Source: Hydractinia symbiolongicarpus (lineage: Eukaryota; Cnidaria; Hydrozoa; Anthoathecata; Hydractiniidae). From it: a stretch of 64,000 bases of DNA. The notes under the pieces are model-generated. The model made no database searches. It was not told the origin of the DNA and was given only the letters and a program-made list of their open reading frames with translations. The translations under genes were made by a program, and so were the position numbers. This document shows positions 1-64,000 of the stretch, piece by piece. The stretch is from the NCBI RefSeq assembly GCF_029227915.1, contig NC_079880.1, forward strand, positions 9,203,501-9,267,500, read 5' to 3'. The stretch's first letter is position 1; each line of letters opens with the position of its first letter.

Positions 1-740
1 TGGGGTTATTCTCCTTTTTCTCTCGTTTATTATCTTTTTTTTCTGAGAAGTTATTAAAATGGATAACTGGAAAAACATTGTTTGTTGTTTTCGGCATAAA
101 AGTAGCAAATTTTCAATTCCTATAATAAGCCTTTCCAATGGGACAATTAATGTTGCTATTAGTGCAACCACTTTTGATTCCATGTCTGCCATTTTTTTTA
201 ACTTGCTGCGTATAAAACATAAAAAATGTCACGTGATCAGTGAATAAGCCAGCTGAAGAACTTCATATGACAGCTAAATTTTTCAACGGGGCTGGCCGGT
301 TTTTTCAATTTGATTTCAGCCTGGCTAAGTTTTTTTCAAACTAATCCCGATGGAATGTGTTTTAAGGTATATATATACCAGTTCAAAATTTTGACTTAAT
401 GTTGATAGAACAGTTGCATATGTGAGTAAACACCTTGACAGTGTTTTCAAATTTTTAGTTTCTATGGGGGACTGCTTCTCAGAAAATTGTTGCTGATGGT
501 TTTGGCAGATTCAACACTTCCAATAAGAAAATATGCACAGCAAGTTACATAATGAATGTGGAAATAATATTTTGAAACCTCAATGCGTTTTTATACTTGA
601 CATTTCTAAAAATGATTAAAAAATATTTTTGGAAAAACTACGAAAATCAAGTGTTGTAATTTTTGAAAAAATGTGGAGAAAAACCCTAGGTATGGTTATT
701 TCAGAGAATTGTTTGAATGATTTAATATAGTAAATAAATT
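1..740. other. AT-rich sequence without a recognised gene
   Basis: I see no coding exon, RNA gene or repeat boundary here. The few open frames are short, AT-driven and have no recognisable motif. The stretch is probably the degraded flank of the broken transposon-like gene that follows. Confidence 0.4.
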
Positions 741-749
741 GTCTTTTTG

Positions 750-2190
750 TAGTTTAAGGATTATTTGATGTGTTGGATGAAGAAGGTTTTGGTGTGAAAT
801 TGGATTCATTGACCTGCCAAGAATTTGGAATGCTTGTACACATATAGCATCACAATATTCAGAAAAGAGAGGTCACTCTATCTTTGTTATGTTGAAAAGT
901 CTTGGGATAAGATAACTTGAAAACGGTTAAATCAAATTCATACAGGAAGACTTTATACTTAACCAATGAAGGCTTTCTTACATTGTGTAGGGTCAAAAGT
1001 TCTTCTAGAGTAACAGGGAAATTGATATCTGATTTCATGGCCATGTATTTTAAGTTATCAACGGCACCACCACCTGGAACAGTTAAATGTTATTCCAAAG
1101 ATATACAGGGGAAAAGTGATTCGTTAAGAAGAAAAAAGCAACCACTGATACTAATAGTACAGTTATAGATGCATATTTTCATGACAATGAACTGAATATT
1201 TTAAAAGATGATATAAATGCATTAAATAATTCTTACATTATGCTTGTGTTACAATCTAGTGAAGAGAGGGCTATATTCAACCTAAAAATAAAGTCTTTGG
1301 AAACACAACTTTATAGGCTTAAAGATGAAAATGCCTTGTTAGAAGGTAAAATAACAAGTCAAGAAAAAAGTTTTGACATTTCAACAAACGTGAAATAGGT
1401 AAAATTGAAAAAATAAAACAGTTAATGGTAACAAATTAAAATTTACTGTCAAAAGTTGAACAGTTAGAACATAAAAATCAGAAAATGACACATGATTGCG
1501 AAAAAAAAGTTCACTTTTATAAAAAAACAGTTGGATTGACATAAAAACTTTAAAGGAAAACTTGAAGTTTGCAATTGACAACTTTGATAATTCTTGTATG
1601 CAAACCATAAAAATAGGAAGTATACTGATGAAGTCAGGCTTTTTTTATGAACTGTTGAAAAAACAGTTGTTATATTGTCAAACTTGTTTTGAAAAAGCTT
1701 ACAAGGACATCGACAAACTTCCACAAGAAAGTTTATCTGTTGAGTTAATGGTGGAAGCGGAACTGATTTGGAAATTGCAAGTTCGCAATGCAATGTTGTG
1801 CAATGCTAACAACGTCCTGCATATTGATGGAATAAAATATACTTCATTGAAATAAGTGGTTACCAAGTTACAACTGATGCTGGGTCATTCACTATTGGTC
1901 TGGAAGATATGTTTTCTGATGAAGCATATAGTTATATGGACACCTTAAAATCAATGTTACTGATGATCTAGTTGGATTGTCCCTGAGAGTGAGGTTGAAC
2001 TTGATGTGAAGAAAGGTCTGTTTCAGTTCAATTCACTGATGACTGATTAATCGTAACTAATTCTGCCTTCTCCCTTCAAGATATTTTGCCATTCGTTGTG
2101 GAAAATTATGATGTGCTTTCTGCAAAAGAAAAAATTTCTATCAGCAAAATGTATCAGGTATTTTGTGGATTACACGCGATGCACAATTTA
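750..2190 (+). pseudogene. Broken unidentified transposon-like gene
   Basis: Several short frames read as pieces of one plus-strand protein broken by stops and frameshifts. Around 917-1060 the translation has a YRKTLYLTNEGFLTL-type segment that loosely recalls the BRO-N/KilA-associated fold (weak memory, not a firm call). Around 1200-1370 there is a coiled-coil-like stretch rich in Leu, Glu and Lys. Around 2065-2185 there is a segment with a DILPFVVENYD motif followed by FCGLHAMHN. That last piece resembles multi-copy proteins I associate with cnidarian and fish transposons. No intact frame exceeds about 100 codons, so the gene is dead. The function is unknown. Confidence 0.3.
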
Positions 2191-2384
2191 GATATATATT
2201 CCTATATTTTTCTTAAATAGTTTTTTTTTTCAACTGCGATACCAATATGCCAAATATTAGAGGGAACACCTCTAATAGTTATTTATTTCTAACTGTGGTG
2301 CCAAAGCTAAAGTGAAGTGTTTCATCAATGGCTTCTTTATTGCTTTCCTCAAATAATTATCTTTTCAACTGTTGCACCAAGGAT

Positions 2385-2455
2385 ACTGTGTGTTTTGCAC
2401 TAGCTGTTATATATAACGGCTAGTACAAAACAATACTTGCACAGTATCCTCCAAG
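2385..2455. repeat. Foldback (hairpin) repeat
   Basis: Two arms of about 30 bp face each other around a palindromic centre (tgttatatataacg). The outer arms read ggatactgtg on the left and cacagtatcc on the right, and the inner arms are gcactagc and gctagtac. The arms are imperfect near the middle. This is the structure of a small foldback element or MITE. Confidence 0.55.
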
Positions 2456-3410
2456 CATCGTAAATATTAGCTTTAAGAGAATATCAAAATTAAGGTGTCT
2501 CAAAATATCAGAATTCTGTGAAAAATTTGGTAATACTAGTATTCACCAGCAGATACTCCATAAAAGTAATGCCACGAAAAGATGTATACCCAAACATGTC
2601 CTTTTTGATTCACTCAAGATTCTCTTTCCAACCATACATAACAATCATATGTTATTTTTAAAAAAATTTTTCGCTAACCAGTGATGATATCACACCTTTA
2701 TTTGGTCCCCAGAGACTAGAATTTCCACTGCTTTAATTTTTCCGTGAAATGTAAACAAACTGATCAATTTTAACTAAAAAATCAGTTTTTACACTGAAAA
2801 TTGACTTGTTTACCACATATTTCTCCCAAAATCCACCCAAATTTGTTGCTACTCGTTGCTAGGAGTAGTTAAATAAAATATTTTTCAGTAAGCTTGATAA
2901 TATATTTGACTATATACAAAATTTCAAATGACATTTTTAATATACACTTTTTCCCCTAAAATAACACCATTAAGACCACACATTTTTTCATGCCGGCATA
3001 AAACTCCTGCGGGCATGAGTTCATTTCAGTGTCTTCAGGAAACCCTATTACTGTTCACACGTCAAAGGCAATATGACATTTCATGCTGCCATGATTTCAT
3101 GTTGAGGCTTTTTGAGCATGATATTACTATGTGTTTTAATGCTGGTATGAAAACAGCTTATAATACAGAAGTCATCATACGGAAGTCACTGAGAAGATAA
3201 TTTTAAATTTTAAATCATGCAAAACTCAAAATTATGTCTATGTGGAGAAAAACGTGGCCTTCCCAGCAGCAAGGTAACTTTTTTATATAGAAATAAAAAC
3301 AACTTCAGTTTATAGCGTGTTATTTGCTTCTAAAAAAGAAAGAAATATAAAATAAAACTATCATAAAAGAAAATATAAGTCATTATTGATATGATTGAAA
3401 AACTCCAAAA

Positions 3411-4453
3411 GTGACAATTCTAATGAATCCGAAAGGCACCCCCCCCCCATCCCACCACAAAAAAAGCAAGGAAAGTGAAAACAAAATCAACGAGATTCTG
3501 ATGGCAAACACTATGGTTGAGGCACTTCTTGATTGCATGAATGAACTAAAATCTAAGTATGAGTACAAGGGGGTACTAGATTTCGAAAGTAATCTGGTGG
3601 AACAACAAGGTTCGTGTGATAATGGCAGGGCATTTTGAAAAGACTTTGAATTACCTAAGGAAGAACTCGCAGTACAAAAGCTACGCTAGAATAAAGTCAA
3701 AAATTAAAAAAATTGAAAAGACTACAGAAAAGCTGTCAACAAAGGTCACCAGAGTGGCAGTGGCAAAATAGTATGCGACAACTGGGATTTGTTGATGAAT
3801 CTCTGGAGTGGATCACCAGCCACAAATTCCATCTCGAACTCCAAAAGTACAATTGCTGACAAAAACAAATTTCTTGAGGACACTGATGACAACGATGGTG
3901 ATGCTGAAAACCGAGAAGAAACTGAAAAAACCTTAGGTAGTGAGAAGTTGCCTGTCAATGCTACAGCTGATAAAAATACAGCAAAAAAAGTCACAGCCAA
4001 ATTCATAGATAACAAATGTAAAATTATGGAAAAAAACTTTCTTCAAGCCACCGTGATTAAATGTATTTAAACATGGCTAAAGATGAACTCCATCTCAAAG
4101 AAAATATGGTGAACCAATTGACCCAAGGAATAAAAGATTCCAATATAGCATTTGGTCAAATATCTGAGTCAATAGCTAGTGTGAATAAATCAATTGGTGA
4201 TGATTTGGCATTACTTGCCCAAGCCATCGGTGAAACTTAACAAAACAGCTACCCTCAATACTTTACCCAACAACCAGTGCATCCAAACACTCAATATGGT
4301 ACATCCTATGAAACTCCATTGCAAAGTAATTTTTAGAACACCTTGCCTTCTCCTAGTTTTACACCTACTCAAGGAAGATTTCCAAGATCGTATTCTTCAC
4401 AAACCTCGAGCAGCAGTAATGTAAGTTATACTGATAGTTCAAATATCAAATAA
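3411..4453 (+). pseudogene. Myb/SANT-like accessory protein of Harbinger, broken
   Basis: Broken plus-strand frames encode a basic N-terminal part, a Ser/Asp/Glu-rich linker (3800-3960), a helical part containing KENMVNQLTQGIKDSN (about 4095-4190), and a Gln/Ser/Tyr-rich tail. This order resembles the Myb/SANT-like partner proteins that PIF/Harbinger elements use for nuclear import and end binding. The position opposite a Harbinger transposase supports the call. Frameshifts and stops (for example near 4070 and 4240) split the frame. The trihelix Trp residues are not clearly visible, so the family call rests mainly on context. Confidence 0.35.
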
Positions 4454-4548
4454 AGTTTACCAACAGTTATAATGTAACCTATCTATCTTGAAGAAAATAA
4501 AACTTTACAAAAACTCTTTGAAATAGTCTGTTAAAAGTATCTCTAACC

Positions 4549-5560
4549 TGGTTCCTGAAGTTGAGTTAAGTTTATCAACAGTGTTCACAAGGCTGCGTTC
4601 TTTCAATGCCAATTCCTCTAAGACCTTTGGGTCTACAAACGACTTTTTGATTTCGCAAAAGTTGTGTAATGCAAAACAAACTAGTATAGCATTTTGAACA
4701 TGTTTTTAGATTCATAGCTCGATTTAAAACCCTCCACCTGGCTTTCAGCCTTCCAAATGCGCATTCTGTTTGGTTGACTAGTTCATTCGATATTCAATGA
4801 TCAAACTCCTTCATCACCTGTGGTAAAAGAGGGTATGCAGGATCTTCCAAAAGCAACTGTGGCATGGATTTACCACCCTCTACGATTTCCCAGTAAAATA
4901 ACTGAAACTCTCCATTAAGGTACTTTTCCTGAACCGTGCACTGCCTGGCCATTTAATTTTTACATTCGTGAATTGTCCATTAGCATTGCATATTGCTTGG
5001 CAATTAATTGAGTAATACATCTTGTAGGAAAAGTAACTGTGGGAGTTTTCTAAGGGTTGTTTTATTATGTGTGTGCCATCAACACAACCAATAACCTGAG
5101 GAAATCCAAATCGTTTCAGGAAGTTACAGGAAATCTTTTCCACATCAGCTTTTTCCACTGGGAATTTTATCAAAAAAGGAGCAATATCTTTTGCTAATAT
5201 GCCACATATTTTTTCTACAACAATACTTTTTTTGCAATGCCAAATGTATTTCCAATCATTAAAAGAGAACCTTGGTCCTTCAAGTAATATAGCGTAATGG
5301 CTAGTCTTTGCGGACTTGTGAAGACCTTTCCTTTGCATAAGGTCTAATTAATTCAACAAGTTTCATAATTGTTGTATCGTCACATGTGTTACCAACAATG
5401 TACAAGTTATCCCAACATTTATTAGTTTTTCCAGATATAATCCAGCATTTTCTATTGCTTCTAACATATCTAAAAATAAGTAGTTGTGCAGGAAAACGAA
5501 AAAAAAAATAAGGTAAATCCACAGCAAAACAATAAAAATATTTACCTCAATCTTGCACGT
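4549..5560 (-). pseudogene. PIF/Harbinger (HARBI1-like) transposase, broken
   Basis: Read on the minus strand, the N-terminal piece (5301-5480) has a WIISGKTNKCWDNL-type motif typical of Harbinger transposases. The catalytic part (4880-5338) contains the diagnostic block FPQVIGCVDGTHI with the first catalytic Asp, then the YYSINCQAICNANG strand and KWPGS. A C-terminal piece near 4645-4690 reads VCFALHNFCE, the usual end of the DDE domain. The region between WPGS and this piece, which should hold the second Asp, is scrambled. Stops occur after 4880, and the pieces lie in different frames around 5301-5338. This is a fossil of a DDE transposase that normally cuts and pastes its own element. Confidence 0.8.
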
Positions 5561-5885
5561 CTGTACCTCGATAATGCTGTATTTCTCTCCATAACTGCTT
5601 GATATCTCAAATTGTTGAACCTCATCTTCTGTTCTTTAAAAAATTTCATCATCAAAATACTGAGTAGCTGTAACAACGTTGAAGAACTCACGAGAACTGC
5701 ATCCAAGCCTGAAAAAAGCACAAGCTGTCCCTTGTTGGGAGCTATTTTTAATATCACTCTGCGGTATGCAAGTGCATAATTCAGCATATATTTGAGAATG
5801 GTTGGCATTTCATGCCAGCAGGAACGCTTTATGTGCATCAAAAAAAATTTCATGCCAGCATGAAATTTCACGCCGACATGAGTTT

Positions 5886-7667
5886 GATGTTGGGTATGTG
5901 TAAGCAGCCTCTAAAAGGGTGCCACTGTTGTTAAAATCTCCAGCTAAAAATTATATACACAATTATCAAATTTTGGTCAATTCCTGGGATATTCAAACAT
6001 TAATAATTTTTAAACCCTCATTTTTTGTCTTATTGAGTTCTTTCCAATAAGCCATATTTCAACAGCATTGTTAAATATTCTTTTTTTGATGTGGAATTGC
6101 AACTGATGTCTAAGACAGGACGGAAGACTAAAGCTTACCTCCCAATAAAAATTTGTCTTATCGTGTTTATACTTTGTTGAGTAATTTATGAAGAATTGAT
6201 ATAGGAGGAGGTCAATTTACACGTCCCCAAGCAACCTTTACCCGGGAATCTTTTTTCACTTTTTAATAATGGTTGGCCAGCCATTTAAGGCTGATTAGGG
6301 CCAATAAGTTATAAACACATTCGTTTTCAGGAAGTGCAAACAGCATACACGTTACAAAAAAATTTAATAGAAAACACTACAAAGAGATTTCTAGGTTTGG
6401 CCTACATAATTGGTTTTTTCCGTTTTCCATGTTTTTGGTTTAAGAATTTAGGTATTTAACTTTTTAACTATTTACTCTGTGGGCTGAAAAATTATTTGAC
6501 CACTAAGCGCTTTTTAAAAATTTGCAGAAAAAGCATTCTAGTACTCAAGCTATTTGCAATAAACATCAAATTTGTTCCTCAGGATGTTTAGTTTAACCAC
6601 TGGCAGAAAAAATTAGATAAATAATTGTTATTTTTTTCGCAATATAATTTACCCATAAGTGAAACTGTTTTTAATGATCTAGTTGAAGCCTAAATGTAAG
6701 TATTGATTGTTTATTCACTTAGAGTTTGTTGTGGTTATGCACTTTATGCTTTGACATACACGCTCCTGATGAACTATTTTGGGTTTTTTGTTGCGTAAAT
6801 TTCAAGAGCGTCTTTTTGTTGAAAGCATGATTATTTGCTGGCCAATTTCATTTTTGTATCCTTACAGTCAAATATCAAATTTTGGCAATTAGTGACCATT
6901 CACTGGCCATTATTTTAGGCGCTGAAAAGAATTGCAAAACTCATTCAAATATTTAGTTATTAATTGCAACAGTTAGTTGCATAAGTTTAGTTTAGTAACT
7001 TTTAGTACCATCACAAATTGCTCATTTGATAGACTCCATCCTCATTTTTGATTAATCTTTTATTAATTTAATGAATTGGTTGATGTTACGTTTTTTACCA
7101 TTTATAAGAAGTACTGAAATAAGTTAAATACAACACAATATTTTTTTCTTAAAGAATAAATTATTAAACGTTGTTTCACCCATATAGAATGTTTTTTTTC
7201 TTTTTTTATTTCATGTTATTTTCGACTTTAATGGCTTTATGTTTAGTTCATTGTTTTATTGAATTTGTTTTATGTTTTTTTATAATACTACTTTTATATG
7301 TTTAGCCAGAAATAAAACAACAAAATATTTATATAGAATAAAATCTTGTCTGTAGAGAAGGTAGGTTTGGCCTGATGTTAATTTTTTTAGCAATTTAATT
7401 CTGATTTCTTAATAATCATTTTCCGTAGTTTTAAAGTGATCAGGATGCTTGAATGTGCCTAGTATATATTCGTACAGCAAATCTATTTTTAAGCCATCTT
7501 TGTGGAGAGTTTTATATTCAGGATTTTTTTAAACAGTGCATTTTGAGTGGCTAAAATTTCATTTCTCAATTTTTTTTAGTGGTATTTTTTTGTTGTTGAT
7601 ATAAACCAATCCCTTCAAAACGTATATATATATTTTAGGTGTTTCTTGGCCTAATCTCTAGTCATGC
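5886..7667. other. Intergenic sequence upstream of the EGF/LamG gene
   Basis: No coding exon is recognisable. The stretch is very AT-rich with many T-runs. At 7634-7638 a pyrimidine-rich tract ends in tattttag shortly before the ATG of the next gene. This could be the acceptor of a 5'-UTR intron, in which case the promoter lies further upstream. No clear TATA box or repeat boundary can be assigned. Confidence 0.35.
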
Positions 7668-8790
7668 ATGATGATGATATTGACAAGGATTCTACTTTGT
7701 TTACTTGTTACTACAAAATGTTGTTTTACACAGCGTGGCGATGGATGTTCTACCTGTCTCACACAATCAAAGTGCATTGATACTATTCCTGCAACTTCAG
7801 TTAACCAAACTTTAGGTATTGAAGCCCAACACTTATGTTATCAGAACAACACATGTTTTGGTGTAAATGACACATCAAAAGTTCCTGTGCAACAATACCC
7901 TTTACAAATCTTTAAAGGACAACAAATAATTTTTAATGTAGGTACTTTACTGCAAAGTAATTTTACGTTAAAGATATTGAGCAGTGCTTCGTACAATCAT
8001 TTTACATCATGTAATATTTCTAAAGCAAGACAAATATCTTATTCTCGACAGAATAACTCCCTAATATCTTTAGAAGCTTTGGAACCAGGGATCTATTACT
8101 TGTTGTTTAGTAGCAGTCATGTTTTGTATTCCTGTGTATTTGGCTATCGAATTCAAGTTATTGTATATGATAATATCTGTTTTATTAGTAATGGCACCAT
8201 GTGCTCATCACATGGAAAGTGTTTATTAAATCAAACAGCAAGGACATATCAGTGTAACTGTTGCCCTGGCTATCATGGAAAATATTGCGAAATATTTAAT
8301 AGCTGCTCTACGAATCCTTGTTTAAACAATGGAACTTGTGTAGATGTTATTAATGGCACAAGCTTGGCTATTATTTGTTCCTGTCATCCACAGTTTACAG
8401 GAGATCTTTGTCAGTCTTGCATACCAGGCTTTATAGGAGAACGTTGTAACAAAGACATAGATGAATGTAATGTTACTCAAAGGATCTGTAATTATGGTGT
8501 GTGCAATAACACGTATGGCGGCTTTCATTGTCACTGTCCTGTTAATGTGACAGGGAGACTATGTGACATTGATTTATATGACAACTGTCAATCCAACCCT
8601 TGTAGCAGAAATGCAACATGTGTAGATGAGTATGGGAGTTTTCGCTGTGTGTGTCAAGCCGGTTTTACAGGTCAAAATTGTGATGTCAACATCAACGAAT
8701 GTGTTAATAATACTTGTGCTGTAGAAGGAACTGCTCAATGTGTAGACTTGATTGGCAAGTATTTGTGTCAATGTATCCCAGGTTATACTG
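7668..8790 (+). CDS. Exon 1 of EGF/LamG gene: signal peptide and first EGFs
   Basis: The exon starts with MMM and a hydrophobic leader (ILLCLLV) followed by a Cys-rich start of the mature protein. A unique N-terminal domain of about 130 residues with many N-glycosylation sites (NxS/T) precedes the EGF array. The first EGF begins near 8172. The exon ends in phase 1 inside an EGF (GGT TAT ACT G then gtatgc), and exon 2 supplies the last two cysteines. Confidence 0.8.
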
Positions 8791-11700
8791 GTATGCTTTT
8801 TTTGTAGTAGTAGTATGGTGGACTGAAATCAAAATGATGCTCACCAAGTGATTTTTAACATTTATGATCTATTTTTTAATATTTATTATTTAATTGCTCA
8901 TTTTTTAGGGACACATTGTGAAACAGATATAAATGAATGTGATTCAGACCCATGCCAAAATGGTGGCCTGTGCTTGAACCAAATCAACAAGTATACATGC
9001 GCTTGTCAACCAGGTTATGATGGCACCAACTGTCAAAATATTGCCAATAAATGCAAAGTACTAAAACCATGTGAAAATAATGGCACATGCAATAGATCTG
9101 GACATAACTTTCACAATTACACCTGTCAATGTACTCCAGGGTGGACTGGTCGTAATTGCTCTACGGAAATTAATGACTGCTTGTCCACTCCCTGTTTAAA
9201 CAATGCTACCTGTCATGATCTGTTTAATGCTTTTAAATGTGATTGTTTATTGGGTTGGACTGGTAATCTATGTGAAAGTAATATAGATATGTGCATACTA
9301 GCACCGTGTCAAAATAATGCTTCATGTATTGATTCTTTAAATGGACTAGATTATAGTTGCGAATGCTTAGCAGGCTTTACATCTAAAAACTGCAGTGTAA
9401 ATATCGATGATTGTGTCTTTTCAAATGCTAGCTGTATTAACGGTCGGTGCATTGATTTAGTAAATGGTTACATCTGTCAGTGCCAACAAGGTTGGTATGG
9501 AAAGAACTGTGATACAGATAAAGATTTGTGTTCACAAAATCCTTGTGTTAATTCATTGCATTGTGAAAATGTTAATTCAACTTTGGGTTATCAATGTTTT
9601 TGTAAACCTGGTTTTACTGGACAAAACTGCTTTGACAGAATAGATAATTGTATCAATAATACTTGTCAAAATGGTGCCACTTGTCACAGTGTCACCGATT
9701 TTTACAACTGCACTTGTGCCCCAGGCTTTGAAGGCCAATTTTGTCAACATGAAAAAAATGAATGTATCTCAAACCCATGCCAAAATAATGGAACATGTAA
9801 GGACTTTATCAATCAATATTTCTGTAATTGCAAGCCTGGATTCAGTGGATTAAACTGTGAAGTTAATATTGATGAGTGTTTGTCCTTACCGTGTCAAAAT
9901 AATGGGACCTGTATTGATAGAGTTAATGACTTTGCCTGCAATTGTTTGCGTGGTTTCACAACAAAAGATTGCAGCCTTCATGTCTGTAATGTATTGAACA
10001 CTTGTAAAAACAATGCAACTTGTGTTCAAACTTCTGATGGTTTCCATTGCCTTTGCCCACAATATTTTACTGGTAGTAAATGCGAAAATTCTATCAATGA
10101 ATGTTTATCAACTCCATGCAAAAACAATGGTTCGTGTATTGATTTATATAATGGTTATCGTTGCAATTGTGTGTTTCCGTTTTCTGGTAGACATTGTGAG
10201 AAGCATTTGTGTGATTGTAATATATGCCAAAATAATGCCACTTGTATCCCATCGCAGGATAACTACAAATGCCAATGTGTGCCAGGTTTTACTGGACGAA
10301 CTTGTGAAAATGACATAAATGAATGTCAATCACATTTGTGCAATGTGAATGGAACTTTACGTTGCACTGATTTAGTAAACAACTATGTTTGTGTATGTAA
10401 CCATGGTTACACAGGAAAATTTTGTCAGACACACTTGTGTGACTTGAGCAACATTTGTGGAAATGGTTCATGTATAAAAACAAAAAATGGATATGATTGT
10501 TTTTGCAATGCAGGTTTTAATGGATCTAATTGCGAAAACGACATTAATGAGTGTTTGAACGTCAGCTGTGGTGAAGGGACTTGTATTGACACAGTGAATA
10601 ACTACACTTGTTTGTGTCCAACCTCCACATCAGGGAGGAATTGTGAAATTAATTTGGATTTTTGTTCTAGTTCACCCTGCCTACACAACTCAACTTGTGC
10701 CAATGTTTTATCAAATGCAAGTTATACATGCACTTGTCAACACCCATTTGTAGGATCACATTGTCAGGATCACATATGTAATATTTCACACCCATGTAAC
10801 AATGGTACTTGTAATATCAGTCATAATGATTTTACATGTAACTGTTTTCCAGGTTTTACAGGAAAATTTTGCAATGAGAGTATTGACAACTGCCTTGATA
10901 ACCCATGTTTCAATGGCGGTGTATGTTTGAATGCTGTTAATAATTTTACTTGCGAATGCCCTACGAATTCAACTGGCTCACGTTGTGAATCAATACTTAC
11001 TTTCTGTAATTCTTCTGTGTGTCTTAACAATGGTAGCTGTGTTAGCAATTATACGGAAAGAAGTTACGAATGCACCTGTTGGCCTGCTTTCACTGGTTCT
11101 GAATGTCAATTTCATGAATGTGACATAGCTAATCCTTGCAAGAATAATGCAACATGTTTACGTAATCCATTAGCAGCGAAGTGTCAATGTCGTCCAGGCT
11201 TTACTTCTGATGATTGTTCTATCGAAATTAATGAATGTGAATCTTTTCCTTGCCTTAATAATGGAATATGCACAGATTTAGTGAATGGATACAACTGCCA
11301 GTGTTTAAGAAACTTTACTGGAGATAATTGTGAAACCTTCTTAAATTATTGTAATTCCAGCTCATGCTTAAATGGAGGTACATGTCATGCTGATCATACA
11401 AACAAAACATTTTCTTGTGTCTGTTCTCCTAATCATACTGGCAAAAGATGTGAAGTTAGTCTCATGGGACCATGCAAGACTCAACCTTGTGGTGTCAATG
11501 GAGTGTGTAGTGAAGTATCTAGTAATAGTTACAACTGCACCTGCCTTTTTGGATTTCATGGCCTACATTGTGAGAATTTTAACTGTCCTTGTGTTGGTGG
11601 AAGATGTCTTCGTTATTATTCAAGTGAACAGTACAGATGTGTATGTAAAACAGGCTTTACAGGAAGATACTGTGAAACATTTAATGGAGATTGTCGCAAC

Positions 11701-14700
11701 ACTACTAACCCATCCTTAAAATGTGTTGATTTCAGTTTTTGCCAGAAAACTGACTATGGTTTCGCTTGCATTTGTCCACCGCACCTACAAGGTAAACAAT
11801 GTGAAACAGCTGGTGGTTGTAGAAATACGACATGCAAGAATAGTGCAAATTGTACTGGAGATAAAGACTATAAGTGCAATTGTGCTGCTGGGTTTACTGG
11901 AAAATTTTGCGAGTTTGATATCAATGAATGCATTTCATCTCCGTGTTTTAATAACGGGTCCTGTGCAGAGGATGGCCTTCAGTCTAGTAGATGTTATTGT
12001 CCTGCTGGTATAATGGGAGCTAATTGCCAATATAAGATGAACACCAGTACTACATTGTCAACTTTATTATCCAAAGCATCTACAGAGATGTCGACAATAT
12101 ACTCTTCACCAACTTTCAAAACAGTTACATTTAATTCAAATTCAAACACTGTACTCACACCAACTCGTTATTCTAAACAATACAGTAGTACACCATTTTC
12201 ATCACATTTAGTAATATCGAATGTTTTGTCTCAACCTACAAGCAAGCTTGCATATACAACAGTAAAGAATTATACTATTTCTCCCAGTGCAACCAAATTT
12301 TATTACAGTACGTTGACCACTTATCCTGATTCAATTAGTAGTTCTACTAAATATGGCTTAGATACAGCGTCAGTTGTTTCAAAAAAATTGCTTGCAACGT
12401 CAAGTAAAACTGCAAGTTTATTTAAAAAATCTCATTTTACTTCCATTTCAACTGGTGCATCAACAGTTGAAGTAACAGAATATGTATCAAGCGCACAAAA
12501 AAACTTTTCCGTTGAGAAAACTATCACAGTCTTGAGTAATTCCATAACAAAGTCAATTAAAACTGTTTTATCATGTCCAATTAGGAGTACTGTGAATTTA
12601 TCCAGTAGATTGGTTATGTCAAATTTTTCTTCACAGTTTTCCAATACTAAAGATACTTCAAATCTTTTTTCACTTCAACCTTCATCAACAGTTGTGTCCA
12701 CTGCAGCAATGCCAGTGAAATCTACTTTCGCATCAACACCATCCATCAGAAGCACAACATTGATCTTCAATAGTACAAGTCAAACCAGCACCAAGGTTAA
12801 TACTCACTCAACATTAAATATACAAGAATCTTTTACACTAAATACCAGTTTAACTACATCACAGTCGCCGAGAGCTACTGCCAGCTATTTTTCAAATGTT
12901 AGCACAATATCAAATTTTGTTATATCAACTTTTCCACGCACAACGACGGTGTTGTTATCAACTAATCATCAAATAGTGTCATCTTATACCAATCGCATAT
13001 TAGAAACTAGACTTTCGTCAATTGCTTATGTAACTACCTCAAGAAGTTATCATACAACGATTGCTTACAATAGCACTACAACTCCAACGACTTTGCCTAC
13101 TGTTGTAACAACCTCGCAAAGACCATTTTTAAACCTAACATGCAGTGACCAACCTTGTAATGGTTTTCTTTGTGTTAATGAAACAGATAATGGACTTCCA
13201 TTTCGTTGCATTTGTCCTTTTCCAGCTGTTGGACCAAGATGTGTATTAGGTAACATTTTTTTTTGCCATCTGTTATTTTAATGTGGCTCTATTGAAAGCA
13301 TGTGCACATCTGCTAGTGTGTTACAGCATTATATCATTTTTAAAAAAATGTACTTTAAAGTGCATTCAAAGTGCATTTAAAATGTACTTTAAATGCACTT
13401 TGAATTTAGTCGCCATATTTGGTGCCATCTACTGACCATTAACCAGCTCGTGTGGTAGGCAAGCAAGTTAGAGCAATGCTATATATATCCCTGCCAGTAA
13501 TGTAACATAGTTATAGTTGGAGGGGAAGAATAGCCAGCCATTAGGATGGAAGCCCCAAGGACATTAAAACTTCCAGTTACTTACTTATAAGAATAGTATA
13601 AAATAAAATAAAACATTTTTATCAATTTATTCCATGAATATGTTCTTGAATTGTAAATTTGAATTTCCACAAGATTCAAGAAATAGTAAAGTTTGTTATG
13701 TAGGTAGTTATAACTAAATTGCACGCTGAAAAACAACTGTGATTAAAAATCAGCCCTCTGAATCAGCAAAAATCTTCGTTAAGGTCAGCTTCGACCACAA
13801 CACAAAAATCATGACAGCAGAATTTTGCTGCTGTGAAAAATTTTAACAGCAGCGAAGTAAATATATCTTATAAGAGTGTCAATTTACTTTAATGACAGGG
13901 CTTCCTTAGAATCAAAAACTCCATTATAATCTTATATTATTTGTAAAACAAGTCCCTTGTCTAGCTAATTTAGACAAAGAAAACAAAAACGAAACAACAG
14001 AGCTACTTGTACGTTTACATGTTTTAATTTTGTTTAAATGCAGATTTCCGTGGAGCAAATTGTGAATGGCAAATTCAGACTCAAAAAGCGATGCAGCAAC
14101 TTGAAATATTGACTTTTTATACTTTTAAATATTAAAAACAAATGAGTTAGTTTAATATCTTCCCGATAAAGAGTTTTTTCTCATATAATTGCCAATGATT
14201 TTCTTCCGACAAATTTGCTGGCTAATTCACTTTGTGAAAGTCCGTCTTTAGATTGCAGTAAAAAAAATTTTAAAATATAATAAAAAGAAAGTGTTTCCTT
14301 GCTTATTGTGTCTTGTTAAATGTTTTATTTTCAGGTTCTACTTTACACTTTGCTCGATTTAATGGTCATTCATTCATTGAGCTACCAAAGATGAATTTAA
14401 ACCAAAGCTTGAACACTATATCAATGTCTTTCCAAACAGTGTCAGAGGATGGTTTATTGCTTTATATGAATCATTCACAACATAATGACTTCATAATGAT
14501 CTCTGTCGAAGATGGTTTTCTTAAGTATCAGCTTAGTACTGGTGATGAGAGTGTTATACTAAAGAGCACCACGAAGGTGAATACAGGGCATTCTGTCCTT
14601 TTGACTGCAAGGTACGGATGTATTTAGTATAATGAGACTTTATACCCAAACGCAATCCCCTGAATTTTCAAAGAAATTGAAATGTCTTTATTCTTAAAAA

Positions 14701-17700
14701 AGATGTATATGACACTCCAAGTGAAATAGGACACTGAATGATAAACAGTGTGAATGTTTAATGATTTTAAGAAATTGTTTACAATGGTGGCAAAAATTAA
14801 GCATCATGTAATGGTTACGAAAGAGTGCAAAAGTAAAATGTTAAAAAAAGCTATTCTTACATTCTTACAGTTTTCGGGTTGTTTTATTAACTTTCGTAAG
14901 AATAATAAAGACGCCACACTTTAAACTGAGACTTCTTTATCATTTTTTAAAGTTGCCTTGTTCAAAAGTAATCTCAGTATATAAACAGCTATTCTTTTTT
15001 TAGCCCAAAACTATGGTTTGGAAAGTAAATATCCATAACACTCTGTACCAAAAGTTGATATTGTTCTTAGAGATACTGACGTTAAAAACTTTTGTTTAGT
15101 TATAATAGCTTGACTGGTGTTGGAACTTTATCACTCATCGGTAAAGAGCAAATCAGTAAAACGCTCCAATCCAGTCTTCGCGACATAGACATAACTTCGA
15201 ATTGGCATGTAGGTGGAATCCGCACTGGTATTTTGTCAGTTAAAAATTTTACTGGATGTATCAGAGATTTTCAAGTAAATTCAAAACCATTCTCTTTAAC
15301 AGGTAACAGTGATTATTAGTTAGTTCTTAGAAACTCTTTCTAGGTAATGCAATTTTTGTCTATACAACTTAATTTTTCATCATAAGCTTTTTCTATCGGA
15401 TAGATCAAACATTACGAAGTTATATGCTTTAGGTTTTTTGTTTAAAAAATCTGGAAAAACCAGTGTTTTATCTTTTTTCCCCTTTTAATAATAGTCGCGC
15501 AAACAAGCTATTTATATACAAGATTTGTGACCTATTGGACGAGTGACACAAAATGTCAAATTCTAAAAGGCCCTTACAATAGTCAACACATTTTACTTTT
15601 GTTTAGCATAAAAGTTAGACGAAATAGGCAATATTCTGAAATCGTCTTTTGAAAACCTTTTCTATTTGAGAACAAATAGAAAAGGTTATATAGAACTGGA
15701 ATCTGTCTGCTAAATGATATCAAACCATATAAGGTTTTATTCTGTCTGAAAGTCAGCAGTAATAATCTTGCGTAATACTGGCAGTACGTTTAATGTTTTG
15801 CGAAGGTATTCCTGAAAAAAAAAAAAAAATACTGCAAAGCTTTTTTGTCAACCTTATTATGGTCATACTTTCTGTCTTCTTTGATTGTTTATTTTTCTTT
15901 AAAGAAAATAACACAAATAAAAAAAATAATTTCATAGTCACATAGTATAGATTTATAGTATTCTTTATAAAATATACTGATTTTCGCATTGACGTTTAGA
16001 CGCATCTCAAATCATTGATTGGCTCAGTGTTAGTGAATGTGAAATATCAGCCTGTGAGCGTGGAGCATGCCACAACAACGCCACATGTATACAAGATATT
16101 AACGATTTAAATAGCTTTGTATGTCGTTGTCAACCAGGCTACTTTGGTGATGATTGTCGTCAGGTGACTGATCACTGTGCTGGGGACCCTTGTAATGGTG
16201 GCTTGTGTGTTTGGACAGCGGATGGAAGACAATGCTTATGTCAATATGGAAGGCTTGGTTCGACGTGCCTAATAGGTTTGTCTATTTTAGATTTTTTTTT
16301 GTCTTTACCACAGGTAAATAGGGTAGGGGTGTTCAGAAATCCAAGATTTTGCTTTTGCCCTGGAATGTTCTGGAATTCTGTTAAACTTTTCCAAATGTAC
16401 AGGATTGTCATTGAAATTAAACTTTATTAAAAAAAAAACTCAGCGTTGGCTATCATCATAACATTCAATAAGAAAGGTACACTTCAAGTAAAATTATTTT
16501 CTCTGTTTTTGTGAAAGAATTCAGAGGTTTGAAAAAGCAGTGTAAAACTTTACTTGATAAAACTAACTTAACAACTTAATACTGTTCTGTAGAGGCTATA
16601 GAACAGTATTAAGAACATTCTATAGATCGTGGTAGAGTCATTAAATCTTGCTTCTTAAAATTTTTGAATTAGTGCTGTCACCACATCGAACCACGTGTGC
16701 TTAAATGCAATTTAGGTTTTTTAACACATTCGTTGTAAACAAATCTCTTACAAAAATGACAGTGTCAAGATATTTGTTTTTTCATAGATACCATCATATC
16801 TGTTCCACAGTACTCCGTGTTTCAGAATTACTCTTCATACACTGAATACCCGTGGTTACTTACTGGAAAGTTTGCATATGAAAGGTTTGAAATAAGACTG
16901 CAGTTTAAAGTTAGTGGTGATGTACTTCAAGACGGACTCTTGGTATATCTTGGTCAAAATGAAATCGGTATGACTTGTTTTCTGCTCACCACAGGTTTCG
17001 CACCTGGAGAATCTGTAAAACCTTGTATATTTGGTCACAATTTACAGCTGGCATGGTCTGCGCTGCCAAATCCCTTGTTGAAAAATTAAAAACGTTAGAT
17101 TTTATTGGTGTTTAAGCTGCACGTTAATTAATTGGGGTTTTTCTTGCTTATATAGTGATCATAAGATACTACCAAAATCGCATCTTATTGTTCTCCTTCA
17201 GAAATACCATACTGATTTTAACCCTATTAGCAGCGGAGAAGGTATGGGGGCATAACGTTTGTTCGGGATGATATTAGGTGCTGAAATTTTGTGACTTTTC
17301 CTAACTTTTATTAGGGATTGTAATAAAAGAAAATTTAGAAAAAAAAGTTATACTTTGCGGGAAAAGTAGTAAAATGTGCTGACATGCATGCATGAGTGTT
17401 GCAAGATGTTGCATTATTATCTAGTCCTTTAATACCACTGACGTCATCAAATTATTTTTTGCCTGGAATCTGTTTGTATTTAAACTTTCTACAAGTATGC
17501 CTGAAGAAGTATACCAAGTTTTATCACCTAGGCATAAGTAGTTCGGGATTTATAACCCGTGGGTACTTTTATTAGACTTCTGATTTTTTTTGTACATTTC
17601 CGGGGGTAAGCCATTTATGAACGGGGGGAAAAATATTTAAAATGAATATTTTTTTTTGTTATCTTCTATGCTAAATCTGTAGTCCAAAATTATTCAGTTC

Positions 17701-20700
17701 ATAAACATTTGAAAGTAATCACACGTATAAGATAAAATGAGGACCGGATGTGTAATTTACAGACCAGAATATATAATTTACGAACCAAAATTAATATTTT
17801 ACGGACCGGATTACCCTTTGTCTTTGATGACGTCACTAAATGTGGTAATGACGTCATAACACTCAAATTAAAAGTCAATCTTATTCCTATTGTGAATAAT
17901 TCTTTATTTTGGGAAATATACTTTTAAAAAAAAGAAGAAATCGATGTTTTGAATTGGAAAAAAACATTTTTTATTGTGATCAAAGTTTATTTTCTCATAA
18001 CATATATCTAACAATTAGACTTTTTTCATAATTATAATATTTTTGTTATATATTTTACATACTTGTCTACTTTCAAAACTTAGCATACTCTAAACTACGA
18101 CATTTTTCATTAATACCGATAAAAAATCAGCTACCCTTTGTCTTTGATGACGTCACAACATGTGGCAATGACGTCATTACACCCAAATTAAAAGTCAATT
18201 GTATTCCTATTGTGTTGAATTATAAGTGTGCCAAGTTTTATAGCAAAATGATTTGTAGTTCATGAGTAATTTATAAAAATGTGGCCGCGGGCACTTTATG
18301 CCCCCCTAGTGCTACAGCAGACCTAAAAAGCCCGGGTATAATAGGGTTAATGAGGGGTAAAAAAAATGAGGGGTAAGAAATTTAAAGGGAGACAGTCTAG
18401 TGTTTTAAATAAACTCCGGGATTTGTTATTTTAAAAATAGTTGATCATGGAAAATGCTCCATAACAATAAGGTAACATCGAAATTATAGACAGAATCGAA
18501 TCTATAACTTGATTTGTTCTTTATTATGTATTCCTTTCGAATTTCATTTTTTTACCGAAGCTAACGACAATTATAATTTCTTGTTTTCTGCTAGGATCGG
18601 TGGGTGACGATTTCTTTGCAGTTGGAATAATTAATAACCATATTGCCTTGATATTTAATCTTGGAAATGGTCACACTATTCTTAAAAGTAAAGAACCAAT
18701 TGAATTAAAACGCCAATGGCATTTCATTGTTGCTGGCCGGACGAGACAACATGGCTACCTGTACTTAAACTCGCTTGAGAAAGTCAAAGGGGTGACACCT
18801 GGCTTGCTGACTGGGCTTGATATATACACGTCATTGTACATAGGTGGTGTCCCTAATTACAACAGACTGCCACCCAGCCTGTATGCATATTTTAGAACAG
18901 GCTTCACTGGTACCATATATGACGTATCCATTCGTACAGGCAATTCGAGCTTTGCTCCTCTGCTGACCCTGACTGAAGATCAAGCAGCTAGTAGTGTGAT
19001 TGGAGTCCCTGTGGTTGGCGGTTTGAATGTAAACAATGATGGAGAGAATCAGTGTGTGCTCAAACCGTGTGCTAATAATGGTACATGTGTTTCTACAGGT
19101 TTGTTGTGTTATATGTTACAGTTGTGTTATGTAGTAAAGTAGAAATATTATTTGTTTTTTTGCTGTTCAAATTTCAAGAGAGATAAGAGGATTAATTTCT
19201 GTTGGCTGAAGATTTTGATAGTTGAACGTTATATTGTGTCTAATGGATTGGTCTAAAAAAAGCTGAATGAAGAAACGTTCAGACGCACAAACGCAGTGGA
19301 TATTTTTAAAAATAATACAACGTATTTATCATTTTCAGGTTAATAAAAATGTTATAAGTTTGCTAATTCCAATGTAAAACGTGTTAAAATATTACGCAAC
19401 AGCAATTAGATGCAAATGTTTCTAAACCCTATACTTCAAACATATGTGAAGGAATTCTAACTCTTTTCAAGATATTTCAAAAAATAATAATTTCACTTTT
19501 CTTATGGTCAGAGCCTTAATTTATAACAGTTTACTTCCTTTTTCTCTCTTTTATCAATAAGAGCGTTAAAGAATTATTAAGAAGTTTGAACTTCTATGTC
19601 GTCAGGTATATTTTTCTACTGCCATTTGTGAAATCTGTTATAGGCACAAGTTTTACCTGTCGATGTCAACCTCCCTATAAAGGAAATTTATGTCATGATA
19701 AAGAGTTGTCATGCATTGATTACAATCCGTGTCATCCAGGATCCACGTGTCGTGCTGATGGCTTTGATATTCAGTGTGATTGCCAGCTTGGTTGGAAAGG
19801 CGTGTTTTGTAATGAAGGTTCGTTGTTTCTTTAGTTGGCCGATTGCTGTGTGATCAGTCTGATTAAGGGCGTAACTTTTGTCGGTTTTATTGATGATTGT
19901 AGTTCGCGAAAAAATACTGGCAAATAAAATAATTTGCAAATAATTTTTGTTAGCGTACCCATAATTGGAACAGCTGGTATCCAGTGAAAATTATAAAATT
20001 ATAAAAAATTCGGTAAATTCTCATATTCCACAACGATTTGATATTTTCTTTTTGTAAAAATGTCAAAAAAAATTGCACTCTGTTAGATGCATTTCTAGTT
20101 GACCATGCTATAGAGGCGAGATGTAGTGTTTTTAAGAGGGGTTGGGTACAAGACTGTATATTACAGACTGGTTTATGGGCTTGAGTTTGATTTATTGCTT
20201 GGATGCTAAATAACATTCTCACTGTTGTATTTCTTTATTTTTAACTTATTATTTTATTGTTTGGTACGCGCAGAAGTTAACATCTCAACACCATATTTCA
20301 AAGAGAAGTCGTTTCTTGCACTTCCACCAGTCAGTGTTCGTTCCACGCTAAAGATTTCGTTAGAGTTCAAAGCAGACACTAATAATGGTTTGTTGTTTTA
20401 CGTGTCACGCAATCTGCAGTCAAGTAAAGGAGACTTTTTAGCTGTTAGTTTGTGGAAAGGGTGAGTCCTTCTACCTACTTTTTTGCATCAAAATCTACTT
20501 TCTAAGCGCAATAGAATTCAGATTCTGATTTAATTGGTGGTATGAGAGAAACTTTAAAATATTTGAAAATTGTTTTTTTTTAACTACTCCATAAAGTCAC
20601 ACTGACACTATCCTTTAACGTCATCTAAACTCCACTCGTATAATATAACTCATCCAGCACAAGCCACAGCTAAAAATATTTGATGAATCATTTATTGGTA

Positions 20701-23344
20701 AGGAGAATGAGAGACTGGTAGCCTAGTGCTAGAGCGTTGCTTCCAGTGCGGAAGGTCTTGGTTTCAAACCCTGGCCGAGTCAACGACCCTTATTGATAGC
20801 ACCAATAGGAACTGAATAGGAACTGAAGTAAATAATTTCATAATAATAATAATATTTATGTGTCAACATATACGCAAACCATTACTTTAATAAGTTTGAT
20901 GCATATGGATTTGTTATACTTCTTAAATTTGGAAATTTCTTCATTGGAGTATGGTTATAACATTGATTTTAGTAGCCTCGAATTTTCACATGATACACTA
21001 TTCTGACCGACTTTGAATGCATATTGTTTAGATATATTTACGTCAGATTCAACCTCGGTCATTTCATAGCTTCCATGCGAACTCACAAGAAGATCACTGT
21101 TGGTCGTTGGCATTTATTCTATTTTTACCGTGTCAGAAAAGACGCCATTATGAAATTGGACAACAACAGATACATAGGTGTCCGCAGTAGAGGCTCCATG
21201 AGCATGTTGGATGTCGGTTCACAGTTTTACCTAGGCGGTGTACCGTATTTATCGTCACTCAACATGGCTGCTGTGAAAAGCGTGCAAGCTCAGAGTGATT
21301 TCACTGGCTGTGTGAAATATTTAAAAGTAAGGCTTCATGAATTTTAGTCCGTACAATATAGCATGAATCGCCCCCTCTCCCCCGCCCCCTTTTTCCCCCT
21401 CCCTTCCGTTATGCTTTGAATGTGAAAAGACAAAAATCTCAAATAATTTTTGTCATCTTCTAACATGCAAACTGGAATAAAGGAACCAGATTACAGTTTC
21501 TGAACAAATGGAGCTGTTAAACAGTGATGAATCAAATCAATTTCTCTTTTCAGGTAAACAACAAAATCTATCCACTGCACACGCCTTCCACCTCGAATAT
21601 GATTGGTCGAAATATCGAGGATTGTGGATCCTCTTGCGCAATGCATCATTGTCAAAATAAAGCCAGTTGCGTTCCTACAAACGAAACTGTGTACGAATGT
21701 AAATGTGCTTTGGGAAATGTTGGAAGTAGCTGCGAGCAAGGTGAGAGAGCTTGAGAATTGGAGACGCTTAAATAACGTTAAAATCATCCGTTTTTTATTC
21801 TTTATTTGATGCATGTTTGTGTGCTACGAAAATGTATTGAAGCCTTCCGTTAAACCCGTTCAATATAGGATTTGTTTCAAGTGCAACATGCGTGTGCTTT
21901 TATAGTTATTTTTTAATTTCCCGCAGTTGCACCCTCCTTCACGGCGGCTTCGTTCACGTCGACCTCTTATTGGTTCACACGCTTTGCTGTTTTAAGGTAG
22001 GTTTAATATGATATCCTGAAAAGATTTCTTTAAGTTGTAAACAAATGATTTTGGATGTTATTTGTCCATGGTTAGTTGTAGAAAAAATAAGTAAATAAGA
22101 CCAAGGGGAAGGCTGAAATTTTACTTTTTTTTTTACCCACAAAAACATATTGAGAAATACACCTTTCAAGACAGCACTTTTCGCGGGGTTAATCGTTGCA
22201 CATAAAAATAACTATTTCAAATTGAACATGTAAAAAAAAAATATTTTTTAGTTTTTATATAAAAAGTATATAAAATATTTTAATTGCTTCTCTAGAACTT
22301 TACAAAACGTGTGTTTCGTCCAAGTAACCAGAGGCTGTTAACATCAAATGGACGCAAACTAAAAGTCGTTTAAGCATTTCTACATTCTGTATTTTAGCTC
22401 GTCATCTACAGGACATTATGATTTGTTATTTAAAACCCGTCGTGATGGTGTGATCTTCTGGCACGGTAAACTGAGAAAAGAAAAAAGCGATTTTCTAGTT
22501 GCTGGTATTGTAAATGGAAACGTACATTTGAGGTACCGCTTTTGTGTTTACGTTACTCGGTTACCGTTAATAAAACCCTTTTACTGTCTTCTTCATTTGT
22601 TCTTTTTTTTTCTTTTTTTTTTCTTTTATATTTAACTAAGTATTCTTTAGTGTATCGATGGGTGGTCAAACATCATCAGCCGTGATTGGCCAATCAGCGT
22701 TTAGTGATAATCGATTTCATCAGCTACGAATTAACAGGTATGTATTTTCCGCATGATTGACTTCGTTTAGTAAAATCATAAAAAAATTGCTTCCTGTAGA
22801 ATAAGTTAGTGAAACCACGCAACTATAAAAATAAATATATTTTTTAACAAAATTAATTTGGTGTCCGTCAACTTTCTTTCTCCTAATACGGCATCTTCAA
22901 CTGTCTTCAAACTCAAATTTTAGGGACATTTTTCTATCTTCCTAGGGTTAAAAATATTTTTCAATTTATTGTCAATGGTCACACACCCAAAATCGTGATG
23001 GTTAACACTGATAAAAGTAGCTTCAACAATGACGGGTACTTTTATCTAGGTAAGAATGACCAATGCTTTTTCACGACGTTTTTTATAGTTCATGTTATGT
23101 TGTGTATATTTTTATGTCGTGTGTCTTATTATATCCTCTGTTGTTTATATATATCGTTTTCCCGTAATCTCTGTTTTCCTTTATAGGTGGCCTACCTGGT
23201 GCAGTCAAAGAGCTCAGTATGGGTAAATATAACACAGGATTTAGAGGTTGTATTGCTAATGTGACGGTAACCGGTAATAAAGGTTATGTCAATTTTGGTT
23301 CGACAAACAACACGAGAGGTCTGGGCATTAAACCTTGTCTTTGA
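7668..23344 (+). CDS. Secreted multi-EGF, laminin-G protein (eyes shut/Crumbs-like), 16 exons
   Basis: I infer exons 7668-8790, 8909-13249, 14335-14611, 15100-15302, 16000-16275, 16788-16967, 18595-19098, 19644-19817, 20274-20460, 21032-21326, 21554-21740, 21927-21996, 22398-22532, 22651-22737, 22946-23049 and 23187-23344. All have GT/AG borders, and the total of 8,301 nt keeps one frame (about 2,766 aa). The order is a signal peptide, about 32 EGF domains, a Ser/Thr-rich stalk (about residues 1415-1780), EGF, LamG1, two EGFs, LamG2, two EGFs, LamG3, EGF, LamG4, stop. Many EGFs have the calcium-binding DINEC start. There is no C-terminal membrane helix or Crumbs-type ERLI tail, so the protein should be secreted. 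Four LamG domains alternating with EGFs resemble eyes shut (EYS/spacemaker), while the EGF/LamG grammar is also close to Crumbs. Start: three ATGs in a row, then a hydrophobic leader. Exact orthology is unproven. Confidence 0.85.
8909..13249 (+). CDS. Exon 2 of EGF/LamG gene: giant exon with about 27 EGFs and S/T stalk
   Basis: This single 4.3-kb exon codes for most of the EGF array, the Ser/Thr-rich stalk (about 12040-13130) and one further EGF. Such a long uninterrupted exon holding many EGFs that are usually encoded by separate exons suggests internal tandem duplication or intron loss. The stalk lacks cysteines and is rich in TTS and SST strings, as expected of an O-glycosylated mucin-like spacer. 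The donor is TTA G then gtaaca, phase 1, matching the next exon. Confidence 0.8.
13350..13600. repeat. SINE fragment (family 3) in intron
   Basis: The piece from about 13400 to 13590 matches 29690-29870 over its length. Both contain taatgtaacatagtta or a close variant, then a block with ccgttaggatg/ccattaggatg, then ccaaggac. The tRNA-like head seen at 29.6 kb is missing here, so this is a truncated copy. A run of tactttaaa/gtgcatt direct and inverted repeats (13350-13405) borders it. Confidence 0.6.
15651..15685. repeat. Perfect 15-bp hairpin in intron
   Basis: The arms aaccttttctatttg and caaatagaaaaggtt are exact reverse complements separated by 5 nt. The hairpin lies in the intron between the exon ending at 15302 and the one starting at 16000. 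No gene function is evident. It may be a small foldback element. Confidence 0.65.
17222..18346. mobile_element. piggyBac-like non-autonomous element (MITE) in intron
   Basis: The element begins CCCTATTA and ends TAATAGGG, and both ends abut a TTAA tetranucleotide (17218-17221 and 18347-18350). That is the target duplication of piggyBac (and of Kolobok) elements. A second inverted pair, gggggcataa on the left and ttatgcccccc on the right, lies further in. The 1,125 bp contain no transposase frame. Two direct repeats of about 85 bp (17812-17895 and 18131-18215) each carry two TGACGTCA palindromes. It sits within the intron that splits LamG2 of the host gene. Confidence 0.7.
20703..20870 (+). 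repeat. tRNA-derived SINE (family 2) in intron
   Basis: A tRNA-like head has an A-box-like ggtagcctagtgc and a B-box-like ggtttcaaaccc about 35 bp later. A short body with a duplicated ataggaactgaa follows, then an (ATA)n tail near 20850. The layout is that of a polymerase III-transcribed SINE. It is oriented with the host gene, between the exons ending at 20460 and starting at 21032. Confidence 0.65.
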
Positions 23345-24441
23345 CCCAGAGTACCTTTGATGTAATTTTTTTAATGTCGATAGGCCATGCAGCACTTTGA
23401 TGTCAGTCAGTATTCTCCGGTATTGTCTTTTCGAATAGTTCTTATAGTGGTTGTATTATATCACTGATAATTTATGCTAAAATTTCTTTTTTTATTTTGT
23501 AGAGAATTTCTTTTTTATAAGGTTTTTGTTAAATAGACGAATTCGTAGTTTCCGCAGCCATTATGGTTTCTTTTGTTTATGTTTTGTGTGGTTAAATCAC
23601 AAGCAAGTAGGACATCAATTTGACGTAAAACTCCAGAGTTTTTCAGCGTTTGACGTCTAAATAGCTCCCAGGAGAGATTTTTCCAGGTCAAAACATTAGC
23701 AGTAAATTCGCATCCAATGGAGTCTGTTCCGCTTGGCAAGATAAATCGATAGTAGCTGCTGGATTTCAGAAATCTATATTGCAGTTTTTACTTGTTTTAT
23801 ATTTTTAACTTGTATAAAAAGTGGAATTTATGTTTTACAGTTAACAAACTTTATTATTTGTAAACTTAACGATAGTGATTGTTTTCAAAACACTTTTAAC
23901 CCGCGTGTTTTTTTTTTTTTTTTTTTTTTTTTAATGTAATATATTTTTTGTGACTATCAATTTTAAATTCTAATATATTAAATTGTGCCATATAAATGTG
24001 TATTAATTTTATTTTTTACCAATTTTAGTAGAATCTATTTAAACCTCTCATCTGGAGTGTAATATTTACCCTTCTCCTCCTTTGTGCTGCGTCAGACACG
24101 CATGTTTAACAGAACAATCTGAACGTCAACATGGATGGAACCCCACGTCATGTCGCTCACATGATGTGTTGTTTTTGATTTTGGCATCAACAAGTTCGTT
24201 TATTATTTTTTGTTAATTTTTTTACTAGTGTATATAATTTACATGCAATGACAAAAAGTTAAAACAAAATTCTGTGTTTTTATTTTCTGTTTTTTGTATC
24301 AGCTTCAGGATTTTTATTGGTCGAATTTTAGTCTGAATTAAATTAAGGATTCGTTAGACATATAACTTACATAGCTTTTAGTGTATTCCATTCAGAGGGT
24401 CAGAGAAAAAATTAAGCTAATTCCCTGAATACAACACACAT
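23345..24441. other. 3' flank of the EGF/LamG gene, no gene seen
   Basis: This should hold the 3' UTR of the EGF/LamG gene. There is no single convincing canonical AATAAA. A run of about 24 T at 23909-23932 and AT-rich sequence follow. I see no coding exon. Confidence 0.4.
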
Positions 24442-24777
24442 GTGGCGCCGTAGATTAGTGGTTATAGCTCTCGTACTCTGTGCAGGAGACCGGGGTTCGA
24501 TTCCTCTTGACGGCGATTCAACATGGGCGAGTGAATGTTACCATAGCCCCGGGTTAACCCAAGCCATGTGAGGGAAATTGGGAAGATGGCACACTGTGTG
24601 GGCCGTTGGATGTTGCCGGGAGTTGTCTAGTAGAGCGCGGGCTCTAATTGGGTCTGCGTAGCTCAAAATGAGCATTAAATACTCTAGGACTCTCCATCTA
24701 CGCCATGGCCCCTCCTGGAAATAATAGACAGGGTAGATCCCTCGATATTTGTGAGGCTAGCCATGTAAAATATGCAC

Positions 24778-24832
<55 letters not shown>
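24441..24832 (+). repeat. tRNA-derived SINE (family 1), copy A, with TATC tail
   Basis: The head folds as a tRNA: an acceptor-stem-like cgccgt pairs with acggcg, the A box lies in tagattagtgg, and the B box is ggttcgattcc. A unique body of about 250 bp follows, then a (TATC)n tail of about 50 bp. It is almost identical to the copy at 38786-39138, with only a handful of substitutions. Such high identity implies recent retroposition. No clean target duplication was found. Confidence 0.8.
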
Positions 24833-26877
24833 ATTGAATCTCTGGCTTAAAATCGGCTGTAATTAAAACTAATGAACCGCGAATAATTACACGTTTAGAT
24901 TAGCGTCGTCGTCCTTTCTTAAAAATTATATTAAGAATGACTGTTCTTTCAAACATTCTTTATCATTATACGATGAGACTGCATAAACGAGATGATGACG
25001 TTTGGTTCGTTGCCATTGTTATCCGTTGTTGGGCAAAACCTTTCGCTGGCATGAAAATTAGAAGAACAGGTGTATATTCAAACATACTTATGAGGGTTTT
25101 CGTTTCCCAAAGTCACGTCTGTGATTTTAGTAGTTCGTTTTCTTGCATCTAATAATATAACGAGAATCGGGGAAAAAATTAGTAATTATTCAGCAAAGTC
25201 ACTTCAATCTTAAAATTTTAAGCAAAAAATCGAATCACTTAAGTCAGTGGCCACACTATATATGTATATGTATATTATGTTAAGTGTTTTGAGAAACCAT
25301 TTTATTCGTTCTTGTCTTATGTTTTATTCTTCATTTAAAGTCAAGCTATCTTATCAAAATTACGTTATTTTCTATCACTTGCTCAAATTTCTTTGTGGTC
25401 GGCTGGTAAGGGTTATATGTTCAATTATGATGCATAGATTGAATATGATGCCAATCTATTGCATATCGTTTGAACACATAGCCAAAAGTGTTGTAATGGA
25501 ACTCCCCAGGCATAACAATACTAATGCGCATAATGTGACGGAAGAATTTAAAAAGCATGGCTGGCTAAATGTTGAGTTATCCTTGTTAGCGCAAGTTAAC
25601 TGCGAAGGTGCAAATACTGTCAGTGCCGTAACCGCCGGGGAGCCAAGGGGCACAGCTGGTATAAAGAACAAAATACGTGGTATGAATTCATTATCGGCAA
25701 AAATACGTTATTTCGTTGCATTCTCTGTTATTTTTGTATCTCATATTTTCACAATTTGGAATATTCATAGGGGATTTCCCACTTAAATATGTGGAGTTTT
25801 TATTCGCCCAGAAATTTCAGCAGGTTTGTTGTTTCGTTCTTATGTAAAGTCAATTTTTGTTGCATAAAATTGGGAATATATTTTCCAATAATATCGTTGC
25901 TGTCTTAAGAGCAACATTTTCTTTATGGAACGAGATTTAAAAATGTTAAGACGCGATTTTAGCCGATTTTTTATTTTTTGTTTTTTTATTTTTTTGCAAC
26001 TTTACGATATTGCTGAATAGGAACTATATTTGATTTTCACCCCCCTCGTTCCCAGGGATTTTTTGCTTTTTGGAAATGAGAGAAGACGGCAAAAATAAGA
26101 ACAAAACACCCTAAAAATTAGGGTACGATATTCATTGAAATAAAAATAATATGGAAATTGCAAACAAAATGCGATTGTGATTTTAAAATACGTGACTAAC
26201 AATATTGACGTCACGTGGTACTACTTTATTTTATTTTTCAAGTATTTGAAATAATGTTCTGTAAATTACACTGCTTATAAAATCATAATATATATGCGCC
26301 ATGTTGGTGCACATCATATTGTGCAAAAAAAGAGTCATGCAACCTCGTCCCCAGAGTCTTTTGGTCCCTGAGACGCTATTACGACCTAATTAACGAGGCA
26401 AATGGCCTTGCGAACGAGGTTGGGAGCCACGTATTTAACTAAAAGCTGATAGCTGCAGATGGTCTCTGTTTTAAAGGTAAAATAGCCTGGGAACGATGTT
26501 GTAATGGCCAGTCTATTAACTATCGACTCTGCGTTATCTTTGTAAGCACCTGCACGTTACGTTGTGTATCTTATATACTAAACTTTCCACCCATGATAAT
26601 ATGCTTCGAAGTGTAAGAGTTTGAAACGCCTTACCTCATCTTATATTTGCTTTTCACAAGCATTTCTTGAGTCTTGACAGATTTTAAAATGTATGTAGGT
26701 TTTATATTTTATATTATTTTTATTTTAACCAGGCAGATGAACCAATAATAAACTAAATAATAAATAAGAATAATAATTAAAGGTTAAAAACACAATCTTT
26801 CCATATATAGATTTAATATTCTTCAACCAAAAAAAAAAACATATATGGATATATATAATATAATATCTACATCGGAC
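24833..26877. other. Sequence without a supported gene; small MITE-like piece
   Basis: An open frame of about 180 codons (25247-25786) has no recognisable domain, no signal peptide and AT-driven composition, so I do not call it. At about 26340-26425 the arms aacctcgt and acgaggtt face each other, and similar cctcgtccccag motifs recur near 28495 and 36018. This suggests a small dispersed inverted-repeat element. Confidence 0.35.
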
Positions 26878-27099
26878 CTAAATCGTGCTATGTTCCCTAC
26901 ACGTTGTTTCTTCTGCGTCGTATTCTGTTCTGCAGATGGTCTGCTTACAATCGTCATATTTCTGTTTGACAACATACATACAGTTCTCGTACTCCTGTTC
27001 GTTGATTCTGACCTCTCTTTTGTGGTGGTCAAATGGAGCTGGTCTGATGACTGCCAGCATGCTGAGTAGCATGAAACAAAACAAAATTGTTCCCTTCAT
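26878..27099 (-). CDS. Small secreted cysteine-rich peptide 1 (73 aa)
   Basis: The protein has a clear N-terminal signal peptide (residues 1 to about 20), a short basic pro-like segment, and a mature part of about 40 residues with four cysteines spaced C-x10-C-x4-C-x10-C. The first Cys is followed by Met and preceded by a Tyr-containing stretch, as in the two related genes at 30.1 and 35.8 kb. An intron acceptor (tttactttag) lies six bases before the ATG, so the coding part is one exon behind a non-coding 5' exon. I do not recognise the family. A secreted signalling, antimicrobial or venom-type role is possible, but nothing in the sequence decides between them. Confidence 0.65.
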   Translation of the reverse strand: MKGTILFCFMLLSMLAVIRPAPFDHHKREVRINEQEYENCMYVVKQKYDDCKQTICRTEYDAEETTCREHSTI

Positions 27100-27797
27100 T
27101 CTAGGCTAAAGTAAAGAGATAAAATAAATAGAAAAGAAAAAGTTTGTAAATAAGCATCCCTGCTCTAATAAGATCCCCCTCCTTCAAGAAAAGGGGACGC
27201 TCATTCAAATTAGCACAAGAAACAACGTATACATAAAAGACATTTACGAACAGGACAAAGATGTTCAATTCTTCTTCTCCAGACTCAACTGTCACTTACT
27301 CGCTAATTTTTTGTCTGGAAGGATTAAATTAATGTGTTTGCTTGTTAAGTTAGGCTGGTGTTTCAATAAAACCAACTTTAGGTGTAATTACATTCTCGTA
27401 TACAACTTTTAAACAAAGATCCTCATGTTGTATATCAACAAACCGTGTAAAGGGTGTAAAAGAATTCAAAATTTGGAACTTCCAGAGAGATTTATTATCA
27501 TGAAGAATTCTTTCTATAGTGAAACAAAAACCAAAACAATACAAAGAAGCTAGCCACGAGAGAGAGGGTGTGTTCCTAAGTATTTTCACAAAAAACAACG
27601 ATTTGGTGCGGGTTAATGTTCGTGCAAACTTCTCCATTTATGTAACAGCATTAATTTTCGCGTTTCTTTTAGATTTTAGTACGAATGGGAAAAAATTACG
27701 AAACGCGTAGATTTTTAAACAAATTTAGATATAAATTTGCAACCAATAATGGAAAATAAAATTTGTTGTGAACCAACACAGAATATTTAAAGCTTAC

Positions 27798-27886
27798 CTC
27801 TGTAATATCACCTTCCTTCACTCCCAAAAATAGAAAACTGTTCAATTCAATCTGTAATCTTTTGGAAAGGTACTGATATATATAGA
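27798..27886 (-). promoter_or_regulatory. Putative TATA box and non-coding first exon of peptide 1
   Basis: On the minus strand a tatatata box (27877-27884) lies about 30 bp before a likely transcription start near 27850. A non-coding exon would then end at 27798, where cagag is followed by gtaagc, a good donor. Splicing to the acceptor just before the ATG at 27099 removes about 690 bp. This is inferred from signals only. Confidence 0.4.
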
Positions 27887-29617
27887 AAGATTGTCAAAGT
27901 TACTATGCGACCTTGAAAAGAGTACAAAAATTCAACAATTTCTTCGAGTTGTGATTTAAAAGAGGTGTTAAAGATCTCAAATAGATTTAAAATTTTCAAA
28001 CGGTGGTAATGCAAAAAATATAATTTAGTTCTAAGGTCGTCCCTAGATTAATCTTCCAAAATTAAGGTTCCTAGCAATGCAAAAAAAACCCTTGAACGTT
28101 GAAGTGGTTAGCACCTACCACTAAATGCTGCTCCCAAAAGTGAGTGCTTAACCCTAACTCATTGGCATAATGAAATGTGGGAAAGAAAGGGGGCTGACTC
28201 ATTATTTCGTACTTGCTTTATTTTAATTCCATACGCGTTGAAAACAAACTTTTCTCACTTTTAAACTCCTCGCACTTATTACAATAAAGGATAAACAATA
28301 ACGTCAGCCTCCTATTCATGTTTTTATTTAGAGTAGCTACTTTTATACTTGTCCTAAATTTTTAAGCAATGAAAGTCGTATGCTCTAATACGGGTAGTTT
28401 TTTCTTTTTTGCATAAAGAAAATGTCAGGAATGATAAGTCTTGACAAAAAAATTTTTCTTTCGCAGCTTCGCATCCTGTACATGGTAATTATCCTCGTCC
28501 CCCGAGGTTTGTTGCCTGATGTCAAAGTCGCTAGCACTTACTTGACCTTGAGGACGAGGTTCTGCGGCAACTATCAACTATCATGGCGTTGGTTTCTCAG
28601 CATTGGTCAGAATTCAAGAAAAGAAAAAACGGAGATTCTCAGTACGAAAATATTACCATATTATTATTAAAATTATTTACCCAGGATGGCCTCTTCAGTT
28701 CCTATTGGTACTGCTATCAACGAGGATCCTGCGAATGGGGTCCTATTGCATTTCAAGCTTTCATTTGAACTGCAAAGGTGTGTAAACACAGCTATCACTT
28801 AATTAGACAACCGTCTAAGATAGCAATCTGATTCTCGTGTAAAAAGTAGAAAGGATAAATTCGCACTTTAGTGTCTCTGGCATGACACATCCAGGGTTTC
28901 ATCCCTTCTGTACTGAAAGAAATCACTTCTATCATTCTTGCAGGAAAAAACGCAACTCATACTTTAATGAAATCTTTTTGCCTAATGCAGTTTTAATTAT
29001 AAGTGCATTAGTCCAGTCTCAGTGTTACTTTGTTACTTTGTTTGTTGTTTTGTTTGTTGTTACTTTGTTTGTGATTCCAGGTTTTGTTGCTAAATATACT
29101 TAATGCGTCAGGGTAAGGAGCTTGTCAAAATAACATACGATGGAAAAAAGAGTTCAAACTTTGAGTATACTTCTAAACAGTCCTTTTAAAACACACAGAA
29201 AAGCTGAGTAGAGCGGTTCTATTATACTTACCGTGCCTGGTAAACAAAAAGTTAACAGATTCATAATTTCATTCGCTCTTAAGGCTTCTCTTCCACTTAG
29301 ATATGGTCGGTGGAAAGTAGTTTTGGATCGAAGTTGATAAAATTGGGAATTTTTTTCTGTATTGCTTGATCTACGCAACCACGTTTCAGCGTTTTTTCTG
29401 TTGGTCAAGCAACATTCAAATTTGTTTCTCGTCCCCTCTTGCGTTGGGCTTTCTACAAGTTCGTAAATAAAGTCCCAGTTTTTAGGAGATGGAAGTCATT
29501 TCTTAAGAGGTCGAAAGGCATTTAAGGGCTTAGCAGTGAATCAATAAAGTTATTAACCTTATGATGGTATGATTATCGGTAAATATAAGAGTTTCGTGTT
29601 TAGCATCTTATATCTCG
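27887..29617. other. Spacer without a supported gene
   Basis: No coding exon is supported. At 28494-28562 facing cctcgtcc and ggacgagg motifs resemble those at 26.3 kb, again suggesting a small inverted-repeat element. The rest is AT-rich. Confidence 0.3.
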
Positions 29618-29880
29618 CGGAGATGGTGTGGTAGCGCATTCGGCTTGTAATTATAAAGTTTCAGGTTCGAGTCCTCACTTAAACGCACTTTAAATGTAGT
29701 GTTGTCAGCTCATTCGTGCTATATACTGACCGCTAACTGGCTTGTATGCCGCAAGCAAGTCGAAGTAATGCTGTACGTTTCTCCAGCAGAAATGTAACAT
29801 AGTTACCGTCGGTCAGCAGGAATAGATAACCGTTAGGATGAATACCCAAGGACGTAAAAACTCACTTATCTACTTCCATC
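29618..29880 (+). repeat. tRNA-derived SINE (family 3), longer copy
   Basis: The head has an A-box-like tggtgtggtagcgcattcgg and the B box ggttcgagtcc, followed by a body that matches the intronic fragment at about 13400-13590. The shared body includes atgtaacatagtta and ccgttaggatg. This places the intronic copy in the same SINE family. The two copies differ at many positions, so they are older than the family-1 SINEs. Confidence 0.65.
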
Positions 29881-30018
29881 TAACAGTTGAAAAAGAAGAA
29901 AAAAACATTTCAATTTTTATTTTTTGACATATTTAAACCGCCTCTATAATTCTACAATATAATTTTCTTTTCTTTATTAAATTCACCCGTTATATAAAGT
30001 TACGAAAATAAACAAAAT

Positions 30019-30246
30019 TTAACATCCAAGTTCAAGTTTTTCTCTTTTTGCATTACACAAGTCTAGCTCTCTTTTGAAATCTGTTTTGATGGCGTTTTCG
30101 CAACTCTTGATTTCTTTCCTCGCCTTTTCCATGCAGATTTGATAGGAGCGATCGTAGATGCGACTGCTATAGGAGGCGGGGATGGCATCAGTCGTAGTGA
30201 TCACCAATGCCATTAAAACGATGCCGAAAATGATCAGGGATTTCAT
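30019..30246 (-). CDS. Small secreted cysteine-rich peptide 2 (75 aa)
   Basis: A signal peptide (about residues 1-21, with a small-residue cleavage context) precedes a mature chain rich in Lys and Glu with four cysteines spaced C-x10-C-x14-C-x10-C. The first Cys is followed by Met. Charged helical spacing between cysteines suggests a helical hairpin held by two disulfides. An acceptor (ttattttacag) lies about 12 bases before the ATG. A possible upstream donor (cctc then gtaagt) is at 30592, giving a non-coding first exon as in its relatives. The family is not recognised. Gene structure and spacing tie it to the peptides at 26.9 and 35.8 kb. Confidence 0.7.
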   Translation of the reverse strand: MKSLIIFGIVLMALVITTTDAIPASYSSRIYDRSYQICMEKARKEIKSCENAIKTDFKRELDLCNAKREKLELGC

Positions 30247-30599
30247 CTTGAATATTTTCTGTAAAATAAAGCCATATTATTATAGTTTGAATGACGCACT
30301 TGATTTCACTCACGCTCGATCGACCTTGCTTAGGCTTTTTCTCCCCTGTTTTATTTTTTCCAAGGCTGGCAAACTAGACTCAAACATCTAATGATTCTAC
30401 AGGGATTATCATTTTATGTTTTTAATACTGGACCGTATTATTTTTAATTCAAAAAACTTTAAAAGTAAATTCTAAGAGTATTTTTGTTTTATTAGGAAAA
30501 CTGAAAAAGACTTTCAGTTCAAAAAACTACTTCCCAATTATACATACACATCTATCATAACAAAATTATGGCTGATTGTAAAAAAACTTACGAGGAAAA

Positions 30600-31450
30600 T
30601 TTTATATCAGTTGTTTCTTCCAGTTTATCAACAGTACAACCAAGTCATCCAATGAAGAACAAAAAAGATTTATGAGCAAAGAAAAAAAGTTTTAAAAACA
30701 AAAAAAGTAGTCGCAGCTTAGCAACGAATATAAAAGTGGCGAAACATTTTTGATGTGAAATCATACTTGCTCGTTCACTTCCTAGTTACTTAGTAACTAA
30801 AAAACAAGAAGTGTAACAGTCTTGAACACTTGCACAATTGGTAAGAGCTAGCCTTCATGCAAAAATAAAAGAAAAAAAACATTGGGATTATGTATTTATC
30901 CCTTGTATTCTAAATTGATAATTTCTATTTCACGTTTTTATACATTTCTGTTATTTCTGTACTTTTTAATATGTCAAAAAACTGGCAAGAGATTTATCTT
31001 AAAAACTTTGGGACCAAACCTTGAAAACAAGCCCCGAGGACAAGTTTAGTTGAGAATACTTGCAACATTGTAAAAAAACCTGGCTTTTTCAGTCTCGTTT
31101 ACCTTTTTTTTTCGTACAAAGTTTAAGGAAACTCATGCTTCGTGAAAAATTGTTTTTTTTCAACCTTAAATTATGCTTATCCTAAGCTAAACTCTGAGAA
31201 ATTTCAGCTTAGGTTTAATTTTGCTTTACTTCTATATCAGGCCTTATTTCACGTATAAGGCACGTATCAAAAAGTGAAATTGCTTGGAACGAAACTACAA
31301 CCCCTCTCAAATGTCGAAGCTGCTTGCAGTAGAAAAGATTGTACAACATTTAAACAATTTATCCTTATCTGGTTTAGCATTTTGTAGCTTCTTATAAATT
31401 ACAAAAGATTGACACTTCATGTTTTACTTTCCCCATACACAGAGGAAATT
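30600..31450. other. Spacer without a supported gene
   Basis: No coding exon is visible. A short palindrome (tagttacttagtaacta) occurs near 30785. The rest is AT-rich, and the promoter of the peptide gene at 30.1 kb probably lies at its start. Confidence 0.3.
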
Positions 31451-31639
31451 ATAATAATATAAAACACGTATATAATAAAAATATTTTATTCTTTACGAAG
31501 CTTTTCGTTACATGGTAACATCTTCAAATATATACAAAAATTAAAATTCTCCATTTATATACATCATTTAAAATACCATAATTATCGACATAAAAAAGCA
31601 TGCGAAAACTACCCTTAAGAGATAGAAAGACTAAAAACC

Positions 31640-32430
31640 AATAATGAACCTATAGCTAAAGTGATTTACGTTCCACCATACTTTTAATATCTTTGTGGTC
31701 GTTAAGGGATGGATTAGATAACTCAATAGAAAACGCTTCTAAAACCTCTCGTTTCTACTATCTGTAGGGGCTCTGTTTACAATTCTCCAATCAAATACAT
31801 GGACAGTGTTCAAAACCAAATGTTTTGATGGTTCTGATCTTTAATTATTACTGATGTCTTATTTCCAACGGAGTGAGGCGTTACGCTTCGTCTCCCCAAT
31901 ATAAGTCACATCACAAGAACATACACCTTTGTATATAACATTGCTTGAGTGCGTAACAAGATGGTGGTTTTGCAAAAATACACAACATCAACTGAAAAGT
32001 TGGAAAAAATCTGAAGATTTGTTACCACAGTTATAACTGCTTTTACATTTTTCATGCAAAATGGTAATTTGAACATCAAGATATAAATTGGTCTTCTTAA
32101 CTGACCTGAAAGTGTTAATTTGGATAACCTGCCTTAATATACTTTGATTTAATGTTCTCAACTTCAATGTCAAATTAATTCCAATTCTGAAAGATCTGTT
32201 CAGATCACCTTTAACAACTCTTTAAGATTGCAATTCTCGATGACCAATAAAACTTTTTGTTTCTTTACTAACGACACTAAACGACAAAGAATTATTTTCT
32301 AGTCGATTCATTTTCGCATTAGGAAAGTGTTTAGGTTTACTTTTAACAATTAATTTATTATTAGAGTGAAAATTATTCAGAGCATGAAACAATTCGTCAT
32401 GGACATCTTTTTTCCGTCTTGTATAAGTAT
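31640..32430 (-). pseudogene. Penelope-like element, RT end and GIY-YIG nuclease remnant
   Basis: On the minus strand the 5' edge reads DDTYTRRKKDVHDELFHAL, matching the YVDD box region of Penelope-like reverse transcriptases. Near 31885-31945 the translation has VIYKGVCSCDVTYIGETKR, the hallmark of the C-terminal GIY-YIG endonuclease in these elements, followed by a SEPSKHLVLN segment. Stops and frameshifts are frequent, and the N-terminal two thirds of the RT is absent. Homology ends at the 39-bp tandem duplication at 32425. This is a 5'-truncated, dead copy. Confidence 0.75.
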
Positions 32431-32502
32431 CGTCTATCGTCTAGAAGGGGCTCGTGACTCATTAAGTATCGTCTATCGTCTAGAAGGGGCTCATGACTCA
32501 TT
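32425..32502. repeat. 39-bp tandem duplication
   Basis: Two head-to-tail copies of 39 bp (32425-32463 and 32464-32502) differ at one position. The unit itself contains cgtctatcgtct. It marks the edge between the Penelope-like remnant and the following reverse transcriptase fossil, so it may be a scar of the rearrangement that joined them. Confidence 0.8.
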
Positions 32503-32999
32503 CATTCATAAAGCAACCAGTGAACACGACTGAGAGAGGACCACCCATCGAAACCTCATCTGTTTGCCTAAATGACTTGTCATCTGCAGTGAATACATTC
32601 TGTAGTCAATTTGTACAATATTTATCGGAAGATAGCTCTGGGGCTTATAGGTGTAAGTTTATGATTTCGGAACAAATATAATCTATGGTATCGGAAGCAG
32701 GAACACTTCAACATCGTAACTCACTTTAAACTATTTGAATTCATGTATCAACAAAAATCAGATTCTTTGAAACAAGAGAAGGCCAAAGAGAATATCGCAA
32801 AAAAATTACGGCGCAGCCTTGTTCAACGTTAACTACTGAATCAAATAATCCCGAGATAAGTAGAGAAGAGATGCTTTACTGGGACGAGAGGAAAGGATCA
32901 AAGTTTAATTGCGATATAAACTTTACGTATGAACAGATTGTAAATTGACGTCATAACCTGTTTTGACGCCAATTTACAAAGAAATCATGGTGATGTCAG

Positions 33000-35090
33000 C
33001 ACTCCTGATGCCGAAACCATCTCATACCTCCAAAACCAACGATCACGTCACAGCTCTTTCCCGAAGGTTTGAATTATGGGACAAACATCCGCGAATTGCT
33101 ACACATAAGGATTGTACCATCCAAAACCAGTTCAAATCTTTTACTAAGAATAGATCGAAAAAAAGAAATCAAAACAATTTGTGAAAAAAATGTCAAATAA
33201 AAACATCAATGATGCCATCAAGCTCTTAAATCGGAACATGCAAAATGGTGTACTCCCACTCAGCGATGAAACCATAAAGCTTCTGAGGCAGAAGCAGCCG
33301 TGCAAAAAAGATTCCTCAAAAGCCATTTTGCTGACAGACATACCAATCCAGATACATCTGATAAGATTCGAAAAGATGGACTCCCAAGTAATAAGGCATT
33401 CTGCGTTAAAAACTTAAAGCTGTATCCGCCCTCTGCTTTAGATGGTGATGGGTGGCGTTGATTCCTAACTGTTTATGTAAACTGCTAATGTACAGATTTA
33501 TGCTATGCGCTATCAAATCTAACAAGGACATTATGTATTGGTATACAGCAAGACAAAACCGTGGGCCACGTCCAATCGGTATTGGAGAGACACTACGTAA
33601 AACAATCGGAAAAACTGTCGCAAAGTTTTTGAAACAGGAAGTTGCAATGACTCAGTCGAGTCATTGCAAGTTTATGTAGGTCCTGATACGGCTGAAAAGC
33701 AGCGATCCATCTGCTGCGGCGCATTTTTGATTCTGAAGAAACCGAGGCGGTGATGCTGATTGATGTGTCTAACGCAAAGAGATATAATTGCCGGTCTTGT
33801 GTACGCAATTGCCATTATCCCACTGATCCTGCATATAACAAAGACACTCCAAGAGCAGTAAACCAGCACCAAAGCTGCAGGTTAAACTCGGATTATCGTC
33901 AAACCAAGTAACTTGAAAGAAGCAAAAGCAATATTTCAAGGAACCGGCATTAACATAACGTCGGAGGGCAAGAAACATCGTGGTGTGGCTATTGTGTTAA
34001 CTATATATTGCAAGAGCTACATGAACGACAAGACTGACGCTTGGAGCCTGGAATTATAGTTGCTGTCAGCTTTTGTTCCACAAGAAGCGTATAATTGTTT
34101 CACTTCAGGTTACAAGAGCCAGCTCAACTCCTGCATGTGGACCTTACATTGGAAACAAATTGCAGCGGTTGGATGAAGTTATATCAACCAAATCTATTTT
34201 TCTTTAACCAGTGACATTTACCACAATAAAGTAGAAAGGAAGCTCTTTTTTATTCCACCCAGCTATGGTGGTTTGGGCATCCCAATATTCAGTGAGGTAA
34301 CTGACCAAGAAATCTCAAAGTCGCCGCCATAAAGTCGAAATTGAAACACGACAAATTCGAGCGTCATCTCCAAGAAATGAATGTTATCAGAGATTCGTTA
34401 CCCGAAGAAAAAAAGCTTATTGACATCAGTCGTAAACGTGTAGCATCTCTTTGGTTAACGACACTGCCAATAAAAGAAAAAGGATTCCAAATGGAAAAAC
34501 AATCCTTTTGGGACCTATCAAGATTCGTTAAAAGTTTAGCCGTCTCGCCAACTCTCAATTTAATCTAGAACATTTACTGTCGTGCAAAACAGGTAGTTTT
34601 GTTGCACTTAGACACAACATAATATGATATCTGACGGCGAAACTTTTGTCCAAAGTGTGGAATGACGTGTGAGTCACCTCTAAACCCACTGACAGGTGAA
34701 GTCATGAACAAACCAGACAAAGCAAGGTTGGAAATTGCAGCTAGGGGGTTTGGAATTCTGGCAAGAAAGAATTTTCTGATATAAGAGTTTTCAACCCGAT
34801 CGCTGAAAGGTACAGAAATACCATAATTTGAAAAGCATGCGAGATCATTAAAAGAGAAAAGAAACGCCATCTTTACCAACCGATTTGAGACACAGAGTAC
34901 GGCTCTTTCACTCCAATTGTGTTCATCGCAATGGGAGGAATGGGAAGGCAAGCTATATTCTTTTACTAACGATTAAGCGAGTTACTAGCTGACAAGAGAA
35001 ACGAAAACTTATCTGTTACGACAACATGGGTAAGGTGATTTTTGCAATAATCAAATCTGTTATCCGTAGCAGCCTAATCATTTAGAGTGA
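33000..35090 (+). pseudogene. Decayed reverse transcriptase gene
   Basis: Fragments in all three plus frames line up in the order of one long RT protein. An N-terminal part contains AIKLLNRNMQNGVLPLSDE (33200-33265). Then comes the RT start GPRPIGIGETLRKTIGK (33565-33615), a segment ITSEGKKHRGVAI (33955-33990), and PPSYGGLGIP (34255-34285). A C-terminal block follows with FNPIAERYRNT (about 34795-34825) and FTPIVFIAMGGMGRQA (about 34900-34950). The family is common in invertebrate genomes. I cannot assign it to a named clade with certainty. The catalytic (Y/F)xDD region near 33750 is disrupted. Many stops and frameshifts make this an old fossil. Confidence 0.7.
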
Positions 35091-35702
35091 GGACCATTTC
35101 ACTTCTTCCCTCAGCAACAAATCTAGCAATAGCGAATTGCTATACTCCATTTGAGTCAATATTATTTGTTTTTTTTTCTTTTCTATCAACACATGTAAAT
35201 ATGGGGAGCACCGGAACAACCCTTGCGCTCAATTACAATTAAGTTATGGAAAGTATGATAATAAAAAAATGTTTCGCAGAAACCAATCGGAAAAAGAATT
35301 TTATGGGTTTTTTTACAGTATTTTAAGTGTACAATTTTAAGATGTTTTAAGATGTTTTAAAGTGTTTTAAGATGTTTTAGCATGTTTTTTCGCTTACAAT
35401 TGTTCAACAACCATATTGTCATTAAAGTTGATTTCACATTCCTGATTTTGAAGTTGAATAAAAAATCAGCTTGCAGAGAGTTAACCCTAACCATATGAAA
35501 GCATAAGGCGGTTATCGGCCAAAAAACCTTTGAAGGAATTACAAGCATTCCTATATTTCTAATGGCAGCTATAAAAGACGCGAAATGCAACCAGGGTTTG
35601 CTTTCTTATATTTACCGGAAAATAAACAAAACCGCCCTTTATTATCCATACTATGTATTTTCACAAATTTTATCTTCTAAAATGGTTTAAACATAATCTA
35701 AA
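35091..35702. other. Spacer with short direct repeats
   Basis: No gene is seen. Around 35325-35385 a unit close to ttttaagatg repeats about five times, giving a short degenerate minisatellite. The remainder is unremarkable. Confidence 0.35.
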
Positions 35703-35933
35703 TTATGCATCCAATAGCGTGACACACTCTTCCTCGGCGATGCTTTTTATGTACAAACATTTCCAATAGGATCTAGCGAAATTTTTTGTAATATTTTGAC
35801 AGCATTGGTAATATTTCGACACAACAGCTGTCATGCATTGGTAGTACTCCCCCGTGCGTGACGATGGTAACGTATTCATGCGTACGATGAGAAAGGATGA
35901 AATGATAACAAAGAGGAGGAGTTGCTTCATCAT
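35703..35933 (-). CDS. Small secreted cysteine-rich peptide 3 (76 aa)
   Basis: A hydrophobic leader (residues 3-18) is followed by a mature peptide with five cysteines. Four of them have exactly the spacing of peptide 2 (C-x10-C-x14-C-x10-C), the second is doubled (CC), and the first is again followed by Met. The start at 35933 (two ATGs in a row) is chosen because an intron acceptor (ttattatttag) lies just upstream. A longer frame from 35954 would read through that acceptor. Candidate upstream donors on the minus strand are near 36300 and 36487. The function is unknown. It is the third member of the local family, separated from the others by transposon debris. Confidence 0.68.
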   Translation of the reverse strand: MMKQLLLFVIISSFLIVRMNTLPSSRTGEYYQCMTAVVSKYYQCCQNITKNFARSYWKCLYIKSIAEEECVTLLDA

Positions 35934-35939
35934 TGTTCT

Positions 35940-36944
35940 AAATAATAAAAACATTTAGTTTTACTAACATTTTTCATCAATTCAGTTTTTATTTACTTTA
36001 ACTTACACCCGTGTTTTCAACCTCGTTCCCAGCAGCCGTTGTCCCTTACCGGGGTTGTTGTTGTGTATATAAGGAACTGACAAAGTAAATTTAACGGGCG
36101 GAGACTTGAACCTCGTGCGGCCGACGAAACATTTCTTTCAAAAAATAATAAAAGTATTCCTTATTAATAGGTAATGCCATCAAAGAACAAATTATACACT
36201 TACAGATAAAAGTCTTGACTACTTAAAGACTTAAGTTAACATTTCGCTTTTCAGCAACCCAAACGAAAAATGGAGTTACTTAAAAAAAACATTTCTTACC
36301 TCGTATGTGTAAAATAAGAGTATGGGGCTGTGAAAGAAAGTCTTTCAAATGTTGTTAGTTTCCCCACTATTACTTGTGTAAGACGTTTACAAGTTATTTA
36401 TGTTTTGTTATCACAAAACCATGTGATGTTACGACAATAAAAGATTTAAAGACAAAAAAAAAATTTTAGTCAAATGAAAATTAAACATGTTTTACCTCTG
36501 TGTATCCTCAAAGTTTATGAAGTTGATCCAATTTTCGTGTCCTGTAGTGAATAATTTTGGCTTTTAAAAGCAAGCTTTATACACTATTCAGTTGCCCATG
36601 AGAACAAAAAACACAGAAAGAATGTGCTTTCTTCACTTTCTTCATTATAAACAAGGTCGCATTCTGTTTTCGGTGATTTCTCTGTCGGCATGTTTCATAA
36701 TGAGACCTCACACTTGGAAGAGCTGCGTTCACTCTTTCATGGATGGACACGTGTACGAAATCGTAAAAACAAATTAAATTTAAAAATTTGTTTCTGACTA
36801 AAAATGAAATAAATAAAAGCAATCCTAATTTATTAAAACTACAATAAATATATGAATCTAAATTTAATATATTATTATTTTCATTAAATATTGACATTAA
36901 ATTTCTAAAAAAGTTTTATAGTAATTATAATTCTCTACTCTAAC
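35940..36944. other. Spacer between peptide 3 and FKBP11
   Basis: No coding exon is supported. It should contain the promoter and first exon of peptide 3 and the 3' UTR of FKBP11, which converge in opposite senses only in the sense of abutting ends. An acctcgttcccagcag motif near 36018 resembles the dispersed motif at 26.3 and 28.5 kb. Confidence 0.35.
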
Positions 36945-36945
36945 G

Positions 36946-39702
36946 TTAGCGTCTCTTCTTCCCCGATCGTTTCTCCGGTTTTCGTTCGTTGTCTTTAGCT
37001 ATGGCGGTTGACAGTTTCCGATATAAATAATAGACTAAACAAAGTAAACCAAAGGGCCAGATAGCAAACTGCAAAAAATGCTGCAGCTGATTCACAACAG
37101 AAGGACGCTCCAGATTCATGAGATGGACTTGAAACAGGAGAGTGGAGTCAGCTAAAATAAAGAATCAAGAAGTAGATAATTTTTAACATTAGAGGAAAAC
37201 AAACGATAGAAAAAAAGAAAGAAAATATGCACTCACGAGGAATGACACCATCTACGCCCTGGCTACCATAACCTAAATGAGGCGGGATGACTAGCTTTCG
37301 TTTCTCTCTAAACAATGTACAACATCAGGGATCATACATATGTAACATCCTAAAGTATCAATTGAGCATCCCCTTCCCCTTCTCATGGCATCTACAAGTG
37401 GGCGACACTCTAATGGGGATGTCACAATAAAATGACAAATAAACACGCAAACTATCGAAGCAACTAAGCAATCTTAAATCAGCTGAGACGGTAACAGGGC
37501 TTACTTACAAGCCATAAGACAAAATCTTACTAAGCTTTCCATGTAAAAGTTCTTTCAGAAGTAACTTTTAGCTTTATTTATCACGCGTCAATTCTCAGCG
37601 AAATATGTGTAGAAGATATTGGAAACACTAGCATCAAACACTGACTCTGAGTCAAGGAAGCAAAAAAGAAGGCAAAATTTCCTCCCAGAATATACCACGT
37701 TTTTCTACAATGTTCTGGGAAGTAATCACAAGCTAGAATTTGGTGTTCGTATTCATTAGCACAACAACAAACAAAAAAGAAGAAAAAAGAAAAAAAATGC
37801 CTACCCAACACACATTCCTTGAATTCCTCTCTCCCAACCTTAAAAATAATTTTTTATTATTATTCTAGATGAAACATTTCAGAGCCACAAGTTGGTAAAA
37901 TAAGTCTAACCTTTGATTAGAGTGCCTGCACCTAATTGAAATTTAAGAGGAGATCTTCCATCGTGCATGGAGGAGTCAAACACACGACCATCTCTCAGCA
38001 TTCCCTATGTGAAAAGATATTATATTCGTTTCGTATAGTTAAAAAACACAAAAAGATTGCACTAACTTTGCCAAAGTTCTACTTTAAGTTAGGAAATTTT
38101 AAAGGGAAAAAATTTGGTGGAAAGAAGAGTAGAACTTTATCTTATCGTTGGTTTCCTGTTCACTTGCCCAAATCTACAACGCATTAAAATATAATGAGAG
38201 TGATAGAGTATTGCAAGACTTCTTTTATAAAAAATTACTCCCATACAATACATAAATGAGACAATTTGACTGCAAGAACTAACATTCTTGTTACTTTGAC
38301 ATGATTGCCGGAACTCAGTAGTTACACTGCGCGCTGTGTTAGCTCTTTATTTACAAATTGCGATCAATAAGTCATTTTTTACTGTGGGACTAATCCTAGC
38401 CAATAGAGCGCGCTTACGAAATAGAGACAGTTTCAACAACTACATTTAATTGACTTTCTACCGGTATCAGTCCGTTTGGCATTACCATATTATATTAATT
38501 TAGGGGCTATTTTTCCATGCGCAACTTTAAGACTAATAAAAAATGATTTTATTATCATTTTTGCTAATTATGAATACTGAAATTTATGTGAAAAATAAAA
38601 CAGTTAGTTAAAATCGATGAGAAACAATTGCGATAAACAAAATAATGTGTAGTTCTAATCTCGTTGTCCCTTTAAGTTTCAAGCCACCATGTTTGCAGTT
38701 TTTTATTTTTGCATATGCTTATACTTTAGCTGGGAATTTGGTACTTTGGACTTGAGAAATAATATACTCTTTAAGCCTTTTCTTTTGTGGCGCCGTAGAT
38801 TAGTGGTTATAGCTCTCGTACTCTGTGCGGGAGACCGGGGTTCGATTCCTCTTGACGGCGATTCAACATGGGCGAGTGAATGTTACCATAGCCCCGGGTT
38901 AACCCAAGCCATGTGAGGAAAATTGGGAAGATGGCACACTGTGTGGGCCGTTGGATGTTGCCGGGAGTTGTCTAGTAGAGCGCGGGCTCTAATTGGGTCT
39001 GCTTAGCTCAAAATGAGCATTAAATACTCTAGGACTCTCCATCTACGCCATGGCCCCTCCTGGAAATAATAGACAGGGTATATCCCTCGATATTTGTGAG
39101 GCTAGCCATGTAAAATATGCACATCTATCTATCTATCTCCTTGGTGTCAAAAAGATTTTAAGAAAATGTCGGATAAGGTAAAGATTGTTGTACTAAATAT
39201 TCTTAGTATTTAAACTTGCAAGTTCAGGTTTACCACAAGTCTTTTGTAGACTCATTGGATTTGGCTAAGTGACATATCACAAATTGAAGCCTGGAAAGAC
39301 TTTCTTACTGAGTTTTCAGGTCTGGCAAATTTAGATATATACCAGCATGAAGAGAAAAAAAAATTAATGCATTCATTATGATTCGCAAATAAGGTCTCAC
39401 TGTATAATCGACGTAAACTAGGTCTCCAATTCTTGCAAAATCATCACACAATTCGGGTTTTTCCTGAAAGAAAAAAAAGGGAAGCTGGTTTAAGGTAGAA
39501 AAAATCATAAAACAATAATTGGGATAGATTGCTAAAACTTGCTCAGTCAATAGAGCATTTTTCTAAATATCTAAAAAGCTATTGAGAGGCTTACCTCTAC
39601 AATTATCTCTAAATCTTTAGTGGCTATACTTAGATTAGTAGTGATGCAGTACATAAACAAATATGGTAAATACCAGCGACAACCAAAACAAACCGCAGCC
39701 AT
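36946..39702 (-). CDS. FKBP11: FKBP11-like ER peptidyl-prolyl isomerase, 6 exons
   Basis: Inferred exons, in transcript order, are 39595-39702, 39401-39463, 37911-38004, 37805-37838, 37237-37307 and 36946-37151. All have GT/AG borders and compatible phases, and together they code for 191 aa. The order is an N-terminal signal peptide, one FKBP domain with DGRVFDSS and GEKRKLVIPPHLGYG, a C-terminal membrane helix (FAIWPFGLLCLVYYLYRKL) and a basic tail. A single FKBP domain plus a C-terminal anchor is the layout of vertebrate FKBP11 (about 201 aa), whose helix also ends in a YxLYRK motif. The role is proline isomerisation of secretory proteins at the ER membrane. A recent SINE lies in intron 2. 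The gene is intact as read. Confidence 0.88.
38786..39138 (+). repeat. tRNA-derived SINE (family 1), copy B, in FKBP11 intron
   Basis: Nearly identical to the copy at 24.44 kb, including the tRNA-like head, A and B boxes and body. It has a shorter TATC tail of about four units. It is antisense to FKBP11 and lies in the intron between the exons at 39401-39463 and 37911-38004. The few differences are scattered single substitutions. Confidence 0.8.
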
Positions 39703-39835
39703 CTTTTTTCTTAGAAAAACATCATCCGTCTAAAACGCAGAACAGAAATCGCTATTAACACTCCCCAAAATCACCTGGCAGGAAATTATACGCGCCTGCA
39801 CCACACTGTCCACAAGGTCCGTGTAAATCGCAAGC
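39703..39835. promoter_or_regulatory. Shared bidirectional promoter region, FKBP11 / SNRNP25
   Basis: Only 133 bp separate the two start codons of these divergent genes, so both promoters and both 5' UTRs must lie in or overlap this stretch. No TATA box is evident in either direction, as is common for housekeeping head-to-head pairs. Confidence 0.6.
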
Positions 39836-40082
39836 ATGGTCGCAATGGATTCAAATCAAGAGGTTCAAAAGACTTTCGAGTCAGACTTCAAATCTCTTTC
39901 ACATAAGGAAGCCTTAACTGTTTCCAGAAATCTTTTAGAAGAACTACTTAAAGACCCCCTTCTTCAAGATATTCCAAAAGATACAACTGCAAGCGAGTTG
40001 CAAGCAAAACTTGACCTTGAAAAAGGCAGAGCTTTTATCGTCAACCTGCGCAGATCTTCAGAAGAAGGATTTGAACACATAC
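39836..40082 (+). CDS. SNRNP25: SNRNP25-like (U11/U12 25K) protein, first exon only
   Basis: The exon codes for about 82 residues. The segment DPLLQDIPKDTT...ELQAKLDLEKGRAF matches the start of the U11/U12 snRNP 25-kDa protein of the minor spliceosome (human DPLLCDLP...VNSQIALEYGQAM, from memory). The rest of the protein, a ubiquitin-like fold with an ISW..YVWR motif, is not found in this window. The exon ends in phase 1 at a good donor (atac then gtgagt). The start could be 39836 or the second ATG at 39842. A 14.4-kb transposon nest begins 111 bp after the donor, so either intron 1 is very long and the remaining exons lie beyond 64 kb, or the gene has been cut off. Confidence 0.72.
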
Positions 40083-40573
40083 GTGAGTTTTGTATTATTA
40101 TTAGCCATATTGTACTGAAAGTTTACTTAGGAATTGTTAATTTATTTTTTAAAAGTGGATCTTTAATGCGTGTAGAGTGGGTATGCCCATATACAGTCAG
40201 GGATAACCGCAAATTAGGCTATCACGCCAAATTAGGCTAGTAGCTTAGTTAGGAGATTTTTCATAGACTATTTAGGCGAGTATCTCCTATTTAGGCGATT
40301 TGCTATCTTCTTTGTTAAATATAACGGAAACGACGTATAGTCGCGCCATGTTTTTTTGGCTATCCAGTGGCCTGTCAAGTCGTCTTTGGTCAAGTAAAAT
40401 TTCATGTAATTTGCTTCGCGGAACTAAAAATTATAGGCCAAAAGACTTTCTATCTGCTAATTAGGCTATGCTAGACTAATTAAGCTATGATATCTTATCA
40501 GAAGGTTATTTCGCGCCAATATAAGGTTTTCTGTACCAGCGCAACTTTCTTATTTGTTCAACGAAGCTAAAAC

Positions 40574-41125
40574 ATGGCCAACTTAAATAATGCTGAAAGT
40601 AGGATGTATGTAGATAGCTACTGCGAATTTCGTACTCGCCAAGATTGGTACAGCGAAGAAAATGAAGCATTTTTCATAACGTTTTGTGTAGTTAACGGGT
40701 TTCACTTTTTTTAAGTTAGGCCTCTTGTTGGCATGGAAATGCCAATGATGCTAGTACGAGAGCCTTCTAACGAATATGATACAAATGCTATCAAAGTTGT
40801 TGTGCCTCCTATACATGAACTCAATCCAGAAATCTTAGACATTGTTGTAAGGCAGCGCACAGGGGATACAGTCAGAAGGATAGCTGGATGAACTGTTGGA
40901 AGAGTTCCTCGAGTGGTTGCGGGAATATTAGCAAGTCGTTTTGATTCTGGACAAATTCGCAGGGGCACATGTTTTTTTACAGGTAGCATGCAGCATGGGA
41001 ATCACCCAACACTGCGAAGTGGCCCTAAGCTAGAATGTATGTACTGTTTTGAAGCTGACACTCAAAATACAATACGAGACGTCATATCTGATTTACAGGG
41101 ACAAACACATGTGACAACATTGTAA
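40574..41125 (+). pseudogene. E1 ORF1: HIRAN-domain protein with two in-frame stops
   Basis: From the ATG at 40574 one frame runs to 41125 except for a TAA at 40712 and a TGA at 40889. The translation shows the HIRAN signature: a hydrophobic first strand (FFITFCVVNGF), VGMEMPMMLVREPSNEYD, NAIKVVV, and later VGRVPRVVAGILASRFD. HIRAN domains bind 3' ends of single-stranded DNA in HLTF/Rad5-type proteins (established knowledge). Here the domain is almost alone (about 180 residues), without helicase or RING. As part of a transposon it might recognise cleaved ends, which is inference. The two stops show this copy is dead. Confidence 0.7.
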
Positions 41126-41252
41126 ATTTTTTTTTTGGTGTATATATATCTATTGTTTTATTATATTTGCTATTTACATTAGAAACAACTAATAAATATG
41201 GCTGAAATTTTTGATGACAACTTAAATCTTGTTAAATTAAAAAATATAGTTA

Positions 41253-44200
41253 GATGAGGTAATCGTTACGCACTTTTTAAATAATCATGAACTACGGTCG
41301 CTGTTCTAATCGTTACGCAGTTCTTTTGTTTTATTCATGCAAAATTAGTTTCTTGTAACATATTCACCAAATATGAGGACCATATGGAAGCGCTATCATG
41401 CACTTTTTCACATAAAACAATGCGTAATGATTAGATCGAAAAAACTCTAATCATTACGCATTTTTTTATATTTTTTACGCAGGTGCGTAATGATTATAAC
41501 ACCCTGCGCAATTAATAAAATAGTTTGTTACGCACCTAAGATCTAATGGTTACGCACGCTATTTACGTAGCAGTGTAGTCTGGATTAGTCTATTTGTGCC
41601 TTTTTTATCTTTTTGAATATTAGAACTACAACCGTCAATAATTTCAAAGAGGTGCAATGGAAATAACTAATAAAATATAACAGGGAATTGAAACAATACA
41701 ACGTGTAGTGTGGCGAAAATGACCTTGAAACTTCGGCTTTTATTTTAAACAGGGAAAATACCGGCAGTTATACAACAACTACATTTCATTTAAATCACTC
41801 TCCCATTTGCATCTTTCCGAAACATGCATTGCGTCTCTGTTCTTCTTTTTTATCCTTTCGAACAATTCTCGAACTTGAGGATACTGTGGGAACTCCCATT
41901 TGTCACCACCCAAAAAAGTTGCAGTTAATGGCCCACAGATAACATTTTGGACAGCGAAGGTGTCGATATCTTCCCCTACAGCTGTTCCAAACTCGCTTGT
42001 TTTTTTTATTTCCCGAAGGATGTTGTCAGCTGTCCCCAACTTTTTTTGCAGACATTCTATCTCTAATCCTGCAGCAACACCGTTTTCATCATACAAAAAA
42101 CGCGTGAGGGCTTTTCCTATGTACAAACTAGGACCTCTCTTGGTGTCGTAAATGCATGTGTACCATTTACCAACCACATCGCATTCTTTTGTTGGCGAAT
42201 TTAAAAACTTCCACGTTTTTTCCATTGACAACAGTGTATCTGTTGATTCATCCTGGACAACGTCCTCTTCGCTTTCCTCTCTTTCTCCTTCCTCTTCTTC
42301 CTCTTCTTCATCTTCTTCTTCGCTCGAGGTAATCTCATCGGTATCGCTGTCGTCTTCCTTGTTTATTGTAATTTTCTGCTTTCCCTTTTTGCTCGCAATT
42401 GCAATTTGTTGTTTCTTCCTTTCTCTTTCTTCTTTTCTTAGCAACGCCTTTGCTTCCCTTTCTTCTCTCTCTCGGGCTTTTCGTTCAAGCTCTTCGAGCA
42501 GCTCTTTCTGCGTAATAACCTACAACATGGACAATCAATTAGTTATTTTTAATGTGAAATGCAAAATCATTAATGTACTTATTCTTAAATAATATTTTAC
42601 CTTTCCGCGAAGATCTAACTTTTGTCTTCTTTTCTTAGGCTGATCTACTGAACCTTTTACTTTATCGAGGAACAGCTCTTCAAATACCTCAGTCGATTTT
42701 GGGGTGGACTGGTTAATTGGTGACAACTTCCAACCATTTGGAATCCAGCAGAAGCCTGTAGGTGCTGTATATGGATATGGTCCAAGCAAACTCAGACTTT
42801 GTCAATTGGCTTTTAGCACCATGTGTTGTCACGCGTAAATGGAGGCGCTTCTCCCAAGCACGTTTTAAGGGTCCAAAACATGCAACATCTAGGGGTTGCA
42901 TGACATCCGTAACATGTGGAGGGAATTTCATTATAATTATATCGTCTTCCAATGCTTTTTTAATGACAGATATGCTGATATGGGTAAGGTGCCCATCAAA
43001 CACCAGTAACAATGGTCTTTCTGTTACGTCCTTAGTGAATTTGGCGAACCACATGGAAAAAACTTCCGTGTCCATCCAACCGTTTTCAGACTTGGCGTAA
43101 AACGTGTTGAGTAGAGCCTTGTTCCCGTACCACGTACTTTGCATATTTTTTCCAGTGAATATAATAAGAGGGTCAAGTGCCACTCCAGCTGCATTACAAA
43201 CACCGAGTACAGTGATGTTTTCTCTCCCAGCGCCATACCGTAATTTAAGGGCACGCTGTCCCTTCACTGAGACAACTTTCCCTTTTGATGGATCAGTTGG
43301 GAAAGAACTTTCGTCACAGTTCCAGATCCGTTGTGCATCCAGATTAGGGTATTTCTCGAAGATCTAAAAATATCATTTTACTATACATCTTGCACGGTCA
43401 AATTATAAACGCTGTTTTCTAGAAAAGCGTACCGTCAATGACGCATATATTACCTGTTCCAATTGATCGTAGAAATCAAAAATTATAAATGGATTGGATG
43501 TGTTTGCTTTACGGGCAGTACTAATCATCTCAGCCTTCTTGTGACTCAGTCCATTTCTTTTCATAAAGCTCTTTATCCACACCAAACCAGGCCTTCCATT
43601 TTTAAACTGGAGTGAAATCGTCCCTGTGACTTTAATGTATTCGGCAACAAGATCCTAAATAATAAATTAAATGATGATACAAATATAAATAGTGACAGAA
43701 TTTCCAACATTCAGTTTTAAACCCTTACAAAAACAGCTTTTAGCTTACCAAAATTTCATCCAACGTAGGACTAAAACCAAGGTTACATACAACACCAATG
43801 CACTTAGCTAGCCGGGCCTCCGTTTCTGCATCGAAAACACATTTCCGCCCAAACTTTCCTAATTTGGCTCCTTCCTTGCGTTTTTTTAAACGAAATCGCA
43901 GCGTAGAATCGTTGATACCATGACGTTTTGTTATGCCTCTGACTGATGCATTCGGCATAGAATCGAACTCTTGAAGCGCTTCCTGGAGGTGCACTTCTGT
44001 CCACGCGTCCACAACTTTCTTAGCAACTTTTCTGCTACCCTGCTTTTTTCTTCGACCACTCTTTGATACACGTTTTTTTGTTTTCATTGTTAAGCCGTCT
44101 AGACAAACTATAAACACGATAAAACACAGTATACATTCCCAAAAATACTCACTGTGGTCTCTCATCCAAGAATATGGTAAAACAAGTGTTTAGAAATTAA

Positions 44201-44863
44201 AAACAAACATAGCAAAACAAAAAATTCTACCTTCTCCCAGTACGAATTGATCTGCAAAAGAGTTTGTTACTAGAATCTTGTCTTGTTAAGGAATTATTGA
44301 CCAATTGGCGCCAAAGACCTTCACAAAATACCATAAAAGGAATGTTTACCCCTTCCAGGCAATTATAACAAGGCATAAAGTTCTTAGCTAAAGACGTTAA
44401 ACAAGATTTCTAGTAGTCTCTCTAACTTTGCTTTGTGCGTAATGATAATATTATGCCCAATGATTTCTTGATTTAATCATTGCGCATCGTTTTTTTGCCC
44501 CGGGCGTGATTTTTACATAAAAAGGCCTCCAAGAATCAATGGACGAGGTTCGGGTCTGTAATTTAGCACAGTTTTTTACCAGTGGACCGTGCTAACAAAA
44601 ATGGTAGAGGAAAGTTAGTGAAGTGATTCGGAAAGTTGATATTGGACTTTTTTGGAGTGGTGTTGGAAACATCAAGATTTCTCTGGAAGAGTCGTCGTAT
44701 GGAATAATTTAATTGGTTAATATAGCGGAGGAATCATTTCAGTTAGTTTTTTCATTCTTTAATTTTATTTTAAACCTTGTTTTAGTTGCGAAATTAACAA
44801 ACTTAAAAATGCGTAATGAATATAAATGCGTAATGAATATAAATGCGTAACGATTACCTCATC
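41253..44863. mobile_element. pogo/Tigger-like element nested in E1
   Basis: The terminal inverted repeats start gatgaggtaatcgttacgca, perfect over at least 20 bp, with TA on the left (41251-41252) and TG on the right (44864-44865). This is read as a TA duplication with one substitution. Many copies of gcgtaatgatta or its complement lie within the first 310 bp and the last 420 bp, a likely transposase-binding array. The 3.6 kb hold one four-exon DDE transposase on the minus strand. Insertion into the E1 PHD ORF makes it younger than E1. Confidence 0.82.
41779..44087 (-). pseudogene. pogo/Tigger-like DDE transposase, 4 exons, one frameshift
   Basis: Exons in transcript order are 43749-44087, 43454-43654, 42601-43363 and 41779-42519. 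Exon 1 holds a basic start and a Psq/CENP-B-type helix-turn-helix (LQEFDSMPNASVRGITKRHG). Exons 2 and 3 hold the DDE_1 core: WNCDESSF (first Asp), LLLVFDGHLTH (second Asp), then FPPHVTDVMQPLDVACFGPLKR with the third Asp region. Exon 4 is a Glu/Asp-rich coiled tail and a C-terminal domain (GKWYTCIYD, FLYDENGVAAG) shared with the copy at 57 kb. Exon 3 has a net one-base shift near 42797, where the frame jumps from KSEF to LGPYPY. Comparison with the 57-59 kb copy (ADFVEKLG) indicates a loss of 8 bp. Otherwise the gene is open. Confidence 0.78.
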
Positions 44864-45660
44864 TGACTATACAAACAAAAGTAAAGTTTGTGAGCCTGGA
44901 AGCAGTCCCACTAAAAAAAGGTGCCGAGGAAAGGAATTCATGAAAAATTCAGCTGCCAGAAGCGACTGTCGCTATAAAAGAAGAAATGGAATTTTAAATA
45001 GTGTTTCATTATTAAAACTGTGCACAGGAGATGATGTCATGATTCAATTCCTGCATGGCACTACAAAAGAGAAAAAGGTTTTTGGAACATGTCAAGGTAT
45101 GCTTCTTGAGCAGTACTTAAATAAAAATACTGACACTTGCAATGGCCCGATGACCTCGACTGCTCTCCAGGGTCACGTAACAACATTGTCCGACCAGAGC
45201 ATGTTGTCATTACAACCCTCGACTCCACAACACACCTTGCAAAATTTAGATGCTGCACTCAATGCGTTGACACCCTCTGCACCAATTGAAACAGCATCAA
45301 CCGATATTGACGAAAACACTTGTCAATTATGTCGAGCCAAGCACGACACAGAGGACGATTTAGACTCAGCTTGGATTGGTTGCAGTGCAAGAGGGTGCAA
45401 GTATTGGGTGCATGCTCTATGCTTAGGTTTTACCTGTAAAAAGGTAGAAAACTTTGGGAATTTTTGGTGTCTGACACACATAAAAAGACATGTTACTTCG
45501 ACCAGAAGAAAATTAAAACACTAACACTCTACAAAAATTTTTTTAAAAAAACTTTATTTTGTTAACTTATTTTGTTCGATAATCAGATTATTTTGTTGCT
45601 TGTATAGTCGTTTTATTTAAATGTGTGCATATATTATTTTTTTAGGATAGTTATATATAT

Positions 45661-48492
45661 TTATAATAGTTCATCATCACTATATTCATCAACGTCCTTT
45701 TCTGCATAGGTCTGTAAAAGTTCATAATTAATTTTTGAAAGCTTTAAGCCGTTTTGATGTTGCCGCCAATATTCCAATCGTTTTTCTCGCAATCTTTCTG
45801 ATAAAATGATAAGGCTATCACTCATCGGTTCACCAAAGATGTTAAATATTTGACTGCTTTCTGTTTTATCTAAAAACTTGGAATGTCGTAAAAATGCTCT
45901 CCATTCAGTAATTTCTTCACTTAAAAGTATGTTTCTAGATCTTGGGTCATCCTTTAGGCTTAGCAAGTTAGAAACATTGTCATAAATTTTGTCAAAAGTA
46001 TCAACACATCTTGATATACGTTGCCAAGTAGCCTTATCAACATTTCCTTTAGGAGCCATCATTTTTTGACGTTTGATTTTTTGCTCCATTAGAAAATCTC
46101 CACCTTGATTTCGGCCATGACATTCGTTTATTGAAAATGTGAGATTTTCTTCTCTTTGTTTTCGCACTTGAGGAGGGTAAATAGCTTTATTAAGCAAATC
46201 ACGGTACTCAATTTCACGATAAAACGGATGATTAAAACCGAATTACCAATCTGCAAAAGCGTATCTACCTGCAAAAGCGTATCTACCTGCATCACTTATG
46301 CTGATATCATTATTGCGGTCACCAACTCTTTGTGTATAAATGCCCAAACCAAATGTAGTAATCAACTGTAACATAAGCTTGAGTGTTGGGCAACTAACTT
46401 TGTGTTGCCATTCCATAAAACCCATGGCACTAATGTTGCCCTTTTCTTCTTCTGCATATTTGTTAATAAGTTCTAACATTGTACCATGCAAAAAAACTTC
46501 AAAGGCTTCCCATGCCTTGTGATTATCTGTACAATCTTTAAAGTAGGTATACGCTTTTGGAGAGTTAAAATTTAACACATCACGGCCAAGTGGTTCCAAA
46601 CATATTTGGTCCAATATCTTAAAGAAACCTTTCACCTAACATGTAAATATATTTTATTTATTATTACGATAAACAGCATAAGTTTGATTACATTTTTAAA
46701 CATTGCTTTTTTATATTTATTATTCATGAAGTATACTGTAAATATTTTTTAAAACAGAAAGTATTTTATATTGAAAGATTGTTATGTTACACATTTTTTT
46801 TTTATTTGTTTGTTTTAGTTCAGTCCCCTTTTGCATAAAAATGTATTTGTATACCTGATTCATATTTAAATGTCCCAAGCCAGGAAGTAAAAGTAATCCA
46901 ATCATAATCTTCTTTGTTATCATCAATAAGCCTGCTAGCAAGTACATAAGGTGGTCCATCACATCCAACGTATCCATCACATCCAACGTATGTCCAGAAT
47001 CTACTTTTAGATACAGCAAGGTTTTCTTTAAGTTGACTAAGAATTGATTTAATGTTGTCATAACTGTTGGGGTTTAATAATATTGGCTCTCCAACTTGAA
47101 TTGATGGTTTATTACAAGCACTTTTTTGACCAAGATTTAAATACTTGTTACCAACTGAAGTTGTTTGACAAGATTTCTGTTGTTCCTCATTGACTTTCTT
47201 AACTGCTGACCCACACGCATCACAAACACGCTTGCAATTCTTATATGCCTTCCCACAATCCTAATAAATATAAATGAAAATCAGAAAAATACACTGATGA
47301 ATACTGTATTATAACAAGTAAAAAAAAACTTACCGTAATTGTACACTGGCGCTTTTGAAGTAAAATAAGGTCTGAAATTCTTTTAGTGATTTCATTTGTT
47401 TCATTTTTGTACTGTTCAATCATTTGGCTAATGTAGTTGAAACGAACTTTTCTGAAAACTTTGCGTGAACTTTGAAGGATTTCATCCATTTTTCCTTGGA
47501 TTTCCCCAAGTGTTTTTTCGGTACTCCAGTAGCATGGTTTTAACGATTCAATGGTTTGAATATTGCCCATTAAACTTATATACAGCGTTGATGTGATAAT
47601 ATCAGCCAAAGCTGATTTCGTCTTCGAAATACGGTAGTTGCGAATTATGTATTTTCCAATATTGTCAATGTAGGTTTCTATGTCTCCGCTTGGACATTCC
47701 AACTTATTTCTACCAATTTCCTTTAGCCAATTTAAATATGAAGAATAACTGCCAGCTGGATAAATCTTACCATTAATAGTTGTTACTATTTTAGATCCAG
47801 AAATACACGACTTTACCAGATTTGAAACAAATGAATGTGGAAATATCCAATTTAAATTTGCCAAGTAGTATATGTTTTCGATCAGGGTAGCCAAATAGAA
47901 AATTATACCAGAATTATGTTCATTTTTAATGTACCGACCTGAAATTCCTTCCACAAACGAAACTAGAATATTTTCTCTCTGAAGTATAAATTCCATTGGA
48001 TTGTGTTTGCAAATAAGATGCATCTTTGTATTTTGTACTTAAATATTCTCCATCTTTTTGTATTTTATACAAAAGAACTCTTTTCCCAAGATAAAAAAAT
48101 AACTGTGACCATTTTGAATCTGGTACATGGTCAGTTAAAACTTTGGATTTTAACAAATATGCTATAAATGTGTCAGTCTCCAAGCTATCACATGACAACC
48201 CATGCTCTCTTTGTCCTTTAGTTTCAACATCTTCAGGTTTTGGTTTCATAAGGTATTCTGCCATATTAATGCATGCTTTACAAAGATAGCTTGATCTTTC
48301 GGATAAATAATTGTGTGATTTCAAGTAATTAACAACTGTTTGCTTCACTTTGGATCTTTCAATATGACAAACTGATTTACTTTCATCTTGAGAAAGAATA
48401 ATCCAAACATCATGATCACTACACTTGCAGCCGGCCTTTGGCGCAGCCATATTGAAAAGGGCCGTGAAATTCAAAAATTTGAAAATAGACAA
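45661..48492 (-). pseudogene. E1 large multi-exon protein (GCDG family), candidate transposase, damaged
   Basis: Read from 48452 (MAAPKAGC) or 48492, the exons are about 47334-48452, 46855-47261 and 45661-46635. The N-terminal part has paired cysteines (SSYLCKACINMAEYL). The middle reads NPMEFILQRENILVSFVEGISG, then a CKRVCDACGSA zinc-knuckle-like motif, GCDGPPYVLASRLIDD and PGLGHLNMNQ. The C-terminal part has QGGDFLMEQ and ends in an acidic tail (DVDEYSDDELL). I recognise this as a large cnidarian multi-copy family (possibly the DUF6589 type, weak memory) but not as a known transposase. Damage comprises frameshifts near 48005 and 46890, a TAA at 46243-46245, and two in-frame 18-bp tandem duplications (46956-46991 and 46251-46286). 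Confidence 0.6.
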
Positions 48493-48950
48493 ATTAAGCT
48501 ATTTTCCAGAAGCAACCGTGGCCGTAAAACAAAGAAGCCGTAACAGCGCATGCGTTCTTAATCAAAACAAACTTAACGCTATATCTTCTGACAGCGCAAA
48601 TAATAAAGAAAAATATATTTGGACCACCAAAAGGAGGTTCTATAGAATGTTTTTAGCTAATAAAATCATTGCGACTATGTAACAGAACAGCAATAGGCAG
48701 CAAAAACCATGTTAATAGCCTAATTAGGAGAGATAAATCGCCTAAAAAGGCTATCGTAGACTAATTAGACTATCATACAGCCCTCGAAATAATTTTTGGA
48801 GACTCGTCAGACAAAATGTCCGCCACATTTCCAGTTTGGTCGGACATGTCCGTAGCCCGTTTTAAACTTTCGTCGGACAAAACGTCCGATAGATTTCAGT
48901 CTTGGTCGGACACTTCCATTTGTTTAGATCTCGGAATTATTGAATAGTTC

Positions 48951-51900
48951 CAGGCACTAATCTAGAAATTGGAGGCAGCGTACCTATGCTTACAAAAAGG
49001 GCAGTGGAAAAAATGGCCCCCACCATGGTTGGGGGCCAAAAAAAATTTGGGGTTTGTGAACGCTCTAGAATGGCTAATATAGCATTTCCCAGGCTTATTT
49101 TGATAACATTCAACCAAGTTGTTTCTTCTCATCAGTACTTGTTTCCATTAGTATTCATTTAGAAACACAAAGCACAAGCCCAACTACATCACAACCATCA
49201 ACGATAGTCGACGAAACAGTCACGCCGACTACGCCGTTGCCGGTACCATTATGAACGAACGAAGAAACAATGATTGCGTGATTAGCAAAATACTGACCAC
49301 AGTCCCTTTCTTAAATTGTACTCAAATTACAACAAAGTATATTATGCATAAATCTTTCTCGGCGAAAAAGTATTGTTCTATATCATTCCGAAACTTTAGC
49401 TTATTTTCACAGAGACTTTGTTAACAATTTTTTTCGTTGAGAAAGATACTATATTTCCGATGAAAATATGCGTCTGTTACGATTTGTTTTCCAAATCTGT
49501 AAAACTCTGTCGACTTCCCTATTGGATAGAGGATTTGTTGCATGCGAGATGCGCATCAAGGCATCTAAACTTTTTTGGTCGAGATTGGTCCGTTTGTCGT
49601 TCATGATGAGCTTCATACGAGAAAAACCACGTTCCACCACAGCCTCTGATTGAGGCACAAGAGCATATAGACGAAGCAGAGTTCGAACATTCGGGAAGGC
49701 AGAAGAAACAACGCTATCACGCAAGAGATCGATTGCTGTTAAAGGTGATCGTTTCTTGTCGACAATACTTTTTAAGTCATCCTGGATTGCCTTAATCTCC
49801 CGTTTTGTCTTCCGCTTGTCAGCTTCAGCGTTGAGGAGTTTGGCTTTAGCGCTCTTTTCTTCACAGGATAATTCGGCCCTCAATGCAATCTTACGAGTTG
49901 TGACATAATTTTTATAACCCGCGTATTCCATTTGAAGAGACTCGTTTGTGCAATCAATGATAGGATTGCTTAACACTGTTCGGCCTTGATAGGTATCTTT
50001 AGCAGAGTTGCCGTAAAAATCAAACGCCACTTTTAAGGAATCGTTGCCATAATTTGAAAATGTTACGTCAGTCGATTCTGGTATACCAACAGGATCAAAA
50101 ACTAATAAAGATTCCACGGGTGCCATGCAGGACATATCGAATGCTGCTTCCATCTCTCCTGAAAATTTCGAAAATTCAATTCAAAAGATTTCCAGGTCAT
50201 AGAGTCAAAGCGTTATGGGTCAAATCAATTTTGTTCCCAGAGAGCCCCTTTTAGTTATGAAACAACGTTGTTACGACATTATTATAAAATATGCTATTGA
50301 TGGCCACAATTTCTATTTGAATACTACCCTTAGGAAAAATGAAAACAAACCTATAAATCCTGTGATGAATGGACTACCGTATTTCTCATGGAATTCTTCA
50401 GCATTGATAGAATAGTCGACTTTCAATCTTTTGCGAGTTCCGCGTGAAGCAACATTCTGTTTCGTGAACGATTCAACTTGCGTGAGAATTTCTTTGTGTG
50501 AATTAAAGCTTTTCAAATAAATGCTATTTTTATTCGACGCCATATCTCTCAAAATAGAAATTGTGGTAGCCATAACACGTCGTACTGCACCAAAATCTTT
50601 ATGATCAGATTGTAAAACCATTGAAAGACCATTGATTACAGATAACACATCTTCGAGAAACGTTATCTGGAGAACTGTGTTCACATTCAAAAGCTCAGAT
50701 CGATATCCTATCAATTCGGGCTTGGGATTTCGAGTAACAATATCGTCAAGGGCCGAAATGATCATCCCATATCTCTCTCTACAGCGTTTGCAAGCAGCGC
50801 CATGAGAGAGCCATCGCGTAACAGCAGCTTTTATGACATTCAGAGCCTTCAACCCGTACGCCTCTTGAATTTCTCTCAGGATGTATCGATTCTTGCTGCT
50901 GAAATGGAAAGTTTTCCACAGACCTAAAAGCAACGCATCGATTGTTTTGAGCCATGGGAAATCGTCCATCAAGTGCTTAAAACACAAAGCGAGACGATGG
51001 CAGCGACAGTTGACATAAATTGCATGAGGTGCATAGTTTCTTATCCTCCGTTGGAGACCATTATGTTCTCCTGACATGGAGTTAGTTCCGTCGAGACACG
51101 AAAATCTCGTCTTTTTAATGTCAATGTCCCTGTCTTTCATTACAGTTACCACAGCGTTCATAACGATTTCCGACTGGGTTGACGATACCTCGACTAAGGA
51201 AATAAAGTCCATAAATAGATCTTGTTTGTCTTCGTCGTATGAGCTTATGAAAATCCCAAGCATTTCTCTCCTTGCAGCATTAGAGGACTCGTCCGCAAAC
51301 AATACTAAGTCAACAGATTTTTGGATCCTCTCGTCAGTTTGTTTCCATAAATACTCGTCCAATGCAGTGAGTAATCCGTCGCATGTCTCATGAGAAGTGT
51401 ATTGGGCATTCTTAGCGCAGTTACGGAGATACTGTTTTATGATAGGCTCCTCCATTTCGTTTGCAAGGAAGTCAATCATCTTAGGATATAACGCCTTGAC
51501 TGGAAGATTGTTTCTTGCAAGAAAATGCACAATGCGAATCAATTTTCCTACATACAAGGAATTAGCTTCCCGTCGGTCTGCTACTGAAACTTGTGGGGCA
51601 TTACCCAAGGTATCGGTGATACGGAGATTTGTCATAGCATTGACAGCTCTGATGTGCCTACTTGCCTTCGAATGGCGTTTCAGTTTTTTTCCAGCATTTT
51701 CATTGAAATGGACTCCTTTGTGTGACCATGCCCCTCGATCACCCCCACTTGGACAGGCCGTAGTAGCGTAATACACATCGCAAATTTTACACATATATCC
51801 ATGTATAGCTTGGTTGTAGTAAAGCCAAGGATATATGTTTTCGTATTTACTTTGATCGTAAAGACGGTGATCTATGTGAGGCCGTTGTTCGTTTTCAGTT

Positions 51901-52829
51901 GGAGCAGGAACAGGGTCGTTTAAAACTTCATCTTCATCTTCGTCTGATTTATCCGTAACACTGTCCTCCTCGCTACATGTTTTTTCTAATACTTCTTCAT
52001 CGGAAGAGTCCTCCGTGATCAATTCACTGAGAGAAATGAAAAGAAAACATAATGAGCGCTAGATTATACGATTTGTAAAAATCAAGAAAAACAAACAGAT
52101 ACCTATTCTCGACAAGACTTGACGATTGTGAATTAGAAGCTTCATCTTGTTTATAGCTAAAACATTGCGCAATAGTTTTTGAGCCTTTAGCAGCCTTTAA
52201 CTTCTCTATGTTTTTTTTCTTTTCTAATCTTTTTTTCGTTGGCATTTTGAACCCGAACTGTGAACTTCACGAAATTCAACTTCTTTGGATAAATAATCTG
52301 GAAATCTTCTTTAAGTCGATTATGTAATTACGTAACATAATAAGACATTAATAAATTATTATTTCATTGTTTCAAAACAATTGAAAAGAATTCGAAACAC
52401 ATGGTGTTCAATTCGTGTTTTTGTTTAAAAAATCGAAAATATGTGTTGTGCACATGTGTTGGTAATAAAACCAAAATAAAACAAACAATTTTAGATAGCG
52501 TGGAAGTATATTTAGTGTGAATGACCTACGGAAACAACACGAAATGTAAACATGGCAGCGCACACGAGTTTCTTCGCGAAGATAAGTATATGTTACGTGA
52601 AGATTGTTGACGCTGTGGTATATTTTCCTTTAGGGCACCGTGAGTGAAAAAAGGGCACTTTATATCAGAAAAAGGGCACTGAATCTTGGGATTTATTGCT
52701 TCTGTATCGCCCCACCCCTGGCCAGACCTCGTTTTTGAGGTTTTCAAAGAAAAATAAAATTTCTGATTTTTTTTCTCTATAGGGCAGCGTCCGAATACCG
52801 GACGCTCTTTTGCTCTAGATTAGTGCCTG
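48951..52829. mobile_element. Intact-looking hAT element nested in E3
   Basis: The terminal inverted repeats are 16 bp and perfect (caggcactaatctaga), flanked by a 5-bp duplication agttc (48946-48950 and 52830-52834). A 5-bp TSD fits the hAT subgroup described as hAT5. The 3,879 bp contain a three-exon transposase with no visible lesion. It is the innermost and therefore the youngest insertion on this arm of the nest. Confidence 0.85.
49449..52245 (-). CDS. hAT transposase, 3 exons, 842 aa, apparently intact
   Basis: Exons in transcript order are 52103-52245, 50351-52026 and 49449-50158. All borders are GT/AG and the joined length is 2,529 nt with no internal stop. Order: a Lys-rich N-terminus that may carry nuclear localisation, an acidic linker, a TTF-type zinc finger (YMCKICDVYY...H), the RNase H-like core with LFADESSN (catalytic Asp region), CLDGTNSM with the second Asp, and CRCHRLALCFKHL (the hAT CxxH motif). 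The all-alpha insertion follows, and the C-terminal dimerisation block contains VPQSEAVVERGFSRMKL, the classic hAT signature. It should catalyse cut-and-paste of the surrounding element. Intact TIRs, TSD and frame suggest recent activity. Confidence 0.85.
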
Positions 52830-52835
52830 AGTTCT

Positions 52836-53744
52836 AGTCCTTTTAATCCACGAGCAAGCCTATTCATAGCCAACCTGACCATCCTAGCTAATTCACCAAC
52901 TCCTGACTTAGTTAAAAGAACTACGTAGACATGAATCTCTATTGCCTGGCCCCTTCGTCGTTGGTAACCAGGTCTTACACAAGAAATCCAGCCATGCGGT
53001 TCTTAACTAATGCGGAGGTGAACGCCGACGGAGCACGGATGAAGCAAGTCTGCAAAATTGCACTTACAGGCGGAACAGACGTTAAATTGTAGATAATTTT
53101 GTGTTCTTTTCTTTTTATATTTTGAAAAAGCCTTTTCTGTTTTGGGTGCCAACAACGAAGATGTTGCTGTACTTTGGCAATGTTTTGATCCGGGACTGAT
53201 AGTCGTACAAAATTTACAGCGCATGTTCTTAACCTTGCCATCTTTTATATCATAAAGCAGCCGTTCAGCAACGCTGTGTTGTGCCAGCTCAGCTTTCCAC
53301 TTCTCAACAGTAGCAGGTGTTACGGTTCTTGTTGATGTTGTTTGCTTGTGTTGTTTCGGATTTGTTTTGCCTTTGGTCTGCGGTGTAGTCTGCAAAATAA
53401 ACAATTAAGAAAAATTAAAGAGACACAAAAGATATTGTGAAAATTAAAGTACTAAATATAACAGAGTGAAGAATTACTATATTCGTTGCTGATTGCTTCG
53501 CTAATGTTGGTGGGTTTTTTCCAAAGGCTGAAAATATGCTTCTTTGGATTTTCTTCGGCTGCTTATTAATAACAACAGAACAATCAGGACATCTACCAAC
53601 ACGTTTTTCCTCTTCGCTGTACCTATTGACTGTACTGTTAACACCGGTAGAACATATGTTACAAGATGTTTTTTGACACGATATACACCGATACTTCGTG
53701 CTTCTTTCGCAAAAACAACAAGGCAAATCATTAATTTCACTCAT
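52836..53744 (-). pseudogene. E3 zinc-finger protein, 3' end disrupted by hAT insertion
   Basis: Exon 1 (53478-53744) starts MSEINDLPCCFCE and codes for a B-box-like cysteine pattern (CCFC, CISC, CNIC, then CPDC). Exon 2 (53003-53389) begins TTPQTKG and contains VEKWKAELAQHSVAERLLYD followed by MRCKFCT. That recalls the N-terminal region of some hAT-related proteins with zinc fingers. The two exons join in phase 0. The frame stops at 53003. Readable protein continues in another frame to the insertion point of the inner hAT, so the original gene ran on and was cut. No RNase H core is present. Confidence 0.5.
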
Positions 53745-54636
53745 ACTTGAAGGAGCAACTAACTTACATGCGATAAATGTGAAATAAACACTTTTTCATT
53801 TCTTATAAAAGCGCAAGCAACCGGCGTTCTTTTACCAGTTCGAATGATCTCACTCAGAGATGTTTTATATTAAAATGAATTAAATAATTTTTTAAGACGA
53901 TGGAGTGTTGCAGGTAAAGGAAAATTTTTTTCTTCGTTTGACAAAACAATTCGAAACCATAGCAGGTCCCATTTAATTGATTTTTTCTTAATGCTGCAAG
54001 TGCTATTTCTATTCAAACAATTTTAAAAACGAAACCCACGTGCGGTATAATATTTTGTTTTGTATAAATTTTGTTAAAAATTTAAGCCACGTGGATAAAC
54101 TTAAAACATTTTTTTTTTAATTTGAAAACGAAGCATATTTTTTCCTATTTGCTTGTGATGACTTTACAAATAATTATAAAAATACAAACTTAAAAACTAT
54201 TTTGTTTATATGTTTTAGAGTATTCTTTAGCGACGGCATTTTTTGCGATTTAATTGGCTTATCCAAATGCGCAGCCTTACTTTGTTTTTTAACGGCGCCT
54301 AACCACATTTATTATTTGTGGTGTGTGTGATCATGATTAAGAAACTTCCATGATGGCACATGGCAGATGAAAACAAAACGAAAGTGAAGCGGAACGAAGA
54401 TTGATTAAAAGAGACAGATTATATTTAAATTATCTCGTTATTTTTGCATGTTTCAATTTTTATTTTTTGCAGTTATAATAGGGGAGATGTAGCTAGAGAA
54501 ACGTGCCGGACAAAATGACAGGCCAGAACTGATTTTCGTCGGACATATTTGCGTCTGGGTCGGACAATGTCCGATGTCCGACCGCTATTTCGAGGGCTGA
54601 TCATAGCCTAATTTGCGGTTATCCCTGACTGATATA

Positions 54637-55237
54637 GAGTGACGAGGGTGCCGCATACGCCGTAAAAAGTGCAGACGTTTTCGGGCGAGTTCGGCGTTTT
54701 ATAAAAAAAATCAAGTATTTGCCCGAGAAACCGTGCAGAGACCCGAACAATGTCCAAAAAAGAAAGAAAAACAGGCACTAATGATTCAAAAAAACTATAA
54801 AAATTAAAATAAACTTACCACATAGGTAGTGAAGTTCTTAAAAGAACTGTTTTTGATAGTTTATATTATGATTTACTTGATAAATAACTTATATATAAAC
54901 TTTATTAACTCCCTATCTTCAAGCACCTTCTTCCAACTATCTTCCACATGGTATGTTACAATGAATTGCATTTCAGGAATGTCCTGGGCGAGAGTTCAGG
55001 AAAGCACGGGCGCTTTCGGACGACAACGGCCAATTTAATTCGAAAAGTATATATACGGGCGTTTGTATGTATTTGTTTGTATTTCAACCCAACTATTTGA
55101 GAGGGAGAATAAATACGCGATGAGACGAATGCTATATTACGCCGTTATATACGTTTTAACAGTTAAATACAACAGTTCAATAACAAATGATTTTTGATCG
55201 TCACAAAGCCAACTTTCTCGCCTTACATTATTCCAAT
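54637..55237. other. Sequence right of the nest, no gene seen
   Basis: If SNRNP25 is intact this is the continuation of its first intron. No SNRNP25 exon (ISW..YVWR region) can be read here. Blocks with gggcgag/gcccgag and cggacgacaacgg suggest another small degraded inverted-repeat element at about 54690-55030. Confidence 0.35.
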
Positions 55238-56403
55238 TCATTTTTTCGCACAAACAAGATGCGACCAGCAATGACATATGTCACAGTCGATCCAACTCAC
55301 TAACTTGCTTCTGCTAGGAGGATCTTCATCATTACAAATGACACAAACATCGTCGCTAGGTTTTACTTTGTTTGCGTTAGCACCAGGCGACTTTGTCTCC
55401 AATGACGGTTTATTAAACCATCCCTCAAAACGTGTAGCTTTTTTCCAATGTCCTGACGTGGTTTGGGAGGACTGTTGCTTTATTATTAGTAGTATTATTA
55501 CTACAATCCACAACTTCATTCGTCATGGAATACTCAATGTTGAAATTCACATTATTTGCATTCGCAAAAATTAATTTAATTAAGGTAGTGAAGCAGGAAG
55601 ATCTTGACCGTTTAAAAAGGAATGATATGAGAATGGTTAGGTGGATGTGTAACGCCAGTCTGAGAGACAGAAAGAGTTCAGATGAGCTAAGAAGCAGGCT
55701 CCGTAGAATTAAAGATGTTGTCCAGATAAGAAGATTGAACTGGCTGGGGCACTTGAAAAGAATGGAGGAGGATAATTGGGTAAGAAAGTGTAGAGACTTA
55801 ATAGTTCCTGGGGCAAAGCCCAGAGGCAGACCGAGAAAGACTTGGCAGGAGGTTATAAAGACAGCCTTGATACAGAGGAAGTTAAGTTTACATCTAACAC
55901 CGTCTAGATCAGATTGGAAGAGGGTCATTAATATACCCCGTCCAACCTATGCTACCATGGAAAACGGACGTTAAGCCGAGAATGATGATGATGATGATGA
56001 TAACTGGAGTCGTCATCTCTGATTTCTATAACAGATGATGTCGTTTTGCTGATGTATCTTCTTGGATTGTTAGTTTTCTTTTGATGAAAGTTCTTTCTAA
56101 ACCGTTTGCTTAGGGTCAACAGCTACCTGGAACATTGGCTTTTGGGCACCACATACCTGGAAGGAAATCAATAAGAACATTAAATTTTCATTAAATCATA
56201 CACGCTAATAACACCTACACTTTTCAATAAGAAAATTTAAATATAAGACATTTTAGATTTGCCACATACCGCAGTTTTGCCTTCGTCTTGGCAAGTTTCG
56301 CTGACAGGTAAACTGTTTTGTGCCTTCTCAACAACGACTTCATGGATTGAAGGTCAGGGTCATTTGAACCGCAGTGAACACACACACATAACGTTTTAGG
56401 CAT
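55238..56403 (-). pseudogene. Remnant of a cysteine-rich, PHD-like transposon gene, split by a LINE
   Basis: At the 5' end a short frame starting at 56403 reads MPKTLCVCVHCGSNDPD with a possible donor near 56268. After a possible acceptor at 56157 come a basic piece (RFRKNFHQKKTNNPRRYISK) and then the LINE insertion. Beyond the LINE, 55238-55460 encodes a PHD-like end: CVICNDEDPP, then WIDCDICHCWSHLVC. The pieces lie in different frames. The similarity of the last part to PHD fingers in transposon proteins, such as the one in E1, suggests another transposon relic. The parent family is not identified. Confidence 0.4.
55584..56003 (+). mobile_element. 5'-truncated LINE, RT C-terminal end with GAT tail
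   Basis: The plus-strand frame reads LKRNDMRMVRWMCNASLRD, then RLNWLGHLKRMEEDNWV and GAKPRGRPRKTWQEV, ending at a stop at 55974. This is the well-known C-terminal end of non-LTR retrotransposon RT proteins (RRxxRWxGHxxRM ... GRPxxTW). A (GAT)n-type simple tail follows at about 55983-56001. Only the last 130 or so codons are present, the usual result of incomplete target-primed reverse transcription. The frame is uninterrupted, so the insertion may be fairly young. Confidence 0.8.
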
Positions 56404-56999
56404 TTTCAACAGGTTCTTAGAAACCTTCCAGTATATATAGTCAAGTCTGGTAATAAATACGCATTTACGGAAATTTAAAGCATAAACGTGTTTAAAATCC
56501 CTAACCAAAAATAAATAATATTTTGAAACGCAAGCAGTTTAGTTACTTTAAGATTCCAGTTATTAGAATTTGCCTCCGTCTTGTATTACTCCTTTAAGTG
56601 GAGAAAAACATTGCGTATCTTTCAACTTCCCTCGCCATTAGAAAATATGCCGGTTGTCGTTAAAAAAATTTACATGCATACTTTATTCCGGTTGAGCGGA
56701 TATTTAACTGGTCAAATAATTAAACAAATACGCGCTTCCAATTGAAAACTACACACGGTCGATATTCTAGTTCTTCTTGATTAAATCACTTGTTTTGTGT
56801 TTGAAATTGTTTTTTTCTTGTTATGGGTAAAAAAATAAACAGTTATGATAATAAAAATCTCAGTTTTGGGAAATAAAGAAGTTAAAAATGCAGTCATTTG
56901 AAGGGGAGATAGTGTTTTAACTTGGACACGCATATTACACCTCGATCATAATCAATTGTTTTCTGTCTATATTTTTCACTCTATTAAAAAACATTTCGA

Positions 57000-59060
57000 C
57001 GTTTGGATAACCTCGCTCTGGATACACCTCCAAAGGACCAGCTATTACATTGTGGACCTCAAAAAGTGAAATGTCCTGCATGGTTCCTGTATACGACTCT
57101 AATATTGTACCGCTCCCAACATGTGGCTTCAGACAGTCAAATTCAATACCACATGCTGGACCATCTGCATCTAAAAGGAATCGAGTGGTGGCTTTTCCAA
57201 TGTAAAGAGAAGCGGCTGGCGTTCTTTTCTTTACATTTGCTGACTCGGGTTAAAAGATGAGAGCAAACCATTTCCCAACAATCTCTTCCTCCTGAGTTGG
57301 TGGTGATAACCACTTCCGTAATTTAACAAGTCTTGCTTCGTTTTCTTCCTTGTCAGCATAATCTTCTTCCTTATCTGTATCTTCCTCCTCGTCCTCAACT
57401 ATCTCCTCATCTGTTACAGATTCTATGTCACTATCCTCTTTATCCTTTATCTTTATCCCACCAACTTTCGCAAGTTATCATTGGTGGACATCACTTTTGT
57501 TTTCCAATCAACTTTTCGGAGAACTGGCTGTGTCTTCTCAACTGGACCCTTAGTTGAAGATATCAGCTTTTCTTCAATTGTTGACGGAGGATCATCCAGT
57601 ACCCATTTGGGCACCCAAACCTTTCCAGGGTAGGGCAAAGGCTTAGGTCCAATTAACTTTGATACTTCGCAACAGTGATTATCAAATGCAGGAAGTATTG
57701 GCGTCGATTGATTGGTGCTTGCAGTTGAAGGAGCGTCATTAATGGATGCTGAAGGAGCGTCAGTAAAGGATGCTGAAGAAGCATTAGCAAGAAATGGCGC
57801 TTGTGTGATGTTGAATGATTGCGTTGGCGTTATCACGGTATTTACATTTGTTTGCTCTTTTATTTTTTTGGCTTATTTGGAGCACGAGCAAGTTCTTCCA
57901 TAACGTCCTCTGCTTTTCCCATTTCGCACCATCTTCTATATCTTTTAAGTAACCATGGGTCAAATCTTTTCTCCGGGTACTTCGTTCTGTCGATCAGAAA
58001 TATACCTAGATTAAAAACAAATTGAATGTACTTTTCCACATTTCACAAGAGGAGAAGTAGTTTCACTTAATGACGTTTTCATAAAATAAATATATATTAT
58101 TTATACCTGTTCATCAAAATCCTGCTTTTATGTTATCTTCAGTAAGTGCGGTTTGTCAACACTGTCCAAGTTTCTCCACAAAGTCAGCTTTTCGAAGAGG
58201 ACGCTTACCACTATAAGAAACACACCATTCATTTAAGACACGTTCCCATTCTCTCTTCAGGGGACCAAAACATGTTACATCTAACGGTTGTAGAAGATCT
58301 GTCACATGCGGTGGAAATTTCATGATTGTCACATCTTCCTCCATGGCTTTTAAGATAAGGCTGGCAGACACATGCGACAAATGGCCGTCAAAGAGAAGCA
58401 AAAGTGACCGATCTGTTACTACTCTGCAAAAGTGTTTAAACATTATTTCGTCGCTATTACCCTTTCAAGCACATCATAAATGTTACACACTATAAGAGGT
58501 CCGATGTGTTTCGGACTCAGGACGTACAAATCATCTAAGCATTTCATAATGTTAAATGATTGCGTTTTAACAAATTTCTTAGCCAATTTTGGCCAGGTTT
58601 CCCATCCAACTGCGTATCAATAGAAATTCGTTTGGCAAATTGTTCGACCAAACTCTATGTCAGGCAATAATTGGGATAACTGTGTTTTTGACTTAATTAG
58701 ACTATATAATGTTAGCAAACCGAATAACCAACACTCACTTCTATTTCCCAAAACGACTGACTGAATCCATTGTTACATAACACTCTGATGCATTTAGCGA
58801 GGTTTTCTTTCGTCTCTACATCAAAAGTGCACTTTCGTTCCGAGTTCGCCAACTCCTCTCCCTTTTTTTTAAACTTGTTCAAGCGAAAGTGCAGGGTACA
58901 TTCGCCTAATTTATATTTTTTAGCTACTGTCCTGACAGACACGTTAGGGACTAACTGCAGCTTATGCAAAGCAGCTTGCAATGTTTCCTCTGACAACGCA
59001 TTTTCAATTATTTTTGAACTTTTCTCATACCTGGATGCTTCACAGAGCTCATTTTAGCAA
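57000..59060 (-). pseudogene. Second pogo/Tigger-like transposase copy, broken
   Basis: The order matches the pogo-like gene at 41.8-44.1 kb. 58712-58996 codes for the helix-turn-helix (LQLVPNVSVRTVAKKYKLG). 58156-58443 codes for the core (LLLLFDGHLSH and FPPHVTDLLQPLDVTCFGPLKR) and ends KADFVEKLG. 57453-57660 codes for the segment PGKVWVPKWVLDD. 57005-57260 codes for the C-terminal domain (SLYIGKATTRFLLDADG). The stretch 58445-58690, which should hold the WNCDES region, is degraded, and stops separate the pieces. It is a diverged relative of the nested copy, not a recent duplicate. Its terminal repeats were not found. Confidence 0.7.
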
Positions 59061-60850
59061 TCCAACACAACATCTACACTTTTCGATATATTCTGTTAAA
59101 AAAAAAAAAAGAAAAAACACTTTTTTTCCTATAGAGTAAAGTGAAAGGCATTTAGGGACTTCAATAATGATAATTTTAGCTGTGCTGTATAATTTTCTAC
59201 TGGCACACACTTTTATGTTGACATTCACACAAGTGAAACAGGCATTCAAAGCTTAGCATCTTTTGCATATTCCTACGGCACAGCATCTATGTGCAATTTT
59301 TGTTGTCACTTTAATGCCTAAAACAATTATGAAACGACCTTTACATTCTTCAGTTAGCTGGAAAAGTATTTTGATGTTTGAAATCATTCCAAGTCTGCTT
59401 TTGCAGCTCTGGGTTTTTTTGGAGTCTGTATAAATCTGGTATACATTGAAATCATGTGGTCTTGTATTGGCAATGCTTTCCTGTGTTGGCAACAAAAATA
59501 AGTGAGGAGAGAACAGCTGAAGATGCCTTAATCCATGTTAAAACAATAGAACCGAACTCACTGACATTTCAAATCTGTCAGCTGAATCTTTAATAACGAG
59601 TCCTAAGCTTAGTTTCATTAGGATCAGTCAAAATTCATCTATATACTGCATAATTTTCTTTTTATACAAAACAATTTTGACTCTTTTTTCAAATTTTGTG
59701 TTGTGTTACTTGTACTTCTTTTTAATCCTCTCCATCTTCGATGATTATACAGTGAAATTAGACTGAAGTTTCTTGATTTTTTAAAATGATTCAATGTCGT
59801 TATAAAAAGCCCAACGACCGTCTTTTTTTAACAACTGTCGATAAACTGGCTTTTTGCATTTACATAATTTTTGGTAATTGGTCAATGCCTTGATAACAAT
59901 ATTTGTCTTTTTAATTCTTTTCGAAGGCCATTTATTGATAATATTCAAATGCCTAACTTAACTCTCAAGCAATGAAATTCTCCCAGATACTTCCTGCAGG
60001 TTGATTGCTTCTGCCTCGTGTAATTCCTCTCCAGAATTAATATCTGCTAATGATGAAGTTGAATTGAGATAGGTAGGCGAAGTGAAAGCATTCATGGCAC
60101 TTAAAGATAATGATCAAATTTTGTAAAAACACCTTCTTTTATCTTGGATGCTTTATAGTAGAGCTTTGTTGCTTTTCAGTTTTTCTTACAGTCACATATT
60201 TTAACTGGTGCCTACTATTAGGGATAGCCAATTCATTTTTTTGCCCGATGAAGGATAACTCAGTGAAGAAAAGGAACAGGATTTTCTGAAGCTAGTTCAC
60301 TATCGACGAAATGTACTGAACAGACTCTCTGCTATGCTCCAACAGTCCATAACTTATTCCGTTCCCTAGGGCTGCAAGATATTAATGCCTTCCACTTGTC
60401 TCTCATAACACATTTGTTTGCAGATTTAAATGTAGACAATATATGAAAAAGTGTAGAGTTTATAAGTAAAGAGGAAAAGTGCAAAGGAGAGGGGGTCATC
60501 CAGTAGGGTTTCCTGATTAAGAGGAGGTAAAATGTTGCTCTCTTTAACAAACCAGGACAGCATACAAAATAAAATATATGAGAAAAAGTAGCGCTAACGT
60601 GAACGTGAACTAGTGGCTTAATATTTACCTTTTTTTTCACAAGGCAACATCTTTATAAATACCTTTTTAAAGAGGTCTTGAGTTGTACGGATTTTTGGTA
60701 ATCCAATGGTGGATGTGAACTAGTGGCTTAATATTTACCTTTCTCTCGCCTAAAACAGTGTCCTCCTCGACGGATACTTAGCTATACTAATGCGTGAGTC
60801 TGCATTTTTTTTGGTAAAATAAACATAACTAAAATTTCGCCTTTATGGCT
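59060..60850. other. Sequence without a supported gene; 29-bp direct repeat
   Basis: No coding exon can be defended. A sequence of about 29 bp containing gtgaactagtggcttaatat occurs at about 60602-60630 and again at 60715-60743, in direct orientation 113 bp apart. Runs of A/T are frequent. The region may be the 3' part of the broken gene that follows on the minus strand. Confidence 0.3.
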
Positions 60851-60851
60851 T

Positions 60852-62548
60852 TCACACAAACGCCATGGAACCATGATAAGCACTTGTTGCAACCAATTCA
60901 ATTGTAAGCGTCTCAAACTCACTCTTATCTCTCCATTCAACTGTATACCTTAAATTTTTTGTGATGTCGTTTTTGTTTTGACCTGAAAAAGACTTCTCAG
61001 TTCCAGGAAATATATTTGGTTTGCGTCCGTTTCCATAGTCCTGGAATAAGTAGGTCAGCCTGCCTCCAAAAGTGGGATTTTTTTGGACTCAATATGAATC
61101 GAAAAACCAATTTCTTGAGGGTTGTTTATGTCAGGGAATAAAAATTTGCATGAAAAAAAAAATTTGGATGACAATTAAGTGTTTACACAGTCGTTAACAG
61201 TTTAAAATAAAAAATACTTCATAAAATAACAATTTCAAAAAGAATCCATTAACACGTAGTCATAAAAATCTAATGTTAAATAATGTTTAAAGTTTAAAGT
61301 AAAAAGTTATTTGTGACCTTCCAGATGAAAATTAAGTTTCAAAGATTTCCCCCCAATATTGTGTGTGTACAACTAAATCCTAAAAGAACAATAAAATCTA
61401 GTCAGCAGATTGCAATAAATACTTATTCAGATCTTTAAACCAATCACATTTTCCATGGGTGCTCCACTGTATTCCAAAAAGGTCGTTTTCAATATCTATA
61501 TGATTATACGGCTAAATCATTCACAACCAGTTCCAATTTCAATCTACCTTATCGACCAGTTCAATGGATATAAAAATGTAAAGTTTAAATTAGCATTTCT
61601 ATTCCTACTGTAACATAATTCCATTTGTTTCACTGCTTTAAAAAGATCATCCGAGTAAGATATTCTGCGATGAATGTTTATGAAATCTTTGTGACTCCAA
61701 ATACTTAAAGCATCGTAAAGGTTGTTGCTGTGAGTTAATATTTTAAAAGTTGTCCTTTTGTTTAGCAAAAGTGTTAGGTAGATGAAAACAGTGACCTTGC
61801 TGTGCAAACGTCTTATTTACATTCTCATAAACACCATCTATCACCCAATGCATTTTTCCACTCCTGCTGGTTATTTTTTTGTGTACCCTTCATATATAGA
61901 TATATTTACAGGTATGGACCCACCATAAGGTTTTGATATAAACACATCACTTGAATTTGAAGCAACACAGACATTTACCTTGTATTGAAATTGTTCCTTG
62001 GTCATGAATATAAATAATTTGTGTAAGGACTGCTGTTGATCCATGATGTTAAAATTGAACTGACAAGACTGTGGAATATATCAAACCAATCAGCTAAATC
62101 ATGCTTTAAAAGATTAAGATGCAATCTTGTGAAAATAAGTAAAAATTCACTTTTACTTTACAACCAGGACTTCTTAATTGTTTTGAAGGTTTTCTTGCAG
62201 CTCTCGCCTGCCTTTGGCATAAGTAGAAATCATGTCATCTAGTTCGGTGGAGTCAATGTTTGTTTGAAGTATTTTTTCACACCAAGATGGAAGATTTCTA
62301 AATTGGAATTCCTTTATTATGTTATGCAACTGTATGACTGACTCTTTGTTTGTTGACTAAAAAACTGATCTATTGAATATTATTAAAGCTTTATATGTGT
62401 TAACGTAATGTGGATCCACTTGAAATCTCCTCATGTGATGATGTTGGATCCTATAACATATTTCAAAACGACATGCCTGCCAAGCAGAAGCTGAATCAAG
62501 TTGAATGTAAAATAACATCCTGTACCAGTACTGAATAGAACATTTCAA
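60852..62548 (-). pseudogene. Unidentified broken gene, possible transposase remnant
   Basis: Minus-strand pieces read in order. Near 62357-62520 there is ASAWQACRFEICYRIQHHHM, near 62165-62330 FRNLPSWCEKILQTNIDST, and near 61920-62040 QFQYKVNVCVASNSSDVF followed by PYGGSIPV. The last pair resembles the strand-turn-strand around the second Asp of DDE_4-type transposases (weak). At 60852-61075 an open piece reads GGRLTYLFQDYGNGRKPN and ends YHGSMAFV before a stop. Its upstream continuation is shifted by one base at an A-run near 61082. The composition looks coding, but I do not recognise the protein. Multiple stops separate the parts. Confidence 0.3.
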
Positions 62549-63495
62549 TTACATCACAAAAATACATCTTTGATGTCTGTTATATGTTAATGGAAGCATA
62601 AGTTGGTATGTGGAAGTAGATACACTTTTTCTTATTAATTTGTGAGAAATTAAAGTGGATTACTTTATTATCACATGTAAATATACTTCCTGAGGTTCTC
62701 AATTGTTTTGTTGAGTTGATATTTCTATCTGTTGCACTTTGTAACATAATTTTTTTGAGGGTAAAGAGAGAGAGAGAGATCAGAGCATGTTTGTTATCAT
62801 TTTACAACTCTTAACATGAAATCAGCTTCTTTATAGACACCAGTAGGTATCTTTATTTCATAACACTTCTTACTTCAAGAAGTGCCTTCACGTCTTATGT
62901 TTTTTTATGTTTTTTTTTTTGCAACGCTATCGAACTATTTACTGGTTTCATGTTTTGTTTTGTTATTCTAAATGACACATAATACAGATCTGCGTCCTAT
63001 CTCATTAAAAATTCAATTAAACATCCTCCAACTACTGGGTTATCCCGAAATTCTTGACAATGTGAAAATAATAAATTAACTGTGGCAAATATGAATGAAT
63101 ATATTTTTAGTAGCTCTAAAAAAAACTGAAACTAACGTAAAAATGCATTACACATGAATAAAAGCTACCTCTCTTTTTCTGCAACTTTAGATTCGAACAC
63201 TGGTAACTGGTATCTTTCTTACTGTGTTATAGTTCGAAGTTGCAACTATCAATTCATATCAGGATATAGGCTTTTCTTTTGCCTTATACACAACACTGCT
63301 TAATACTACTATTTTTTCACTTTTGTAATTACATTTACTTTTTTTGTCAGTCACGTACAAGAAACTTAAATCATGCTTAACAGTTCGCAAATGTAAACAT
63401 GGCGTTGATGATGAAATTTTCAGTCACTCTATATACAGGAAAAATTATTTTGCTGAGCTGTTGACCTATTTTTTATAGTCAGACACACTGTTGCT
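62549..63495. other. AT-rich spacer before the satellite
   Basis: No gene is seen. Short simple repeats (GA near 62768-62780, T-runs near 62900-62920) are the only structures noted. Confidence 0.35.
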
Positions 63496-64000
63496 CCTGT
63501 AAACCCATGCGTGTGCAATTTGAGTAAGGGTCACTGGCACGGTAATAGGTTACCTGTAAACCCATGTGCGTGTGATTAGAGTGAGGGTCACTGGCACGGT
63601 ATTAGGGTACCTGTAAACCCATGTGTGTGATTAGAGTGAGGGTCACTGGCACGGTATTAATTTGCCTGTAAACCCATGTGTGTCCATGATTAGAGTGAGG
63701 GTCACTGGCACGGTATTAGCTTACCTGTAAACCCAATTTGTTTGTGATTAGAGTGAGGGTCACTGGCATGGTATTAGGTTACCTGTAAACCCATGTGTGT
63801 GTAAATAGAGTGAGGGTCACTGGCACGGTATTAGGTTACCTGTAAACCCATGTGTGTGATTAGAGTGAGGGTCACTGGCACGGTATTAATTTGCCTGTAA
63901 ACCCATGTGTGTCCATGATTAGAGTGAGGGTCACTGGCACGGTATTAGCTTAACTGTAAACCCATGAGTGTGGGATTAGAGTGAGGGTCACTGGCACGGT
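63496..64000. repeat. Satellite of about 57-bp units with 229-bp higher-order period
   Basis: Nine units start at 63496, 63553, 63610, 63665, 63724, 63782, 63839, 63894 and 63953, with lengths 57, 57, 55, 59, 58, 57, 55, 59 and one cut by the window end. Each contains cctgtaaaccca (actgtaaaccca in the last) and gggtcactggcacggt or a one-base variant. The 55- and 59-bp variants (tails aatttg and agctta) recur in the same order 229 bp apart, so four units form a higher-order repeat. The first unit is the most diverged, as expected at an array edge. The array continues beyond the window. Confidence 0.92.

Follow-up and report, generated by a model that had tools for sequence, protein, structure and literature searches.

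The question raised by this locus is to which class of transposon, if any, it belongs and which of its genes moves it. The initial annotation had described, in a window of 64,000 nucleotides (the whole stretch of Hydractinia symbiolongicarpus DNA that was analysed), a DNA transposon of a type that could not be placed, E1, encoding a stand-alone HIRAN protein, a PHD-finger protein and a large protein with a GCDG motif. The explanation that best accounts for the data as a whole, and that we consider very probable, is a cut-and-paste DNA transposon that carries its own three genes, for a transposase and its helpers, and that is dead in the window copy.

E1 ends at 54631 rather than at 48771, as had been proposed. 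The perfect 29-bp inverted repeat noted previously, CAGTCAGGGATAACCGCAAATTAGGCTAT, is present, and in it 40194-40222 (forward strand) pairs with 54603-54631 (reverse strand); no inverted repeat matching the left end of E1 is found at 48771. The element is flanked by a 5-bp target-site duplication, ATATA, at 40189-40193 and 54632-54636. Its genes are separated from its right end by a nested hAT-type transposon (48778-54599; 6-bp ATCATA duplication; Dimer_Tnp_hAT E=3.8e-6), and a pogo-type transposon is nested further upstream (41247-44869; TA duplication; DDE_1 E=5.6e-22). The DDE_1 transposase and TA duplication found within the interval are confined to the latter. Both insertion sites are empty in a second copy of E1, L016, and pogo and hAT, being nested insertions that this copy lacks, were ruled out as its engine.

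The left 207 bp of E1 was used as a query against the genome (481 Mb, 76 contigs) and gave at least 41 matches, a lower bound with 40 of 182 candidates scored. Twenty places were fetched and, together with the window, make up the 21 copies examined. Both ends are present in 17, the four copies without a clean right end (L011, L023, L024 and L026, the last of which is decayed but retains traces of HIRAN and PHD) being left out of this number. An exact 5-bp duplication flanks 15 of the 17; the flank AGAAA is common to six of these, which were apparently multiplied as parts of a single larger duplicated unit and are therefore counted once, giving 10 independent 5-bp duplications. The two copies without an exact duplication are L014, with the flank of the AGAAA six changed at one base, and L028. 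Only the window and L016 are coding among the 17; the other 15 are internal deletion derivatives of 597-641 bp that keep both ends, and no rival transposase was seen in the copies with E1 ends that were examined. L016, on contig C2, is 4876 bp long and has the same three genes, with a broken transposase frame. The window copy is dead: neither its transposase frame nor its HIRAN frame is intact, its PHD gene is interrupted, and two transposons have inserted into it.

Besides E1, the genome holds two diverged coding lineages with 5-bp duplications. The first, L058, is an element of 5028 bp with 46-bp inverted repeats (43 positions matching) and an AATTA duplication. All three of its genes have open frames; the transposase lies in three pieces that are presumably spliced. 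The second, on contig C5, was read in part across its middle; it is 5855 bp long, with CAGTCAGGGAAA.. ends (44/45 matching) flanked by a CAAAT duplication. Across the E1 copies, L058 and the C5 element, the ends are CAGTCAGGGA or CAGTTAGGGA. Inverted repeats with duplications of a fixed length of 5 bp thus bear out the earlier description of E1 as a cut-and-paste-type element. A further relative, L059, has an 826-aa transposase in one frame and a PHD gene that spans 345 codons from stop to stop; its right end lies at L059:6270 and its left end was not found. The HIRAN gene of L059 has switched sides and lies upstream of the transposase, and indeed HIRAN differs in place and strand between lineages.

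Which of the three genes could be the engine? The gene for the large GCDG protein is present in E1 as had been reported, at 45661-48450 on the reverse strand, with three exons, inferred introns at approximately 47261-47333 and 46636-46854, and a frame that is broken in the window copy. It keeps the motifs IDNIGKY, GCDGPPY, PGLGHLNMN and GGDFLME. In relatives that cover each position, a candidate catalytic triad is conserved (D298 in 20/20, D511 in 16/17 and E727 in 9/9), and the stretch between the first and second D is long and contains four conserved cysteines. AlphaFold, which the initial annotation had put forward as a way to look for an RNase H fold in this protein, yielded an RNase H-like model whose best matches are the P element, Hermes, RAG1 and retroviral integrases; a search with Foldseek alone gave the model no significant match. 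Triad conservation and structural matches to DDE enzymes are together consistent with D, D and E placed on an RNase H fold. Therefore, contrary to the earlier claim that a recognisable DDE enzyme is missing from the genes of E1, we take the large protein to be, most likely, the transposase, judging from its sequence and predicted structure, and the suspicion that its multi-copy family is transposase-derived seems well founded.

Profile searches add little to this assignment. None of 23 family members has a Pfam transposase domain, and a KDZ-type transposase is likewise not among the matches listed for them, in a library that may hold no KDZ model. The NCBIfam scan and a sequence search of the transposase against solved structures returned nothing relevant, and no prokaryotic or viral relatives were confirmed with two peptide patterns against viral contigs and genome contigs. 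The best Pfam match of the window protein is DUF6589 (PF20231; E=0.0012, below the curated cut-off), which covers the part holding the candidate catalytic E and is found in 2 of the 23 members (best E=0.0024). There are thus hints in the sequences that DUF6589 is related to the E1 transposase; Pfam gives no function for it, and the name was not met among the matches listed in a literature search.

Given the conserved triad and the RNase H-like model, E1 appears to be a new lineage that uses a known mechanism and has unusual helper genes, rather than a different chemistry. Of the undescribed transposition system that had been suspected, the unplaced transposon stands, whereas the lack of a DDE enzyme does not. 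Its anatomy suggests that E1 moves as classical DDE cut-and-paste elements do, by means of an insertion-domain transposase. How far it stands from known families is a separate matter. It is possible, if somewhat unlikely, that E1 is a distant branch of the wider P/hAT/MuDR/Kolobok/Dada assemblage. No hAT or P-element Pfam domain was detected in the 23 members at E<=0.1, and the hAT dimerisation domain, which the nested hAT-type transposon matches, is among those missing at this threshold. Moreover, [C/D]xxH between the second D and E occurs in only 2 of 9 aligned rows, at different places, and is missing in the other 7, where the nearest thing is a conserved CxDxH. The usual duplication length also differs from the 5 bp of E1, P and hAT duplications being 8 bp. 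A hAT with a 7-bp duplication has been reported, in the available part of PMC12730594. E1 may represent a superfamily not yet listed or, on the P/hAT side, a remote branch. The available parts of three papers count 20 (PMC9587614; superfamilies with a DDD/E transposase), 23 (PMC10045372) and 24 (PMC12730594) known superfamilies.

The two remaining genes are carried on the forward strand. The stand-alone HIRAN gene (40574-41125) is as previously described and matches PF08797 above the cut-off (E=4.3e-8 in the window, 7.4e-9 in L058), with a match below it in L059 (0.016). The window copy has two in-frame stops, and the frame is open in L016 and L058. The PHD gene starts at 41198-41246, is interrupted by the nested pogo-type element and resumes at 44872-45524. 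It had been annotated as a PHD-finger gene; a PHD-like gene is present (finger at approximately 45320-45485), but its Pfam matches (PF00628) fall below the cut-off (E=0.0056 in the window, 0.00044 in L058, 0.0011 in L059). The Cys/His spacing fits a PHD finger, being C-x2-C-x16-C-x4-C-x4-H-x2-C-...-C-x2-H in the window and L058 and similar in L059. In the first half of the protein (approximately 44900-45120 in the window), a stretch R-x-DCRYKRR-x-GI-...-LKL-x-T is invariant across four aligned proteins, the L016 protein being one residue off. A profile of the four proteins searched against the PDB matched MADS-box MCM1 (E=0.0044) and SRF (0.032 and 0.042), other matches being mostly PHD proteins; with a two-protein profile the top three matches are MADS entries. 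The SRF-TF Pfam match in the window is below the cut-off (E=0.24). We therefore describe this region as resembling a MADS domain, short of proof.

Do these genes belong together? The 29 matches to the PHD protein in the genome represent 21 loci, which include near-identical duplicates, three on C13 and two on C1. Linkage was counted from these loci, and transposase copies without helper genes may exist besides. Within approximately 1.5 kb of the PHD gene, the transposase is found at 12/21 loci, convergent in all 12; HIRAN is found at 14/21, and both together at 6. Extending the distance to approximately 5 kb brings HIRAN to 18 of the 21 PHD loci of this genome, after adding the window, C14:4.18M, C5 and C7:18.79M. 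HIRAN was not seen at C10, C11 and C2:24.99M, and the transposase was not seen in the short flanks of 9 loci, C11 showing neither. In comparisons between lineages, each of the three genes shows amino-acid-changing differences at far lower frequency than silent ones, with silent distances near saturation: pN and pS are 0.19 and 0.69 for HIRAN and 0.28 and 0.75 for PHD (L016 against L058), and 0.16 and 0.69 for the C-terminal part of the transposase (window against L058). For the window against L016, pN/pS is 1.40 (HIRAN) and 1.06 (PHD), from very few differences, and ratios of about one or more are what one expects of copies that decay once inserted.

These data bear on whether the large protein alone matters, with the HIRAN and MADS-like/PHD genes being passengers from the host. 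Such passive carriage has a precedent in the TET/JBP genes that moved between transposon superfamilies in fungi (PMC12730594, available part), and the varying place and strand of HIRAN would fit it. However, the three genes recur together across lineages at amino-acid identities down to approximately 30%, which supports their belonging together as originally annotated, and both helper genes have pN far below pS between lineages. We therefore regard the passenger explanation as improbable, and prefer that of a transposase with two functional helpers.

How the three products would cooperate can be outlined conditionally. HLTF/HIRAN binds 3′ ends, and PHD fingers read histone marks. The large protein would cut at the CAGT(C/T)AGGGA ends, and insertion would proceed via a staggered cut of 5 bp, the length seen in the duplications. 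The MADS-like/PHD protein may bind the element ends or nearby repeats and tether the complex to chromatin. By analogy with HLTF, the HIRAN protein could bind free 3′ ends while the element is excised or the gap is repaired, this being the weakest step. We tentatively propose, with rather less than even confidence, that E1 is a DDE lineage of superfamily level whose three-part complex consists of a transposase, an end-recognising, histone-reading MADS-like/PHD protein and a 3′-end-holding HIRAN protein, RAG1/RAG2-like but of independent origin. If true, this would parallel the RAG1/RAG2 division of labour, with a DDE enzyme, a convergent PHD partner and a 5-bp duplication, arrived at independently. 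The pairing of a DDE enzyme with a PHD protein may then be an independent one that bears on the origin of RAG-like two-protein recombinases. Moreover, a likely function is supplied for a protein family hitherto unassigned, a further transposon lineage, with an unusual helper-gene set, is added, and the idea can be tested directly with a single copy in which the frames of all three genes are open.

The same parallels could mean that E1 is itself a divergent Transib/RAG-like member, a DDE transposase with a convergent PHD-bearing partner. As described in the available part of PMC7204232, RAG-like transposons have convergent RAG1L and RAG2L genes, a PHD in RAG2L and 5-bp duplications; the E1 family shares the duplication length and the gene orientation, and RAG1 is among the structural matches of the modelled large protein. 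We nonetheless give this reading little credence: the ends start with CAGT, not CAC, kelch repeats gave no Pfam match in the four PHD proteins scanned, and the P element and Hermes outscore RAG1 and Transib on the predicted structure. Moreover, of the 9 rows that span both the second D and the E, 8 have neither C(2)C nor H(3-4)H in between; the exception, P0004, has one CxxC and one HxxxH. That the large family consists of host genes, with the inverted repeats belonging to an unrelated element, could appeal to a multi-copy family that lacks a Pfam transposase match, but is scarcely credible when three lineages have coding copies enclosed by inverted repeats with 5-bp duplications, and when short derivatives retain both ends.

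Returning to E1 as a DDE element with helpers, no published description of its gene set was found among the matches listed in a literature that leaves out most subscription papers. The nearest systems each share part of its anatomy. With the P element and hAT (Hermes), E1 appears to share an RNase H core with a helical insertion between the second D and E, as judged from the model; it differs in having no detectable sequence similarity or shared Pfam domain, and in its 5-bp duplication, its four-cysteine stretch between the first and second D and its two helper genes. The KDZ (Kyakuja-Dileera-Zisupton) elements with TET/JBP genes similarly combine a transposase with a chromatin-related second gene, whereas the duplications given for Zisupton and a Dileera family in the available part of PMC12730594 are 8 bp. 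Ginger1 elements are DNA transposons in Hydra, and a PHD finger is listed for one family, Ginger1-9_HM; unlike in E1, that PHD lies in the C-terminus of the transposase beside Ulp1, the core is of integrase type, and HIRAN has 0 occurrences in the available text (PMC2836005). Lastly, ProtoRAG, RAG1L-RAG2L and Transib resemble E1 in the 5-bp duplication and in the DDE enzyme and PHD-bearing protein encoded by convergent genes (PMC7204232, available part), whereas E1 is without CAC ends, kelch or, in 8 of 9 rows, C(2)C/H(3-4)H, and adds a HIRAN gene and a MADS-like region on the PHD protein.

An exact 18-bp tandem duplication (46955–46990) lies at the GCDG motif of the E1 transposase gene, so that the motif reads GCDGYVGCDG in the window copy; L016, a coding copy of E1 on contig C2 that has neither of the window copy's two nested elements, does not have the duplication. 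Around 13 kb away from L016, at C2:18.016–18.017 Mb of the genome assembly (G000), is a strongly diverged set comprising HIRAN, PHD and transposase genes. Three similar pairs of HIRAN and PHD genes are found at C13:21.82–21.88 Mb, spaced ~24–30 kb apart. At L059, a diverged lineage of the family, HIRAN (5534–5863) is encoded on the same strand as the transposase and sits on the opposite side, not ahead of the PHD gene.

The hAT-type element nested in E1 (48778–54599) has CAGCCCTCGAAATA ends and a 6-bp duplication, and looks complete. Its transposase region is split over two ORFs and gave Pfam matches to the hAT dimerisation domain and, below the cut-off, to DUF4371. The element also holds Cys-rich ORFs (53003–53795), for which there was no above-cut-off Pfam match. 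Just beyond E1 lies a Cys/His-rich, PHD-like ORF (55238–55522), with no Pfam match at E≤0.01. Within the nested pogo-type element (41247–44869), a TGCGTAATGATTA-like repeat recurs many times, with copies running in either direction, and a second pogo-type transposase fragment occurs at 58156–58464 (DDE_1, E=1.7e-10).

Lastly, the short, internally deleted derivatives L009, L012, L013, L015, L017 and L018 have an AGAAA duplication and flanking sequence in common at different genomic places, and L014 has the same flank with one change. Given this shared sequence, these derivatives are probably carried inside a larger repeated unit.
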